Translations under genes and position numbers: made by a program
Notes under the pieces: model-generated
The model's input: the letters and a program-made list of their open reading frames with translations, nothing else
Databases searched by the model: none
Told to the model about the DNA's origin: nothing
Source of the DNA: Telmatactis stephensoni
Lineage: Eukaryota; Cnidaria; Anthozoa; Actiniaria; Isophelliidae
Assembly (NCBI GenBank): GCA_029948255.1
Contig: JALIZF010001767.1
Location: 310,001 to 374,000 of the forward strand
Direction of reading: 5' to 3'
Length of the DNA: 64,000 nt
Part shown: one piece after another, positions 1 to 64,000 of the stretch
Layout: the number at the start of each line of letters is the position of its first letter
How positions within the stretch are numbered: the stretch's first letter is position 1

Positions 1-485
1 TACTGTGGGCCCAAGATAAAATACAAAAACTATGGATACAAGTACATATTATTGCTTGCCACTTAGCTTGATTTTTTAGTTATTCTAAGTCTGTGGTTAA
101 CTCATATTATAATTTCTAAATATTACTATTATGTTGTTTTTATTTGTAATATTAAAAAGATGTTGTTGTTGCTCTTGTTTTGTTGATAGCAAAGCTCATT
201 ACACATAGAAAATTATAAACAAAGAGTCAGAGAAATTCCATTTGAGTTTTTAAGCAAAGGATCATGTAGTTTATTATAGCACCACACAAGCACTATTATG
301 ATTTTACCATTTAAGTTGATGGATTGGATAGCCATTGACCCAAGACCATTTCTTATCTAGAAAACTGCATGCATACATGGCAAGAATTTGTCACACCTGA
401 TTGCTGTTTACTGCTCATCTCCTATTTGTCCATTTAAGATTAGGAATATGGACTGATTTCATTTATTTTCTTATTTTTTGTAAAG

Positions 486-3400
486 GTAGTACAAGGACCA
501 ACTTTTCCTGATGGAACAAGAAAAACCTTCAGAATGAATGGTAAGAGTGACAATGATACACACAGGTTAGGCCCCCATGAATGTGAAGGCAAGTTGTTCC
601 TGATCGCCAGAAAAACTGTTGTTTTTAGTTTCCCCAGGAATATTAGAACACAAAAGTGTTATCCCAGTTACTGGGGACAGCTCACCTTCATTCACCATTT
701 TCCATACATTAGTTCAGTGGTCACACACAAAGCATCGAAGCAAGGCTCCAAGGTAAACACAAAGGATTATTCCAATTTGTACCCTGAAGCCAGTTACTTG
801 GTTGCTTTTGTGTGTGACCACTGAACCGATGTATGGAAGTTGGTGTTTATGAACAGGGCCTTGATGTGGTTGTCAGTGTTCACTAGAGATTTTAGTAAGT
901 GATGTTCAAATTTTATTAGATAGCACTTGGGTTGGATAACTATGGTATTTAGTGTCCCTTAGGAACAAGAAAATGAAAGGATTTATAGTGCAGATTTCAT
1001 ATGAGTGTGAAAACTGCAGCGCGACACAGACACGGCACGGACACGGCATGGAACCTCACCTGCTGATGTCTTTGTAAATTTGTAAAGAAATCAGCAGGCG
1101 AGGTTCTGTGCCATGTCCGTGCCGCGCCGTAACCGTGCCGTAGTTTTTCACACTTATATGAAATCTGCTCTATCTTGGCTAACAGGGACAACACACCTTC
1201 ATGTTCTAAACATGGGCTTTCTACCATTTTGGTAGGCAGTCTCAAATTTTAAACAGGTGTGTCATGTCTGGCAAAATAGGCACCAATGATGTCTTGCAAC
1301 ATTGGCCCTAATTACGGGTAGTGTAAATTGTCTGAAAAGTAGCACATCTAGAGAACACTATGCCTGATTACTCATAAGCAGGTCTGCATTTAACTAGGGT
1401 TATGTTTAAAGAAAACCTTTGGTTTCTACTCTGTACTGTACACTGTATATTAGGGCTAACCCGCCTTCCAACAACTGGGTCCTGATAAACATTCTTAAAA
1501 TGCCAGATACCACAATACATACAGTGTCAGGTCTGTATCTTTATACCCAATTCAAAATTGTATTTATGTATAGATCTATTTATTTATTTATATCTATATT
1601 TATTTATTTGTTTGTTTGTTTATTTATTTATTTATTAGGACTGCTTGCCTTTGTCGCAACAGTGGCTGCTCTTTTCCTGTTGAAAGCCAAGCAAGTTCCA
1701 TTGAAAATGGTCTATGATGGGTTCCCATCTTTGATCACAGCAGCACTGATTTGGTCTTTGATTTTTTCCATCTTTGTATATGTGAAAGCAAGACGAGAGG
1801 GAACTAACCTTTCAGTACCAGGAAACACTGGTAGGCTCATGTACAATGTAGTTGTGATTTAAAACAGTTTCCATGTGACCATGAAATAGCACAGTGTAAT
1901 ACTGTATTCAAACCTGCCAATTTGTTCCATGGATCACTGATTCAGGATCAGGTTGAGAGGATCCCATTGTTTGCAACAATGGGATGGATCTGAAATGTAA
2001 GCTGCAGCCAGGAGGTTGCAGAGATAGGGAGAGGGTTGTTCATGCATTTAGTATTCTTTCAGTACTCTGTGGGATTTTTGATCGATTTGATAGTCACAGG
2101 ATTTAGAGCAATGACCTGTGACAGTGCTGTTTTCATAGACATATAAAAACTGCTCAAATTCATGTGAACTGCTCTAAATCCTGTGACTATCAAATTGGTA
2201 TAATGCCATGAATGTGCACATTCATGGCATTATTCTGAATCATGGACATCATGGCACAGAAAAAGTCACAGAATAGCACAGTCCATTTCATATTCATACA
2301 AAAACTTCTCTATTCTGAGAATAAGGAACACATGGAGTTCTAAATTTCAACAATTTTTTTCTTATTTTATTCTCAGGAAATACACTGTATGATTTCTTTA
2401 TGGGCCATCAGTTTTACCCATCACTTGGCAAGTTTGACTTCAAGTTCTTCTGTGAATCAAGACCAGGTCTTCTAGGATGGGTATGGTACAATGTATAGCC
2501 TTTGTAAGGGGAGTGGGAAAGGGGAAGAGAATTGGAACACTGCACCTGCCCCCCATATTCCATGTATTTTATGTCTGCCTTCTGGTTAACTAGATTTTAA
2601 TCAGCTAATAAATGATCACACTTCAACTAACAATGCTGGTTGCCATTCTAAGGCCTTCTCTGATCCAACCACTAATTTTTTTTTTCTGCTATTGGGATCC
2701 CTTTGCCTTCTTTTTCCTCCTTTTTCTAATCCCTTTGTTGTCTGTCTGAGGAAGGTAATTAGGCTAAACTCTAGGGAAGCACAGAAATCTGTTGATAAAG
2801 ATGAGCACAGGAAGCCCAAAAGAGGAAAAAGAAATAGCCACCCTCTATGGAGGCTGCTAGGTTGTAGTTTAGTATCTTTTGTGTGAAGAAATAGAAATGG
2901 TGCACATGTAGTACACATGTAGTACTGTATGTGCAGATTTAAAGCATGTGGGGATTGATGTGAGTATTGAAAAGAAGTTTTGAAAAGCATAAGCAGGTAG
3001 TTCATTAAAATTTTAAACTAGAAGGCATCTGGGTGTGATGGCTGGGCAAGACTACACACATATAATATTGGAAGGTTGGTTTGCATTCCTCAAGACTGCT
3101 TTGCAAAACTTAGCAAAGTCATGCTCACAGCTGGTCAATTTGCCTGGTGCCTGGCCCTTAGAGCAGATTTCGTATGAGTGTGAAATGGACTGCGCCGTGC
3201 CATGGCTGTGTCAGTACCGTGTTGTCTATAAAAACATTTGAAATTCTTGCTGTAGCTGTGCCGTGACCGTGCAGTGCCGTTTTCACACTCATACAGTATC
3301 TGCTCTTATAAACCCACTGCATAAGCATGAGTTTACAGTGTATCCATCCGTGCATTATATCCTAGATATGTAACAATACTTGGTATTATGTTCCACAGAT

Positions 3401-6400
3401 GGTGATCAACTTTTGCATGGCTAACCAACATTTTGAAACCTTTGGTAAAATATCCCCAGCAATGATGATGGTGTGTTTCTTCCAGATGATTTATGTGCTA
3501 GATTTTATGATATTTGAGGTAAGCCTAATCGGTACAAGCCATATTTGATCTAGAATGCAAGTTATTGCATGGTTGGCAGCAGTTAAGGACTACTTGTCTT
3601 TCATCTCTGTGGCCTGAGTTTGGTTCACGTCCACTGAGGAGGAGGTGGTGGTGGTCTGGACTACATTAGAACACATCCAGCAAAACCAGGATCCCAATTG
3701 GAAATGTTTCTTTTAGACAAAGAAAGGTTTTTTATGAAAGACCCACTCAAAAGTTTGTTGAAACATGATTCTTGTTATGGCAGATGCAATCTAGTGTCTT
3801 CCTGTTGTTCTCTGCCAAATGACATGGTTTCAGTCTCCTGTTTGGTCAGATTTTAAATTCTCTCTAATTATTTATGGTTTAATAAAGGAGAATTCTGAGT
3901 TTGATCACTTTTATACATGTTTTTCTTATCATTGTGTAGTTCCAGAAAATATCCATACCCCCACCATGGAGGGAATTGGAATTATGGAGGGGAGGGGGAT
4001 CAGAAAAAGAACAAAATTACAGAGTTTGTATGGAAGAAAAATGGAAGTTCCAGAGAATAGGGGAGTCCATTTACAAATTCCCTCCGTGGTGGAGGTATGG
4101 ATATTTTCTGAAACTAAACTGTCATTAATCAATAAATCTTTGATACCCAGGCAGCAGTGTTCTCACAACTGGACATGACACATGATGGATTTGGGTTTAT
4201 GTTGTCATTTAGAGACCTGGTGTTTGTTCCTTTCGTGTTCTCCATCCAGGCAAGATATCTGGCAGATCACCACGTTCAAATTTCTTGGCCATTTATTGTT
4301 GCCATTGTTATTTTGAAAGGTAACACGTTTTCACATAGTCATTATAGTCTTCATAGAAGACCTATTATCTCACAATTTATATTTCTCTTTTTTTCCAATG
4401 GAAGCCTGTCCACTTAAGCAAGAATGCAAGTTATTGATTGTTGGGGCTAGTGATAGTTATCAATTAAACAACAGAAAGCCGCGCGCCCATGGCGTTATAG
4501 ACGTACGAGAGAAAATATAAAGAACGACTAACAAACGTAAGAGTGACACGAGGCGTTTGTTAAGAGTTCTTTATATTTTCTCAAGTGCGTCTATAACGCA
4601 ATGGGCAAGCGGCTTTCTGTTGTCTAATTGATTTATAACAGAGCCTAGAACGTTAAAAACGGAGCCGTGCGGCCCATGGGGAAATAGTTCATAGATTTTC
4701 AGCCAATCAGAGAGCGCGTTATATGTGTCGCCATCTTGAAAACGAACGATTTGAAAGAGACGATGACGAAGATAGTGCGCGCGCAGTGCAGCCCATGGGC
4801 AAATATTTCATAGCTTTCTGGCCAATCAGAGCGCGCGTAAGATTGTAGCTATGTTATAAATATATAATAGATGTAATTATTTGTTACAGTTGTTGGTTAT
4901 GTCATCTTCCGTGGCTCTAACCTTCAAAAAGACTTCTTTAGACAACAACCTGATGATCCTGACTTTGAAGGTAAGTTTATACTCAATAGTCTAATACATG
5001 ATGCTGTTGTTTCCAAAATGTACTTAAAAAATCAAACCCCAGTCCTTTCAAAGCGTCAATATACAAATCAAGAACTGTTTTATAACAACCAAGTATCCTT
5101 AGGTTTGGGGAAGGTGAAGACAGTTCACTCCCCTCCCTCCCCCCCTAAGGGCCACACTGCAGGCTAGTCGCGGGAGTGTAAATAAAAAAAAAAAGAAAAG
5201 AAAAGAGAAATTAAAGACCCGTGTTCTTGTGAAAATAAACGATAAATTAGATACTTCAGATTACATAACTTCAAGTAATTGACGATGTTGAGACATGATT
5301 AGTACATAACTTTGTGTTTTGTTGCAAACGAACATTGTCAGGTTGTTTTACGGTTTGTTTTGTTGTGCTGTATCTTTGTAAAATAAAAACCTGTATCGGT
5401 TTGTTACATGTATATCAGATCACGGATAACAATTTGAAATGAGTGAAATTTTCGTTAAATTAAGTTTCTTTTGGTACAATTTTTCTAACAAATCACAAAA
5501 ATTAGGTTTCGCGAAATATGCCCCTTAAGTTTTCGCGAAATAGTGACAGCGAAAATAAGTAACAATATAGTAGTATATTTACTAGTTTCCATTTTGTCCA
5601 AAAACATTTGCTACGATGGTCTAAACTATCTTGGTATATCCTTAGACAAAGAGACCATACTGACTCCAAGTGGAAAGCGATTGATGGTGTTTGGATGGTG
5701 GAAGATGGTCCGTCATCCCAACTACCTAGGTGACATCCTTATGGCTATCTCTTGGTCCTTTACATGTGGTAAGTAAAATGTAATCCTTTTTGTATAATCT
5801 CCCTTGATAAAAACTGGTTTTTCATTGAAATATCTAGCTACTATCAAGAGACCATAATACTAAGAGAGCGAAACTGAGTATTGATTGCGGTGACTAAGGC
5901 CCTGTTCAAACGAGAACGCAAGTCGATGCAAATTTTGACTTGCAACTTGCGTCCTCGTTTGAACACCGCTCCACGCAAGTCGATGGAAAATTTTCAAAAA
6001 CTTTCAAGGAAAAAACTAGCTAGCTGAAGAACAGCGAGAAAATCAGTTTTGTTTATGATTGGATTATTTGTAGGAGAGGAAATGTGCAGAAGTTCGGACA
6101 AAAAATACGAAAAACAACTTGTGACAAGAGACCATAATACTAAGAGAGCGAAACTCAGCATTGATGTTTGTGCGATGTTCGTGGCGGCTAAGGCTATTTT
6201 TAGTAACTTCGCCATCGCGCGCGCAAGGCACTTAAACAATAGAATTCAAATGGTCCCTTCCGCGCGCACGCCAAAAAGCAAATTCTATTGGTTGAGGGCC
6301 TTGCGCGCGCGATGGCGAAGTTACCAAAAATAGCCTTAGTCGCCACGAACATCGCACAGACATCAATACTGAGTTTCGCTCTCTTAGTATTATGGTCTCT

Positions 6401-7074
6401 TGCTTGTGAAGTTTAGCGTGGTGACCGGTTCAAACAAGCCAAACCTTGCATCAACTTGCGATCAAATTTGAGTACATTCAAACTGCTCGCAAGTCAATGC
6501 AAGTAGATGCAAGTCACTGCAAGTTGGTGTTCAAACGAAGACGCAAGTCCGCGCAAGTCAAAACTTGCATTGACTTGCATTCTCGTTTGAACGGGGCCTA
6601 AAGCTATTTTTAGTAACTTCGCCATCGCGCGCGCAAGGCTCTCAAACAATAGAATTTGACTTTTGTCGTGCGCGCGGACGGGACCGTTTGCTTTCACATC
6701 GCGGCTGCATCTCAACATGGTCGGGTTGAAATCCTGTAAAAGGTGCACTAAATTGCCGCCATACAACCTGACCACAGAACATAGCTAGGATCAAAATAGT
6801 GTTGATTTCTATGGACGGAGGAAAACTCTCCTGGCAAGCCTCAAGTGAAAACTGTATGGGTTTTACAGAGAATCTTCAAGAAATTTTGAACACATGATCT
6901 CTTTTTCATGTAGGTTTCGATCACATCATCCCATGGCTCTACCCCATCTACCTCATAATCCTTCTGGTCCACCGAGAACGCAGAGATGAAGCATTGTGCC
7001 GTAAAAAGTATGGCAAGAGTTACGATGAGTATTGCCGCCGTGTTCCTTACAGGATTGTACCACTGGTCTACTAG
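486..7074 (+). CDS. Delta(14)-sterol reductase / lamin B receptor-type protein, 3' eight exons (5' end outside window)
   Basis: Eight exons join in phase: 486-540, 1639-1830, 2377-2480, 3399-3518, 4151-4319, 4890-4970, 5646-5768 and 6914-7074 (stop TAG). They give about 334 residues of a multi-pass ERG24/ERG4-family membrane protein. Family marks include [15 protein letters not shown], the [14 protein letters not shown] signature near the C-terminus, and a basic tail ending [12 protein letters not shown]. Known members (TM7SF2, LBR, yeast ERG24) use NADPH to reduce the C14 double bond of sterol intermediates in the ER or inner nuclear membrane. All introns have GT..AG ends. The first visible exon starts in mid-protein, so the N-terminus lies upstream. 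Whether the protein carries an LBR-type Tudor/nucleoplasmic domain cannot be seen, which is why no symbol is given. The introns hold several MITEs. Family assignment is firm; LBR versus TM7SF2 is open. Confidence 0.93.
985..1173. mobile_element. MITE, family with GCAGATTTCATATGAGTGTG ends
   Basis: An imperfect palindrome lies in the first visible intron of the sterol reductase gene. The left arm reads CAGATTTCATATGAGTGTGA, followed by repeated CACGGCACGGACACGG. The right arm is its complement and ends ACACTTATATGAAATCTGCTC. There is no coding capacity. Relatives occur at 3160-3306 and 60460-60614. Confidence 0.8.
1561..1638. repeat. ATTT/TTTG microsatellite at a splice acceptor
   Basis: A run of TATT and TTTG tetranucleotides ends directly in the TTATTAG acceptor of the sterol reductase exon that begins at 1639. 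The repeat therefore supplies the pyrimidine-rich stretch of a functional 3' splice site. Confidence 0.85.
2085..2196. mobile_element. Short palindromic MITE
   Basis: The left arm TTTGATAGTCACAGGATTTA is matched by the inverted right arm ending AATCCTGTGACTATCAAAT. The centre contains CAGTGCTGTTTTCATAGACA. It sits in a sterol reductase intron. A small perfect palindrome, ATGAATGTGCACATTCAT, follows at about 2207. Confidence 0.75.
3160..3306. mobile_element. MITE, same family as 985-1173
   Basis: The ends are AGAGCAGATTTCGTATGAGT and its inverse (ACTCATACAGTATCTGCTCT). The interior is rich in GCCGTG/CACGGC. It lies just upstream of the sterol reductase exon at 3399. Confidence 0.8.
3938..4118. 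mobile_element. MITE with AGAAAATATCCATACC termini
   Basis: The left arm runs from AGTTCCAGAAAATATCCATA through CCACCATGGAGGGAATT. The right arm is the complement and ends GGTATGGATATTTTCTGAAAC. It is a noncoding palindrome of about 180 bp, 33 bp from the next coding exon at 4151. Confidence 0.8.
4461..4630. mobile_element. MITE with CAATTAAACAACAGAAAGCC termini
   Basis: Long inverted repeat. The left arm is CAATTAAACAACAGAAAGCC, then GCGTTATAGACG, then GAGAAAATATAAAGAACG. The right arm mirrors this order and ends CGGCTTTCTGTTGTCTAATTG. It is in a sterol reductase intron. Confidence 0.85.
5900..6599. mobile_element. Middle-level MITE with GGCCCTGTTCAAACGAGAA termini
   Basis: It starts CCTGTTCAAACGAGAACGCA and ends CATTCTCGTTTGAACGGGGC. 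Both inner flanks are built of GCAAGTCGATGCAAGT-like repeats. It lies inside the outer element and itself contains a full copy of the outer family at 6125-6402. A weaker relative is at about 49995-50135. Confidence 0.75.
6125..6402. mobile_element. Complete MITE, CAAGAGACCATAATACTAAG family
   Basis: It begins CAAGAGACCATAATACTAAG and ends with the inverse, CTTAGTATTATGGTCTCTTG. Long arms contain GGCTATTTTTAGTAACTTCG and CCATCGCGCGCGCAAGG. It is about 278 bp, noncoding, and nested inside 5900-6599. Confidence 0.9.
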
Positions 7075-8294
7075 GTGCACGATGTCAAATAGTTTTAGTC
7101 CTTTTAACCTATGTGAAGTACAAATATATAGCATTTATAGTTCAGGCTGGCCTATGGTAGATATATCATTACCAAAATAACTACTATCCATAGAAAGGAG
7201 TATGAAAAGATCAAGATTATCTGCTGGATAAAGACGTGCCAAGTTGTCAATGGTTGAAGCATTTGGCTTTACAAATTTGCAGTTTCAACAACTGGCATGA
7301 AATATTTCGTACTTTCAAAATCTACATCAAAATGTAGCCAATACTCGTGTAACTTATTTATTCGTTGCTGTTTCAACGGTTTCTACATTTTTCCCATTTT
7401 AGAACAAAGTATTAGAAGCCTGAGTAGACTTGCTCCAAATTTTTCCGTTGGTTGGACTTCGTTATTGTTCAGTTCCTTGGGCTTCCTGTGTCGTAGTTTG
7501 AGAAAAACGAGATTTCCACAGGGAGCCCAATCAACAAAAAAATTAACGAGCGAGACAAAGCAAGTCTAAAGGCCAAGCAACGCGAGTGACCCCCAGTACC
7601 TTTAATTCTAGTGAACTCTTCCTTTTCCTAAAAGATCTTGATATAGCTAAAAAGGCATTACAAATCCGTATTTTTATCTCATTTTAGACGTACATTCATT
7701 TTCATCTTTCGTATCTTTTTTAAAATGTAAATATATAGTATAGATGTGTAGATATCATAGTCTGCTTTTCAAGAAAAATGATTTTGTTTTCGCTTGTGTA
7801 CATTGTACAGTATTAGAATATCTTCGCAGAAGTAGTGTTTTTTTGTGGAATTTTGACGCTGCAGATGTGAGGCCTAAATTTTGTTTTGCTTTTAACGGCT
7901 CATGCAACCTGCAAATGGCAAACGCTACCTTGCCGTTGGCTGGGAGTTTCAAAATCTTTTCAGTGGTCAGGAGTTAAGTCATGCAAAGATGTATCACCAT
8001 CTAATTTACTGACTTATACTTTACTGTCATTCATCTGTAACCACGGTAACTTGAGTTTCGATTGAGTTTGTTAACCAATCGGCTTGCGAATTAAAAACAA
8101 TGGAATTGGAGAACATATTCTAAGCTGGACGAACACCACTCTTTGCAAACCTTTAGAACAAACATGCTTCAGTAATATCTTATAGCAACAAACTACATTT
8201 GTGCCGGCACCAAAGTGCTTGCGATTTCTGTCAATCTATTATATAACAAGTACATATAGACGTCTTCGGTGTATTCTATGTATCTTATAATAAA
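7075..8294 (+). other. Probable 3' UTR of the sterol reductase gene
   Basis: About 1.2 kb follows the stop at 7074 without a recognisable gene. An AATAAA hexamer at 8289-8294 is a candidate poly(A) signal. The short open frames here (for example 7297-7569) show no family motif. The transcript end is inferred only. Confidence 0.35.
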
Positions 8295-8388
8295 GGCTAT
8301 GAAACATTTAACCATATGTTTATGCATACGAATCCAGCCATCATGCACTACACGTGTCTTGCGACTAGTCAGTGCGAGTGTGTTATTT

Positions 8389-8545
8389 TAACAAATAGAT
8401 TCTATTTTTCCGTGCGTCTGTACTCCAATAGACGCACCGATGACGTCAAAATGAGGATACGAAGTCAAGTGGCTTGACTGTTGTTCTCACCAATTTTTGA
8501 CGTCTTCTGTGCACAGACCCACAGAAAAATGGAATCTATTTGTTT
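8389..8545. mobile_element. MITE with ACAAATAGATTCTATTTTTC termini
   Basis: The left end ACAAATAGATTCTATTTTTC is matched by the inverted right end GAAAAATGGAATCTATTTGT. Internal arms contain ACGTCAAAAAT. It is noncoding. Confidence 0.8.
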
Positions 8546-8913
8546 TGTATAATATCCATCGAAACATTTCAACAATCAGAGCGTGTATAAGATTCAATGA
8601 CGTCAACTATGCATGTGTATGATAATCACACGTTTCTTGACCAATCAGAGCGCGCGCGCAATATACCCCATTATTATATAAACGGTTGATCACCGGTTCA
8701 GGCCCAATGTGCATGAAGGATGGATAGCTTTATCCGTTGAATGAATAGGCGTGACAGGCCGAAGAGTGTTGTGGTGAGCAAATATGTTTCTTTGATAATA
8801 AGTCTTTATTTATACTGATAATTTACAAAAAAAACCATTGCTGTCAAGAAACAAAAGTCGTGTAGTATCCAAAGCGTACACCCCAGGACTGATTACGGAG
8901 AGAGACCTCCACC

Positions 8914-8966
8914 ATCCTCGTTCCCAGGCCCTTCTCAAAGCTGAGAAGGGCCTGGGAACGAGGATG
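8914..8966. repeat. Solo palindrome (CATCCTCGTTCCCAGG), same ends as the element at 28983-29723
   Basis: The arm CATCCTCGTTCCCAGGCCCT is followed almost at once by its complement ending GGGAACGAGGATG. A direct repeat, GAGACCTCCACC, flanks both sides (about 8901 and 8965) and looks like a target-site duplication. It appears to be a terminal-inverted-repeat-only remnant. Confidence 0.75.
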
Positions 8967-9149
8967 AGACCTCCACCAGCTTACTTTTATCTAGCTTAGT
9001 TAATATGTAATTGAGACGGCCCTGTTTATATGGAGGTGACTTATCCCTGGAATAACTTCACTCCTTTTCCCTTGGACACTAAATACAAAAAAAAATATCC
9101 AGGCTACTGATAAGTTTAGGAAACGGGTCCAACGGTAGACAACGAGTCC

Positions 9150-9294
9150 ACTAACATCTGGGGAAACAGCTGTAGCTTTCACTCGCTTACCCTTTGTCCG
9201 CGTGGCGTGACGAGACTAGAAACGGCTGCAAAGGAAACTAGTCCATCGAGCTAAGTGAGTGAAAGCTACGGCTGTTTTCCCAGATATTAGTAAG
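9150..9294. mobile_element. Short MITE (ACTAACATCTGGGGAAACAG)
   Basis: The left arm ACTAACATCTGGGGAAACAG plus TGTAGCTTTCACTC is mirrored by GAGTGAAAGCTACGGCTGTT and TTTCCCAGATATTAGT. The centre holds GCGTGACGAGACTAGAAACG; a similar core recurs near 44488. Confidence 0.7.
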
Positions 9295-9440
9295 GCACCA
9301 GAAAATACCTCGCCTTCATATAACGACATATAATGCAAATTTATTGAGCTTTAAAGATATCATTAGCCAGAACTATGCGATTCATGCATATTTGATTGTA
9401 TCCTATTAAACGGGAGTACGATTCACCAATATGATATACA

Positions 9441-9682
9441 CCTATTTCAAAAAAGGTTGTCACCGCTAAGAGCGATAGGCGATAGGTAATAGGTCATTCC
9501 AAGACCGCAAAGCACTATTGATTTCTAATTGATTTACATATGAATTGCCAAATATTTGATGGAGAGTGTAAAGAAAGATTTAGGATGGCTTAATTAAGAA
9601 ATCAATAGTGCTTTGCAGTCTTGGAATGACCTATCTCCTATCGCCTATCGCTCTTAGCGGTGACAACCTTTTTTGAAATAGG
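9441..9682. mobile_element. MITE with about 95-bp arms (CCTATTTCAAAAAAGGTTGT)
   Basis: Nearly perfect long inverted repeat. The left side reads CCTATTTCAAAAAAGGTTGT, then CACCGCTAAGAGCGATAGGC, and continues to AGCACTATTGATTTC. The right side mirrors it and ends ACAACCTTTTTTGAAATAGG. It sits just downstream of the 3' end of calmodulin-like gene 1. Confidence 0.9.
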
Positions 9683-9737
9683 TATATATATATATCTCAT
9701 ATTACGGTAGTTTTATCCTTGTAAGATTACAACTTGA

Positions 9738-12700
9738 TCATGTGTTGTTGTTCATCAGTCTTAAGAATTCTGAAAAAGAAAATTCTATTAGTATGTACCA
9801 GGAAAGCATTGATGAGACTGCGCAAAAACTTAGGCAGCTTTGTTAGGTGCAGTGACCGCAACAAAAATTGACAGCAGTAATGTACGTTTTTGAAGATCGT
9901 TCAAAAACGTGCAACATGTTCCACAAGAATTGCAGCCGTCGCGCTGTTGCCTTGAGCAAACTTTGACTTTCTCACTATATTTACCTTCAAAGTTGATTGC
10001 TCCATCTCCATCGACGTCCGCTTCCTTGATCATCTCTTCGATTGAATCATCAGATATGTCACATCCCATGCCTGTCAAAACGAACTTCAGCTCGTCGGCA
10101 TTGATGACTCCATTGCCATCTTTATCAAAGAGACTAAACGCTTGCCGTAAATCTTGCTCAGACGAGTCTTCCTCTGATTTTTTTGCCATCATTTCCAGGA
10201 ATTCTGGTAGGTCGATGTAGCCATTCCCTTGGATTAAAAGATGAAAACATATATTATGATTGTTACGATTTGACTTTTTCAGATTGTTCGAGTCAGACTC
10301 AGTTGCGCCTCCGATCAAGGTCTCCCAGGAAGCCGATGATGCGACCTTTACGTACCGAGACCCCTCTCTTCATCGGTACTCCATTTTACGAATATTTAAA
10401 AGCTAATTGAAGCTTTACGGAATAGAGGTCATTAAGAATCGAACTCGATCTGTACCTCTCGCTCAGAGGACAGCGCACTAACCAACTACACTTGTCTTGC
10501 TCCTCCATGCATTCGATCACATACACAAATGTTGCGCGAATCACCGTGTGTGTCCACGTGCAGCAGTTGCGCGCGTGCAACGTTGCAGAAAAAGTTACAA
10601 CTCGATTGTTGCGGGGATGGGCATGCACATGATGCAACTGTTGCGCGTAACGTTGCAGAAAAGCTGCGGGAAAAGTTGCATCAGGTGCCGAGGTATTCAC
10701 AGACACCAAAGATCTTTATTCATTTGTACAGATCGTAAGAAAAACTTTATTAATATTGAATCCTACCATCCTTATCTCCCACGGCTATCATGTCCTGCAG
10801 TTCTTTGGGTGATGGGTTGTACCCAATAGATCGCATTATGACTCCAAGTTCTTCGACACTCAACTGACCGTCTCCATCTTGATCAAAGTCGTTAAACGCC
10901 TTAGTAAACTCTAAAACGAAGGTAAAATAACACTGGTAAACCTTTTTTGGTCTACGTCCATGGCAAAGAAAGAAGAAGGAGATCATGTAAATGAGGGTAG
11001 AGGCTACTTCAAAATAGGAGGGGTTTGCCTCTGAGTTTAATAGACCTTTCCCAAAAATTGCGGCTGGAAATTTTTTTAAAACTATGTCTCACTTAGTAAC
11101 TGTTCAAAAATTTAGAAAGTTCCAATGAAAATCCGCAGAGATATGAATTTTTGAAATTTGCCTTCCCGGAGTTTTCCAGAAATCATCATGATTAAGTTAC
11201 CGCGCGCAAGCGAAGTCAGGATAAAAAATATTTAGAAATGATAGCATTCATCGGGAACTCTTGCATTTATACAAGAAAAACGTTGGTTATGTCGTCATTT
11301 CGGAAGTAGTAGAAACTATATCTCCGGGAAGGCCCATTACTAGTAAAAATCCCTGTAATATTTAAGGGGACACTAGTGCAAAACATCTGCGCATGCTCGT
11401 AGTCACGTCGTGCTTTTGTAAACATGCAAATTTTGCTTTAACGCTTGCCTTCAACAATGGTTTTCACAAAATGTCAAAACTTAGTTTAGGGCCAGTATTC
11501 ACATAATGTGAGTTCATTAATGCAATATCTCTGTCTCACAAAAGTACACAAAAGAAATTTTATGTATACACCGAGAACACAAGCATTTCATTTCAAGCTA
11601 AAACTCACACATTTCTTAAGAAAACATCGTAATATGCACGCATGCGTAAACGTAGGTATTTACCTTTGATGTGCGACTCTGTGAGTTTAAAAGACTGTCA
11701 AAACACAAAGAGTTGATTAGAACAACCTTTTTCCTCACCTTTCCCTTTCGCCCTGCATGGGACTGAGAATTACATCAGTACTGCTGGGCATGCGCGGACC
11801 GCTGACGCAAACTAGTCAATATGGGACCCCATTTCAGTATTCCCTGCACATGCTCAATAACTTCGTCAAGCTATTTCGTTGAGTATGCACAGTACGTAAA
11901 GAAAAAACGACTCTGGGTCCAAGAGTAGTGGCAATACAGTCCACAGAAATCCCCTTGCCTAACTTGTGGTGGAAATGTCTAGTCTATTGAAGGTTTGGAC
12001 AAAGAGTTATAGCCGTTTAAAAAGTGTTATGTGGGTTCTGAAAAAAATTGCGGTCAGCCACCTTAAAAAATTGTATCATGAGGCTGCAATAGCCAATCCG
12101 AATAAATTTTTTCTCGGTTTTTTGTTTTGTTTTTTTCTTTCCTTTTTTGCTTAGTTCTCGCTATCTACGCTGAAACGAAATTTTCTTAGGCTACTCCAGA
12201 TCATTTGGATAAGTTTGAAAAGGCATTTTGTTTCTCGGTTTTCACAACTTTAGACAAGAAAATGAATCCGTTTTTGTATAATAGAAACTGTGGAATTAAA
12301 AAAGATGCTTATTGAAAACATTAACGTAGACGAAGCAAAACCATGAAATAAACTCCAAACCGTTATATCATTGATATTGTTACATCAACCAGTACTAATT
12401 TTGATACCAAGCTTTCGGGCCTGTGGCCCATTATTAGGGTAAATGAAATCATGCAACACTAAAGACGTTACAAAAATCCACGCATGCGCATGGCCTAAAC
12501 AACATCATCCTCAGTCGAGCGCTCACTTAATATAACAACAAATCGAGCGCGAGCTATTACTAACAATTTGTTCTAGATAATAAACTATACTATTTACAAT
12601 TTATAGAGCAATATAATTATCAGACAGTTTTCTGCCAGAGTCTATTAAAAATAGCGTTCTTGTTTCTTGATGTGATATAGGTAACACGGCTCTGCCCATT

Positions 12701-15700
12701 TACGCTAGTGTCATCGTTCTTCTGATTCCAAGATCTTAGCATTCTGCCAGCTCTATGGAGTGTCTACAGTTAAGTACGTGCTTGGATAACGCTGATCTTT
12801 CTGTCTTCTTATCATCATATTGACAAGAATATCAACACCAACCTGGTAGGTTGTTTCCCTAAACTATCAGTACACATAAGAACAGCTAATATGCATACAT
12901 ATATACAATATATCTGTACAGAATTAGCAAAGAAAATTACAAATTGTACATGTACTTCTAGAGGTGAGAAGTAAGAATGACAAAATACAACATCATCATA
13001 AACCTTTCAATTATATTTGTGCCAAATATTCAATTTACGTTTATACTAATTTTGAGAGACAGTCAACTAGGAATTTGTAAGACGTTTTTTAAAAGTAGAG
13101 AGGATAATTTTTTTGAAATGTTTGGGTACAAATTCCCACACCACTGAGCACACAAATATTTAAAGGTAAATTTTTCCATGCGTTGCAGGGCATAAATCAC
13201 AAATATTCAAGCCGTTTTCCTACCTTATTTATCATCTCTTTATTGGTTTGCATCTTTCTTGTTTTCTATTCTCTCAGTTTATCTCTCAGTTGCCTACCAT
13301 TTACTCGTTATTTGTTAATTCATATAGTTTTAATTCAGTCATCAAAGTTTAATTCTCTGGAATCCTATTGGTTGCTACTTATATGGCTTACGTTTTTAGT
13401 CAGGTGTTTACGGGTTGTTCATGCGATAAGCTCTTGAGAGGTGCTAGTGAGCACTTCATGGCCTTGGTCTCCCTGGAAACCTTGGCATGGGTTATTGAGA
13501 AAAACCGACGTGTGCAAATTATCTCATTCACCTTATGCGTACCACAGGGGGGATGCACACAAGCATTACATGTGATACTAGTGTGCATTCCCCTGTGGTA
13601 CGCATAATGACACATGCACCTTGTTTAAACAAAAGCTGCCTGAACACTTTGGACAGTCAGATTGTTTTTCCAGTAAGTCTTAGTTTTATTATCCGTTATG
13701 ACCAGTTTGTAAATCGTACTTTTTCCTCTCTTCCAGTTACTGGAACAATACAGAAATCCCTTGGAAACCTGTCTCTGATGGTCTTTCTTTAGCAACCAAC
13801 AGCATTTTCAATAATCCCCCCCCCCCGAAACAGGTGACGCAATTGACCAGTTTTATAGATGATACAATTAGTTCGTTCCTATAGTTAGTTAACTTCACTT
13901 GTTGTAAGAGACTTAAAAGCTGTAACTTCAATTCGACATCATATTCGACTTGTAGCAGAAACCTTGTCCCCCGTTCTGTTACACATAATTTGATGGTCTG
14001 AAAAGATTTTCATTAGAGAACACTTAGTATATTTACTCTATTTACAAATGAGTTCGAAAATGTAATGAGCCAAAATAATATGCAAATTCTTATTTTGGCC
14101 TGGTGACTTGAATATTAATTTAATGATACAGTCATCAATCCAACTGAAGACTATTAATATCTGGATGTGATAATGATAGTTATAATTCATTACCTTTAAT
14201 TTATTAAAGCCCCCCCCCCCGGGGGGGGGGCGACAACCATTCAAAATTTAATAAAGATAGTCCTTTAGTACGTTTCTCTTAGCAACGGTTACTCAGAGAA
14301 ATGCCATCTTTAATTTCGCTGTTTGCTTTACTCAAGTCTAACAAAACATTGCTATTTGTAGGAGAGGGAGTACGTAAGAGAAATAAAACATCAATTTTAA
14401 AGCTGTAAAACAACTCAGAATGAAGAAAGAACGAATTTTTGATTACAAAATATTCACGAATAGTCTAAAATTCACATCGTATAAATTTCTTTGAAAAAAC
14501 TGCAGTTGAAATTAAGATATATTTGCTCTAGTCAGAAGCCCTACCCCCAATAATACTAAGTTGTACAGGTTCACTTCACGCTGATTGGTTAGTTTCCTCT
14601 TAAGGATTTATCAAGGCATATTCAAGGCATTAGATACGAGGAAAACCATAGCAAAAGTGTGCACCTTTTCAAATTATCAGTGTGAACGTAACATAAAATG
14701 GTTTCTATATGATATTCCAAGGACCACAAATGCACCCTGATGTTAACTTAATTAATAGACTGTGTTCATTACTAGCTTTCCAGTGATTCTGCTCCTTCAT
14801 TTTTCTTTTCGACTCTAAGAAGAATTCAGTGGTTTTGAGGCTTAGCTTGAAACTATTCAGGTTCCATTCTAGTGGTAATTTCGACGGCAAAACGTCTGAG
14901 CACTACATCACAGCGAGAAAGCCAAACTTTATTTATTTATTTGTTTTACACGTCCCGACGAAACATCTGGTTTTCAGATTAGAGGTTTGTACTTTCAAAC
15001 TCAAATCTTTCATGAAATTGAAAGAGAAGATTAATTTACATTCAAAAACAGCTTTAAGCAACAATGTGTTTAATACTTTTAAACGTCAAAGCTTTTCAGT
15101 AGTAGAACATAAATCATTCTGCGTTGACGTCGTTGTTGATGGGGCTGCTTTTGTCAGATTGAAAGTTGTTTTAGTTCACGAAGCTTAAGTCACGGCACGG
15201 AGTCGAATTTTAATTATAAGTCTCAGTAAAGTTCTACTGAATCTATAAGGACCAAAATGTTCTTAACTGTGGTTTTCTTGACATAATTTAACGGCTCACT
15301 TGAAATATATAATTACTACAAGTGATTAGTTTCAATTTGAAAAATATTTTTTTTGTCAGCGTAAAAGTGAAAAATGTCGTCAAGTTGGCAAGAAAATGTT
15401 CTCGATGCAACTGAAACGAAGACTTATTTTTTTAACAGTTTCCCTCACATTGTCGCGCGTTTTAATGTACATTTACTTGATTGTTAATTCTTATCTCAAT
15501 AAAAAAAAATTCATTATCTAAGATATCTATATGAATAGAGTTAACGCGGTTTGTAAAGTTCATGAATGCATGATAAACTAAAATCTATAGACATTGAACG
15601 AATCACTTTTTTCACAGTGAACTTTTTCTAAATTAGTAAATACGGTTCTATATACCTCGATCTCGTCGTTTCTTTCCTCTTCATCGTTTCTATAAAAGTC

Positions 15701-15718
15701 TTCATCATCGCTAGTCAT
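9738..15718 (-). CDS. Calmodulin-like gene 1: four canonical EF-hands, acidic N-terminal extension
   Basis: Exons on the minus strand in transcript order are 15718-15656 (start), 11676-11664 (13-nt microexon), 10910-10767, 10227-9985 and 9769-9738 (stop TGA). Phases agree throughout, giving about 164 aa. The three downstream exons are secure. All four Ca-binding loops are canonical: [36 protein letters not shown] and [12 protein letters not shown]. The tail is [10 protein letters not shown]. The first exon codes an acidic 21-residue leader beginning [14 protein letters not shown]. It and the microexon (SHIK, before EFTKAF) are inferred from frame and splice sites only. Calmodulin-type proteins bind Ca2+ and then engage target peptides. 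Exon sizes 144 and 243 match the other calmodulin-like genes here. The 4-kb first intron leaves room for a different true 5' exon. Confidence 0.8.
10434..10496 (-). mobile_element. tRNA-like SINE head fragment
   Basis: On the minus strand GTTGGTTAGTGCGCTGTCC resembles a Pol III A box, and GAGTTCGATTC resembles a B box, at tRNA-like spacing. No clean acceptor stem is seen, so a SINE-derived head is more likely than a tRNA gene. It lies in an intron of calmodulin-like gene 1. Confidence 0.4.
10529..10720. mobile_element. GTTGCGCGCAACG-type MITE copy (degenerate)
   Basis: This stretch is rich in TGTTGCGCG/CGCGCAAC and AACGTTGCAGAAAA and has loose palindromic symmetry. It resembles the clearer element at 48765-48990 and the stretch at 54880-55217. 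The ends are not well defined. Confidence 0.45.
10987..13530. other. Intron of calmodulin-like gene 1, no further gene seen
   Basis: Apart from the proposed 13-nt microexon at 11664-11676, I see no coding segment or clear repeat here. The open frames are short and lack family motifs. Confidence 0.5.
13533..13608. repeat. Palindrome TATGCGTACCACAGGGG...
   Basis: The arm TATGCGTACCACAGGGGGGA with TGCACAC is mirrored by GTGTGCATTCCCCTGTGGTA and CGCATAA. It is about 75 bp and is probably a small MITE. Confidence 0.7.
14210..14230. repeat. C11G10 homopolymer palindrome
   Basis: Eleven C residues are followed directly by ten G residues. Other homopolymer tracts lie nearby: a C run at about 13819 and a G run at 17306-17325. 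Confidence 0.9.
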
Positions 15719-17158
15719 TTTAACTCGAAAATGAATTAATTCTCCTGCTTATATTTGAAATTTGGCAGAGTATTCGAGGTCGTTCCACGGTGTCAAGATA
15801 CGATTCGGTACCCAAGAGAGATATCTGACGACTTTGGGGCTAACCACAAGGGAAAAAATTCTCGAAATCTTTTCCCGCTTATGAGCTGAAGTAGGCGTCA
15901 AAGAAACACCAGTTTCAGCTTTCTATTTACTAATTCAATTTCCGCAAAAACCGCCATATTAATAATCTCAATAACTCTTGAAATTATTACCATAACTTAC
16001 CATATTTTAGATCAGTAATCCAGGAGTAATCCTTCGATGATTAAAATGCAGTACGTTCGGTGGAAGACCCGAACTCCAGAAATTACTCTCAAAATTTTCC
16101 CAAGAAAATTATTATTCAACCAACACGAGCGCCGTAATAGCTGTAGATATGAACGTTTTTCAAAGTCTTTTGTGTTTGTGTGTGTGTTTGTCACAAAATA
16201 AAACGTCCCAGTATTTCAAAAAACACCATGATTGGGTCGTCTCCAAGGAAACACCCCAGGAGATCAGCTAAATTAGAACCGTCGTCTTTTATGAAACTGA
16301 TTGATTATTAAAATAAACGAAGAAGCATACACTTTGATAAGAATTCCAAAATCATTCTAAATTTAAGTTTCTGCATGATTTTTCATTTGTGAGGAAAAAT
16401 TGAACGACCTTTTCAGAATTACTGGCAATTGTTTTTAATTCCGCTAATTTTACAACTAGAACCAAACAACCAGAATTACCAATTTCTATATTCGTATTTA
16501 GTCCATTGAAATAGTGATATCGTGATCTTTTTATCAAAATGAGATTCTGATGAGACGGGCGAGAAACCTTCGCACCTGATCGCTAAAAATTATTACAGTC
16601 GGATTTATTTAAGAAGGGAGGGGAGGGGAGTTGGAGGCGGGATAGGTTTATTAACAAATCATAGGAACAACAATTCTTTTCTAGGAGCGTGAGCTCATGT
16701 TGGAGGCATCCTTGGGGACCCAGAGCGAAAGGGAGAGGGGTAGGGAAGGGAAAGGGGACGCCCGAGCATCAAAACGTATCCGTTGTCCCTTCTTTCCCCC
16801 CCTTTGACAACATTTGTTACCTGAAGGTACCCGAATTTGACAGGTGGGATGGTCTTGCCCAGCTCCCTCAACCTCTCATGATAATTAAATTATGAGACAC
16901 TGCGGCAAAACGACTGCGCATGCGCAAGATTTTGTAGGCTTACGCGTGCCCGATTCTTGATCACAGGAATCCCAAGCGATATTTTCAGAATTCTTTTTCT
17001 TAACATTTTCCCATATCATATTTAGCTTAATTTTTAAGCAATGGTGAATACACAGAATACAGGAAAGTACTGTGAGAAAATGTAGGCGGAAGAATATACT
17101 ACAAAGTCCTTAACCTCATTTTTAATTGTGGGGACTGAGCTTGGCTTCTGTGACATTG

Positions 17159-17250
17159 TGCATTCTTTTATTTAGTACTTGATTTTGCAGTTGATATTTA
17201 TAGATATGAATGTCAACTTATGCTACATTAAATACTAAATAAAAGAATGC
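17159..17250. repeat. Palindrome GCATTCTTTTATTTAGTA
   Basis: The arm GCATTCTTTTATTTAGTACT is mirrored by AATACTAAATAAAAGAATGC across a loop of about 50 bp. It is a likely tiny MITE. Confidence 0.7.
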
Positions 17251-18189
17251 CTGTGGCTTGAGTTTCGCCACTGTTTTGCTTGTTTTGCTACCGAATGTTC
17301 TCATTGGGGGGGGGGGGGGGGGGGGCGTTTCATAATCCACGCATGCGCGGTGCACTTTCCGTGGTGTCAAATTATGAGTTGCAAATTATGAATTTTATCG
17401 TAAATATGTCCAAAAATAAAAATCAAATTGGAGTAAATGATGTACTGCAAACTTGAAGATTGGCTAAATAACGTATTACTCAATAGAAATAGTTACCACA
17501 AACAGCCAGACTAGTGAGATTTGCGAGGTAATCATTAGGGGAGAGGGGATACCCACACTTAAATCTAAATATTGGGCCCTCAGTGTGGGGATGCTAACTC
17601 CGTGGGGATGCTGACGTCGTACAATATCAAAAATATCCCAAACATTTGCAATTTCTAGCTACTGAGGAACCATTCATTTTATGCAAAGATAAACAATTCG
17701 TTGTTTACAACTCGCGCGCTTTTTGCTAGTCTGTCTAGTGTACGTCACATTAGGACTAAACACTTATAAAATCCGTCAGCGAAATAATGACAAAGTCTCT
17801 GATTGGTTACTGCTGAAGCCCGTTCTTACGCGACTTCTCATTGGTTCTCAATTCAAACTATTCAAACACTTGATTTAGTCCGGATGTGACGTAAGCCAGC
17901 TTTCCACCAATGAAAGATTTCTCGAAATTCTGGATCTCAAATTAAATTATCTATAAGAAGATACCATACAAATGGAATATTTTAACCCATGCACGATAAC
18001 ATATACCATGGCATACTTTCCTGAATTTTATTAAAAACATGAGTACGTTATTTAGTTCATTTCACTGCCAGCCATCTATCTAGAGTAAACTTGTAGATCA
18101 AAATAGCTAGTATTCACCTGTCTCCTCAGAAAGCCCGCCCCATATCCCGTCCCTACCCCCCACCACCAGTTGCTACAAACAAAATGTAA

Positions 18190-18400
18190 GTTAAATAACT
18201 TTGAACGCTGTTACTGTGCAATTGTTCAGTTCTGTAACTCGTCTCACAATGGAGTTGTAACACAAGTTGCACGAACCATTGCAGCGTACAACATAACGTT
18301 TTTCGCCGTGTAGCACCCCTGGAATGGTTTGTGCAACTTGTTTTGCGACGGCAATGCTGGACAAGTTGCAGAAAATATTGCACCATGTAACAGCTGTGAC
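18190..18400. mobile_element. GTTGCAAC-type element inserted in unit A only
   Basis: The stretch contains ACAAGTTGCACGAACCATTG, and its inverse-like AATGGTTTGTGCAACTTGTT follows. The corresponding position in unit B (about 24960-25030) lacks it. It belongs loosely to the GCAAC MITE group seen at 48765-48990. Confidence 0.55.
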
Positions 18401-18997
18401 TTTAGTGTCAAAGTATCTAGTCCTGTCAGTGCGTGCAAGTTCTTATAAACATTACTTTTTGTCAGCCTGCACCCTAGCGTGTACGTTTATAGTTAATTTA
18501 TATTTAAAATCAAATAGTGAGAATTGAAATACTTTAAGAGCTCAACATAAAAATACATAGACACAAACGCGCACACGAAAGAATTGGTCTCATGAAAAAC
18601 TGTCAAAAAAGTGAAAAATACTATAACTATCAGTTCTTTTCAACGTGACGGTGGTATTTTTGACATCTCATTGGTGAAAGTACATTTGTTGATGATAGAT
18701 TATCTTAGAAGATGTGACTTGTACGCTTTTCAAGCATGTAGAAGATTTGTTGACCAAACAAAACACAAGAAATGAAATCAATGAATTTATAGACGAAGTT
18801 TGAGGTAAGGCGAAAATGCACCATATAAACGTAACTTTTAAATCGTGCACACCGAAAATTAGGTCTGTAGTTTGAAAATGAGTTCAACTAGACTAACTAG
18901 TCATGCAGTGATATCAGGAACTGATCTTGACTAATCCATTACATTGTGGTATAAGAACTATATCCACTCTTTGCAGAAACGTTTTCCAATATTTTTC

Positions 18998-19420
18998 GGT
19001 CTTCTTCTTCTTCTTCTTCTTCCGTTCTTCTTCTTCTTCTTCTTCTTCTTCTTCTTCTTCTTCTTCTTCTTCTTCTTCTTCTTCTTCTTCTTCTTCTTCT
19101 CGTTCTTGTTCTTGTTCTTGTTCTTGTTCGCCTCCTCCTCCTCCATCTTCTTTTTTCTAGTTCTTTCTTCCTTACTTCGTTTCTCTTTCTTCCTTTCTGT
19201 TTCTAGCTTTCTTTCTTTCTTTTCTTTTGCTAGTTTTTTCTTTCTTTCTGTCATTCTCCAGTTTCTTTTTTCTTTTCCTTCTCAGTTTCTTTCTTTCGCT
19301 CGTTCGTTCTTTCTTTCTTTCTATCGCTTTTCGGTTTGTTTGTTTGTTTGTTTCTTTTTTTGGTTCTTTGATTCTTCATTTCTTTTTTCCCCTCTTTTTC
19401 TTTCTCTTCTTTTTTAATAA
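18998..19420. repeat. Long (CTT)n and CT-rich microsatellite tract, unit A
   Basis: A long TTC run lies at about 19000-19100, then TTCTTG and TCC runs, then TTTC-rich DNA to about 19420. The homologous tract in unit B (25563-25935) has a shorter TTC run followed by CTG and CCT runs. Open frames here are low-complexity artefacts. Confidence 0.95.
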
Positions 19421-19589
19421 AAATCATGTGCAAAATAGTTTATTCATTTCTATATATTCAGTTTCCCACTGAAGACAGCGAAACAGGAAAATGTTTCTGA
19501 CACCTTGTCACTGCAATATCTCAGAGAGCTAAAACATGAAAGAGTTTTATATATAAATCATGATAAAGTAAAATTTATCTCTGGAACTG

Positions 19590-20075
19590 AGTATAGATAT
19601 GTTTATTGAAAAAATACAAATTCCACCTGGAGGGCTGAATTGCGTGTACACAATATAATAATTTTAGATAAAATTGATAAATATATAAATTGAGTAATAT
19701 TGAAAACGTGAATTACAAAATTGGATTTAATCTATGTGATCTAAATATGCGTTATAAAAATAGGTATTATATCTCTGAGTCTATTGGAAAATATATATAG
19801 TTCACTGAAGACGGTATAAAGCTGTTCATGAATCTACAAGTCTTTGCTCTGGGGGAGACAAAGACTCGAGTCCGTCGAAGATTATATCTTGGGATGTGTC
19901 TTTCTGAAGAAGATGTCCAAGGTTGTGCATGACTGGGTGTAGTAACAATGTCATTGAATAGTTTATCACATGCTTTTAAACGCCTGTCGCTTAGCTTTGA
20001 AATTCCACTGAGGTCCAAGCTGTCCGCGTAGTCGATGTTGGGGTGGGGTAGATGATTGCCAGAACAAGCTTTGTA
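19590..20075 (-). mobile_element. Non-LTR retrotransposon 3' fragment (RT ORF C-terminus)
   Basis: On the minus strand, frame 20084-19767 reads like the extreme C-terminus of a LINE reverse-transcriptase ORF. It has LSDRRLKACDKLFNDIV, RYNLRRTRVFVSPRAKT and CRFMNSFIPSSVN. This end commonly carries RYNLR and RFKNSFIPS type motifs. The insertion is absent from the matching place in unit B (about 26110-26240). It is 5'-truncated and not functional. Confidence 0.75.
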
Positions 20076-20998
20076 TTGTTTCAATTAGAGTTCATTGTTT
20101 TCAGAAAGTTTCCTACCGATCTCTAGGCCGATATTTTCTGTCTAGTACTACGTTCAAGTTCAAAGTCATCCATTATTCAAAATTGTACTACGTATGCTTT
20201 TCAAAAAGAATCGGAAAAAACCCACCGCATAAACAACATGAAATGATTGACATAATTCGCTTTGGTAGAGAAAATAAATGAAGAAAAGGCTAGAAATAAT
20301 GGTCGTAAATACTTTTAAAACTCGAAAGAAGTCGTCTCAATAATACAGAATAACGGAATGACTATAAAACGCTTTCCAACAAAAGTACTCTGAATCAGCG
20401 CGAGCTATATACTATAGAAAATAACAGAAATTCCATTTTACGGTCATCACTATACCCAAGAGTTTGACTTTATGAAGTTGCAATTCGATTTCTTATACAT
20501 CATTTTTTAATAAAAATCAACCATGAGTTTAGGTCCAAGAAAGTGCCGACGTCAAGCGGAAGTTCGTCCGTCATTCGGAATCTCATCGCAAATCCGAGCC
20601 TGCAGTATCACTTTTCTGCATGCGGTATCACGCCTTTGCACTAACCCCGGAAGTGAGTTTTACGAGAAGAGGGAAAAAATCGCCTTGCAATTTTTTGAGT
20701 CGGGCCCTCCACAGAAAGCCTTCAACAGAAAGCCCAACTAATTTAATTAGCCATTCAAACCAAAATTCTTGACAGCAGACGCGTACGGTTTCTTTACTAA
20801 TAGCTGGATTTCAATATTTTTCTTGAGAATCAAAAGATAAAGAAGCAGTAGTCATGTTGGACGAACAAACAACAGCTGGAGAGACTTTAATGAGAAATCT
20901 TTTGTTCAAGTTCATCCAAGATGGCTACCATGACGATACATGCATGCAACCGTATCTCAGCCCTGAATCAATAAAACTTAACATTCCTCTATTTCAGT

Positions 20999-22456
20999 AT
21001 GAAGTCCCATTCACTTCAAATCTTTCTGGTCTTCTTGCTTGGGTTTCGTAGTTGCTCGGTTACACTGGCACAGCAATGCAAGCCACCCAAGTATTCTGAG
21101 TATGGCTATGCTCTACTGTCATCTGCATACTTGATGCTGAGTAATGAAGATCTTGGTTCTTGCTACTTGAAATGCGTTCAAGATCAAAACTGCGGTAGTA
21201 TCAATTATGACTTGACCAATGAGAAGTGTGAACTCAATCACATGACCAAGAGAGGCAATCCGTGGAGATATGTGAAGAAAGAACAGTCAGTTTATGCAGA
21301 AATAGAAGGTATGAATGTCCACTGAACAGAATACGAAATTCTCCTTGAAACATACTTGATGACCAATGGAAAGTTAAAGTTTACATGAACGAAAAAGGCT
21401 ACCAAATGAATCTAAAGATCGGACCGCCCTCAGCTTATAATGAAAAATTAAAATAAATAAACACATAGTTTGCTTTCTATGAACACACTGAATTATCCAA
21501 GCTACAGGTCGTAATAAATCAGTACCTGGGTGGTTCGGTACAGGGGAAGGGGTGGAGGGCGTTCTTGAGGGGAGAATCACACGGGGAGGCTCCACCCAGA
21601 CGTTGATACCCTTATTCTTTTATATGCAATTTCAGGTACTCTTTTCATAAACCTTACAAAAAAAATGATTCCCTTTTCAAATTAGAAACGTCGAATACCT
21701 AAACGGTTAATGGCACCAATTATTTTGTTGATTTAGTACAAATCTACCATAATTTAATCAAAATTATGATCTGTGACAGGTTTGTACGGGTCTTCAAAAG
21801 TCCTCGCCGCGTCATCCTGTAAAGATATATCAAAACGTTACCCCAATATTACGTCTGGAATTTACTGGATCAGGCTTGGAAATGGTAGTACTCAGACTCC
21901 TCCCTTCCAAGTCTACTGCGACATGACCACCGATGGTGGAGGCTGGACCCTAGTCTACAGCTATCGCTTCACAAATTTTGCAAACTTCGCAGATGTTAGC
22001 AACGCTATGATTCCCATTCCTAGCTGGCCAGTTGACCTTAGTAAAGGAGCTTGGGTCACAACATCGACAACAGTCCCACTGAACGAGACCGCTTACTCGG
22101 CTATGAATTTTACCTTGTGGAAAGAGATTGGCAGTGAGTTTCTTGTCAAGTCCAACATCAGCCACTGGATTTCCTGCAAACCAGGAACTGGTGACCTCGT
22201 GAACTGGAAAGAAGGAACTGTCAACTGCACAAATGTCAAGAATGTTGCCACAACTTGTCTTGGCTATGTACCAACAATTTTCAAGTTCGACAGTCTATGT
22301 GGACCCTATCTATGGGGTGATCGTCACACTCACTATTTTAATTTCGAAGGCCGCACTGACCATTGTTGGCCAGTCCATGATCCGTGTGGTACAACACTGG
22401 CCACCAACCACCTCACCAACATCAGTCCTCCAGGTGGTGCCTTGTACATTCGATGA
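20999..22456 (+). CDS. Secreted PAN/apple + fibrinogen-C-like protein, copy A
   Basis: Two exons, 20999-21308 and 21780-22456 (stop TGA), code for 328 aa. Residues 1 to about 25 form a signal peptide (MKSHSLQIFLVFLLGF...). A cysteine-rich PAN/apple-like module follows, with CYLKCVQDQNCGSINYD. Exon 2 holds a fibrinogen-C-like module with SGIYWIRL, FQVYCDMTTDGGGWTLV and a C-terminal CWPVHDPCG...PPGGALYIR. Several N-glycosylation sequons are visible (NIT, NGS, NET, NFT, NIS). A CTATTTCAG acceptor one base before the ATG suggests an upstream noncoding exon. Such proteins are extracellular and often bind carbohydrate or microbial ligands; that role is inferred here. It is the first of three tandem copies. 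Compared with B and C, residues up to about GTVNC are nearly identical, after which the sequences diverge strongly. Confidence 0.9.
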
Positions 22457-22547
22457 ATCCATTACAGTAGCTATAGACGGGGGGAAAAGAAGAATAATTA
22501 CTCAAGTGACTCAAAATCATTATTCCATAGCTTCATCATAGGATGAC

Positions 22548-22985
22548 ATATGGGGTTTACGGGATCAGGCTTGGAAACGGTAGTATTACTCAGACTCCTC
22601 CCTTCCAAGTCACCGCTGATAGTGGCGGCTACACTCCATCCTTGTTCCAAGACACAAATCAATCTAGTTTCCAGTTTCCAATTCCTAGAGACCGCTGAGG
22701 TTCCTGACACTAAAAAGGCCCATTTATACAGGGTTAGCCTCCTGTTCAAGAAAGATCCATTGCAGTCAGCTCAATTTTTGTGTTGTTCTTTATCAACAAT
22801 TTCAGTGTGCTTTTCTCTCGCTATAAGTCCCATTCCTACCTGGCCAATGGATCTAAGTATGTGAACGTGAGTTTCAAGATCAACACCAGTCCCACTGAAT
22901 GAGGCAGTCTCGTCAACCATGAATGTTACTTTGGAAGAGGTGATATTTTGCTGAACAGATAAAAGTAGCTGATGAAAAATAAAAA
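22548..22985 (+). pseudogene. Decayed extra fibrinogen-like exon fragment after copy A
   Basis: GGATCAGGCTTGGAAACGGT and CAGACTCCTCCCTTCCAAGT match exon 2 of the intact gene. They are followed by degenerate versions of later parts (CCTACCTGGCCAATGGATCT, ACCAGTCCCACTGAATGAGG, ATGAATGTTACTTTGGAAGA). Frames are broken and middle parts are missing. The same relic follows copy B. Confidence 0.8.
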
Positions 22986-23039
22986 CAATGACAAATGACA
23001 ATGACATGTTTGTCAAAGCCTACCATCGCAGAGACATAA

Positions 23040-23080
23040 ATGCTGAGTTTAGCTCTCTTAGTATTATGGTATCTTGGCAA
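23040..23080. mobile_element. Terminal fragment of the CAAGAGACCATAATACTAAG MITE family
   Basis: TTTAGCTCTCTTAGTATTAT followed by GGTATCTTG matches the right end of the complete elements. No left half is seen. It lies at the junction between units A and B. Confidence 0.6.
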
Positions 23081-24524
23081 TACAGAGTAGTTTTTGCCTG
23101 TTTGACTACGGAAAAAGCCCGTCTGTGATAAAAATGACTTTTCATCAAACACGACACAGCGCGACACACAGCCTTTTACTTAGTTAAACGAAACTGACTG
23201 CACCGTGAAGAACCACTGAAGACTCGGCACTAGTCATGCATATAAGGGAGATTTCGAGGTCCTTTCACAGCGCCAAGAGAACGTGATTCGTTCGCAAGAG
23301 AGATATCTTACGACTCAAGTCTAACCACAAGGGTAAAAAATTCTCGAAATCTTTTCCCGCTTATGAGCTGAAGCAAGCGTCAAAGAAAACATCAGTTACA
23401 GTTTTCTATTTACTAATTCAATTCTCGCAAAACCTGCCATAAATAATCTCGATAACTCTTGAAAGTATTACCATAAGGCACCATATTTTAGAATAGTAAG
23501 TCTTCTGTAATTAAAATGCAGTATATATCAGTGGAAGAAATTGCTCTCAAACTTTTCTCAATTAAGAAAAACATTATTCAACCAACATTTGCGCAGTGAT
23601 TCCTGTAGATATAAATGCTTTTCAAAATCTTTTGTGTTTATTGTCAAAGGAAAAGGCATAGTATTGAAGAAAAATACCATGATTGGACACCGCGGCAAAA
23701 CGACTGCGCACGCGCGAGTTTTCGCGGGCTTTTGCGCGGCCGCGTCTTGATCACAGGGATCCCAAGCAACATTTCTAGAATTGTTTTCTTTAGATTTCTC
23801 AATGCAATATCGTATCATATCTTAGCACATAATTTTGAGTACGCAAGAGACAAGTCAAAAGAATGTACCATATAAGTCCTTAATTTTTTTGTGGACTGAG
23901 TTTAGCTTCTATGGCTTGAGTTTCGCCGGCAAAGTTTTGTTTGAATGGCTTGCGCCTTCGCTTCACTGAGGCCTACATTGGCGAGGACTGGGGAGGCACG
24001 CATGCGTCCTACATTTTGCCGCCATGATTTGGTCGTTTCCAAGGAGACACCCTAAGGTCTCAGCTCAATTATATTCGTATGAGTGAAAAAACCTCCGTCC
24101 CTTTGACGATATATTTGGACCACTATCATTTGGTACATTTGCTGTATTTACTTAACGGCTCATTGATTATTCATGGTACACTATTCCTACTCTAAACAAG
24201 TTAATAAATAAAAAACAATCTTTACAAGGCTTTATTTTTATCATATGGCTATGCTACGGGTTCTTTGATTTATTGGAACATATTTCTTGTTGTTATATTG
24301 TATAAATACTAACAAATTTCCTGTCGGCGTAACATATATCAAATCTTCGTTTTGCAGAGCATTTTTTTCGTATGCGAAAGCTCGCGCGCTCTCGACCAAT
24401 CAGATTCACCCTAAAAATAGCACCAAACGGGCATATGATTGTCCAAAGACCTAATACGCGGGATTCCTTTTCTTACCTCAAATTCTCTTGAATATGTGTA
24501 GTGATCTCACATTGGTTACTGCTG

Positions 24525-24615
24525 AAGCTCGTTCTTACATGAGTTCAATTCTCATTGGTTCTCGACTCAAATAGCTCGTTCTTACATGACTTCTCATTGG
24601 TTCTCGACTCAAATC
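24525..24615. repeat. Short tandem duplication
   Basis: AGCTCGTTCTTACATGA...TCTCATTGGTTCTCGACTCAAAT occurs twice in succession. Unit A has a single copy at about 17815-17865. Confidence 0.8.
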
Positions 24616-25562
24616 ATAGTTATCAAACTATTCAAACACTTGTGACAGTGTTTATTCCTGATGTACCACGGGCTAGCTTTCTGACAATAAAGGATTTCTC
24701 TTAAATTGCCTAAAAAGATACCATACAAATGGAATATTTTAATTAACCCATGCAAGATGACATACCATGGCATACTTTCCTGAATTTTATTAAAAACATG
24801 AGTACGCTATTTAGTTCACTTCACTGCCAGCTATCTATTTAGAGCACGCTTGTAGATCAAAATAACTAGTATTCACCTGTCTTCTCAGAAAGCCCGCCCC
24901 ATATCGCGTCCCTACCCCCAACCGCCAGTCGCTACAAATGAAATTTAAGTTAAATAACTTAAAAAATAACTTAACTTAAAAAAGAAGCAAGGAATAAAAG
25001 AAGCACAAAAATGAACAGAACAGCGATCGTGCCAACTAGTTTTGTCAAAGATTGTAGTCCTTTCAGTGCGTGCAAGTTCTTATAAACATTACTTTTTGCC
25101 AGCCTGCACCCTAGCGTGTATGTTTATAGTTAATTTATATTTAAAACCAAATAGTGAGAATTGAAAAATTTTAACAGCTCAACATAAAAATACATAGACA
25201 CAAACACGCATACAAAACAGTCGGTTTCATGTGAAAAGGTCAAAAAAGTGAATATTTACAAACACTCTGTAACTCTTTTTAATGTCTCAAGTGTAATATT
25301 TTTGACGTGGTATTTTTTTATTTGTGGACCGGACAAAAAACAAGAAATGAAATCAGTGAATTGATAGACGAAGTTTGAGGTAAGGCGAAAATGCACCATA
25401 TAAACGTAAATTTTAAATCATGCACACCAAACATTAGGTCTGTAGCTTGAAAATGAGTTCAACTAGTCATGCAGTGATATCAGGAACTGATCTGGACTAA
25501 TCAATTACATTGTGGTATAAGAACTATATCCACTCTTTGTAGAAACGATTTCCAATATTTTT

Positions 25563-25598
25563 CGGTCCTCTTCTTCTTCTTCTTCTTCTTCTTCTTCT

Positions 25599-25636
<38 letters not shown>

Positions 25637-25935
25637 TCCTCCTCCTCCTCCTCCTCCTCCATCTTCTTCTTTCTAGTTCTTTCTTCCTTACTTCGTTTCT
25701 CTTTCTTCCTTTCTGTTTCTAGCTTTCTTTCTTTCTTTCTTTTGCTACTTTTTTCTTTCTTTCTGTTATTCTCCAGTTTCTTTTTTCTTTCCTTTCTCAG
25801 TTTTTTTCTTTCGCTCGTTCTTTCTTTCTTTCTTTCTATCGCTCTTAAGCTTCGGTTTGTTTGTTTGTTTCCTTTTTTTTTGGTTCTTTGATTCTTCATT
25901 TCTTTTTTCTCCTCTTCTTCATTCTCTTCTTTTTA
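25563..25935. repeat. (CTT)n(CTG)n(CCT)n and CT-rich tract, unit B
   Basis: TTC, then CTG/TGC, then TCC trinucleotide runs occupy about 25563-25662, followed by TTTC-rich DNA. The long minus-strand frame here translates to K/E/Q runs and is a low-complexity artefact. Confidence 0.95.
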
Positions 25936-27221
25936 ATAAAAATCATGTGCAGAATAGTTTATTCACTTCTATATTCAGTTTCCCCACTGAAGACAGTGAA
26001 AGAGAAAATGTTTCTGACACCTCTTCACTGCGATATCACTCAGAGAGCTAAAACATGAAAGAGTATAAATCATGATAAAGTAAAATTTATCTCTGGAACT
26101 GGGTAATAAACTGAAAGGTTTTTAGAATTAAAAGTTCGTACGTTGTCCAAAAGCGTGCAATAGTTCAGACTAGTTTATTTCGTAAACTTGGCTCAATTAA
26201 ATGATAGCTTGTGGGATTCGACAAACTGCATAAAGTATTGTTTCAATTAGAGTTCATTGTTTTCAGAAAGTTTCCTACCGATCTCTAGGCCGCTATTTTC
26301 TGTCTAGTACTACGTTCAAGTTGAAAGTCATCCATTATTCAAAATTGTACGTACTGCGTATGCTTTTCAAAAAGAATCGTGAAAAAACCCACCGCATAAA
26401 CAACATGGAATGATTGATTGACATATTCGCTTTGGTAGAGAAAATAAATGAAGAAAAGGCTAGAAATAATGGTCGTAAATACTTTTAAAACTCGAAAGAA
26501 GTCGTCTCAATAATACAGAATAACGGAATGACTATAAAACACTTTACAACAAAAGTACTCTGAATCAGCGCGAGCTATATACCATAGAAAATAACAGAAA
26601 TTCCATTTTACGGTCATCACTATACCCAAGAGTTTGACTCTATGAAGTTGCAATTCGGTTTCTTATACATCATTTTTTAATAAAAATTAATCATGATTTG
26701 ATAATTCGTAAAACTCAGTATTTTTACTGTCTAGTTGACATTTTTAATGTATCAATATCTTTAACTAATTCAACCATGAGTTTAGGTCCGAGAAAGTGCC
26801 GACGTCAAGCGGAGGTTCGTCCGTCATTCGGAATCTCATCGCAAATCCGAGCCTGCAGTATCACGCCTTTGCAGTAAACCCGGAAGTGAGTTTTACGAGG
26901 AGAGGGAAAAAAATCGCCTTGCAATTTTTTGAGTCGGGCCCTCCACAGAAAGCTTTCAACAGAAAGCCCGACTAATTAGCCATTCAAACCAAAATTCTTG
27001 ACAGCAGACGCGTACGATTTCTTTACTAATAGCTGGATTTCAATATTTGTCTTGAGAATCAAAAGATAAAGAAGCAGTAGTCATGTTGGACGAACAAACA
27101 ACAGAGACTTTAATGCATGAGAAATCTTTTGTTGAAGTTCATCCAAGATGGCTACCATGACGTCACATGCAACCATATCTCAGCCCTGAATCAATAAAAC
27201 ATAACATTCCTCTATTTCAGT

Positions 27222-28681
27222 ATGACGTCCCATTCACTTCACATCTTTCTGGTCTTCTTGCTTGGGGTTCGTAGTTGCTCGGTTACACTGGCACAGCAAT
27301 GCAAGCCACCCAAGAATTCTGAGTATGGCTATGCTCTACTGTCATCTGCATACTTGATGCTGAGTAATGAAGATCTTGGTTCTTGCTACTTGAAATGTGT
27401 TCAAGAGCAAAACTGCGGTAGTATCAATTATGACTTGACCAATGAGAAGTGCGAACACAATCACATGACCAAGAGAGGCAATCCGTGGAGATATGTGAAG
27501 AAAGAACAGTCAGTTTATGCAGAAATAGAAGGTATGAATGTCCACTGAACAGAATGCGAAATTCTCCTTGAAACATACTTGACCAATGGACAGTGTACAT
27601 GAACGAAGACAGGCTACCACATGAATCGAAAGATTGGGCCGCCCTCAGCTTATAATGATGAAATTAAAATAATTATACACATAGTTCGCTTCCTATGAAC
27701 ACACTGAATTATCCAAGCTACATGTCGTAATAAATCAGGTCCTGGGTGGTTCGGTACAGGGGAAGGGGTGGAGGGCGTTCTTAATTGAGGGGAGAATCAC
27801 ACGGGGAGGCTCCACACGGACGTTGATATTTTTTTGTATGCAATTTCAGGGACCCTTTTCATAAACCTTACAAAAAAAAAGATTCCCCTTTCAAACGAGA
27901 TACGTCAAATACCTAAACGATTAATGGCACGAATTATTTTGTTGATTTAGTACAAATCTACCATAATTGTCAATCAACTCCTTAATTAAAACTATGATCT
28001 ATGACAGGCTTGTATGGGTCTTCAAAAGTCCTCGCCGCGTCATCCTGTAAAGACATATCAAAACTTTACCCCAATATTACGTCTGGAATTTACTGGATCA
28101 GGCTTGGAAATGGTAGTACTCAGACTCCTCCCTTCCAAGTCTACTGCGACATGACCACCGATGGTGGAGGCTGGACCCTAGTCTACAGCTATCGCTTCAC
28201 AAATTTTGCAAACTTCGCAGATGGTAGCAACGCTATGATTCCCATTCCTAGCTGGCCAGTTGACCTTAGTAAAGGAGCTTGGGTCACAACATCGACAACA
28301 GTCCCACTGAACGAGACCGCTTACTCGGCTATGAATTTTACCTTGTGGAAAGAGATTGGCAGTGAGTTTCTTGTCAAGTCCAACATCAGCCACTGGATTT
28401 CCTGCAAACCAGGAACTGGTGACCTCGTGAACTGGAAAGAAGGAACTGTCAACTGCAAAAACGTCAAGAATGTTGCCACAACTTGTTTTGGCTATGTACC
28501 AACAAGTTTCAAGATCAACAATCTATGTGGAACTGCTCTAAAGGGTGATCGCACTCTCTATTTTCATTTCGAAGGCCGCATTGACGTTTGTTGGCCAGTC
28601 CATGATCCATGTGGTACAACGTCGCCTACCAACCACCTCAGCAACATCAATCCTCCAGGTGGTGCCTTGTACATTCGGTAA
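27222..28681 (+). CDS. Secreted PAN/apple + fibrinogen-C-like protein, copy B
   Basis: Two exons, 27222-27531 and 28008-28681 (stop TAA), code for 327 aa. The architecture is the same as copy A: signal peptide (MTSHSLHIFLVFLLGV), PAN/apple module with CYLKCVQEQNCGS, and fibrinogen-C-like module with FQVYCDMTTDGGGWTLV. In exon 2 the first 150 or so residues differ from copy A at only a few positions (ISKLYP, FADGSN). The last 75 residues carry many changes (FGYVPTSFKINNLCGTALKG). Exon 1 is 310 nt in all three copies, and the intron is about 476 nt. An upstream CTATTTCAG acceptor directly precedes the ATG. The frame is intact, so the copy is probably functional. Ligand and expression are unknown. 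Confidence 0.9.
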
Positions 28682-28825
28682 ATCCATTACAGTAGCTATA
28701 GACTGAGGGGAAAGAAGAAGAATTACTCAAGTGACTCACAATTAATCATTATTGCAAAGCTTCGTCATAGGATGACATATGGGGTTTACGGGATCAGGCT
28801 TGGAAACAGTAGTATTACTCAGACT

Positions 28826-28943
28826 TATCTTTTGTTAATTTTGTATATATATATATATTTCTTTTGAGGGCCACAAGTTTATCAGTACATTGTATCTGTC
28901 AAGTGCAACCCTCGTAAAATAAAGTTATTACTTACTTACTTAC
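28826..28943 (+). mobile_element. Retroposon 3' tail, AATAAAG(TTAC)n type
   Basis: The insertion ends GTAAAATAAAGTTATTACTTACTTACTTA. A poly(A)-type signal followed by a short tandem tail is typical of CR1/L2-like LINE or SINE 3' ends. The site is uninterrupted in the relic after copy A. Confidence 0.65.
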
Positions 28944-28982
28944 TCCTCCCTTCCAAGTCACCACTGATGGTGGCGGCTAGAC

Positions 28983-29723
28983 TGGCATCCTCGTTTCCAG
29001 GGCCTTCTCCGCTTTCTAACCAAAAAATTGACCGCTGAGCTTCCTGACAAAAGGCCCATTTATAAAGGTTAGCCTCCTGTTCAAGAAAGACCCATTGGAG
29101 GAAACTCGATTTTTGTGTTGTTCTTTATCAACAATTTCAATATGCTTTTCTCTCGCTGGTATTTTTGAATAAATTACGATGACTCGAGGCTAACCCTGTG
29201 TTTGTGCGTCTGTTGTCTAATTTTGCAGCGGTATCGTTCAAACTCGAAAAAGGTCTATTTGATTGGCTATATTTTTTCAGTAAATCTCTGGGGTGAAGTT
29301 GCAAATTTACTAAGAAAACTAAGCAAACCAAACGAAGGATTTATCAAGGTTGAATTTCAGATATAGGGACAATTTCCACGATTTCATTTCTAAGCCCCAA
29401 TTTTCGCTTTAGTCTCCACGACGAAGCAACGCAAACAAAGTGTCACGTAGGTGAAAAACGGCTTCTAAAGTTTTTTTGCGAAAATGATTACAGAAAAAAA
29501 CTTTAATAAACAATGTATAAAAACATGACTGAGTTTTGACGGCTTTCTTTTTGAAGAAAAAATAATTTATCATTGAATCAACAACGCGGCTTGAATTTAT
29601 ACCGGAAGTCAAGCGCATTCTCGCTCGACGACCCAGAATCTGGGATATCCGGTTTGTGTCTTTAGTCACGAGGGCCTTCGATTTTTCGGTTAGAAAGCTG
29701 AGAAGGCCCTGGGAACGAGGATG
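28983..29723. mobile_element. Nonautonomous DNA transposon, about 740 bp (CATCCTCGTTTCCAGGGCCT ends)
   Basis: The left end CATCCTCGTTTCCAGGGCCT continues to CTTTCTAACC. The right end is its inverse (GGTTAGAAAGCTGAGAAGGC to GAACGAGGATG). Flanks GCTAGACT and GCTGGACT suggest an 8-bp target duplication, as in hAT elements. The interior has no intact ORF. It interrupts the fibrinogen relic. Confidence 0.75.
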
Positions 29724-29892
29724 GCTGGACTCTTTCCGGCAGCTATCCTTTCACAAATTTTGTCAACTTTACGGACAATAGCAATGCTATAAGTCCCATT
29801 CTTACCTGGCCAATGGATCTAACTACGTGAATGTGAGTTCCAAGATCAACACCAGTCCCACTGAACGAGACCGTCTAGTCAACCATGGATGT

Positions 29893-30093
29893 CAGGGGCG
29901 GATCCAGGGGGGTGTCCATAGGTGCACCGGACACCCCCCTAGCACCGTACTTACTTATTTTCTTCTATAAGCTTCTTGTGAGATGACGTCATCAGATTCC
30001 ATTGTTAGGAGGCCACCATCTTGGATTTGACGTCATCTCTCAAGACGCCTATTTGGGACACACTGCCTTTGCAAAATCCTGGATCCGCCCCTG
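29893..30093. mobile_element. MITE with CAGGGGCGGATCCAGG termini
   Basis: It starts CAGGGGCGGATCCAGGGGGG and ends TCCTGGATCCGCCCCTG, about 200 bp long. Flanking ATGT/AATGT may be the target duplication. A diverged relative is at 57008-57182. Confidence 0.85.
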
Positions 30094-32689
30094 AATGTTA
30101 CTTTGGAAGAGGTGATATTTTGCTGAACAGAAAAAAAAAGCTGATGAAAAACAAAAACAATGACAAATGACAATGACATATTTGTCAACCCCTACCTGCA
30201 TGTTTTTTTAAACTTATCGCCCTAGGATTTTAGAGATCTTTATGAGTATTTTTTTGTTTGGTTGTTTGAAGTGGGGGAAGCAAGAAACCAAATTCCAACG
30301 GACTGTTTGAAGGTCAGAGTTCGCGTAATTATAAACATTTCAGTAAAACTACTCGTATAAAACATCAGCTATCAATATAAATTATAGCTTACCGAGGAAA
30401 CTGTTAGCTCAAGCGTAAACTTAGAGCTTAATGTCTGCCCAATTTCCTTGTTTACGTTGAATTTCAATCGCAGCAGTTCCACAATTGAAGAACAAAGTTC
30501 GCTCTTGTGTTTAATTTTGTTCGTTGCGAGTTCGAAGCACTCTGATATAACAGAGAACCTCACCAGGGTAGGCTGGCCTTTTATACTTTTGTCAGTAGTT
30601 TCTGGACTAGTTCACGCCGATTTTAGCCAATCAGAATCAAGTTGGAATGGTATATTTGTGCTTGGTTTGACTGTGGGTTTCCTGTGTGAACTACTACTGT
30701 GTGGCCCCCGGTGTAAAATATGCAAATAAGCTTGTCATCAAATCCAAAGAAGTCTCGTTATCACTTAAGAATTGCTTCAAAGTAGCTTTAAAATAAAGTT
30801 ATAATATATGATAATATGTATTAAAAAACATAAAACAAAATTTGAGAAAAGCAATTATTCGCCACGTAATTGTGCAACGCCTCAAAAGATAAATAAATCG
30901 TTGTTTACAACTCGCACGCTTTCCACATGCAATAAAAAATTTGTCGAAATTCCGGATCACAAATCAATCTGTCTATTAAAAATTAAAATACCATACAAAT
31001 AGAATACTGTATACTTTCCTCGCTTGTATTAAAAAATGAATAAATTGCCCGATTAACTGCCAGATTTAGTCAAACGTTTAGTTACCATGTCCCTCATCGC
31101 CAGTTGCTACAAATTTCAGTTAAATAACTCAGTTGTTATATTAGTATATTCCTTTCACTGTGCATGCCAATAAAATAAATTCGATTTGATGCACATTCAA
31201 GTTATTATAAACATTACTTATTGTCAGCCGGAACCCTAGCGTGTATTCTTATAACTTTGTTATTTATGTTTAAAATCAAATAGTGAGAATTCAATTAGTT
31301 TGACATTTCAATATATAAAAACGCATAGACACAAACCAACTGATGCAAAAGAATCAGTCTCGGCTCGCACTCTAATTAGAAGAAAAAGGTAAAAGACTGA
31401 ATATTTTACAGCGAAGAGGGTTTTAGGAAACGCCTTAAAAACACTTGAACGTGACCTATGGTATTTTCGGACATTTTTTCATTGGTAAAAGTGAATTCCA
31501 GTTGTTGAAAATGACGCTTGTATCCTTTCGATTCATGTAGAACATTTGTGAAGCGGACAAAAAGCAAGAAATGTTGTTAATGAGGCTGATAAAACAAGGT
31601 AATGCGAGAATGCACTAAACACGTAAACTTGAAATTATGCGGCACACTGAAAATGAGCTTGAAAATGAGTTCAGTCAGTGATGCATGTATCAAGAACTGA
31701 TCTACAATTATTTATTCATTACATGGTGCTCTGAAAACTATATCCACCCTTTGCGCAAACATTTTAATATATTTTTCCGATTTCATCTCTCTTCTTCTTC
31801 TTTCTTTCTCTCGCTCTTTTTTGTCCTGTTTCTTTGATTCTTCCTTTCTTATTTTCTAGTCTTCTCTTTCGATTCTTTTTTTCTTTTTTGAAAAACATAT
31901 GCAGAATTGTTTATTATATTTCTCAATTCAGTTTTTTTCCACTGAAGATGCAGTAAAAAGACGAAATTTTTGAGGCACTTTAGAAAAGTTTATCTAAAAT
32001 TCTTTAATAACTTGGCTTAACTTGGCTTGTCGGCTTTGGCAATGTCGTAACAAAAGTTCATTGTTTTCAGAAAGCTTCCGACCAATCTCTATAGGCCACT
32101 ATTTGCTTTCTAGTGCTACCTTCAAGTAGAAATTGTGTTCAAGTCATCAATTATTTAAAATATTATTGTTCTTCAAACAGAAAAACAGTTACAACAACAG
32201 AATGACTATATCATACGCCTTATCACAAAAGTACTGCGAGCTCACCAATAAATCAAGTCATGTGTTGCGAAAGCGTTCTAGTGGACAAATATCATACGAT
32301 AGCTCCCAGTTTTGAAGCCATATCCCCCATCCAGCGAAAAACAAACACGAAATGACAGAACAATTATAGGCATTTTTCCCACGCAAGTAAGGTTGAAAGA
32401 AGAACATTTTAAAGGCAACTTGTGCTGAAAAACACAAACAAATGCACAAAATATTCAGTGAAAGTTTTAATTGCAAAACAACACTTTTCTACCGGCTAAC
32501 AGACAAATAAGTTAAGATGTTTCGCTAGAATTTTCCTTGCTGTAAAATAAAATTTTGGCAATTAATGGAAGACAAAAGACTAATGTCTCTATACTACATT
32601 TCTAAGTCAAAATCCTCACCTATAATTTTGCTGTCAACATAAAACACTGCAGGAGTATTTATCGGTGAACCGAAATTCTGACTTGTAGC

Positions 32690-32967
32690 CAAGAGACCAT
32701 AATACTAAGAGAGCGAAGCTCAGTATTGATGTCTGTGCCATGTTCGTGGCGGCTAAGGCTATTTTTAGTAACTTCGCCATCGCGCGCGCAAGGCTCTTAG
32801 ACAATAGAATTCAAACGGTCCCGTCCGCGCGCACGTCAAAAATCAAATTCTATTGGTGGAGGGACTTGCGCGCGCGATGGCGAAGTTACTAAAAATAGCC
32901 TTAGCCGCCACGAACATGGCACAGACATCAATACTGAGCTTCGCTCTCTTAATATTATGGTCTCTTG
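32690..32967. mobile_element. Complete MITE, CAAGAGACCATAATACTAAG family
   Basis: The left end is CAAGAGACCATAATACTAAG and the right end CTTAATATTATGGTCTCTTG. The inner arms are CTTCGCCATCGCGCGCGC and the complement. It is about 278 bp, like the copy at 6125-6402, and lies upstream of fibrinogen-like gene C. Confidence 0.9.
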
Positions 32968-33415
32968 TTGTAGCTTAGCTTCCACGATTGATGGATGTAA
33001 AATGATACAAGCGCAATTTTCAGTATTTTGGAGGGACAGTGAATTCAGAATTCACTCTCAACTTCTACTAGCTCTATAGTAGATAACTTAGTCAATCAAA
33101 CTCTGGAAGACGAATTCAGTTTGCATGCATGTTACCAAACGATTTCTTTCATATAATTGCTTTTCGCAGGCAAACGGCGATACTCCAAAAATCATTATTC
33201 CCCGCCTGACAATTGTAAAATTATAGACCTCGATGAGCAAGCAGCGCGCGCTGCTTACAACCACGTCACTTGGTAACGAGATATGCCCTAGCTCCCTTAT
33301 GAATATGAGAAATATTTTGTTGAAGTTCATCCAAGATTGCTAGCTACCATGACGTCACATGCTAACCATATCTCAGTCCTGAATCAATAAAACATAAGCA
33401 TTCCTCTATTTCAGT

Positions 33416-34862
33416 ATGAAGTCCCATTCACTTCACATCTTTCTGGTCTTCTTGCTTGGGTTTCGTAGTTGCTCGGTTACACTGGCACAGCAATGCAAGC
33501 CACCTAAGTATTCTGAGTATGGCTATGCTCTACTGTCATCTGCATACTTGGTGCTGAGTAATGAAGATCTTGGTTCTTGCCACTCAAAATGTGTTCAAGA
33601 CCAAAACTGCAGTAGTATCAATTACGATTTGACCAATGAGAAGTGCGAACTTAATCGCGTGACCAAGAAGGGCTTTCCATCGAGATTTGTGAAGAAAGAA
33701 CGGTCAGTTTATGCAGAAATAAGAGGTATGAATGTCCACTGAACAGAATACGAAATTCTCCTTGAAATAACTTGAGCAATGGAAAGTTTACATCAGCACG
33801 AAGACAGGTTACCCAATGAATCTAAAGATCGGACCCTCAGCTTATAATGAAAGATTAAAATAATTAAACACATAATTTGCTTCCTACAAACACATCGAAT
33901 TATCCAAGCTAAATGTCGTCGCACTAGATCAGTACCATGATGGTTCGGTACAGGGGAAGGGGTGGAGGGCGTTCTTGAGGGTCGAATCTACCCTGTGAAC
34001 AGGATACCCTTTCCTTTTATCTGCAATTTCAGGTATCCCTTTCATATACCTTATAAAGAAAATGATTCCCCTTTCAAATTAGACGTCAAATACCTAAACG
34101 GTTAATGACACGAATTATTTTGTTGATTTAGTACAAATCTACCAAAATTGTCAATCAACTCCTTAATGAAAACTATGTTCCGTGTCAGGTTTGTACGGGT
34201 CTTCAAAAATCCTCGCCGCGTCATCGTGTAAAGACATATCAAAACTTTACCCCAATATTACGTCTGGAATTTACTGGATCAGGCTTGGAAATGGTAGTAC
34301 TCAGACTCCTCCCTTCCAAGTGTACTGCGACATGACCACCGATGGTGGAGGCTGGACCCTAGTCTACAGCTATCGCTTCACAAATTTTGCAAACTTCGCA
34401 GATGTTAGCAACGCTATGATTCCCATTCCTAGCTGGCCAGTTGACCTTAGTAAAGGAGCTTGGGTCACAACATCGACAACAGTCCCACTGAACGAGACCG
34501 CTTACTCGGCTATGAATTTTACCTTGTGGAAAGAGATTGGCAGTGAGTTTCTTGTCAAGTCCAACATCAGCCACTGGATTTCCTGCAAACCAGGAACTGG
34601 TGACCTCGTTAACTGGAAAGAAGGAACTGTCAACTGCAAAAATATCAAGAATGTTGCCAACGTCTGTCTTGGTTATGTACCAAGTATTCTCACCGTCAGG
34701 AGCGAGTGCGGCCCTTGCCTTTTTAGAAATAGTGGTCGTTGTTTCTTTTTTGAAGGGAGAATTGATAATTGTTGGCCAGAACATGATTCTTGTGGTCAAT
34801 CATCTGAGACTCATCTGGTGAAACACATCGATCAACCAGGTGGCGCGATGTTCATTCGATGA
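33416..34862 (+). CDS. Secreted PAN/apple + fibrinogen-C-like protein, copy C
   Basis: Two exons, 33416-33725 and 34189-34862 (stop TGA), code for 327 aa. The signal peptide, PAN/apple module (SCHSKCVQDQNCSSINYD) and fibrinogen-C-like module follow the plan of copies A and B. It is the most diverged copy at the C-terminus. After GTVNC the reading changes to LGYVPSILTVRSECGPCLFR and ends with CWPEHDSCGQ and QPGGAMFIR, yet the preceding 150 residues are almost identical to A and B. The end of exon 1 also differs (KKGFPSRFVKKERSVYAEIRG). The frame is intact, so it is probably a functional paralogue with changed ligand preference (inference). Confidence 0.9.
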
Positions 34863-36460
34863 TTCTGTTGTCAAAATGTCCAGTCGTCGTTTAAATTCTT
34901 CAACTATTTAAGTAATGGTTCGAGTAAGAAGTAGGCAAGAAAACGGCAATGGAATGCAAAAAGGTGCTAATTGTGAATTGTTTAATCCGTCCATCTCATT
35001 GGTTAAAGCATGAAAATCTGCCATAACTTCAAAAGTTAATGCATTAGATTAATATTTTATTTAATATTAGATTCCTTTTCTTTGAAAGCTTTCCTGAGCT
35101 TTAACATAGCAAAATTTCTATGTTGGGAACATAACAAATAACAGCAGAAGCAGAAGCATCTTTTGGCTATTGCTTTGAGTGCTTAAGATTGGACGAGATC
35201 TTTTAGTACAAAAGAAATTTTCTTTCAAAACAGAGTTTCTACACATTTAATTTTAAAAATATGCGCTATCCATAGATTGATATATTATCGGTCTTAAAAC
35301 CAATACATTCGTATGTGGGAAAGTTGAAATTGGCGCAGAACAATGAGAGTTGCCTACTTCTTACGCGCATTGTAACTGAAAACTGTGAACTCACGGATTT
35401 GTTCAGAATTGACGTCTTGGTTTTTGTGCACATGATTACACATACTTCAAAAGGATGAAAAACCTTTCTTGCATCTCATATTTTGCATTCAAGTCACTTT
35501 GGGTAAAAGAAAAATTGAGGTGCGCGGAAAGTAGACATCAACGTTTACGTATCGATACGTAAACACACTGCATGGGTTACGTTAGCACGACACGGGATTA
35601 GGTATTAGCAGGGAAAAATAACTAGAACTTGAATGTTAGTGGAGGAAGCGATTGCTAACATGTAATGATCAAGCTGCTAATTTAGTTACCTCCGACAATT
35701 CTCAACAGCGAAACAAATTCTTGACTCGGCCACCACAGGAAGCCCTAGTAATGGTTTCATTTTGATCAAACTTACTCGTTTCTTGTTATATTACTCGGCA
35801 ATATTTCGTAGACAATTCCAACAATTCTCAACGACAAACGAATTCTTAACTCAGCCACCACAGGCAGCCCGATTAATAATGACGTTAAAATAAACTCTGC
35901 GATGTTTCGGCTCTTTGTTATGTATTACACTTCAAAGCTGGGATTTTATTGTTATGTTATTAGGCATGATAAAGGATATAAACTTAACAGCCCAATTTCT
36001 CCTAAAATTCCCATTCAGACTTTCATCTGCCAGTAAAGGTTATCTTCAATAATGAACGAGTATTGCTTGGTCATTGTAGCTAAACTCTGTTAATTGCTGC
36101 CTTACTATTATACTGCATAAATCTTTTCAAATAAATAAACTTTTATTTGAAAACAAGTTTATTCTTCTTTGAGGGTTTAATTAGTATTGAGTGCTTTGAA
36201 AATGAAATTATAAGGAACGTGTCAGCCCTGGGGCCCTGAGGTAATATCAATCCATGTTTTCGTCTCGAGTTCCGAACTCAATAACACCGAGAAATATGCC
36301 GTCATTACCTCCGGACTTAACCAACAATTTCCGCAGCAAGACGGCCTTATGTGCTCATTTATGTCTTTTAATTGCATTATACACCTTTTTGTGTTTTTGA
36401 AAGCTGTATTCACGGAGCGTTTTAAAAACAGAGATTCTCCACGCGGTCAAAGCCGTTGTA
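34863..36460. other. Intergenic, no gene seen
   Basis: AT-rich DNA between fibrinogen-like gene C and calmodulin-like gene 2. Two related blocks contain CAACAATTCTCAACGACAAA/CGACAATTCTCAACAGCGAA (about 35694 and 35818), which suggests a small duplication. No open frame with family motifs. Confidence 0.5.
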
Positions 36461-36468
36461 TTCGTTGC

Positions 36469-36492
36469 TATAAATAGCCACAAGTGACGTCA
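36469..36492 (+). promoter_or_regulatory. TATA box and CRE-like site of calmodulin-like gene 2
   Basis: TATAAATA at 36469-36476 lies about 150 bp upstream of the start codon. The palindromic CRE motif TGACGTCA at 36485-36492 is immediately downstream. Spacing and context suit a Pol II core promoter; the transcription start is not known. Confidence 0.55.
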
Positions 36493-36624
36493 TAACAAGT
36501 GTTCATTGAAGCCACAGCAAGTACTGGTTGACTTTCTGGAAGTGTCTTGATTCCAAGAGCGAGGCATCACAACAGTTTAGGAACACATTAAGTATTTTAT
36601 CTGACGACTACACAACTACACATC

Positions 36625-39600
36625 ATGGTAGGTCGTTCGTCATAATAACAGTAGCTTAGCGGGTTTGATGTGTGGTGGTCTGGTGACAGGGAAATCTCCT
36701 ACTCCGTTGTGCGTCATGACTCTTCTGCTTTTTTCAAAAGTTACAAATGTTAATAATTGAGACTTTCTTAAGGATTGTACAATCAAAGATTTAGACACGG
36801 AGGAGTATTTGAGTGTTTTAGGTAACCTTTTAGAATATAATTATTGTGGGATGAGATGAAATTCTGTTATTTTGTATAGCGTGATCACAACGATTTCACC
36901 AATTACTCGCTGTTTTTGTGAATCTGTAGTCAAAATGTTACTTGTCTTTTAAAACTGGACTCGCTGAATGAAAACAAGTTTCTCGCAATGCTTAAACAAA
37001 AGAATAAGGTGTTTAAAAAGCTATGTTTTACTCCTACAGGTTGACAAATTAACAGATGAAGAAATTGCAGGTACAACTGTTTTGAATTTCAGTTTTAATT
37101 CTAAACCAAATTCATGCACCAAAAAAGTCCAAATGTATCAATTGTTTTTGTAAGATTGTTTATCAAAATATAAAAGGGAGTTACACGAACCACTGACTAA
37201 TTTCAGGGTGTTTGTTGATCTGTTATCCCCAGTTTTTTAGGTTTTAAGGTCTAGACAGCTCATGTCACAAATCGTAGGTGCAGGTCGCAGAGATAAGCTG
37301 GCTACCATATTCATACACCCAAAAGCAGTCCAAGAGTATCTCGATCGGCCACAAGTTGAACGAACACTAGGCACACTGCACTGATGGTTGACCTCACGCA
37401 TACATAAACCACTATGAAAACGTGTGACGTTGCGTGGGGCCAACATTAGTAAATATATAAGCATGTTTTCATGACTTCAATTTACCTTTAGCGACCATAA
37501 GTTGTCTCACTGGCAATGTTGGTCATTTACGAAACAGGTTTGGGCCTTATAAAAGTGATAAGCAAGGATGGCAAAGTTGGTTAATGCGTAGCTTTCGGTG
37601 TGAGAGGTCCAAGTTTGATTCCCAGTGATCTCGCATCTTTGGTGTAGCTTTAACTAGCTTTAGATGCCCTTAAAACGGATCGAAGGGGGTAAAATGAGCG
37701 CACCGTCGAGCTCAGGGTTATCAGTCGAAAGACGCGAGTTATCGACGTAAAATATAATCCTTTGCCCATTTTTAACTTTTATAATATGAACTTATTAATT
37801 CATGAGAACTTCAAATAGATTCTGAAATAGATTATCTCTAAAGAGTCAATAGGAATAGATGACTGAAAAAAGAAATGTATATCGCAAAAAAGTCCAACTA
37901 TTTGAAGAATTACTCTCTAAAAATTGTAATAACAGTAGTAAAACGCAATCATTACTGAATAGGTTATAGTAGAGCTGGAAAGTTTATTTTTTATCGAGCC
38001 TTCTAAGACGGTGAAATCAAGTTGTGTTAATGAATTGCGTGCCCTGACCATCTTTCCGAACCCCCTTTCCGCCCTTCGCCGACCTTTCTTTGTATAATCC
38101 TGGATCAATACCAGAAAACTTAAATAAACAACTTGTTATTTAATCTAATCCCAATGTTTGTCATTCACAGAGTACAAAGAGGCTTTTATGGTGTTCGATA
38201 AAGACGGTGATGGAACGGTGACAATAAAGGAACTAGGGACTGTCATGAGAAACTTGGGACAGAATCCCACTGAAGACGAAATCAGAGAAATGATTAAGGA
38301 TGTCGATCAGGATGGTAGGGTCCCGTCTTTTACGTTAATTTATTTCAAATGTCGTACGTCGTATAATCATCATTTTATTGGCCTAAAAGCACTTCAGTTC
38401 AGTTTAGTTTAGTTCAGTTCTATGGAACACAACGTTAACTAGAAGACTGAGACTCCTCGTGCGCTCTTCTAAAACCTGCGGGAGTTGCCCCGAATTTGGA
38501 CTCTTTACTCGAGCTGACTGTAGTATAGACCAAGTCTGAATCTGTAACGCGATCGTCAAATAAGCAAGTGTGCAAAATTATCCAGATGGCCTTTGCAACG
38601 AAGCTTTGTTAATCGTAGCCCGAGTAAATGCTATCATACCCGTAGCCCGAGTGAACGCTATTTTAGAGTCTGCATGCTTTAATCAGTTTAGTGAATGTAT
38701 GGTAAAGAAACCCTTTCAGCACGCACATGTCTGTCGGTCGCAAAGTCGTTATAAATAACCAAAACGCGGGGCAAATCACATCACACACGTATCTCACGTA
38801 CGTACATCATACACGTATCTCACGTGCGTACACACACACACACACACGTTTCTCACGTACGTACACCACGCACGTATCTCACGTACGTACATCATGCACG
38901 TATCTCACGTACGTGCATCACGCACGTATCTCACGTACATACATCACGCACGTATCTCACGTACGTACACCACGCACGTATCTTACGTACGTACATCACG
39001 CACGTATCTCACCTACGTACATCACACACGTATCTCACGTACGTACATCACACACGTTTCTCACCTACGTACATCACACACGTATCTCAGTCTTTCTGAA
39101 AGTCCGATTAACGCTAATCCAGGACGTCCGAAAGCCCGCAGAGTGAATGCTCCAGTACGAGCGTCTTGCAAGCATTACCCCGGAAAATGTAGAGGCAAAA
39201 GACATGGCCGCCACATTGGTGGTCTTGACAAAAGATAATCAAGATCAAAACATGGCTGTCATGTCTTCAGTTATTCGATTCACTATCGCGGGAATGGTTG
39301 CAAAGCAAGAATAAGATTTTTCCACTGTACACGTCCTCTTCGATCTACCGAGATCACGAACTCTCTTCTGAAACGTAAATAAATAGTGTTGCATAAACTG
39401 TTTTTTTTATTGCCCTCAGGAAGTGGCTGTATCGACTTCGATGAGTTTCTCAAGCTCATGGCAAACAGGACAAAGGGAGTTACATATGAGGATGAGCTGA
39501 AGGGAGCATTTAAAATTTTCGACGCAGATGGCAATGGAAACATCACGGTATCAGAACTTAAACAAGTATTGGATAATCTTGGAGAAAGGTTGTCTGAGGA

Positions 39601-40737
39601 GGAAGTAGGAGAGATGATCAAAGAGGCCGATACTGATGGGGATGGTACAGTCAATTATGAAGGTAATTAGGATTGAAGATATGTTTATCCTCCCCCATCG
39701 GTTTTTTATTCTTTCATAATTCGTAGTCGGCCAGTCAGTCGGTTAGGAAGTCACTCAGTGAGCGCGTCTGTCCGTCAGTCTGTTAGCCGGTGGATCGGTG
39801 ATCGGTCGAATGGTCATGCCGCAAGGGCCAGCATCCAGGAATTCTGAATAGGCATGGCTATAGAGATATGTCTCAAAAGAACAAAAACAAACAACAGCAG
39901 CAACAACAACAACAACAACAACAACAACCAACCAACCATCCTCCAAAAAAGTTGCAGTATTAAATTGTCTTAAGGGAAAGGTTTAAAATTATTATTGATT
40001 TTACTGCAAACGGGGGTGGCTAGTTACCCAATCCCCCAGTCATGCAGTCAATACGGTCGGTCCATTGGTCGGTCAGTCAAGCAGTTGTAGGTCATTCAAA
40101 AAGTCAGACAGTTGATCAGTCTACTTAAGTGGATGAGTACGAGTCAATCAGTTAGTTGGTCGGTCGTTCAGTCAGGTATGAAGGGACGGGTATCACCACG
40201 AGAAAATAAGGTCCTTTGCACATCACCGTTTACTCAAAGCTTTCATCAAAATATTATAAAATATTATATTTCAAATGTTACAAAATGTTTGAAATATAAT
40301 TAACGCGCGCGCTGATTGGCTGGCTACCATCTTTATATCAGAGGACAGAGACATGGCTCGCACAAAAACGTCGAAATTTTTTTATAAAAGCAATATAAAA
40401 CGCGCGCGCATGTCTCTGTACTGTGGTATAAACACGATGGAAGATGTAGAGCAAGAGAAAAGCAAGAGAAACACTCGGCCACGCCTCGTGTTCCTAAGCT
40501 TGCTCGTGTTTATATCACAGTACAGAGACACGTACACGCGCGCGTTTTATATTGCTTAAATAAAAGATATAAATGATATGTATTTGTATAGCGCTAAAAC
40601 TATATACATATTCTATAACATATTCATGTGTTCTGCGCTGTAGAAGTATTAAATTAGTTATACAAAAGTGACGGTTATTCTTTTGGCCTTCAGAGTTCAT
40701 CAAGATGATGTTGGCCATGTCTGGTGGTGGCAAGTAA
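36625..40737 (+). CDS. Calmodulin-like gene 2: four canonical EF-hands
   Basis: Exons 36625-36627 (ATG only), 37040-37070, 38171-38314, 39420-39662 and 40694-40737 (stop TAA) join in phase to about 154 aa. The protein starts [17 protein letters not shown] and ends [15 protein letters not shown]. All four loops are canonical: [36 protein letters not shown] and [12 protein letters not shown]. An intron directly after ATG, another before the first helix and one inside loop 2 follow the layout known for animal calmodulin genes. The N-terminus and linker ([15 protein letters not shown]) differ from true calmodulin, so a troponin C-like or calmodulin-like sensor is the better name. It lies tail-to-tail with gene 3. 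Introns contain a SINE head, a 26-bp minisatellite and a MITE. Confidence 0.93.
37565..37690 (+). mobile_element. tRNA-derived SINE fragment
   Basis: GGCAAAGTTGGTTAATGCGT resembles an A box, and GTCCAAGTTTGATTCCCAGT contains a B-box-like core about 35 bp on. The sequence after the head does not fold as a tRNA. It lies in an intron of calmodulin-like gene 2. Confidence 0.5.
38785..39091 (+). repeat. 26-bp minisatellite (ACATCACGCACGTATCTCAC...)
   Basis: About 12 imperfect copies of a 26-bp unit built on CGCACGTATCTCACGTACGT lie in the intron between the second and third EF-hand exons of calmodulin-like gene 2. Because 26 is not a multiple of 3 and the unit has no stop in any plus-strand frame, three overlapping open frames appear; they are artefacts of the repeat. 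Confidence 0.95.
39893..39930. repeat. (CAA)n microsatellite
   Basis: A run of CAA trinucleotides follows AACAACAGCAGC. Degenerate GGTC/CAGT tetranucleotide repeats flank it at about 39720-39815 and 40040-40180. Confidence 0.9.
40386..40557. mobile_element. MITE with AGCAATATAAAACGCGCGCG termini
   Basis: The left end AGCAATATAAAACGCGCGCG, then ATGTCTCTGTACTGTGGTAT, is mirrored by ATATCACAGTACAGAGACAC and CGCGCGCGTTTTATATTGCT. It lies in the last intron of calmodulin-like gene 2. Confidence 0.85.
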
Positions 40738-41647
40738 ATGCATAATGTTCCCATCAAGAAACACGTGATTCATGGTGATTGGTTGTTCGTAGACAAGACT
40801 GCGCATGCTCATGACGCTGTGATTTATGCAATCGATTTTGAAGGACTTATCTTTAATTATGTAAGGGATGGGAGGGGAGGGGAGGGAGGGAGGGGTCAAC
40901 ATTTGTAACTGAGGCAACTGATTTTGACTTGAGTTCGTAGTTTTGCTAGAAATACTTCCATAATCAAAGCTACCATGACAAAGCCCATCGCTCTAACTGT
41001 AATGCAAGGCAACCTTTGATTGGATGCTTCCAACGCATGCGTAGTATTGAATTAAGGCGAAAATGGGTTGACAAATGTATGAAGTGAGACGTTGCTGGGG
41101 TGAAGTCTTCCACCTCATTTTTGCATAATTAAAAGCAAGTCTAAAGATATTCAATGAATGAAGACAATGCTCATATCTCTCGCCAGTAGTATACTGAACT
41201 GCTGCTTGGCAATATTATATATCAAAAAAGACTAAGAAAATGAATTATATATCTTAACTCGCTAAAAATATGATCTTTCATTGAATTTTTGATTTGTAAT
41301 TTCATCGTAAAATTGTAGGAACGGTAATGGGGACTACGGATAAAAGGAGGGAACCGCGAAGCCATTTATTTTTGTTTTTATATAAGAATCAATGAATAAT
41401 GCATGTAAAAGTTGTACAACTTTAATCATAAACAAAGCTGGCTTATTGGTCTCTGTGTTGCATACAAACTTTATCAAAGGCGTGCACCTAAAAAATATAT
41501 CACTCAGTTTGGAAAAGAAATGGGGCAAAATATCTCAATTTGTTTAACTATCTAAATTTGTTCAATTGTTTTGATTCTAGTCTGAGCACAAGAGTTCTTA
41601 GCTTGGTAAACACCATTAGGATTATTAGAGAAGATAACTTTTCAGTT
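40738..41647. other. Intergenic between converging calmodulin-like genes 2 and 3
   Basis: About 900 bp with no coding signal. It should hold both 3' UTRs. A G-rich GGGAGGGGAGGGAGGG stretch is at about 40870-40895. I see no clear AATAAA for either gene. Confidence 0.5.
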
Positions 41648-44185
41648 CTACAGGAGAAGTTTAACGAATTCTGCAAAGAAAAAAAGGAAAAGAACATTAC
41701 GTTTACAGCCTGAATATCCCACTTAAAAAAATTCTGGAAAATCGATCGCTACAGTCATGAAGATAACTCATGGAACAAATCAATTATTTGAAAGAATCCC
41801 TTACTAGTTTCTATGTAATTCACCCTCCTTCTCCAATCAATGTTGGTTGTCCAGCCGTATTTAACAGCTGTTGTATGGGCATTCGCTTGGCGTTACTTCG
41901 GGAACAACTATGAATGGAAGGGGAGGGGGAGGGGGAGGGGGAGGGGGAGGGGAGTTATCATTGCGCGCGCTTTGAAATATGATGTGGACTTTCTGTGTTC
42001 CAAAGCAATATGTCTATAATTGAGGCATCGGAAAACAACAAAGGAAGGCTGTTTCCTCAGGGTACGGTATACCGTTCGAAACACCACAAACGTCGGAAAA
42101 TCTTTGGCGCCTGATCTCCGACTTATTCGGTTCATTAATAACTCATGGATATTAACCTTAATATTTTAATAACTTTGGTTCCAGAAAGAGGGTACGCTTT
42201 CAGACGATTAATGGCTGATCTTTATAACAGCTTTCAAAAGACAAGCTCTTCCTTGGATATGCATACAGTGTATCAGTAGAAGGCTTCTGAATTTATTCGC
42301 TTTACGCACTAATTAAACGTAACGTACTTCCTACGCACGTACATACGCACCGTTAAACGTAATGGGAGAAGGGCGAACAAATCTAAACAAATTTTAAAAT
42401 ACACTGAGCGCACTTGTAGATTTTATGGAAGATTCTGGTCATACTTTTACGTATCGTTCTTACGCACGTACATACGTACCGCTAAACTTAATGGTTCCTT
42501 TGTTCCTGGGATCTGCCATTTTCATCATCTCATCGACATCTTGTCGTTTTAGTTTCTCGGGCAGCCTCATTAACATCGATCGTAGTTCTTTGGTTGTAAT
42601 CTCTCCTCGGCCTTCGCTGTCCCACGAATTGAATGCGTCCATGATTTCGCTTTCGCTACCGGCTTTTAGTTGACGATTCATTAGTTCCATGAAGTTTTCG
42701 AATTTGATGTAGCCAAGGCCTGAAAGAGATAAAACAAAAACAAGTTTGCAAAACAGAACAAAACAAAAGGTGGAAGAGAGGAGAGGTACGCAAGTTGAAA
42801 ATCTGGTAATTATTTAATAAACCAACCGGCCGACCAATCGACTAACCAACCACCACCATCCACCAACCAACCGACCGACCGACTGACCACTCTATTGATA
42901 ACTGACCAAGCCAACCGACTAACAGCCGAGCAACCATGCAGATCGATTATCAATTTATTCATTTACTTCACAAATCGATCGATCGATAAGCAATAATTAC
43001 AAACAAAACACTACCTTCTTTATCGACGTCATTAATCATGTCTTCCAGTTCTTTCCGTGATGGTTTTTCACCGATAGACTTCATGACCTCCTCGAGTTCG
43101 TCTGTGCTGATGGTACCATCACCATCCTTGTCGAACATTTTAAACACCTGGTTCATTTCTAGTGACAACAAAGGCTGATGATGATGATGATGATGATGAT
43201 GATAATGATGATGATGGTTTGGTATTTTGATGTTATGGGTATATTACGCGCGCTCCTGATCGGTTAGAACCATGTGAAATTAAAGTACAGCCAGACGCAC
43301 CGATGTTGACATAGCAGATTTCGTACGAGTGTAAGACGGTACGGTATAGTTTTCTCCGTCCGTAACTGTTACGTAAACGTTCTTTCGAATCCTGATTTCC
43401 GTTTACTTAAGGGCAGATCTAGGTGGAGTTGTAATGATAGCAATGTAAAACGTTACGGTATAGTTTTCTCCGTGCCGTAACTGTTACGTAAACATTCTTT
43501 CCGTTAATTACTTAAGGGCAGATCTAGGTGGAGTTGTGATGATAGCAATGGCGGCAATGCACAGGTATCCCAGGCTATTTACTAGTAAAGAGAATGTATA
43601 TATGTTATAAGTATATTTCCTCCATAAACTGAATTGCTAAGATTTGGAAAATAAAGCTTAGAATAAATGAAAACGATTGTACTAGCTTACCGTTTTGTCT
43701 TAAAATGTCCTGATTTTAAGCGTTTTTAGCGATTTTAGGTACCCCCTCCTCTTCTCTTACCTAAGTATATCAAAGACTGGAGACTCAATCGAAGATTCTC
43801 GCCTACTCAGTTCGATTCTCGCCAACTCACTCTACTTCCTAATAAATAGGTAAGACAATCAAGAGGAGGGGTACCTAAAATCGCTAAAATCGCTTAGAAT
43901 CAGCAAATTTTAAGTCAAGATCGTATATACACTTCTTTTCATGCATTCTAAGCTTTATTTTCCAAATCTCAGCAACTGACTTTCAGTTTATGGAGGAAAT
44001 ATCTATTCCATACACGTCCTCGGAGACCCAGGGCGTCTCCGCACCCCTCCCCTCTCCCTAACGCCCTGGGTCTCCGAGGACGTTCCATACATTGTCTTTA
44101 TAAGTGAATAGCCTGGGTTACCTGTGAGTAGTGTTGATGATTTATATTGGTGTTTTTTCTTACCTTTAACTTGCTCTTTGGACAT
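41648..44185 (-). CDS. Calmodulin-like gene 3, partly degenerate EF-hands
   Basis: Minus-strand exons 44185-44164 (start), 43158-43015, 42719-42480 and 41670-41648 (stop TAG) join in phase to about 142 aa. It starts [16 protein letters not shown]. Loop 1, [12 protein letters not shown], is canonical. Loop 2, [12 protein letters not shown], lacks a good residue at position 5 and ends in N. Loop 3, [12 protein letters not shown], has R at position 5. Loop 4, [12 protein letters not shown], has R and K at coordinating positions. Only the first site is therefore likely to bind Ca2+ well (inference). The 144-nt exon and phases match the other calmodulin-like genes. The last exon (EFVKLLL) was found by its TTTGCAG acceptor and phase. 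Intron 1 contains a foldback element. Confidence 0.88.
41918..41954. repeat. (GGGGGA)n microsatellite
   Basis: A run of GGGGGAGG units on the plus strand, inside the last intron of calmodulin-like gene 3. Confidence 0.9.
43337..43555. repeat. Tandem duplication, about 105-bp unit
   Basis: ACGGTATAGTTTTCTCCGT...CTGTTACGTAAAC...TTAAGGGCAGATCTAGGTGG...GATAGCAATG occurs twice in succession. The left copy is preceded by AGCAGATTTCGTACGAGTGT, the terminal motif of the MITE family at 985-1173, so the duplication may lie in a decayed MITE. Confidence 0.8.
43608..44004. mobile_element. Foldback element, about 400 bp
   Basis: A large inverted repeat. ATTTCCTCCATAAACTGAA, ATTTGGAAAATAAAGCTTAG and CGATTTTAGGTACCCCCTCC on the left are mirrored in reverse order on the right, ending TTTATGGAGGAAATATC. 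It lies in intron 1 of calmodulin-like gene 3. No ORF. Confidence 0.85.
44019..44084. repeat. Palindrome CGTCCTCGGAGACCCAGGGC
   Basis: The arm CGTCCTCGGAGACCCAGGGC and its inverse GCCCTGGGTCTCCGAGGACG are separated by a short CCCCTCCCCTCT loop. It lies immediately beside the foldback element at 43608-44004. Confidence 0.9.
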
Positions 44186-47082
44186 TTCATTTTTCTAGAA
44201 ATTCAAATACAACTATCATTCCTATGCACAAACTCCGGTCACGCCATCGAAGGTGACTAAGTCCTAAGTCACGCAACGCCTTTGCAACAAAAGAAGGAAG
44301 TTCTGTCATTTCTTTACTCTAAAATGGAGAAGGTACTTTATTTTTCTTCACTGATTACCGCAAAAGGGTCGCAAATTATAGCCGAATTTGTAATGGTAAT
44401 TTCAACTTCCAAATGAGCATTACTTAGGTTTTTACAAGTTTATACAAAATGTTGCATCATTGTAAAAGTTGCAGCTTATGTGCAGAGCGTGACGAGACTA
44501 AATACGGCTGCAAATCATGTATTACCATGCGAGCAACGCAGTTGACAGGGGATTCAATCGTGGCATACGTCACGAAGTGACCATTGACCTTATTTGGTAT
44601 CAACTAGCCAAACAGATGCAACAGAAGTCATGACAATCATCGATAATTAAATTCATTAAATTGTAGTGTGAATAAAAGAATTAAAAAGTTAAAAGAATTC
44701 AATTAAGAGCTAATTGTGTACTTTTTCTTGTGTAATAAACTTTTTTAAGAATTAATAAATTAAGCCCTTTGATTTCATCTTTATAGCTTTGTTTATAAAT
44801 TGATACAAAAATAGAAGACAACAATGTCTGTTGTTGGTAGAGAAAAATCAATCCCTACATCAGAAATTACCAATTCCACGTGAAATATTCAAATTGCAAT
44901 ACTCAAAGGACAAAATAAACGCTTTGTGGAAGTTCTAGTGAAATGCATTTGCAGACAGCTGCCACAGTTGAGCCGAGCTTCTTGTCCATTCCAGATGGCG
45001 CACGATTCGCTTCAATGGCAACGTCAAACACTTTGTGTTCATCAATGGCTGAGATCCTCAGCAGACATGCAATATTACTTACCCAACCCATCTTGAGAGA
45101 GAATATTATAAACTTCGAGGTAGAGAACAAACAATCTAAACAGCCTACAACCACAGACTTGGCGATGGCATGCAACACTCCAAGTAGCCCAAACTTACAA
45201 TTCTTAGCATTTTTGTACGCGGCAACTCCTTGTTCTAAACATTCACCAGGGGGTAGACGGTGGGGGAGAAAATGACCACCAAAAGGCTGTATAGGAACTC
45301 AAAGAAACTTTGATCAAGTTTAAGAAGAATACGAGGGCATATAAAAGTTTCGAAAGATCTCGAAATTCTTATAGCTATTATAAAGATGAAATTATTTCGA
45401 GACAAAAAGCTCCCTCTCTCTCCCCCTTGAGAGTAAAATATTGGACCAAAAAAATCTATTCGATACCAACGTAACGCCATCCAAAGACACAACAAGCGAG
45501 AATCTAGTCTAGAATCTGTTCGCTCCGGCTTGACTTTTCTCTGTTCAAAAAGCAAAAACGTAACACTTGAATGTCCTTTAGGCTGTCAGGGTAAGTTATG
45601 AAATTTGCTGTCCATCGTTTGGTAGATTTTTGTTCTGTTATAATTTAATTTACGTGTGATGTGACTGGCCAAATATGGGTCAATAATACAAACTCGCTAC
45701 ATATCAAACTCTGCAGTCAAAAGGCTGTCTCTTGGTACAGAATTGGATTCTTTGTTATTCTGTGTTTTTGATTCTCTAAGTGGCTGAAGTGTGTTTGCAA
45801 GTGCTTGGCTTCTCTTCTCGTAGAGGCTGGTGCAGGTCACGTAGTATTTGCTAATCCGCGCAACTGCGTTAAAATTTGAATGCAAAATTCAAAACATTTG
45901 CCCCTAAAAGAAAGCAAAATAAACGTTCTTGACCCTGCAAACAATTATGGTTGCGTTCAAGTGTCTGTTCTGTTAAAAAATACATGTTCTTTGCTCCATT
46001 TTCGACTGCATTTCCAGTAAAAACGCGAGCATTTACGTATGAGCTGAGTCACAGACACGTAGTCAGCAACGTTATAAACGTAAGGATTATAAACGTATCC
46101 GCAGGATTGTTGCGTTACGTTAAGGAGATCCTTGGGATGTATATATATAGAGGCATTAATCCATGCATAATATCAATGTTTTGGATAAATTCATGTAAGG
46201 TGAACAACATATGCAGACTCAGGATCAATAACGACATACGTCTCTTATTCGGTAGTCCAAACCAGGCTTAAAGAGCACTAACCCTTCTCACGCGTCGGTA
46301 TGTCGAACACGACTAAGACAAAAGATATTAGGCGATGTTTTTGTCCAACTTGGTTCGGCACGTGAAAAGATTAAGGCCCCAAACATTCTAATGCGTTTTC
46401 GTTTCAAAACGCAAAGTTTTTTATGCGTTTTGGCCTTGAGTCCACAACGACGTTTTCAGTCTTTTGTCTATGTTGCAAAATGGGGAGAAAAAGGTACGTT
46501 TTCAATTTTTTCTCAACAAAACGCTATAATGGCTGAGGATGCCCGAGTAACAAAGCCTGCTTGTACAAGCCATCTGGGTAATTTCGCAAACCAAGACAGG
46601 TAGCCCGAGTAATAAGTGCGTACGTACGTCAGAGTCTGCATTGTTTATAGCTATACTAATATCATTGATAAAAATATCAGTATTAATGTCAATAGCACAT
46701 GAACACGACTTTGTTGTAGGCTGCCGCACCGATATATTTTTAATCACAATAATTTATAGAGCAAGAGGCCAGAAATATCACCTAGAAACTTAACCTGTGC
46801 TGCCTTCAACGAAAGAAAAATTATAATATGCACTGCAGTAGGCTTTACAATCGTTCCTTTGTGCCTTATTTTGACTGCCTGCATTTGGGGCAAATATGTG
46901 GCATGATGTAACTAGTGAAAGGGCAATATTTCAAAGCGATAGAAATTGGTAAACCATATAAGATAACTAAGATTTTGAACGGCTTTTACATGGTTAAGCA
47001 AGGAATATGATGTGAGTCCAATTTACCCTGCCTGGCTGGCAGAACTGTGTGTTGTTAAAGTCTGGTGGTTTAAGTGCAAGGC
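44186..47082. other. Intergenic, no recognisable gene
   Basis: About 2.9 kb. The open frames at 44903-45178 (minus) and 44943-45275 (plus) overlap each other and show no motif I can name. Nothing else is supported. Confidence 0.45.
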
Positions 47083-47196
47083 TTAGTTCTTCTCCATTCT
47101 GTTCACAAAGTCTGGAAAAGACGAGAGAGAGATGCTTACAACATACACTAACAACTTCAGAGGTTGGACATGTAACTACGAAAGCCAGAAAGAATG

Positions 47197-47235
<39 letters not shown>

Positions 47236-50200
47236 ATGAATGAATGAATGAAAGAAAGGAGAAAGAAAGAAAGCAAAAGAAAGAGAGAGAATGAATGAAT
47301 GAAAGAGTGAATAAATAAATTAATGAATTGAAAGAGGCAAGCTAGAATGAAAGGAAGGAAGGAAAGTAGGAAGGAAGGAATGAAGCAAGGGAGAAAAGGA
47401 AGGAAGGAAGGATCTCGGTTTGGTACATGCATGTTTGGCTGTGGACAACCATCAAAATACACGCATAATATTGCTTACCTTCAAACTTAAATTCCCCCTT
47501 CTTGCTTGGGTCTAGTATGGCAACCATTTGCTCAATATCGTTATTAGTCAGTCGAACCTCACGAAGCTTCTTCAGCATAGCCTTGAATTCATCAACTTTC
47601 ATCATTCCTTTACCACTCTCGTCCCAGTCGTTAAACGCATCAAGAACGCTACCTTCCTCAGCCTCTTGCTGCATCTTCTTCACCATCATCTCACAAAACT
47701 CCTCGAACTCAATTTCACCGCTTCCTAGAGGTGAAAGGAAAGAAATGAATTATTTTTTTGCATAGTATTAAAATCTCCCGGATACTCTCAGGATGCCTTT
47801 GCATGCGCAAGCGAGGTCAGGGAATTTACTTTTCACGCTCGCCGTTACCGTTTCGACGTGAAACTTCCACGTAGTAAAGGCGTGACAAGTTACGTACTCG
47901 CGCATTTGAGCGCAAAACGCGCAATGTGGAGCGCTAGAATATAGGTTTCGTGATCCACATACTTCTTTTAATTTATTAATTAACTTACCATCTTCGTCGA
48001 CTTCACTGACCATCTGTTCTAACTCTTTTCTGTCAACTTTTTCTCCGAGATTTCTCATGACCATCTCCAACTCGTCGACAGTGATGGTACCGCTGCCATC
48101 AACGTCAAAGATACAGAAGGCCTCTTTGAATTCTAAAACAAACGTTAAATATCACGATATCACTACGGGTTTGGAAGAAAGAGAATACTACCTTAACGTG
48201 ACCTAACGATACGTATACTACGACTTATGGAATCAGTCTACGTTTACGTTTAATTCTACACAACGCTTTCGCATCGAGCGTAGTCTTCCCTATAGACTAC
48301 AGTGAAGAACATTAAGGGCACTTCCCTAGACCATAGATTTTGTTATCGATTATATTTTGTTTTAAGCGTGTCCCCAATTAGTGCAATCAAGCGCTAGAAC
48401 GACTAGACACTTTAATAAAGATATCTATCTATCTATCAACAGCTGATAGTCAACGGATGGGTTTGATCAAGAGACCATAATACTAAGAGAACGAAACTCA
48501 GTATTGATGTCTGTGCCATGTACGAGGTGAAAAACGCGCAACATGATCGATCAAAAACCTGCAACGCAACAATGTTGCGCGACAAGTTGAGGGTTTTTGT
48601 GTCTCGTATTTCGCCGCCTTTAGGCTATTTTTAGTAATTTCGTCATCGCTCGCGCAAGGCTCTTAAACAGTAGAATTCAAATGTCGAAAGCAAACGGTCC
48701 CGTCCGCGCGCACGTCAAAAATCAAATTTGACCCACGATGGCAAAATTACTAGAAATAGCCTAAGGCCCGGACACACGGTGCAACACAATGTTGCAGCGT
48801 GTGTCCACCCATTCCAATGTTTCGCGAAACGTTGCGCGCAACAGCCCCAGAAGTAGGATCGAGTTCTACTTCTGCAACTGTCCAGAACTGTTGTGCGCAA
48901 CATTGCACAAGATGTTTCAGTGGTGGACACACGGTGCAACCATGTTGCGCGCGGTGTTTCAGCAAATATTTCGCACCGTGTGTCCGGGCCTTTAGTCGTC
49001 TCCAACTTTGCACAAACATCAATGCCGAGCATGTGCTCTCTTAGTATCATGGTCTCTGGGTTTGATGTGCTTTACAAAACTACATACAGTTAGGGACTAC
49101 ATAACAAGAAGACTTAATGAGATGTGACATGTTGCTCCACTTCCAAGATATTTGTAGAACAGTCAATATGGCCAGCCACTTGCAACACTAACGTTTAGAT
49201 AATATACCATGCATTTGCTACAACTGCGTGCATATGCACATGCATACCTTGAAAACTGTGAAAATGGTAAACTTTTGATCAACTGGAGAAGTCGAATAGA
49301 CCATTTCACTGTTGTGGTTGTTCAACTTCAGCCTCAACAGCAAGTGATATATCATTTAGAAGTTGACTACATCCCGTGGAGTTTTAAAGTGCTTCAATTG
49401 TTTGTTGATGTGTGCATTCCTATGTTACCATGGGCTGTAGGTCAATTTCTAAAGAATATATTACATGCTCTCGAGGCTGAGGTTGAACGACAAGCACCTT
49501 AAAATGGTCTATTCATTTTCTCTTTATCAAGATAATTTTCACTGCCTGTGCATACCTCCCAAAAAAGTCTGCCCATGTCACTGAAAGGGAACTGGAATAG
49601 CTAGAATATGGAGCAACACATCACACTTGGCTGTCAAAGGATTTTTTAAGGGCCCAATCAAATGAGACACAAGTCAGTAAAAAAACAAAAAAAAAAATCT
49701 TTATTTAAGCGCCTAGTTGTTCTAGCGCTTTAGCCACTAATGCGAGGGCACTATCACTCACACACACTTCCACTACATTAGCTGTTTTTAAGCAACTCTC
49801 AACTCACATATTGACTTTTACGGAGGGAGGAAAACCGGAGAACCCGGAGAAAAAATCCTCGTGGCATGGTAGAGAACAACACATCAAACAAACTCAATTT
49901 ACATATGATCCAGGCGCTCGAGCTGGGACTCAAACCCGGACCACAGCAGTGAAAGGTCAGCGCTCTAACTGCTCAGCCAGCCATGCCACCCATGCACCAT
50001 AGTGCATCTTGCAAGCCCTCATAAGTCGATGAAACTAGCGGCAAGTCAATGCAATGTGGTGGTCAAACAAGATCGAAGTCAAAACTTGCATCGACTTACA
50101 ACAACTTGCATTCTCATTTCATTGGGGTCTAAACTAGGGTGCATGCAGATCAAAGAATGCACTCCGGATGGACCTAAGGTCATTTTTTGGTAATTCTGGT

Positions 50201-51785
50201 TAATACAGGATGACAATAGGCCATATCTCATGGTAGCATGAGAGATTTGGGTAGCTCCCTCCTGAGAACAAAAAATAGGGGCAGTACCCTAGAGATAGCA
50301 TGACTCCAACAGTAGTAGCAAGAGGGAGTGGGGTACCCCTCTCAGGCCAAAAGATAAGGTTACTGGGGTGACTCCACCCTACAGTAGCAAGAGAGATAAA
50401 GCTACTCATCTAGAGATCATAGGATGGAGGCAATCAAGAAAACCGTTCCCTTACCTTGCTTTTGGGCATCTGTTAAAGTTATTGGAGCAACCTGTAATGA
50501 AATTAAACAAAACAATGTATAAAACAAAAAGTATAATATTTCCTTGAATAATCACCCCTGCTTGAAAAGAATGCTCCACTCAAATAATTGCCCCCTATTT
50601 TAAAGAGAAATAAGAAATTATTCAGTTGCCCCACATGGATAATCGCTTCTCCACCCCTTCTCTGAAGTTTATATTTAATCAAGGAAATACGGTGTCATTA
50701 CTTTATTCAACTTTGAATGGCCTCTATATCATTTTCACATTTTATAAATTTGAAATATTCAAATAATATAATCCATTGTCATTACAACATTGAGTTGAAA
50801 TCAAAATTTTCCAAACATTCTAAAATTCTGTCTTTTACAGGACAATGTTTGGCTCACATTCCCCAAAGAGTGGATAGCATCACAGTACACCAAATCAGAT
50901 GAAGGCATATAATGCAAAATTCCAGCATTTCAAGTCCTTCACATTTACACGAACATATTGTATTCTCAAAAAAAGTTATTATTCAAAATAAACTGGATTT
51001 TCAAAGTAAGCTTAAAATATCATAGGAAAGAATATAATCCAACATCTCAACTCCAGTCAGTCCACGGTTCCATACGTTCCGGACAGCAAAGGTCAATAAT
51101 TATGTGACAGCATTGAATAATTACAATGCACAAAAGTGAAATAATTATCAGGACTGCTCAATCGACGATAAAAATAACAAGCAACATAGTCTGAAATCAA
51201 ACTGTCCAGTCGAACCAAGGCTGTTAAGACTGTTTCGATTTCTTTGTAAATAGTTCATATAATAGTTAGATTTCCATATTAGCCAGCCAGCCTTTTATCT
51301 GTAATGTAACCTCTATCGCTTTCAAACGAAGACAGCTTAGGACTATAATCTCATCTAAGGTTAAAAGAGGTTGAACGGCCGTTTTTTTGAGATACACATA
51401 CATATATTATATGCAAGAAAGGGTGTGAAATTAAGCAAGTCTAATTAATATGCTAGTACTTGGCTATTATTTTGTTTATGGAAATGCTAATTAATTTACT
51501 TGTTAAGCATTATAAGAATCCAGCATTCCGTTATGGTCTTCACAAATCAGAGGTCTGTTGGAGCATGTGAAAATAAGAAAGTTGTAATATAATGATTTTT
51601 GAAACTGTTTTGGGAAGCCATTTGAGTGCTAGAGGCTGTGCTTTTGCCATCGCTAAGGACGTCGAGAATTTTGTTTGTTTCTGTGTTTGAAAAATCCATC
51701 AATCTTCAAGGTTATTTCATCAGCTCTAGACCAGTAGCTCACAAAGTCAACTAGTATTAGAACTAAAGTTGTATAATCTTACCAT
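47083..51785 (-). CDS. Calmodulin-like gene 4, intact N-lobe, degenerate C-lobe
   Basis: Minus-strand exons 51785-51783 (ATG only), 50491-50455, 48132-47989, 47724-47479 and 47111-47083 (stop TAA) join in phase to about 152 aa. It starts MVAPITLTDAQKQEFKEAF and ends FEDFVNRMEKN. Loops 1 and 2 (DVDGSGTITVDE, DEDGSGEIEFEE) are canonical. Loops 3 and 4 (DESGKGMMKVDE, DPSKKGEFKFED) carry S/K at coordinating positions and probably do not bind Ca2+. The intron after the ATG and the exon sizes match calmodulin-like gene 2. Introns hold a (GAAA)n tract, a composite MITE, a second MITE and a SINE. It is likely a Ca2+ sensor using only its N-terminal lobe (inference). Confidence 0.9.
47195..47410. repeat. 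(GAAA)n / (GAAT)n / (GGAA)n compound microsatellite
   Basis: Successive runs of AAAG, AATG and AAGG tetranucleotides lie in the last intron of calmodulin-like gene 4, between the exons at 47479 and 47111. Confidence 0.95.
48302..48438 (+). mobile_element. Retroposon 3' end with (ATCT)n tail
   Basis: GCAATCAAGCGCTAGAACGA, then TTTAATAAAGATATCTATCT. The AAGCGCTAGAAC block is shared, in the opposite orientation, with the SINE at 49690-50000, so this is probably another truncated member. Confidence 0.55.
48468..49057. mobile_element. Composite MITE, CAAGAGACCATAATACTAAG family, with nested insertions
   Basis: The ends are CAAGAGACCATAATACTAAG and CTTAGTATCATGGTCTCTGG. Inside, one foreign block lies at about 48520-48612 (AAAACGCGCAACATGATCGA...TCGTATTTCGCC) and a second complete MITE at 48765-48990. 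It lies in an intron of calmodulin-like gene 4. Confidence 0.85.
48765..48990. mobile_element. Nested MITE with GGCCCGGACACACGGTGCAA termini
   Basis: The left end GGCCCGGACACACGGTGCAA is mirrored by TTCGCACCGTGTGTCCGGGC. The interior contains GTAGGATCGAGTTCTACTTC. It is the best-preserved member of the GCAAC family in the window. Confidence 0.85.
49294..49514. mobile_element. MITE with GAATAGACCATTT termini
   Basis: GAATAGACCATTT plus GTTGTTCAACTTCAGCCTCA is mirrored by GAGGCTGAGGTTGAACGACA and AAATGGTCTATTC. The open frame across it (49209-49502) has no gene motif. Confidence 0.8.
49690..50000 (-). mobile_element. tRNA-derived SINE
   Basis: On the minus strand it starts near GGTGGCATGGCTGGCTGAGC and runs through AGTTAGAGCGCTGACC (A-box-like). 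GGGTTTGAGTCCCAGC (B-box-like) follows, and the 3' end is GCTTAAATAAAGATTTTTTT. Head, body and tail order fits a Pol III SINE. A related body piece is at 61340-61440. Confidence 0.75.
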
Positions 51786-53570
51786 TTTGAATTGAAGATG
51801 TAAACACAGAGACCAGAATACTAGAGAAACCCAACACACACCAACAAGTCCAGAATTAATGTGTATGTACACTAACAGTTACGGCATCTCAGTACGACGC
51901 GCTGATTGGCTAGTAAGCTCATTACGTAAGCGTTAACGCCTTTGCATTTCTTGACGGACTAGATTTTGAGAGGGTTTTTTGTCTACTTGTCCTGTTTCTT
52001 TTCACAGAGCAAAAATTACTTTGAAAGCCATTTCAAATATCTCAAGACATAATAACATGTTGAGTTGTTTGAATTTTGATGGTTTGAACCTAAGTCCGTA
52101 TGCACATTTCATATATTACACTAACAGAGTAAACTAAATTTGCTATTTTGAAAGGTCAAAACAGTTGATGATAACTTCAGACTAGCCCCCTCAGTTCCAC
52201 TCGAAAACAATCTGTCTTAGTAAACGACATTCCACTTTTTATCGACAGAGAGGAATTTAAAATACTCATCTCTATTGTTGAACATAACAAATGTCAATGT
52301 CTACTATTCAAATTTTTGGCTTTATTTTTCACTAATGCTGGCTTTCTGCATTTAATCGAAACAAAAAAGTGCGGTGATGCGTTGAGTGGTTTGCAGGTCG
52401 CTTTTGTTCTACTGCCCCTCCTATAAGGCGCCTTACTAATTAATGTGGGTTACTTAATAGTGAGATCTCAAGATCTCTCTCTCGTAACTGCAATCAATCT
52501 CTGACCAGATGACATCTCGCGCGCGATGAAGAACTATCCTTGGAAAGGCAGATTCACACAAAATGAAATCTTCAAACGAAATGAAGAATCATCAGAGTGC
52601 TGGATTACAAAGTTCCTTTAAACCGATAATGTTTAATCTACCAAAAGAAGGAAATATCAGTTGACATTTTTAGTTTCTTTTGTAAGCAAATTGCAGAAGA
52701 GTTATCGCATTCAAGACGAATTTAGTGCTTAAGTTGTTTGACCATCTTGTCCTATGTTGAGTCAACCTCCCCTAGCTACTAAAGGGCTTTGTATACAAAT
52801 TTTGACAACTACATGTCACGTAACAGCTGGAAAGGGGTTCTTGACCACGAATCACACTTCAATTTTCTGTCAATTCACGAATCACACATATTTAAACAGC
52901 GATTTCACGCCAAAATCACGGCAAAATCTGGCATATTTTCACGGATCACGCACTCATTTTGAGTGAAATCACGAATCACGCAAAACTCCTTCCAGCCCCT
53001 GACGTAATGTAGTCATTGTGTAGAAAACGAACAAGTTGATTTGTTGATGGTTAGGACACTATGAACAACGCCTAAAGATCTAGATCACATTTGCTTTGAA
53101 ATATTAAACAAATGTCGAAGTCAGCGAGAGACTAAACTGAGTTGAGAGAAGGAATTCGTTCCGTAGTAGACCGTACTAAGTTTGCCATGTAAGCACCATT
53201 TGATACTTTTGATGCTATCATTCACCCGATTTGAGCCTGAATATGAGGATATTGCAAGTCAGATCATTTCAGGCGCCCTTGAACAACTTCCTGCCCGGCT
53301 CAGAGTCCGCTGAAGTCAAGTTGTCATGCGACATGATGGTATCGATCGAGTCAAAAATAGCTCATCATACACGATTAATTCCAAAATGGCATCAAAGACG
53401 GTTGATGATAGGGTAAGGGAATAGTCCGCTTCTCTGACCTCATTTTCTCATTAGAGTCAGTCAGCCGAATTCCATTGTCCATTCGGTCTTATGCAATCCA
53501 AAGTTTCTGAAGATTTAAATTCTTTCTGATTTGTCGCCAATGATCTCCAGTCTGTACTGACATTGGAACT
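51786..53570. other. Intergenic, upstream of calmodulin-like gene 4
   Basis: No coding signal recognised. A stretch at about 52835-53000 repeats TCACGAATCACAC/G several times. It is flanked by GCTGGAAAGGGGTTC and the inverse-like CTCCTTCCAGCCCC, so a small repetitive element is possible. Confidence 0.45.
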
Positions 53571-53822
53571 CTAAAGCCTTGTTTACACGAGCGACGCAAA
53601 TGTAAACGTAAGCGCAATCGAGCTGTTTACAAAGACGACGGCTTGCGTTTGTATTTGGAGTTACACAAACCCCGATTGACACGATAAAAACTCAGGCGCA
53701 AGCGCAAGAAAATAATTTGTTTCCATTCCCTGCGTTTGCGCGCAATTGCACTTGCGTTTCTCAAGTTCACACGTACATCAGCTTCCGGATGCATTTGCGT
53801 CGCTCGTGTGAACCGGCTCTAG
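53571..53822. mobile_element. MITE with CTAAAGCCTTGTTTACACGA termini
   Basis: The left end CTAAAGCCTTGTTTACACGA, then GCGACGCAAATG, is mirrored by CATTTGCGTCGCTCGTGTGA and ACCGGCTCTAG. The interior is rich in AAGCGCAA and TTGCGTTTG repeats. Confidence 0.8.
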
Positions 53823-54410
53823 GATTCACCTCTTAATTAACATCTATTTTCATAAATACGCGCAGCATGTAGCTTCTTTAGTCTTTAATAGTTAGAACAG
53901 CGAATGGTCTCGGTACACGATAGAACACATAATTTACAATACAATTACTAGCAACGTCAGTGTCACGTGCACGGAATCATTTACGTAAAAGATCGAAGTA
54001 CCTCATTGCGAGATTGCCATAGCAACAACAACGTATGACTGTGTGCCACTGTTGCATCGTGTGCCGAGGGCCAAGGTTTCACGAGGGAAGTAACATTAAA
54101 AAAACCAAGAAAAACAAGTAAAACAGGTTTTATTGCTGATCAAATAGTACATTTATTTATAAACAAACCATAGCCGTTCATCAGGTAAAGCCCACAGCTG
54201 ACATTTGCTGTTTTCAGACCCTGCCTTCATCCTTTCAAAGCTCAAGCTACGTTTGTTAATTATCCTTGAGCAAGACGCTCTAAAAAGTATTTAAAGTCCA
54301 AGAAAAGCGCAAGCGACAAAGGATTACATGACTAAATTTCCGTAACTGTTGGCATTTGTCTTATTTCTGTTTCGAAGAGGAGTTTGTTACTGATACTGAA
54401 CAAGAAATAA

Positions 54411-54644
54411 GGGGGTGTTTACATGACACTAGGATCATCCTCGCACAAGGATCATCCTAGCAGGCGAATCATCCTACCTGCTATACATTTACTGCATTCT
54501 GTTTACATGGAAATTTGTGTCTTTACTTCGGGTACTAGGATCATCCTACTAAACAGAATGCAGTAAATGTATAGCAGGTAGGATGATTCGCCTGCTAGGA
54601 TGATCCTAGTGCTAGGATGATCCTAGTGTCATGTGAACAGGCGG
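54411..54644. mobile_element. MITE with internal CTAGGATGATC repeats
   Basis: TGTTTACATGACACTAGGAT and GCGAATCATCCTACCTGCTA are mirrored by TAGCAGGTAGGATGATTCGC and TAGGATGATCCTAGTGTCAT. The self-complementary unit GGATGATCCTAG recurs several times. Confidence 0.85.
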
Positions 54645-54659
54645 TCAAAACTTCTGTAC

Positions 54660-54865
54660 AAGGGAACCCCGCCCTACGTCATCAACCCGTTAAATACGTC
54701 TACCCCGCTAATATGACCACCTCATTTTGGTCCGGCATCTCAAGAGAGATCGTACTTGATCTTTTGTAGAAAATACTCCGTCAATACGGCCACCTCGTTA
54801 CTACGACCAGGTATTTCTGGCACATAGGTCGCCCTATTGACAGGGTCTCACTGTATCTGAGGCCC
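54660..54865. mobile_element. Tigger/pogo-like nonautonomous remnant
   Basis: AAGGGAACCCCGCC..., AATACGGCCACCTCGTTACT and CAGGGTCTCACTGTA resemble the repeated TAATACGGCCACCTCGTTAA ends of pogo/Tigger-like elements widespread in animals. The assignment rests on memory of that pattern. No transposase is present. Confidence 0.45.
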
Positions 54866-54879
54866 TGAGACAGGATGCA

Positions 54880-55395
54880 ACTTTCTTGCAACGTTGCGCA
54901 TCACAAGAAGATTTGAAAGATGACACACGATGCAAATTTTCCTGTAACTACTTGAGAACAGATCTAAATTCTATGTCTACGAAGGTTAATATAATGTTAA
55001 TAACCGGATCAAGTCTGAAACCAAAGCCGCATTCATCGACACTTATTCGTAACACTGTAGAATTTGTTGCGCGCCCAGCGTTGCAGAATATTACAGAGCT
55101 ACATTCTACTTCTCCAACTGTACGAATTGCACGAATTATACGCAATTACATGAAACGCTGCATGCGCGACAGTTGCAGAGATGGGCACACGGTCCAATTC
55201 TGTGTCGCACCAAGAAACCATAATACTAAGGGTGTTTTCCATTTAGTGGCAATTCTTAGCTCTGGCTGGAATCAGTCCTATGAAATCAGGCCGTTCTGGC
55301 CGGTTGGTTCCACTAAATGAAAAACACCCTAAGAAAGCAAAACTCACGGAATGATGTCTGCGCGATGTTCGTAGCACTGAAGGTTATTTTTAGTG
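54880..55395. mobile_element. Cluster of overlapping MITE remnants
   Basis: A GCAAC-family stretch (about 54880-55200) abuts AAGAAACCATAATACTAAG (55211), a terminus of the CAAGAGACC family. That terminus is split by a complete small palindrome at 55231-55333 (GGTGTTTTCCATTTAGTGGC / TTCCACTAAATGAAAAACAC). The outer element resumes with AAAGCAAAACTCACGGAATG. Confidence 0.65.
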
Positions 55396-55404
55396 CTAGA
55401 AAGG

Positions 55405-55617
55405 TTAAGATTCACGTACACGGAAAACGGCGGAGATCACGTGACCTACTTTTTTCGTACCTGGCTTTGTGTGTTTGGAATTCAAATGAGAGAGTGACTT
55501 TTCACCTTTACGCCAAATACGAAATAATTCGTCGTCGCGTTAAAACGGCAAGGCCAGACGCGGAAAAAGCAGGTCACGTGATTCTCACTGCCATTTGCCG
55601 TTTACGTGGATCTTAAC
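55405..55617. mobile_element. MITE with GGTTAAGATTCACGTACACG termini
   Basis: GGTTAAGATTCACGTACACG, then GAAAACGGCGGAGATCACGT, is mirrored by GTCACGTGATTCTCACTGCC and CGTTTACGTGGATCTTAACC. It lies just beyond the likely 3' UTR of the selenoprotein gene. Confidence 0.8.
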
Positions 55618-56007
55618 CTACCTAGTAACAGGAAGTTGAGCCATATCGCGCGCATGATGCATATGATGCATATTTCAAACATGAAGAAACCTTGGTTGAC
55701 GATGTCTGTGACGATGTCTGTGTCTGTGTCCTATTCAACAAACGGGCTGATTAAACTTATCCAGGCCTCTGAGGATCTTGGGACAAAATATTACAGAACA
55801 TGGTTCAAATTTGACAGGGTTTCTAAACAGTCGCTCATCGTATTGCAGAGCATCACAAACTTCTGTCAGCGAAAAAGTTACAAATGCGAGGGTGCAAAGA
55901 TTAAACGCTTCAGTTGTATATACGATAATCTCAACCACGTGACCCTTTTGCCGTTTGCTGTTCCCCATTTTCCGAACTGCATTTATTAAAGCAACAATTT
56001 TTATCAT

Positions 56008-56693
56008 TTATGATTTTAAAACTTTGAGCAAATCTTCTATAGTTGGCCTGTCAGTTGAAATCTTACTTCGATAAACTAGTTTCATGTTGCCATGGCAATT
56101 CATCACAAAGTCTCCACCCATTTGTGTTGGGTCGTCTTCGTCAAACATTCCAAAGAGCTTTCTTCCCTGTCTTTTCTGTTCTGCATAGTACATCAAGGCA
56201 GAAGTGGCCCAAACTTTGTAAACAGACCGCTTGAGACCAAGTGCTTGGTAGAGTTTGCGGTTGTCATCTATGAACATCGGGAATTCACATTTGGTTTGGT
56301 CAAGCCATTGCTTAGCACCAGACTGAAAGACAGGGAAGCAACGTTCAAAATTCACATCTTCCTGACAAAAGTGCTTCTTAGATTCCAATATGTACAATGG
56401 AACTTGAACTGGATGGACTTATTAGTACTGGATTTAATAATTAAATAAATATCTTGGACAGCTATTTTATTGTTTATTGACCTTATACGAATAAAACAAA
56501 ATAAACTGCACCCTAATTTTTTCACTCACCAAGTTTCCAAAGCTGACAATAATGATGTGACCATTAGCTGCTTCAAATTCCTGTCTTTTTGACTGCATTT
56601 GAGCAACATGGTCACGTCATGGTAGTCATGCAAAGTGTCGCAATAGTATCATGAGCAGGTCTGACGAACCAATAGTCTTGAGGAGTTCTTCCA
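56008..56693 (-). CDS. Selenoprotein L-like Prx/thioredoxin-fold protein with UxxU motif (two in-frame TGA)
   Basis: Exon 56693-56530 (phase: two leading bases) joins in frame to exon 56322-56008 (stop TAA). The first exon reads EELLKTIGSSDLL, then MILLRHFA-U-LP-U-RDHVAQM, then EFEAANGHIIIVSF. The U positions are TGA codons, exactly where Prx-like-2/AhpC-TSA_2 proteins carry the CxxC redox pair. The second exon continues with GAKQWLDQTKCEFPMFIDD, LYQALGLKRSVYKVW and GGDFVMN. A Prx-like thioredoxin fold with UxxU is the hallmark of selenoprotein L, described in aquatic animals as forming a diselenide. Apart from the two TGAs the frame is clean and both splice sites are good (CTTACAG, GTGAGT, CTTTCAG), which argues against a pseudogene. 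The 5' exons are not settled. I could not point to a SECIS element by eye. Confidence 0.85.
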
Positions 56694-57007
56694 CTGTAAG
56701 TTTACTATAAAATGTTAGAAAAGTTAATTGTTAGCTCTCACTACCCTACTTGTCAGATAGCTTAGAAAAGTGTTGGGATGAGGTGAGCACTGGAGAAATT
56801 CCTTGTTGCTGTAAGATTGCTGTAAGAGGTCAACCATTTTTGAACCCAGCGACTGCATTCCTATTCTCATAATAACAACACATGGGTTATTAAGCTCAAT
56901 GTTTCGCATACAAGCCCTTTTAGGGTCAAAGAACAAAATATCATATGCAACTCTTCAAAGTGACTCCTCAAGGTAGACTTTTCTGAGCTACTTAACATTA
57001 AACAAAA

Positions 57008-57182
57008 TAGGGGTGGATTCAGGGGAGGGGTGCAGGGGTTGCACTGCACACCCCCTCATGAAACAACTTTTTTCCCCTTTCATTCTTGATACTTTTCCAA
57101 TATATACTCTTGATCCTCTTGATGGTTTACGATAACTATAATCCTGCAACCCTTCTGGAGTTTAGTTGTGGATCTGCCCCTG
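57008..57182. mobile_element. MITE, AGGGGYGGATYCAGG family
   Basis: It starts TAGGGGTGGATTCAGGGGAG and ends GTGGATCTGCCCCTG. It is a diverged relative of the element at 29893-30093 and lies between the putative 5' exons and the UxxU exon. Confidence 0.75.
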
Positions 57183-57189
57183 CAAAATC

Positions 57190-57913
57190 ACTCAGGAAAA
57201 TCACCTTTCAGTCCTCACATCAGTCAAAGTTAAACCACAAGGTCCAGCAGACCCAACACTAAGGTCATCTGAGCTTTCTCCTCCACTGATTTTTATGTCA
57301 ACACCTTCTAAAAAGTCATTCCATTCTGTTTCTTTGTCTATCAGTTCATCTGCAGTCTCTGCAACATCATCATGGGAGTATAATTTTCCTATTTCATCAT
57401 CTAGTTCAGCTCTACTTTGAACACCAGGTATTGCAAAGTAAACTGTAATAATGACCAATAAGACTGTTCAACTGTCGCACTGAATCACTGACAAAATGTT
57501 CAGAAGACTTGGCAAAATTTTCTTTGGCATTGGATAATAACTTTGACATGCATTCATGAAGATTATTTAGTTCTTGTATGAGTGATTCTTTGGTTAATGA
57601 TTTCACCTACATGGGGGAAAGAGAATATGTTACCATATAAATGACGGAAGGCAGAAGACGGTGAGGGACAGACGTGGGGAGAACTGTAAGCTGAGAAATG
57701 CAAAAAAAACGTAACCTCTGCGTTGAAATACAAAAACGTCCTTAGGGTCGTTAAAGTTCCTCTGTAAAGTTGACGAAAGTATGGGGGCGTTCACCTTGAC
57801 AGAAGGACGAGCTTTATTATACAGTAACTGGATCAAACTACCTCGATTTCTTTGGTTTTTACATCCTCTTTGGCTCGTTTGGGAGGAGGTTCACCTTCAC
57901 CTTCCGCACTCAT
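57190..57913 (-). CDS. Putative 5' exons of the selenoprotein gene (NLS-like leader, helical and acidic segments)
   Basis: Exon 57913-57842 starts MSAEGEGEPPPKRAKED, a plausible nuclear-localisation-like basic patch, and ends at a GTAGTT donor. A second exon begins at 57606 after CATGTAG in the same phase and reads KSLTKESLIQELNNLHEC and FAKSSEHFVSDSVRQLNS, an amphipathic helix. Further coding in another frame (57425-57200) reads AELDDEIGKLYSHDDVAETA and DKETEWNDFLEG, strongly acidic. I found no splice pair that links these two frames; a frameshift, an assembly error or an unseen intron is needed. Strand, order and adjacency suggest they are the N-terminal part of the UxxU gene, but an independent small gene is possible. 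I do not recognise the family. Confidence 0.5.
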
Positions 57914-58300
57914 TGCAGTCTATAAACAACGAAGTATTTATTCAAATTCAATCCTTCGCCAGAGAGCCGAAATGCCAGGTTGCCGAAATGCAAGGTAGAA
58001 TCTTACCAGGCGTTCCTTGACGACAAAGGAAGCCCACGTATCAGTAATCAAAATAGAACCAAAGCAAAATATAATAGGATAGAAGGGCGAACAAATTGAT
58101 TGGGAATTGCAAAATAGAGAAGAAAAGGAATATTTTACTTTGGGTTGTAAACTAGCTTTTATTCTTATCTATTTATCGTGTTTATGCCAGTCCCAGTTTC
58201 ACTTACAGTAATACAACCGCGCGAGCCTAGACCCCATTCTCTTTGGCGCCATATTTGTTTTGCAAAGTGGTTCCGTTCTTTCTTGTTTTATTTTTGCAAA
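57914..58300. promoter_or_regulatory. Candidate bidirectional promoter between the selenoprotein 5' exon and UBR7
   Basis: The two start codons (57913 minus, 58301 plus) are head-to-head about 390 bp apart with no repeat between them. No TATA box is evident. Shared regulation is inferred from spacing only. Confidence 0.45.
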
Positions 58301-61089
58301 ATGCATCAAGGTGAGGTAGGAGATGAAGTAGTATCCATGTTAGATGTACTCGAGGAGGACAAACAGTTAGAGGAAGAAGCAAATGCAGTGCTTGGAGACA
58401 GCGACGACCAGTGTTGCACGTACACTAAAGTAGGTAGACCTTTCATCTGACGGCAAGAAAAATAGCTCAATTTTGCTGTATTGGCAGAATAGCTAGAAAG
58501 AATGAGGAACAATATATTCTGTAGTTGCAGAACTGACGCTTCGAAATGTAGAATATGCTCTTCCGTCCTTGAAAACGTAACGGAAGAGAAATTCCGTCAT
58601 TTAGAAGCAGGGTGTTCGCGTTACATCATTATGTGAAACATAATTTTCATTCATTCTTTTTCTTTGTTTAAAATCGCTAAAAAAAGTTTCAACAAAAGTA
58701 TTGCACTTCAATAAAACCTACTGTATACATCTCCATGTTTGCCTTTTAGCAGGGAATAGATAGGATGAATAAATAGATCATATTAAAAGCGTCATGTACT
58801 TGAGAAAAATGGCGGACAGATTTTGTACTTGGGTCAAGGGAGCACGTCAAAATTTTGTTTGTGTTGATTTTTTGTTTGAATAAATAAATAAAAATCACAA
58901 ACCGTGTGCGATATTCCGCAGGCATTCCTTGCAGAGATAAAAATATGCCAGGCGTTCCTCGTTCGTACAGCCGATGTCGATTTTCTCCAACTCTATAACA
59001 TGTACAAAGTTATAACGAAGTTGGAAGTAGAAAAAGTTAATATTGTCACTGCCTCCTTGGTCTCACACAACTTTGTTAATCCAGATGGGTTAATTTGAAC
59101 GACAACATCACAACAAGGAACGCCTAGCATATATCGATCTCTGCCAGGAACGCCTGGAAAATTGCTCATGCTTCACAATGCCAGACATGAAAAAAGCAGG
59201 TCATATAATCCCTTCTCGTCTGCTTTTCCTCATATGTAAAGCTCTTTTCATATATGAATGGATAAATGAGTGAATGAACAAATGAAAGAACAAATGAATG
59301 AATGCAAAAGCAAGTGTTCTTCTAACTTTGGTTCAGCATTGAAGATCCTTGATGCCAGTTGCTACTGCATTCTTGATAAACTAGAATACAGTGGGCTAAT
59401 TTAAAGGACCAGACACCATGCAAATTATTGACCAGCTGTACAGTACAGTACAGTACAGTACAGTGCTGACCCACAGTACAGTTGAATGCTCCATGAACAG
59501 CAACTTCTGTCATGGAGTCAAGTAAATCTGCAAGATTAACTTGTCCAAGTCAGCCTTCTCCTGCATCAATTTTTTGACTTATCTGAAGTGAACACACCTT
59601 TGCTGGATTTTGCCCAGTTGTCTTGAGAAACTCGGATTAACTTTTGATAATAAACATCTGTAGTCTTACCTGGCTTTACAGTCAGTTGACCTCCAGTTTA
59701 AAATGATCTTAATGAAACTCCTGAGAATACAACCTACCAACTTAAAATTACAGTATTAAGATTTTCTTATAATATATTAGTTTTTCTCTCTCTGTAGGGA
59801 TATGTAAACAGACAAGCCTTGTATGCCTGCAATACTTGCACACCAACAGAATCAGCTGGACTTTGTCTTGCTTGTAGTCTCACCTGCCATGAAGGACATG
59901 AACTTTATGAACTGTATACCAAAAGGTACAACCAGCCCTTCAGACGCTTGATTGGAAGGGAGTAAGCCACCTTAAATTTTGAGCTGCTCTCTTCAAAATC
60001 AAAATCTCTGAAAGAATATTTGGGATACATACAAAATCTTATGATAAAAACAAGTGGAAAACAACTGTATATTTTGAAAGACCCAGCTATAACATTAACA
60101 TACCATAGCAAAATATTTTTCCTCACCACCTAACAGAAGATTTATGTATTTTAACTCCAATATTATAAATCCTAGTCGGCCTTGGCACTTTGTTATATAA
60201 TTGTATTTCTTTTTCAAATTTCCTTTCCCTTCTATTATTTTGACCTAATCTATGGTTATTATTTTTAGCAAAAACATAATTTAATGAATTTTAGCAAGTT
60301 CCTCAAAACTGCTGAATTTTGTACTTGCTGAAATTAGTATTAATTCTTGGTCATCAATTGTAATAAAAATGCATGGTCATTTCCTCCCAAAAATTGCTAA
60401 AAGAAATCGTTAAATTTAGTAGTTGCTAAAAATAGTAAGCTTAAGGTAAGTGCCAGCTTAGAGCAGATTTTGTATGACTGTGAAACATCACCGCTTGGTC
60501 ACAGTGTCCACAGTTACTACAGGAATTCTGAATGCTTTTTATAGACAACAGCACTTACAGCAATATTGCAGCACAGCAATTGGGTCATTTCATACTTATA
60601 TGAATTCTGCTCTAGATAGCATAAATTACAGAAAATATTACTTTGTTGTTGTTATTACTCAGGAATTTCCGATGTGACTGTGGCAACTCAAAGTTTGAAA
60701 GCAGATGCAAGTTGCACCCTGTAAGTTTTGCAGATTTCATATTCTCATGATGATAGAAGGGGTGTGTAACAATATTTATTGCTTTGCTCTGCAACAATTG
60801 CCTTGCAACAATTGCCTTGGCAATAAACAGGGCTTTCTACCAACACCAAGACTGGACTCAGTGCTGACAATACTGTGTACAAGTGCATCACATGATTCAA
60901 TTGACAACCCTACCTTGGTAAGGACTTTGCTGCAGTTTGTCTTACAACTGTAAAAATTTTGTTTTTCAGGATAAAGATGAAGTTAACAGTAAGAACAGCT
61001 ACAATCAAAACTTTAAAGGGCAGTATTGCACTTGTCACAGACCTTACCCTGATCTTGATGATGAGGTGAGGGCACTGTCTTGTTAAATG

Positions 61090-61136
<47 letters not shown>

Positions 61137-63926
61137 GTCAGTCAATTAATTATTCAATCAATCAGCCAACCATTAATTAGTCAATCGATCAATCTGTCTA
61201 TCAGTCAATCAATCAACCAGTCAATCAATGGTTCAATCAATCAATCTATCTATCAGTCAAATTGTCAATCAATCAGTCAATCAGTCAGTCAGTCAGTCAG
61301 TCACTTAATCAATCAATCATTCAATCAATTAATCAATCCATCAAACTCTTGTGGCAAGGGAGGGAACAACACATTAAACAAAATTAGCTTCACATGTGGC
61401 CTGGGCCACTGAAGCAAAAGGGGAGTGGTTAACCACTAAGCGACCATTGCCAACTCTGGGCAGTCCAAAAACATCTGCAAGCAAATTGGGCTATTTTGCA
61501 ACTGAATTGCCAAAGTTAACCTCTCTCTCTCTTTTGTCTTGGGTATCTACTAGATAGAGGATGAAATGATACAGTGTATAGTGTGTGAAGACTGGTATCA
61601 CTCCAGAGTAAGTACTTTTTTAATTTGTTTTGGTTTTATTTGTTTGCTTGTTTGTGTTTTATAATAGTACTTATTGGACCAAACTTATTGCCAGATCCAA
61701 TCACTACCAAGGCTTAATATTGATGTTGCACTGAGTATTTGACGGATGTCAATCATTGCTTTTTCAGCATCTTGGCTCCTTGCCTCCTGCTTGCTATCAA
61801 GAAATGATCTGTGATGATTGTATGACAAGATGTTCTTTTCTGCAGGCTTATTTGCCTTTTTCAGGTATGTGGCTTGTTGTGGCTTGTCTACTTATTGTCC
61901 TGGTTTCAAAACTTTACTTTGCAGCACAAATTAGTGGACATAAAAGTAGCAAATGTACAATGGATCTAAGAGAAAGAATGACACTTTTGAAGTTTTTTAC
62001 TGACATGTTTTCAATTGGCAGTACAACTGCCATCTTCAGAGTGAGATTACAAAACTAGAATAGAATATATACAATACAACACAACTCAATTTTATTAGGA
62101 TTATTGTGTGTGCTAAAGAGTGCACAAGCTTAAAGAGCATTTAGTTGTTTAATGTGGGGCCTTCTATGCAAGAGGTCTCAAGTTCAATTTCCACATCCAT
62201 TTCAGCAAAAATGAATAAAATATCAACATTTGGATTAATATATATATATATTTTTATAAATAAGAGACCCCTCCACTGAACATTGAAATCTGATACTTGT
62301 ATTCATTAATATTGACTACAGCAACAAGCATTGGTATGAAACAGCAAGTTGTTATGAAAAGAAGAAACAGATAAACCTGTAGATGTTGAAAAAGTAGAAG
62401 ACAAACCATCCACCTCTACAGAAACCACAACTTGTAAGAAAAATGAAACAGAACCTTACTGAACACAAGGGTGAAGTGAAGTTAATTAATTGGGATAATT
62501 TTATCACCCCTTTCTCTTTTTGCTTTCAAAATTCTCCACCTTTTTCTTCCTTTCTTTTTTTTCTTCGCATTTTCTTTGTCTCTCATTATCTGCTACTTCA
62601 ATCTATTATATTCTTCCTTGTTCTTTTCTCTGTTTCATCTCTCTTTTTTTCGTTTTCCCTCTCTTTCCCTCCTCTCCTCCCTTTTCCTTTCTTTTACTTT
62701 TCTACTTTTTCTCCTTATGATACAGTGAATCCCCTCACAGCAGTACACCGCTTCTAAGGCACACTTGCCTTGCTACAGTATATCCTATAGACCCCTTGCA
62801 GCATGCTGGAATGCAGCTCAATCTGGGGAACAAAGAATTTTAATTCTCAAGAGAGCAAAAGTCTTTGTTTTGTCCCCCAGATTGAGCTGTGCTGATGTCA
62901 CATGCAAGGGGTCTATCTAGGGTGGACTTTAGAAAATAAGTCATTAGGACATTAGAAATAAGGATGACATTAAATAATTGTGGTTTAGACACTTCAAAGC
63001 AAAGAAACCTCAAACCTCTAGTCCTCAGCTGTTATATAGCAAACCTTTTCATCTAGGAAACCAAAGAAGATGAAGACAAAGATGAAGACAAAGTACTTCA
63101 ATCAAACAAGGAAAGTGAAAATAACTCCAAAGTAAACCGTGAAAATGGTGAGACTAAAAAGGAAGAAAAGACAGAAAAAGTTAACTGTAAATTAATCCAA
63201 CTACAAAAAGATATCAAAGAAAACCAAACCATTACTTCATCATACTGGAATGCAAAATGGAGAACAGAATTATGTTCTTGTAACAGTTGTAAGGTAAATA
63301 CATTTGATTATATACAACATATTTTCATTTGGCTAGCAATTACAGTTTAGTTAAGTTTTTTGGCTTTTCTTTCCTAAGAAGGCAGGGCCATCATAAACTC
63401 TTTTCCCCAATGATTGACAATTATCAAAACCTCAGACCATAGTGTTGCATTTCCAGAGAAAAGTAAATATTGGCTGAACAATGTGAGAGAGAAGACATAC
63501 AGTGTAGCTAGACCATTAACCACATAGGTGTAGGAACATGAAGTAGGCAGAGGAACACAAAGAAGCATAGGTTGTTATTTTCAGAAATTACAGTTTCTGT
63601 AGAGTTTCTTTCTTTTCTCAAGTACCTCATTGAAACTTTTCTACTGATAAGATCACTGATTGGGATGGGGTGTGAAGTAAAGAGATTTAGTCTTCCCTCT
63701 AAAAGGACACATGCTCAAAGAGACATGGACATTGATACCAAATTGCTCCTATTTCAGGAATTGTATGACTCCCTTGGAGTTTCCTTTCTATTGGATGAAC
63801 CAGACACCATGTTGGCATATGAAGAAAGAGGGAAGCAAAGTCAGGCATCAAAGATGGATTCCTATGAGAGTGGAATGCAGGTCCTTGGTAATATGGGAAG
63901 GATTAACCAAGTTGAAGCAATACAAG
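58301..63926 (+). CDS. UBR7: UBR7-like E3 ubiquitin ligase (UBR box + PHD finger), 3' end outside window
   Basis: Exons: 58301-58429, 59798-59925, 60663-60720, 60970-61065, 61554-61607, 61768-61864, possibly 62371-62433, then 63057-63297 and 63758-63926. The start MHQGEVGDEVVSMLDVLEED fits UBR7. The UBR box covers ALYACNTCTP, GLCLACSLTCHEGHELYELY and NFRCDCGNSKF. The PHD finger covers YCTCHRPYPDLDDE, MIQCIVCEDWYHSRHLG and MICDDCMTRCSFL. A lysine/glutamate-rich linker leads to SSYWNAKWRTELCSCNSCK and DTMLAYEERGKQ, both UBR7-specific. UBR7 proteins are N-recognin-family E3 ligases; the mammalian protein is linked to histone H2B ubiquitination. The splice from 61864 to 63057 is unresolved, because using 62433 as donor would create TGA at the join. 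The last exon or exons lie past the window. Confidence 0.93.
60460..60614. mobile_element. MITE, same family as 985-1173
   Basis: It starts AGAGCAGATTTTGTATGACT and ends ACTTATATGAATTCTGCTCT. It lies about 50 bp upstream of a UBR7 exon. Confidence 0.75.
61088..61350. repeat. (CAAT)n tetranucleotide tract
   Basis: CAATCAAT runs interspersed with CAGT and TCTAT variants, in the UBR7 intron between the exons ending 61065 and starting 61554. The open frame across it (N/Q/S/I repeats) is an artefact. Confidence 0.95.
61351..61450. mobile_element. SINE body fragment
   Basis: TGTGGCAAGGGAGGGAACAA, then CACATTAAACAAAATTAGCT, matches the body of the SINE at 49690-50000 (GTGGCATGGTAGAGAACAAC). No head is visible. 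Confidence 0.45.
62787..62917. mobile_element. MITE with TAGACCCCTTGCA termini
   Basis: ATAGACCCCTTGCAGCATGC, then CAGCTCAATCTGGGG, is mirrored by CCCCCAGATTGAGCTGTGCT and CATGCAAGGGGTCTAT. It lies in a UBR7 intron close to the exon at 63057. Confidence 0.8.
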
Positions 63927-64000
63927 GTACCAAAACTTGTTCCTATGTTGTCAGGAAATTGATTTTATTCTCCATGTAATATAATATTCACACTTTCCCT

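Follow-up and report, generated by a model that had tools for sequence, protein, structure and literature searches.

A probable selenoprotein L gene with two in-frame TGA codons at its redox motif in the sea anemone Telmatactis stephensoni

We analysed a 64-kb stretch of the Telmatactis stephensoni genome (the window, 64,000 nucleotides) and found on its minus strand what we regard, with high confidence, as a four-exon gene for selenoprotein L (SelL), in which two UGA codons of exon 3 would be read as selenocysteine (Sec) by means of a SECIS element, giving a redox protein with the motif U-L-P-U. The family is already known in the phylum, and the locus adds one more SelL. With its exons mapped and a SECIS candidate in place, it offers a testable cnidarian gene in a setting where redox stress is presumably of ecological importance.

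Structure of the gene and the two in-frame TGA codons

The gene was read as follows.

57842..57913, minus strand: exon 1, start codon at 57913 (MSAEGEGEPPPKRAKEDVKTKEIE); from the translation and a GT donor, the start codon being placed by inspection
57205..57606, minus strand: exon 2, N-terminal part; AG acceptor and GT donor, with a one-base frame break inside
56530..56704, minus strand: exon 3, with the UxxU motif LLRHFAULPURDHVAQM; 41 bits and "2 TGA" inside in the SelL family search of the anemone's own genome
56626..56628, minus strand: first in-frame TGA, predicted Sec, from the spliced translation of exon 3
56617..56619, minus strand: second in-frame TGA, predicted Sec, likewise from the spliced translation
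56008..56322, minus strand: exon 4, ending in TAA; 66.4 bits in the same family search

Splice sites are GT-AG throughout and the stop codon is the TAA at 56010-56008. Exon 3 is bounded by AG at its acceptor (ACATTTTATAG) and by GT at its donor (TTG followed by GTGAGTGA), consistently with the initial annotation, which had described the motif exon as correctly spliced; the exon had been placed at 56530-56693, of which the 56530 end held, but at the other end the exon is 11 bases longer (56704). It reads LLRHFA-TGA-LP-TGA-RDHVAQM, and the two TGAs announced in an otherwise open minus-strand exon were indeed present, at 56628-56626 and 56619-56617. They are the only stops met in the spliced reading frame between about 57458, within exon 2, and the terminating TAA (56010-56008). 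The longest nearby open frame (129 aa, 56397-56008) begins in the intron, covers exon 4 and, as had been stated, starts after the motif. A plus-strand gene with a zf-UBR domain (58310-61100; 41.2 bits versus a cut-off of 25.2, exons drawn by eye), which we take to be UBR7, is arranged head to head with SelL; about 400 bases separate the first coding exons of the two genes.

When the TGA codons were written as Cys, the last 240 residues matched the NCBIfam model NF040769 (SelL-related redox protein) with 137.4 bits (cut-off 120), over positions 11-172 of the 173 in the profile, as well as Pfam PF13911 (AhpC-TSA_2; 55.5 bits, cut-off 27) and, likewise above its cut-off, AhpC-TSA; the N-terminal 88 residues matched no Pfam family. 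A search of the whole assembly (483.5 Mb, 1782 contigs) for the SelL family, at E 0.01 and with all four candidates scored, returned two matches, which are exons 3 and 4 of this locus only and each of which, taken singly, falls below the family cut-off; in the control the same search gave a match in 9 of 14 genomes, with none above cut-off.

Both TGAs align with the cysteine positions of the CLPC motif in a starfish relative (Patiria miniata, P0003), so that the claim that they replace the cysteines of a CxxC motif was borne out. A PRXL2-type CxxC with both cysteines encoded is absent here, both codons being TGA, and simple arithmetic puts the odds of two random stops hitting exactly two specified positions among some 242 codons at roughly 1 in 29,000. 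The identification as selenoprotein L is supported by the NF040769 match above cut-off, by the CxxC or WxxW of relatives at the TGA positions, and by the tRNA-Sec and SepSecS-like exons described below.

Protein relatives and the frame break in exon 2

We read all 43 distinct relatives retrieved (sets of 7 and 41, with 5 common to both). Only three span the motif, the starfish protein P0003 with CLPC, and P0002 and P0043 with WLPW, and all three keep LLRHFAxLPxRDHV. Scored with NF040769, P0002 (130.6 bits) and P0003 (131.7) passed the 120-bit cut-off, while P0043, at 90.6, and P0009, a partial sequence at 98.3, lay below it. Judging from the protein sequences, the WLPW of P0002 and P0043 most likely reflects TGA taken as Trp by a gene caller, the alternative being a genuine TGG. 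Pattern scans of genome contigs (59 stretches) and viral contigs (29) confirmed no coding DNA of the relatives. In the other 40 proteins the start lies past the motif, by only a few residues in some and by about 40 in many; these late starts are consistent with stops at the motif, and introns or the choice of start codon may also cause them.

These comparisons bear on the reading of the locus as an ordinary Cys- or Trp-type Prx-like protein, in which the TGAs would stem from error or RNA editing, or exon 3 would be skipped. The Cys form of the starfish agrees with it, and the WLPW relatives could carry genuine Trp; against this, errors are an unlikely source of two separate TGAs on the two redox positions, skipping of exon 3 (175 nt) would shift the frame and remove the motif, and the late starts of 40 of the 43 relatives are consistent with stops at this point, though no proof of them. 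We hold this reading to be highly improbable.

Identity reached 52% over 100% with P0002, and 70% over 77% of the query with P0009. P0009 is a protein of the anemone Exaiptasia diaphana (LOC110252835); its public record and that of P0014 place the protein start past the motif, and both as annotated therefore lack the redox site, an annotation fault that the present locus exposes. The same automatic annotation could be quoted for a true stop, with a short N-terminal protein ending at RHFA and the downstream piece made separately; however, the conserved frame and domain continue through both TGAs, the downstream piece would have neither the motif nor the strand before it, and a tRNA-Sec is present, which makes this the least probable of all the readings considered here.

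With the N-terminal 184 residues as query we obtained no match at E 0.001 among 240 candidates, and orthologues annotated as stopping at the first TGA were accordingly not found by this route; direct comparison nevertheless revealed N-terminal homology to P0002. The residues of exon 1 were matched by no relative, the match to P0002 beginning at residue 31.

Measured against the reading frame of P0002 and P0003, exon 2 carries a surplus base upstream of the motif, near 57440-57455 (minus strand, in the stretch 57430-57470). One frame runs up to HYYSLL and the +1 frame takes over from FAIPGV; the flanking parts match nearly adjacent residues of P0002 (18-66 and 72-170), and the stretch between HYYSLL and FAIPGV aligns by hand without gaps if one base is counted as extra, as an alignment with an X inserted at the break displays. 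T runs adjoin the break, and faulty assembly is its most likely cause; the allele may instead be damaged, and a programmed frameshift is very unlikely. Were the break real and the gene in use, a +1 ribosomal frameshift would be followed by two UGA-Sec recodings, a triple-recoded animal gene, which we consider extremely improbable.

A real break could also mean a decaying SelL pseudogene, whose TGAs would be relics of a once functional selenoprotein gene. The extra base relative to P0002 and P0003 and the three MITE-like inverted repeats in the 3' UTR are what one might expect of such a gene, but the 240 residues past the break are open except for the two motif TGAs, identity is 52% over the full length to P0002 and 70% over 77% to Exaiptasia P0009, the splice sites are intact at the sole locus found for the family, and the break adjoins T runs, where assembly errors are presumably common. 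To this reading we give a small probability.

The candidate SECIS element and the decoding machinery

Downstream of the stop codon, the following features were recorded.

55982..55987, minus strand: proximal AATAAA, about 20 bases beyond the stop
54169..54240, minus strand: candidate SECIS, with core ATGA at 54230-54227, AAAA apical loop and TGAT from 54183; found by eye, then with Rfam SECIS_1
54129..54157, minus strand: the poly(A) signal AATAAA twice, with starts at 54157 and at 54134, directly past the candidate SECIS
54416-54639: MITE-like repeat 1, arms of 90 nt with 97% complementarity (arm figures assigned to the three repeats in order)
55226-55333: MITE-like repeat 2, arms of 24 nt with 92% complementarity
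55396-55625: MITE-like repeat 3, arms of 41 nt with 80% complementarity

The initial annotation had proposed looking for a SECIS within 54500-56100 of the minus strand; a candidate exists on that strand, below the Rfam cut-off, and lies just outside the proposed interval, at 54240-54169, which is 1.78 kb beyond the stop and just ahead of the two AATAAA. We take this element as a good candidate and the likely SECIS of the gene, short of proof. Rfam SECIS_1 gave it 22.3 bits, 12.7 below the family's 35-bit gathering threshold (with E 0.79 when 5.5 kb were searched, rising to 9.2 for the whole window and all families), and at E 10 it was the sole SECIS_1 match on both strands of the 64-kb window, in which no Rfam family reached its gathering score. 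A pattern-plus-fold scan, designed after the candidate had been spotted by eye, ranked it first of three hits in the window; among 1000 shuffled UTRs, 31 contained any hit and 4 an equally stable one, figures to be read with that order of events in mind. The 105-nt region around the candidate folded no better than its shuffles (z -0.94; 36 of 200 as good). Searching the own genome with SECIS_1 at E 0.001 gave no match among the 150 of 11501 candidates scored, and the control gave none in 14 genomes, hence this search is uninformative. The proximal AATAAA, if used, would yield a transcript without the candidate SECIS.

All three MITE-like inverted repeats fall within the 3' UTR, after the stop and before the SECIS candidate. 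Two miRNA-like Rfam matches (54460-54595 and 54468-54587) were below cut-off and were set aside, the long inverted repeat accounting for both.

The organism very probably decodes UGA as Sec, since both a tRNA-Sec with anticodon TCA and SepSecS-like exons were found in its assembly. Eleven tRNA-Sec matches were obtained, one above the gathering score (79.9 bits versus 47) and ten at 39.2-46.4; ARAGORN classed the best of them as tRNA-SeC, anticodon TCA (in the control, all 14 genomes gave a match and 5 were above cut-off). For SepSecS, 12 exon matches above cut-off fell into two loci (L003 and L004, on contigs C44 and C251), perhaps two genes, perhaps two haplotypes; among the 14 control genomes three gave a match, namely two methanogens and also Bacillus subtilis, and the Bacillus match means that the model is not fully specific.

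We propose that tRNA-Sec(UCA) decodes the exon 3 UGAs as selenocysteine, and that a single SECIS near the end of the roughly 1.9-kb 3' UTR would direct the insertion, presumably at both codons. The product would be a peroxiredoxin-like protein with the redox motif U-L-P-U in place of C-x-x-C. Its two Sec residues may form a diselenide and would then cycle between this and two selenols, and on account of such cycling the protein would be expected to act as a thioredoxin-fold oxidoreductase.

Comparison with known systems

SelL, the original description of which is reportedly that of Shchedrina in 2007, is unusual in placing two selenocysteines within a single CxxC-type motif. The diselenide and the restriction to aquatic organisms are both stated in PMC2397514, where an aquatic diselenide reduction system is put forward as speculation. 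In PMC2398784, UxxU is reported for marine metagenome sequences of a Prx-like 2 family, and SelL is counted among the families common to prokaryotes and eukaryotes. Among the literature matches listed, no title or abstract reported SelL in corals, which is no proof of absence.

Two related families help to place the protein. NF040769 was matched above its cut-off, but the model serves bacterial and archaeal annotation and the match was obtained with Cys typed for Sec. PRXL2B, the prostamide/prostaglandin F synthase (PDB 9us9, 9usa), shares the Prx-like fold and has a CxxC aligned to the motif; unlike the present protein it carries Cys and not Sec, the sequence match is weak (E 0.011), and the segment EDDPTQMGGD of our query has no PRXL2B counterpart beyond GG in the alignment.

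The closest parallels are with SelL itself. According to PMC3316567, fish SelL has two Sec two residues apart, inserted with a single SECIS, and is among vertebrates confined to fish; it shares with the anemone gene the spacing of the two Sec (predicted in the anemone) and, if the candidate element is functional, the use of one SECIS, a likeness drawn from the description and not from sequence. In marine invertebrates, Table 1 of PMC3473315 has since 2012 included SelL in a cnidarian, Nematostella, and gives one gene each for five of the six species tabulated (Amphimedon, Trichoplax, Nematostella, Capitella and Branchiostoma). The SelL of Nematostella vectensis and these other animals is likewise a metazoan SelL of aquatic species, likened here by the table entry and not by sequence, and the Telmatactis locus is set apart from the Nematostella entry by the frame break in exon 2 and by a long 3' UTR with MITE-like repeats.
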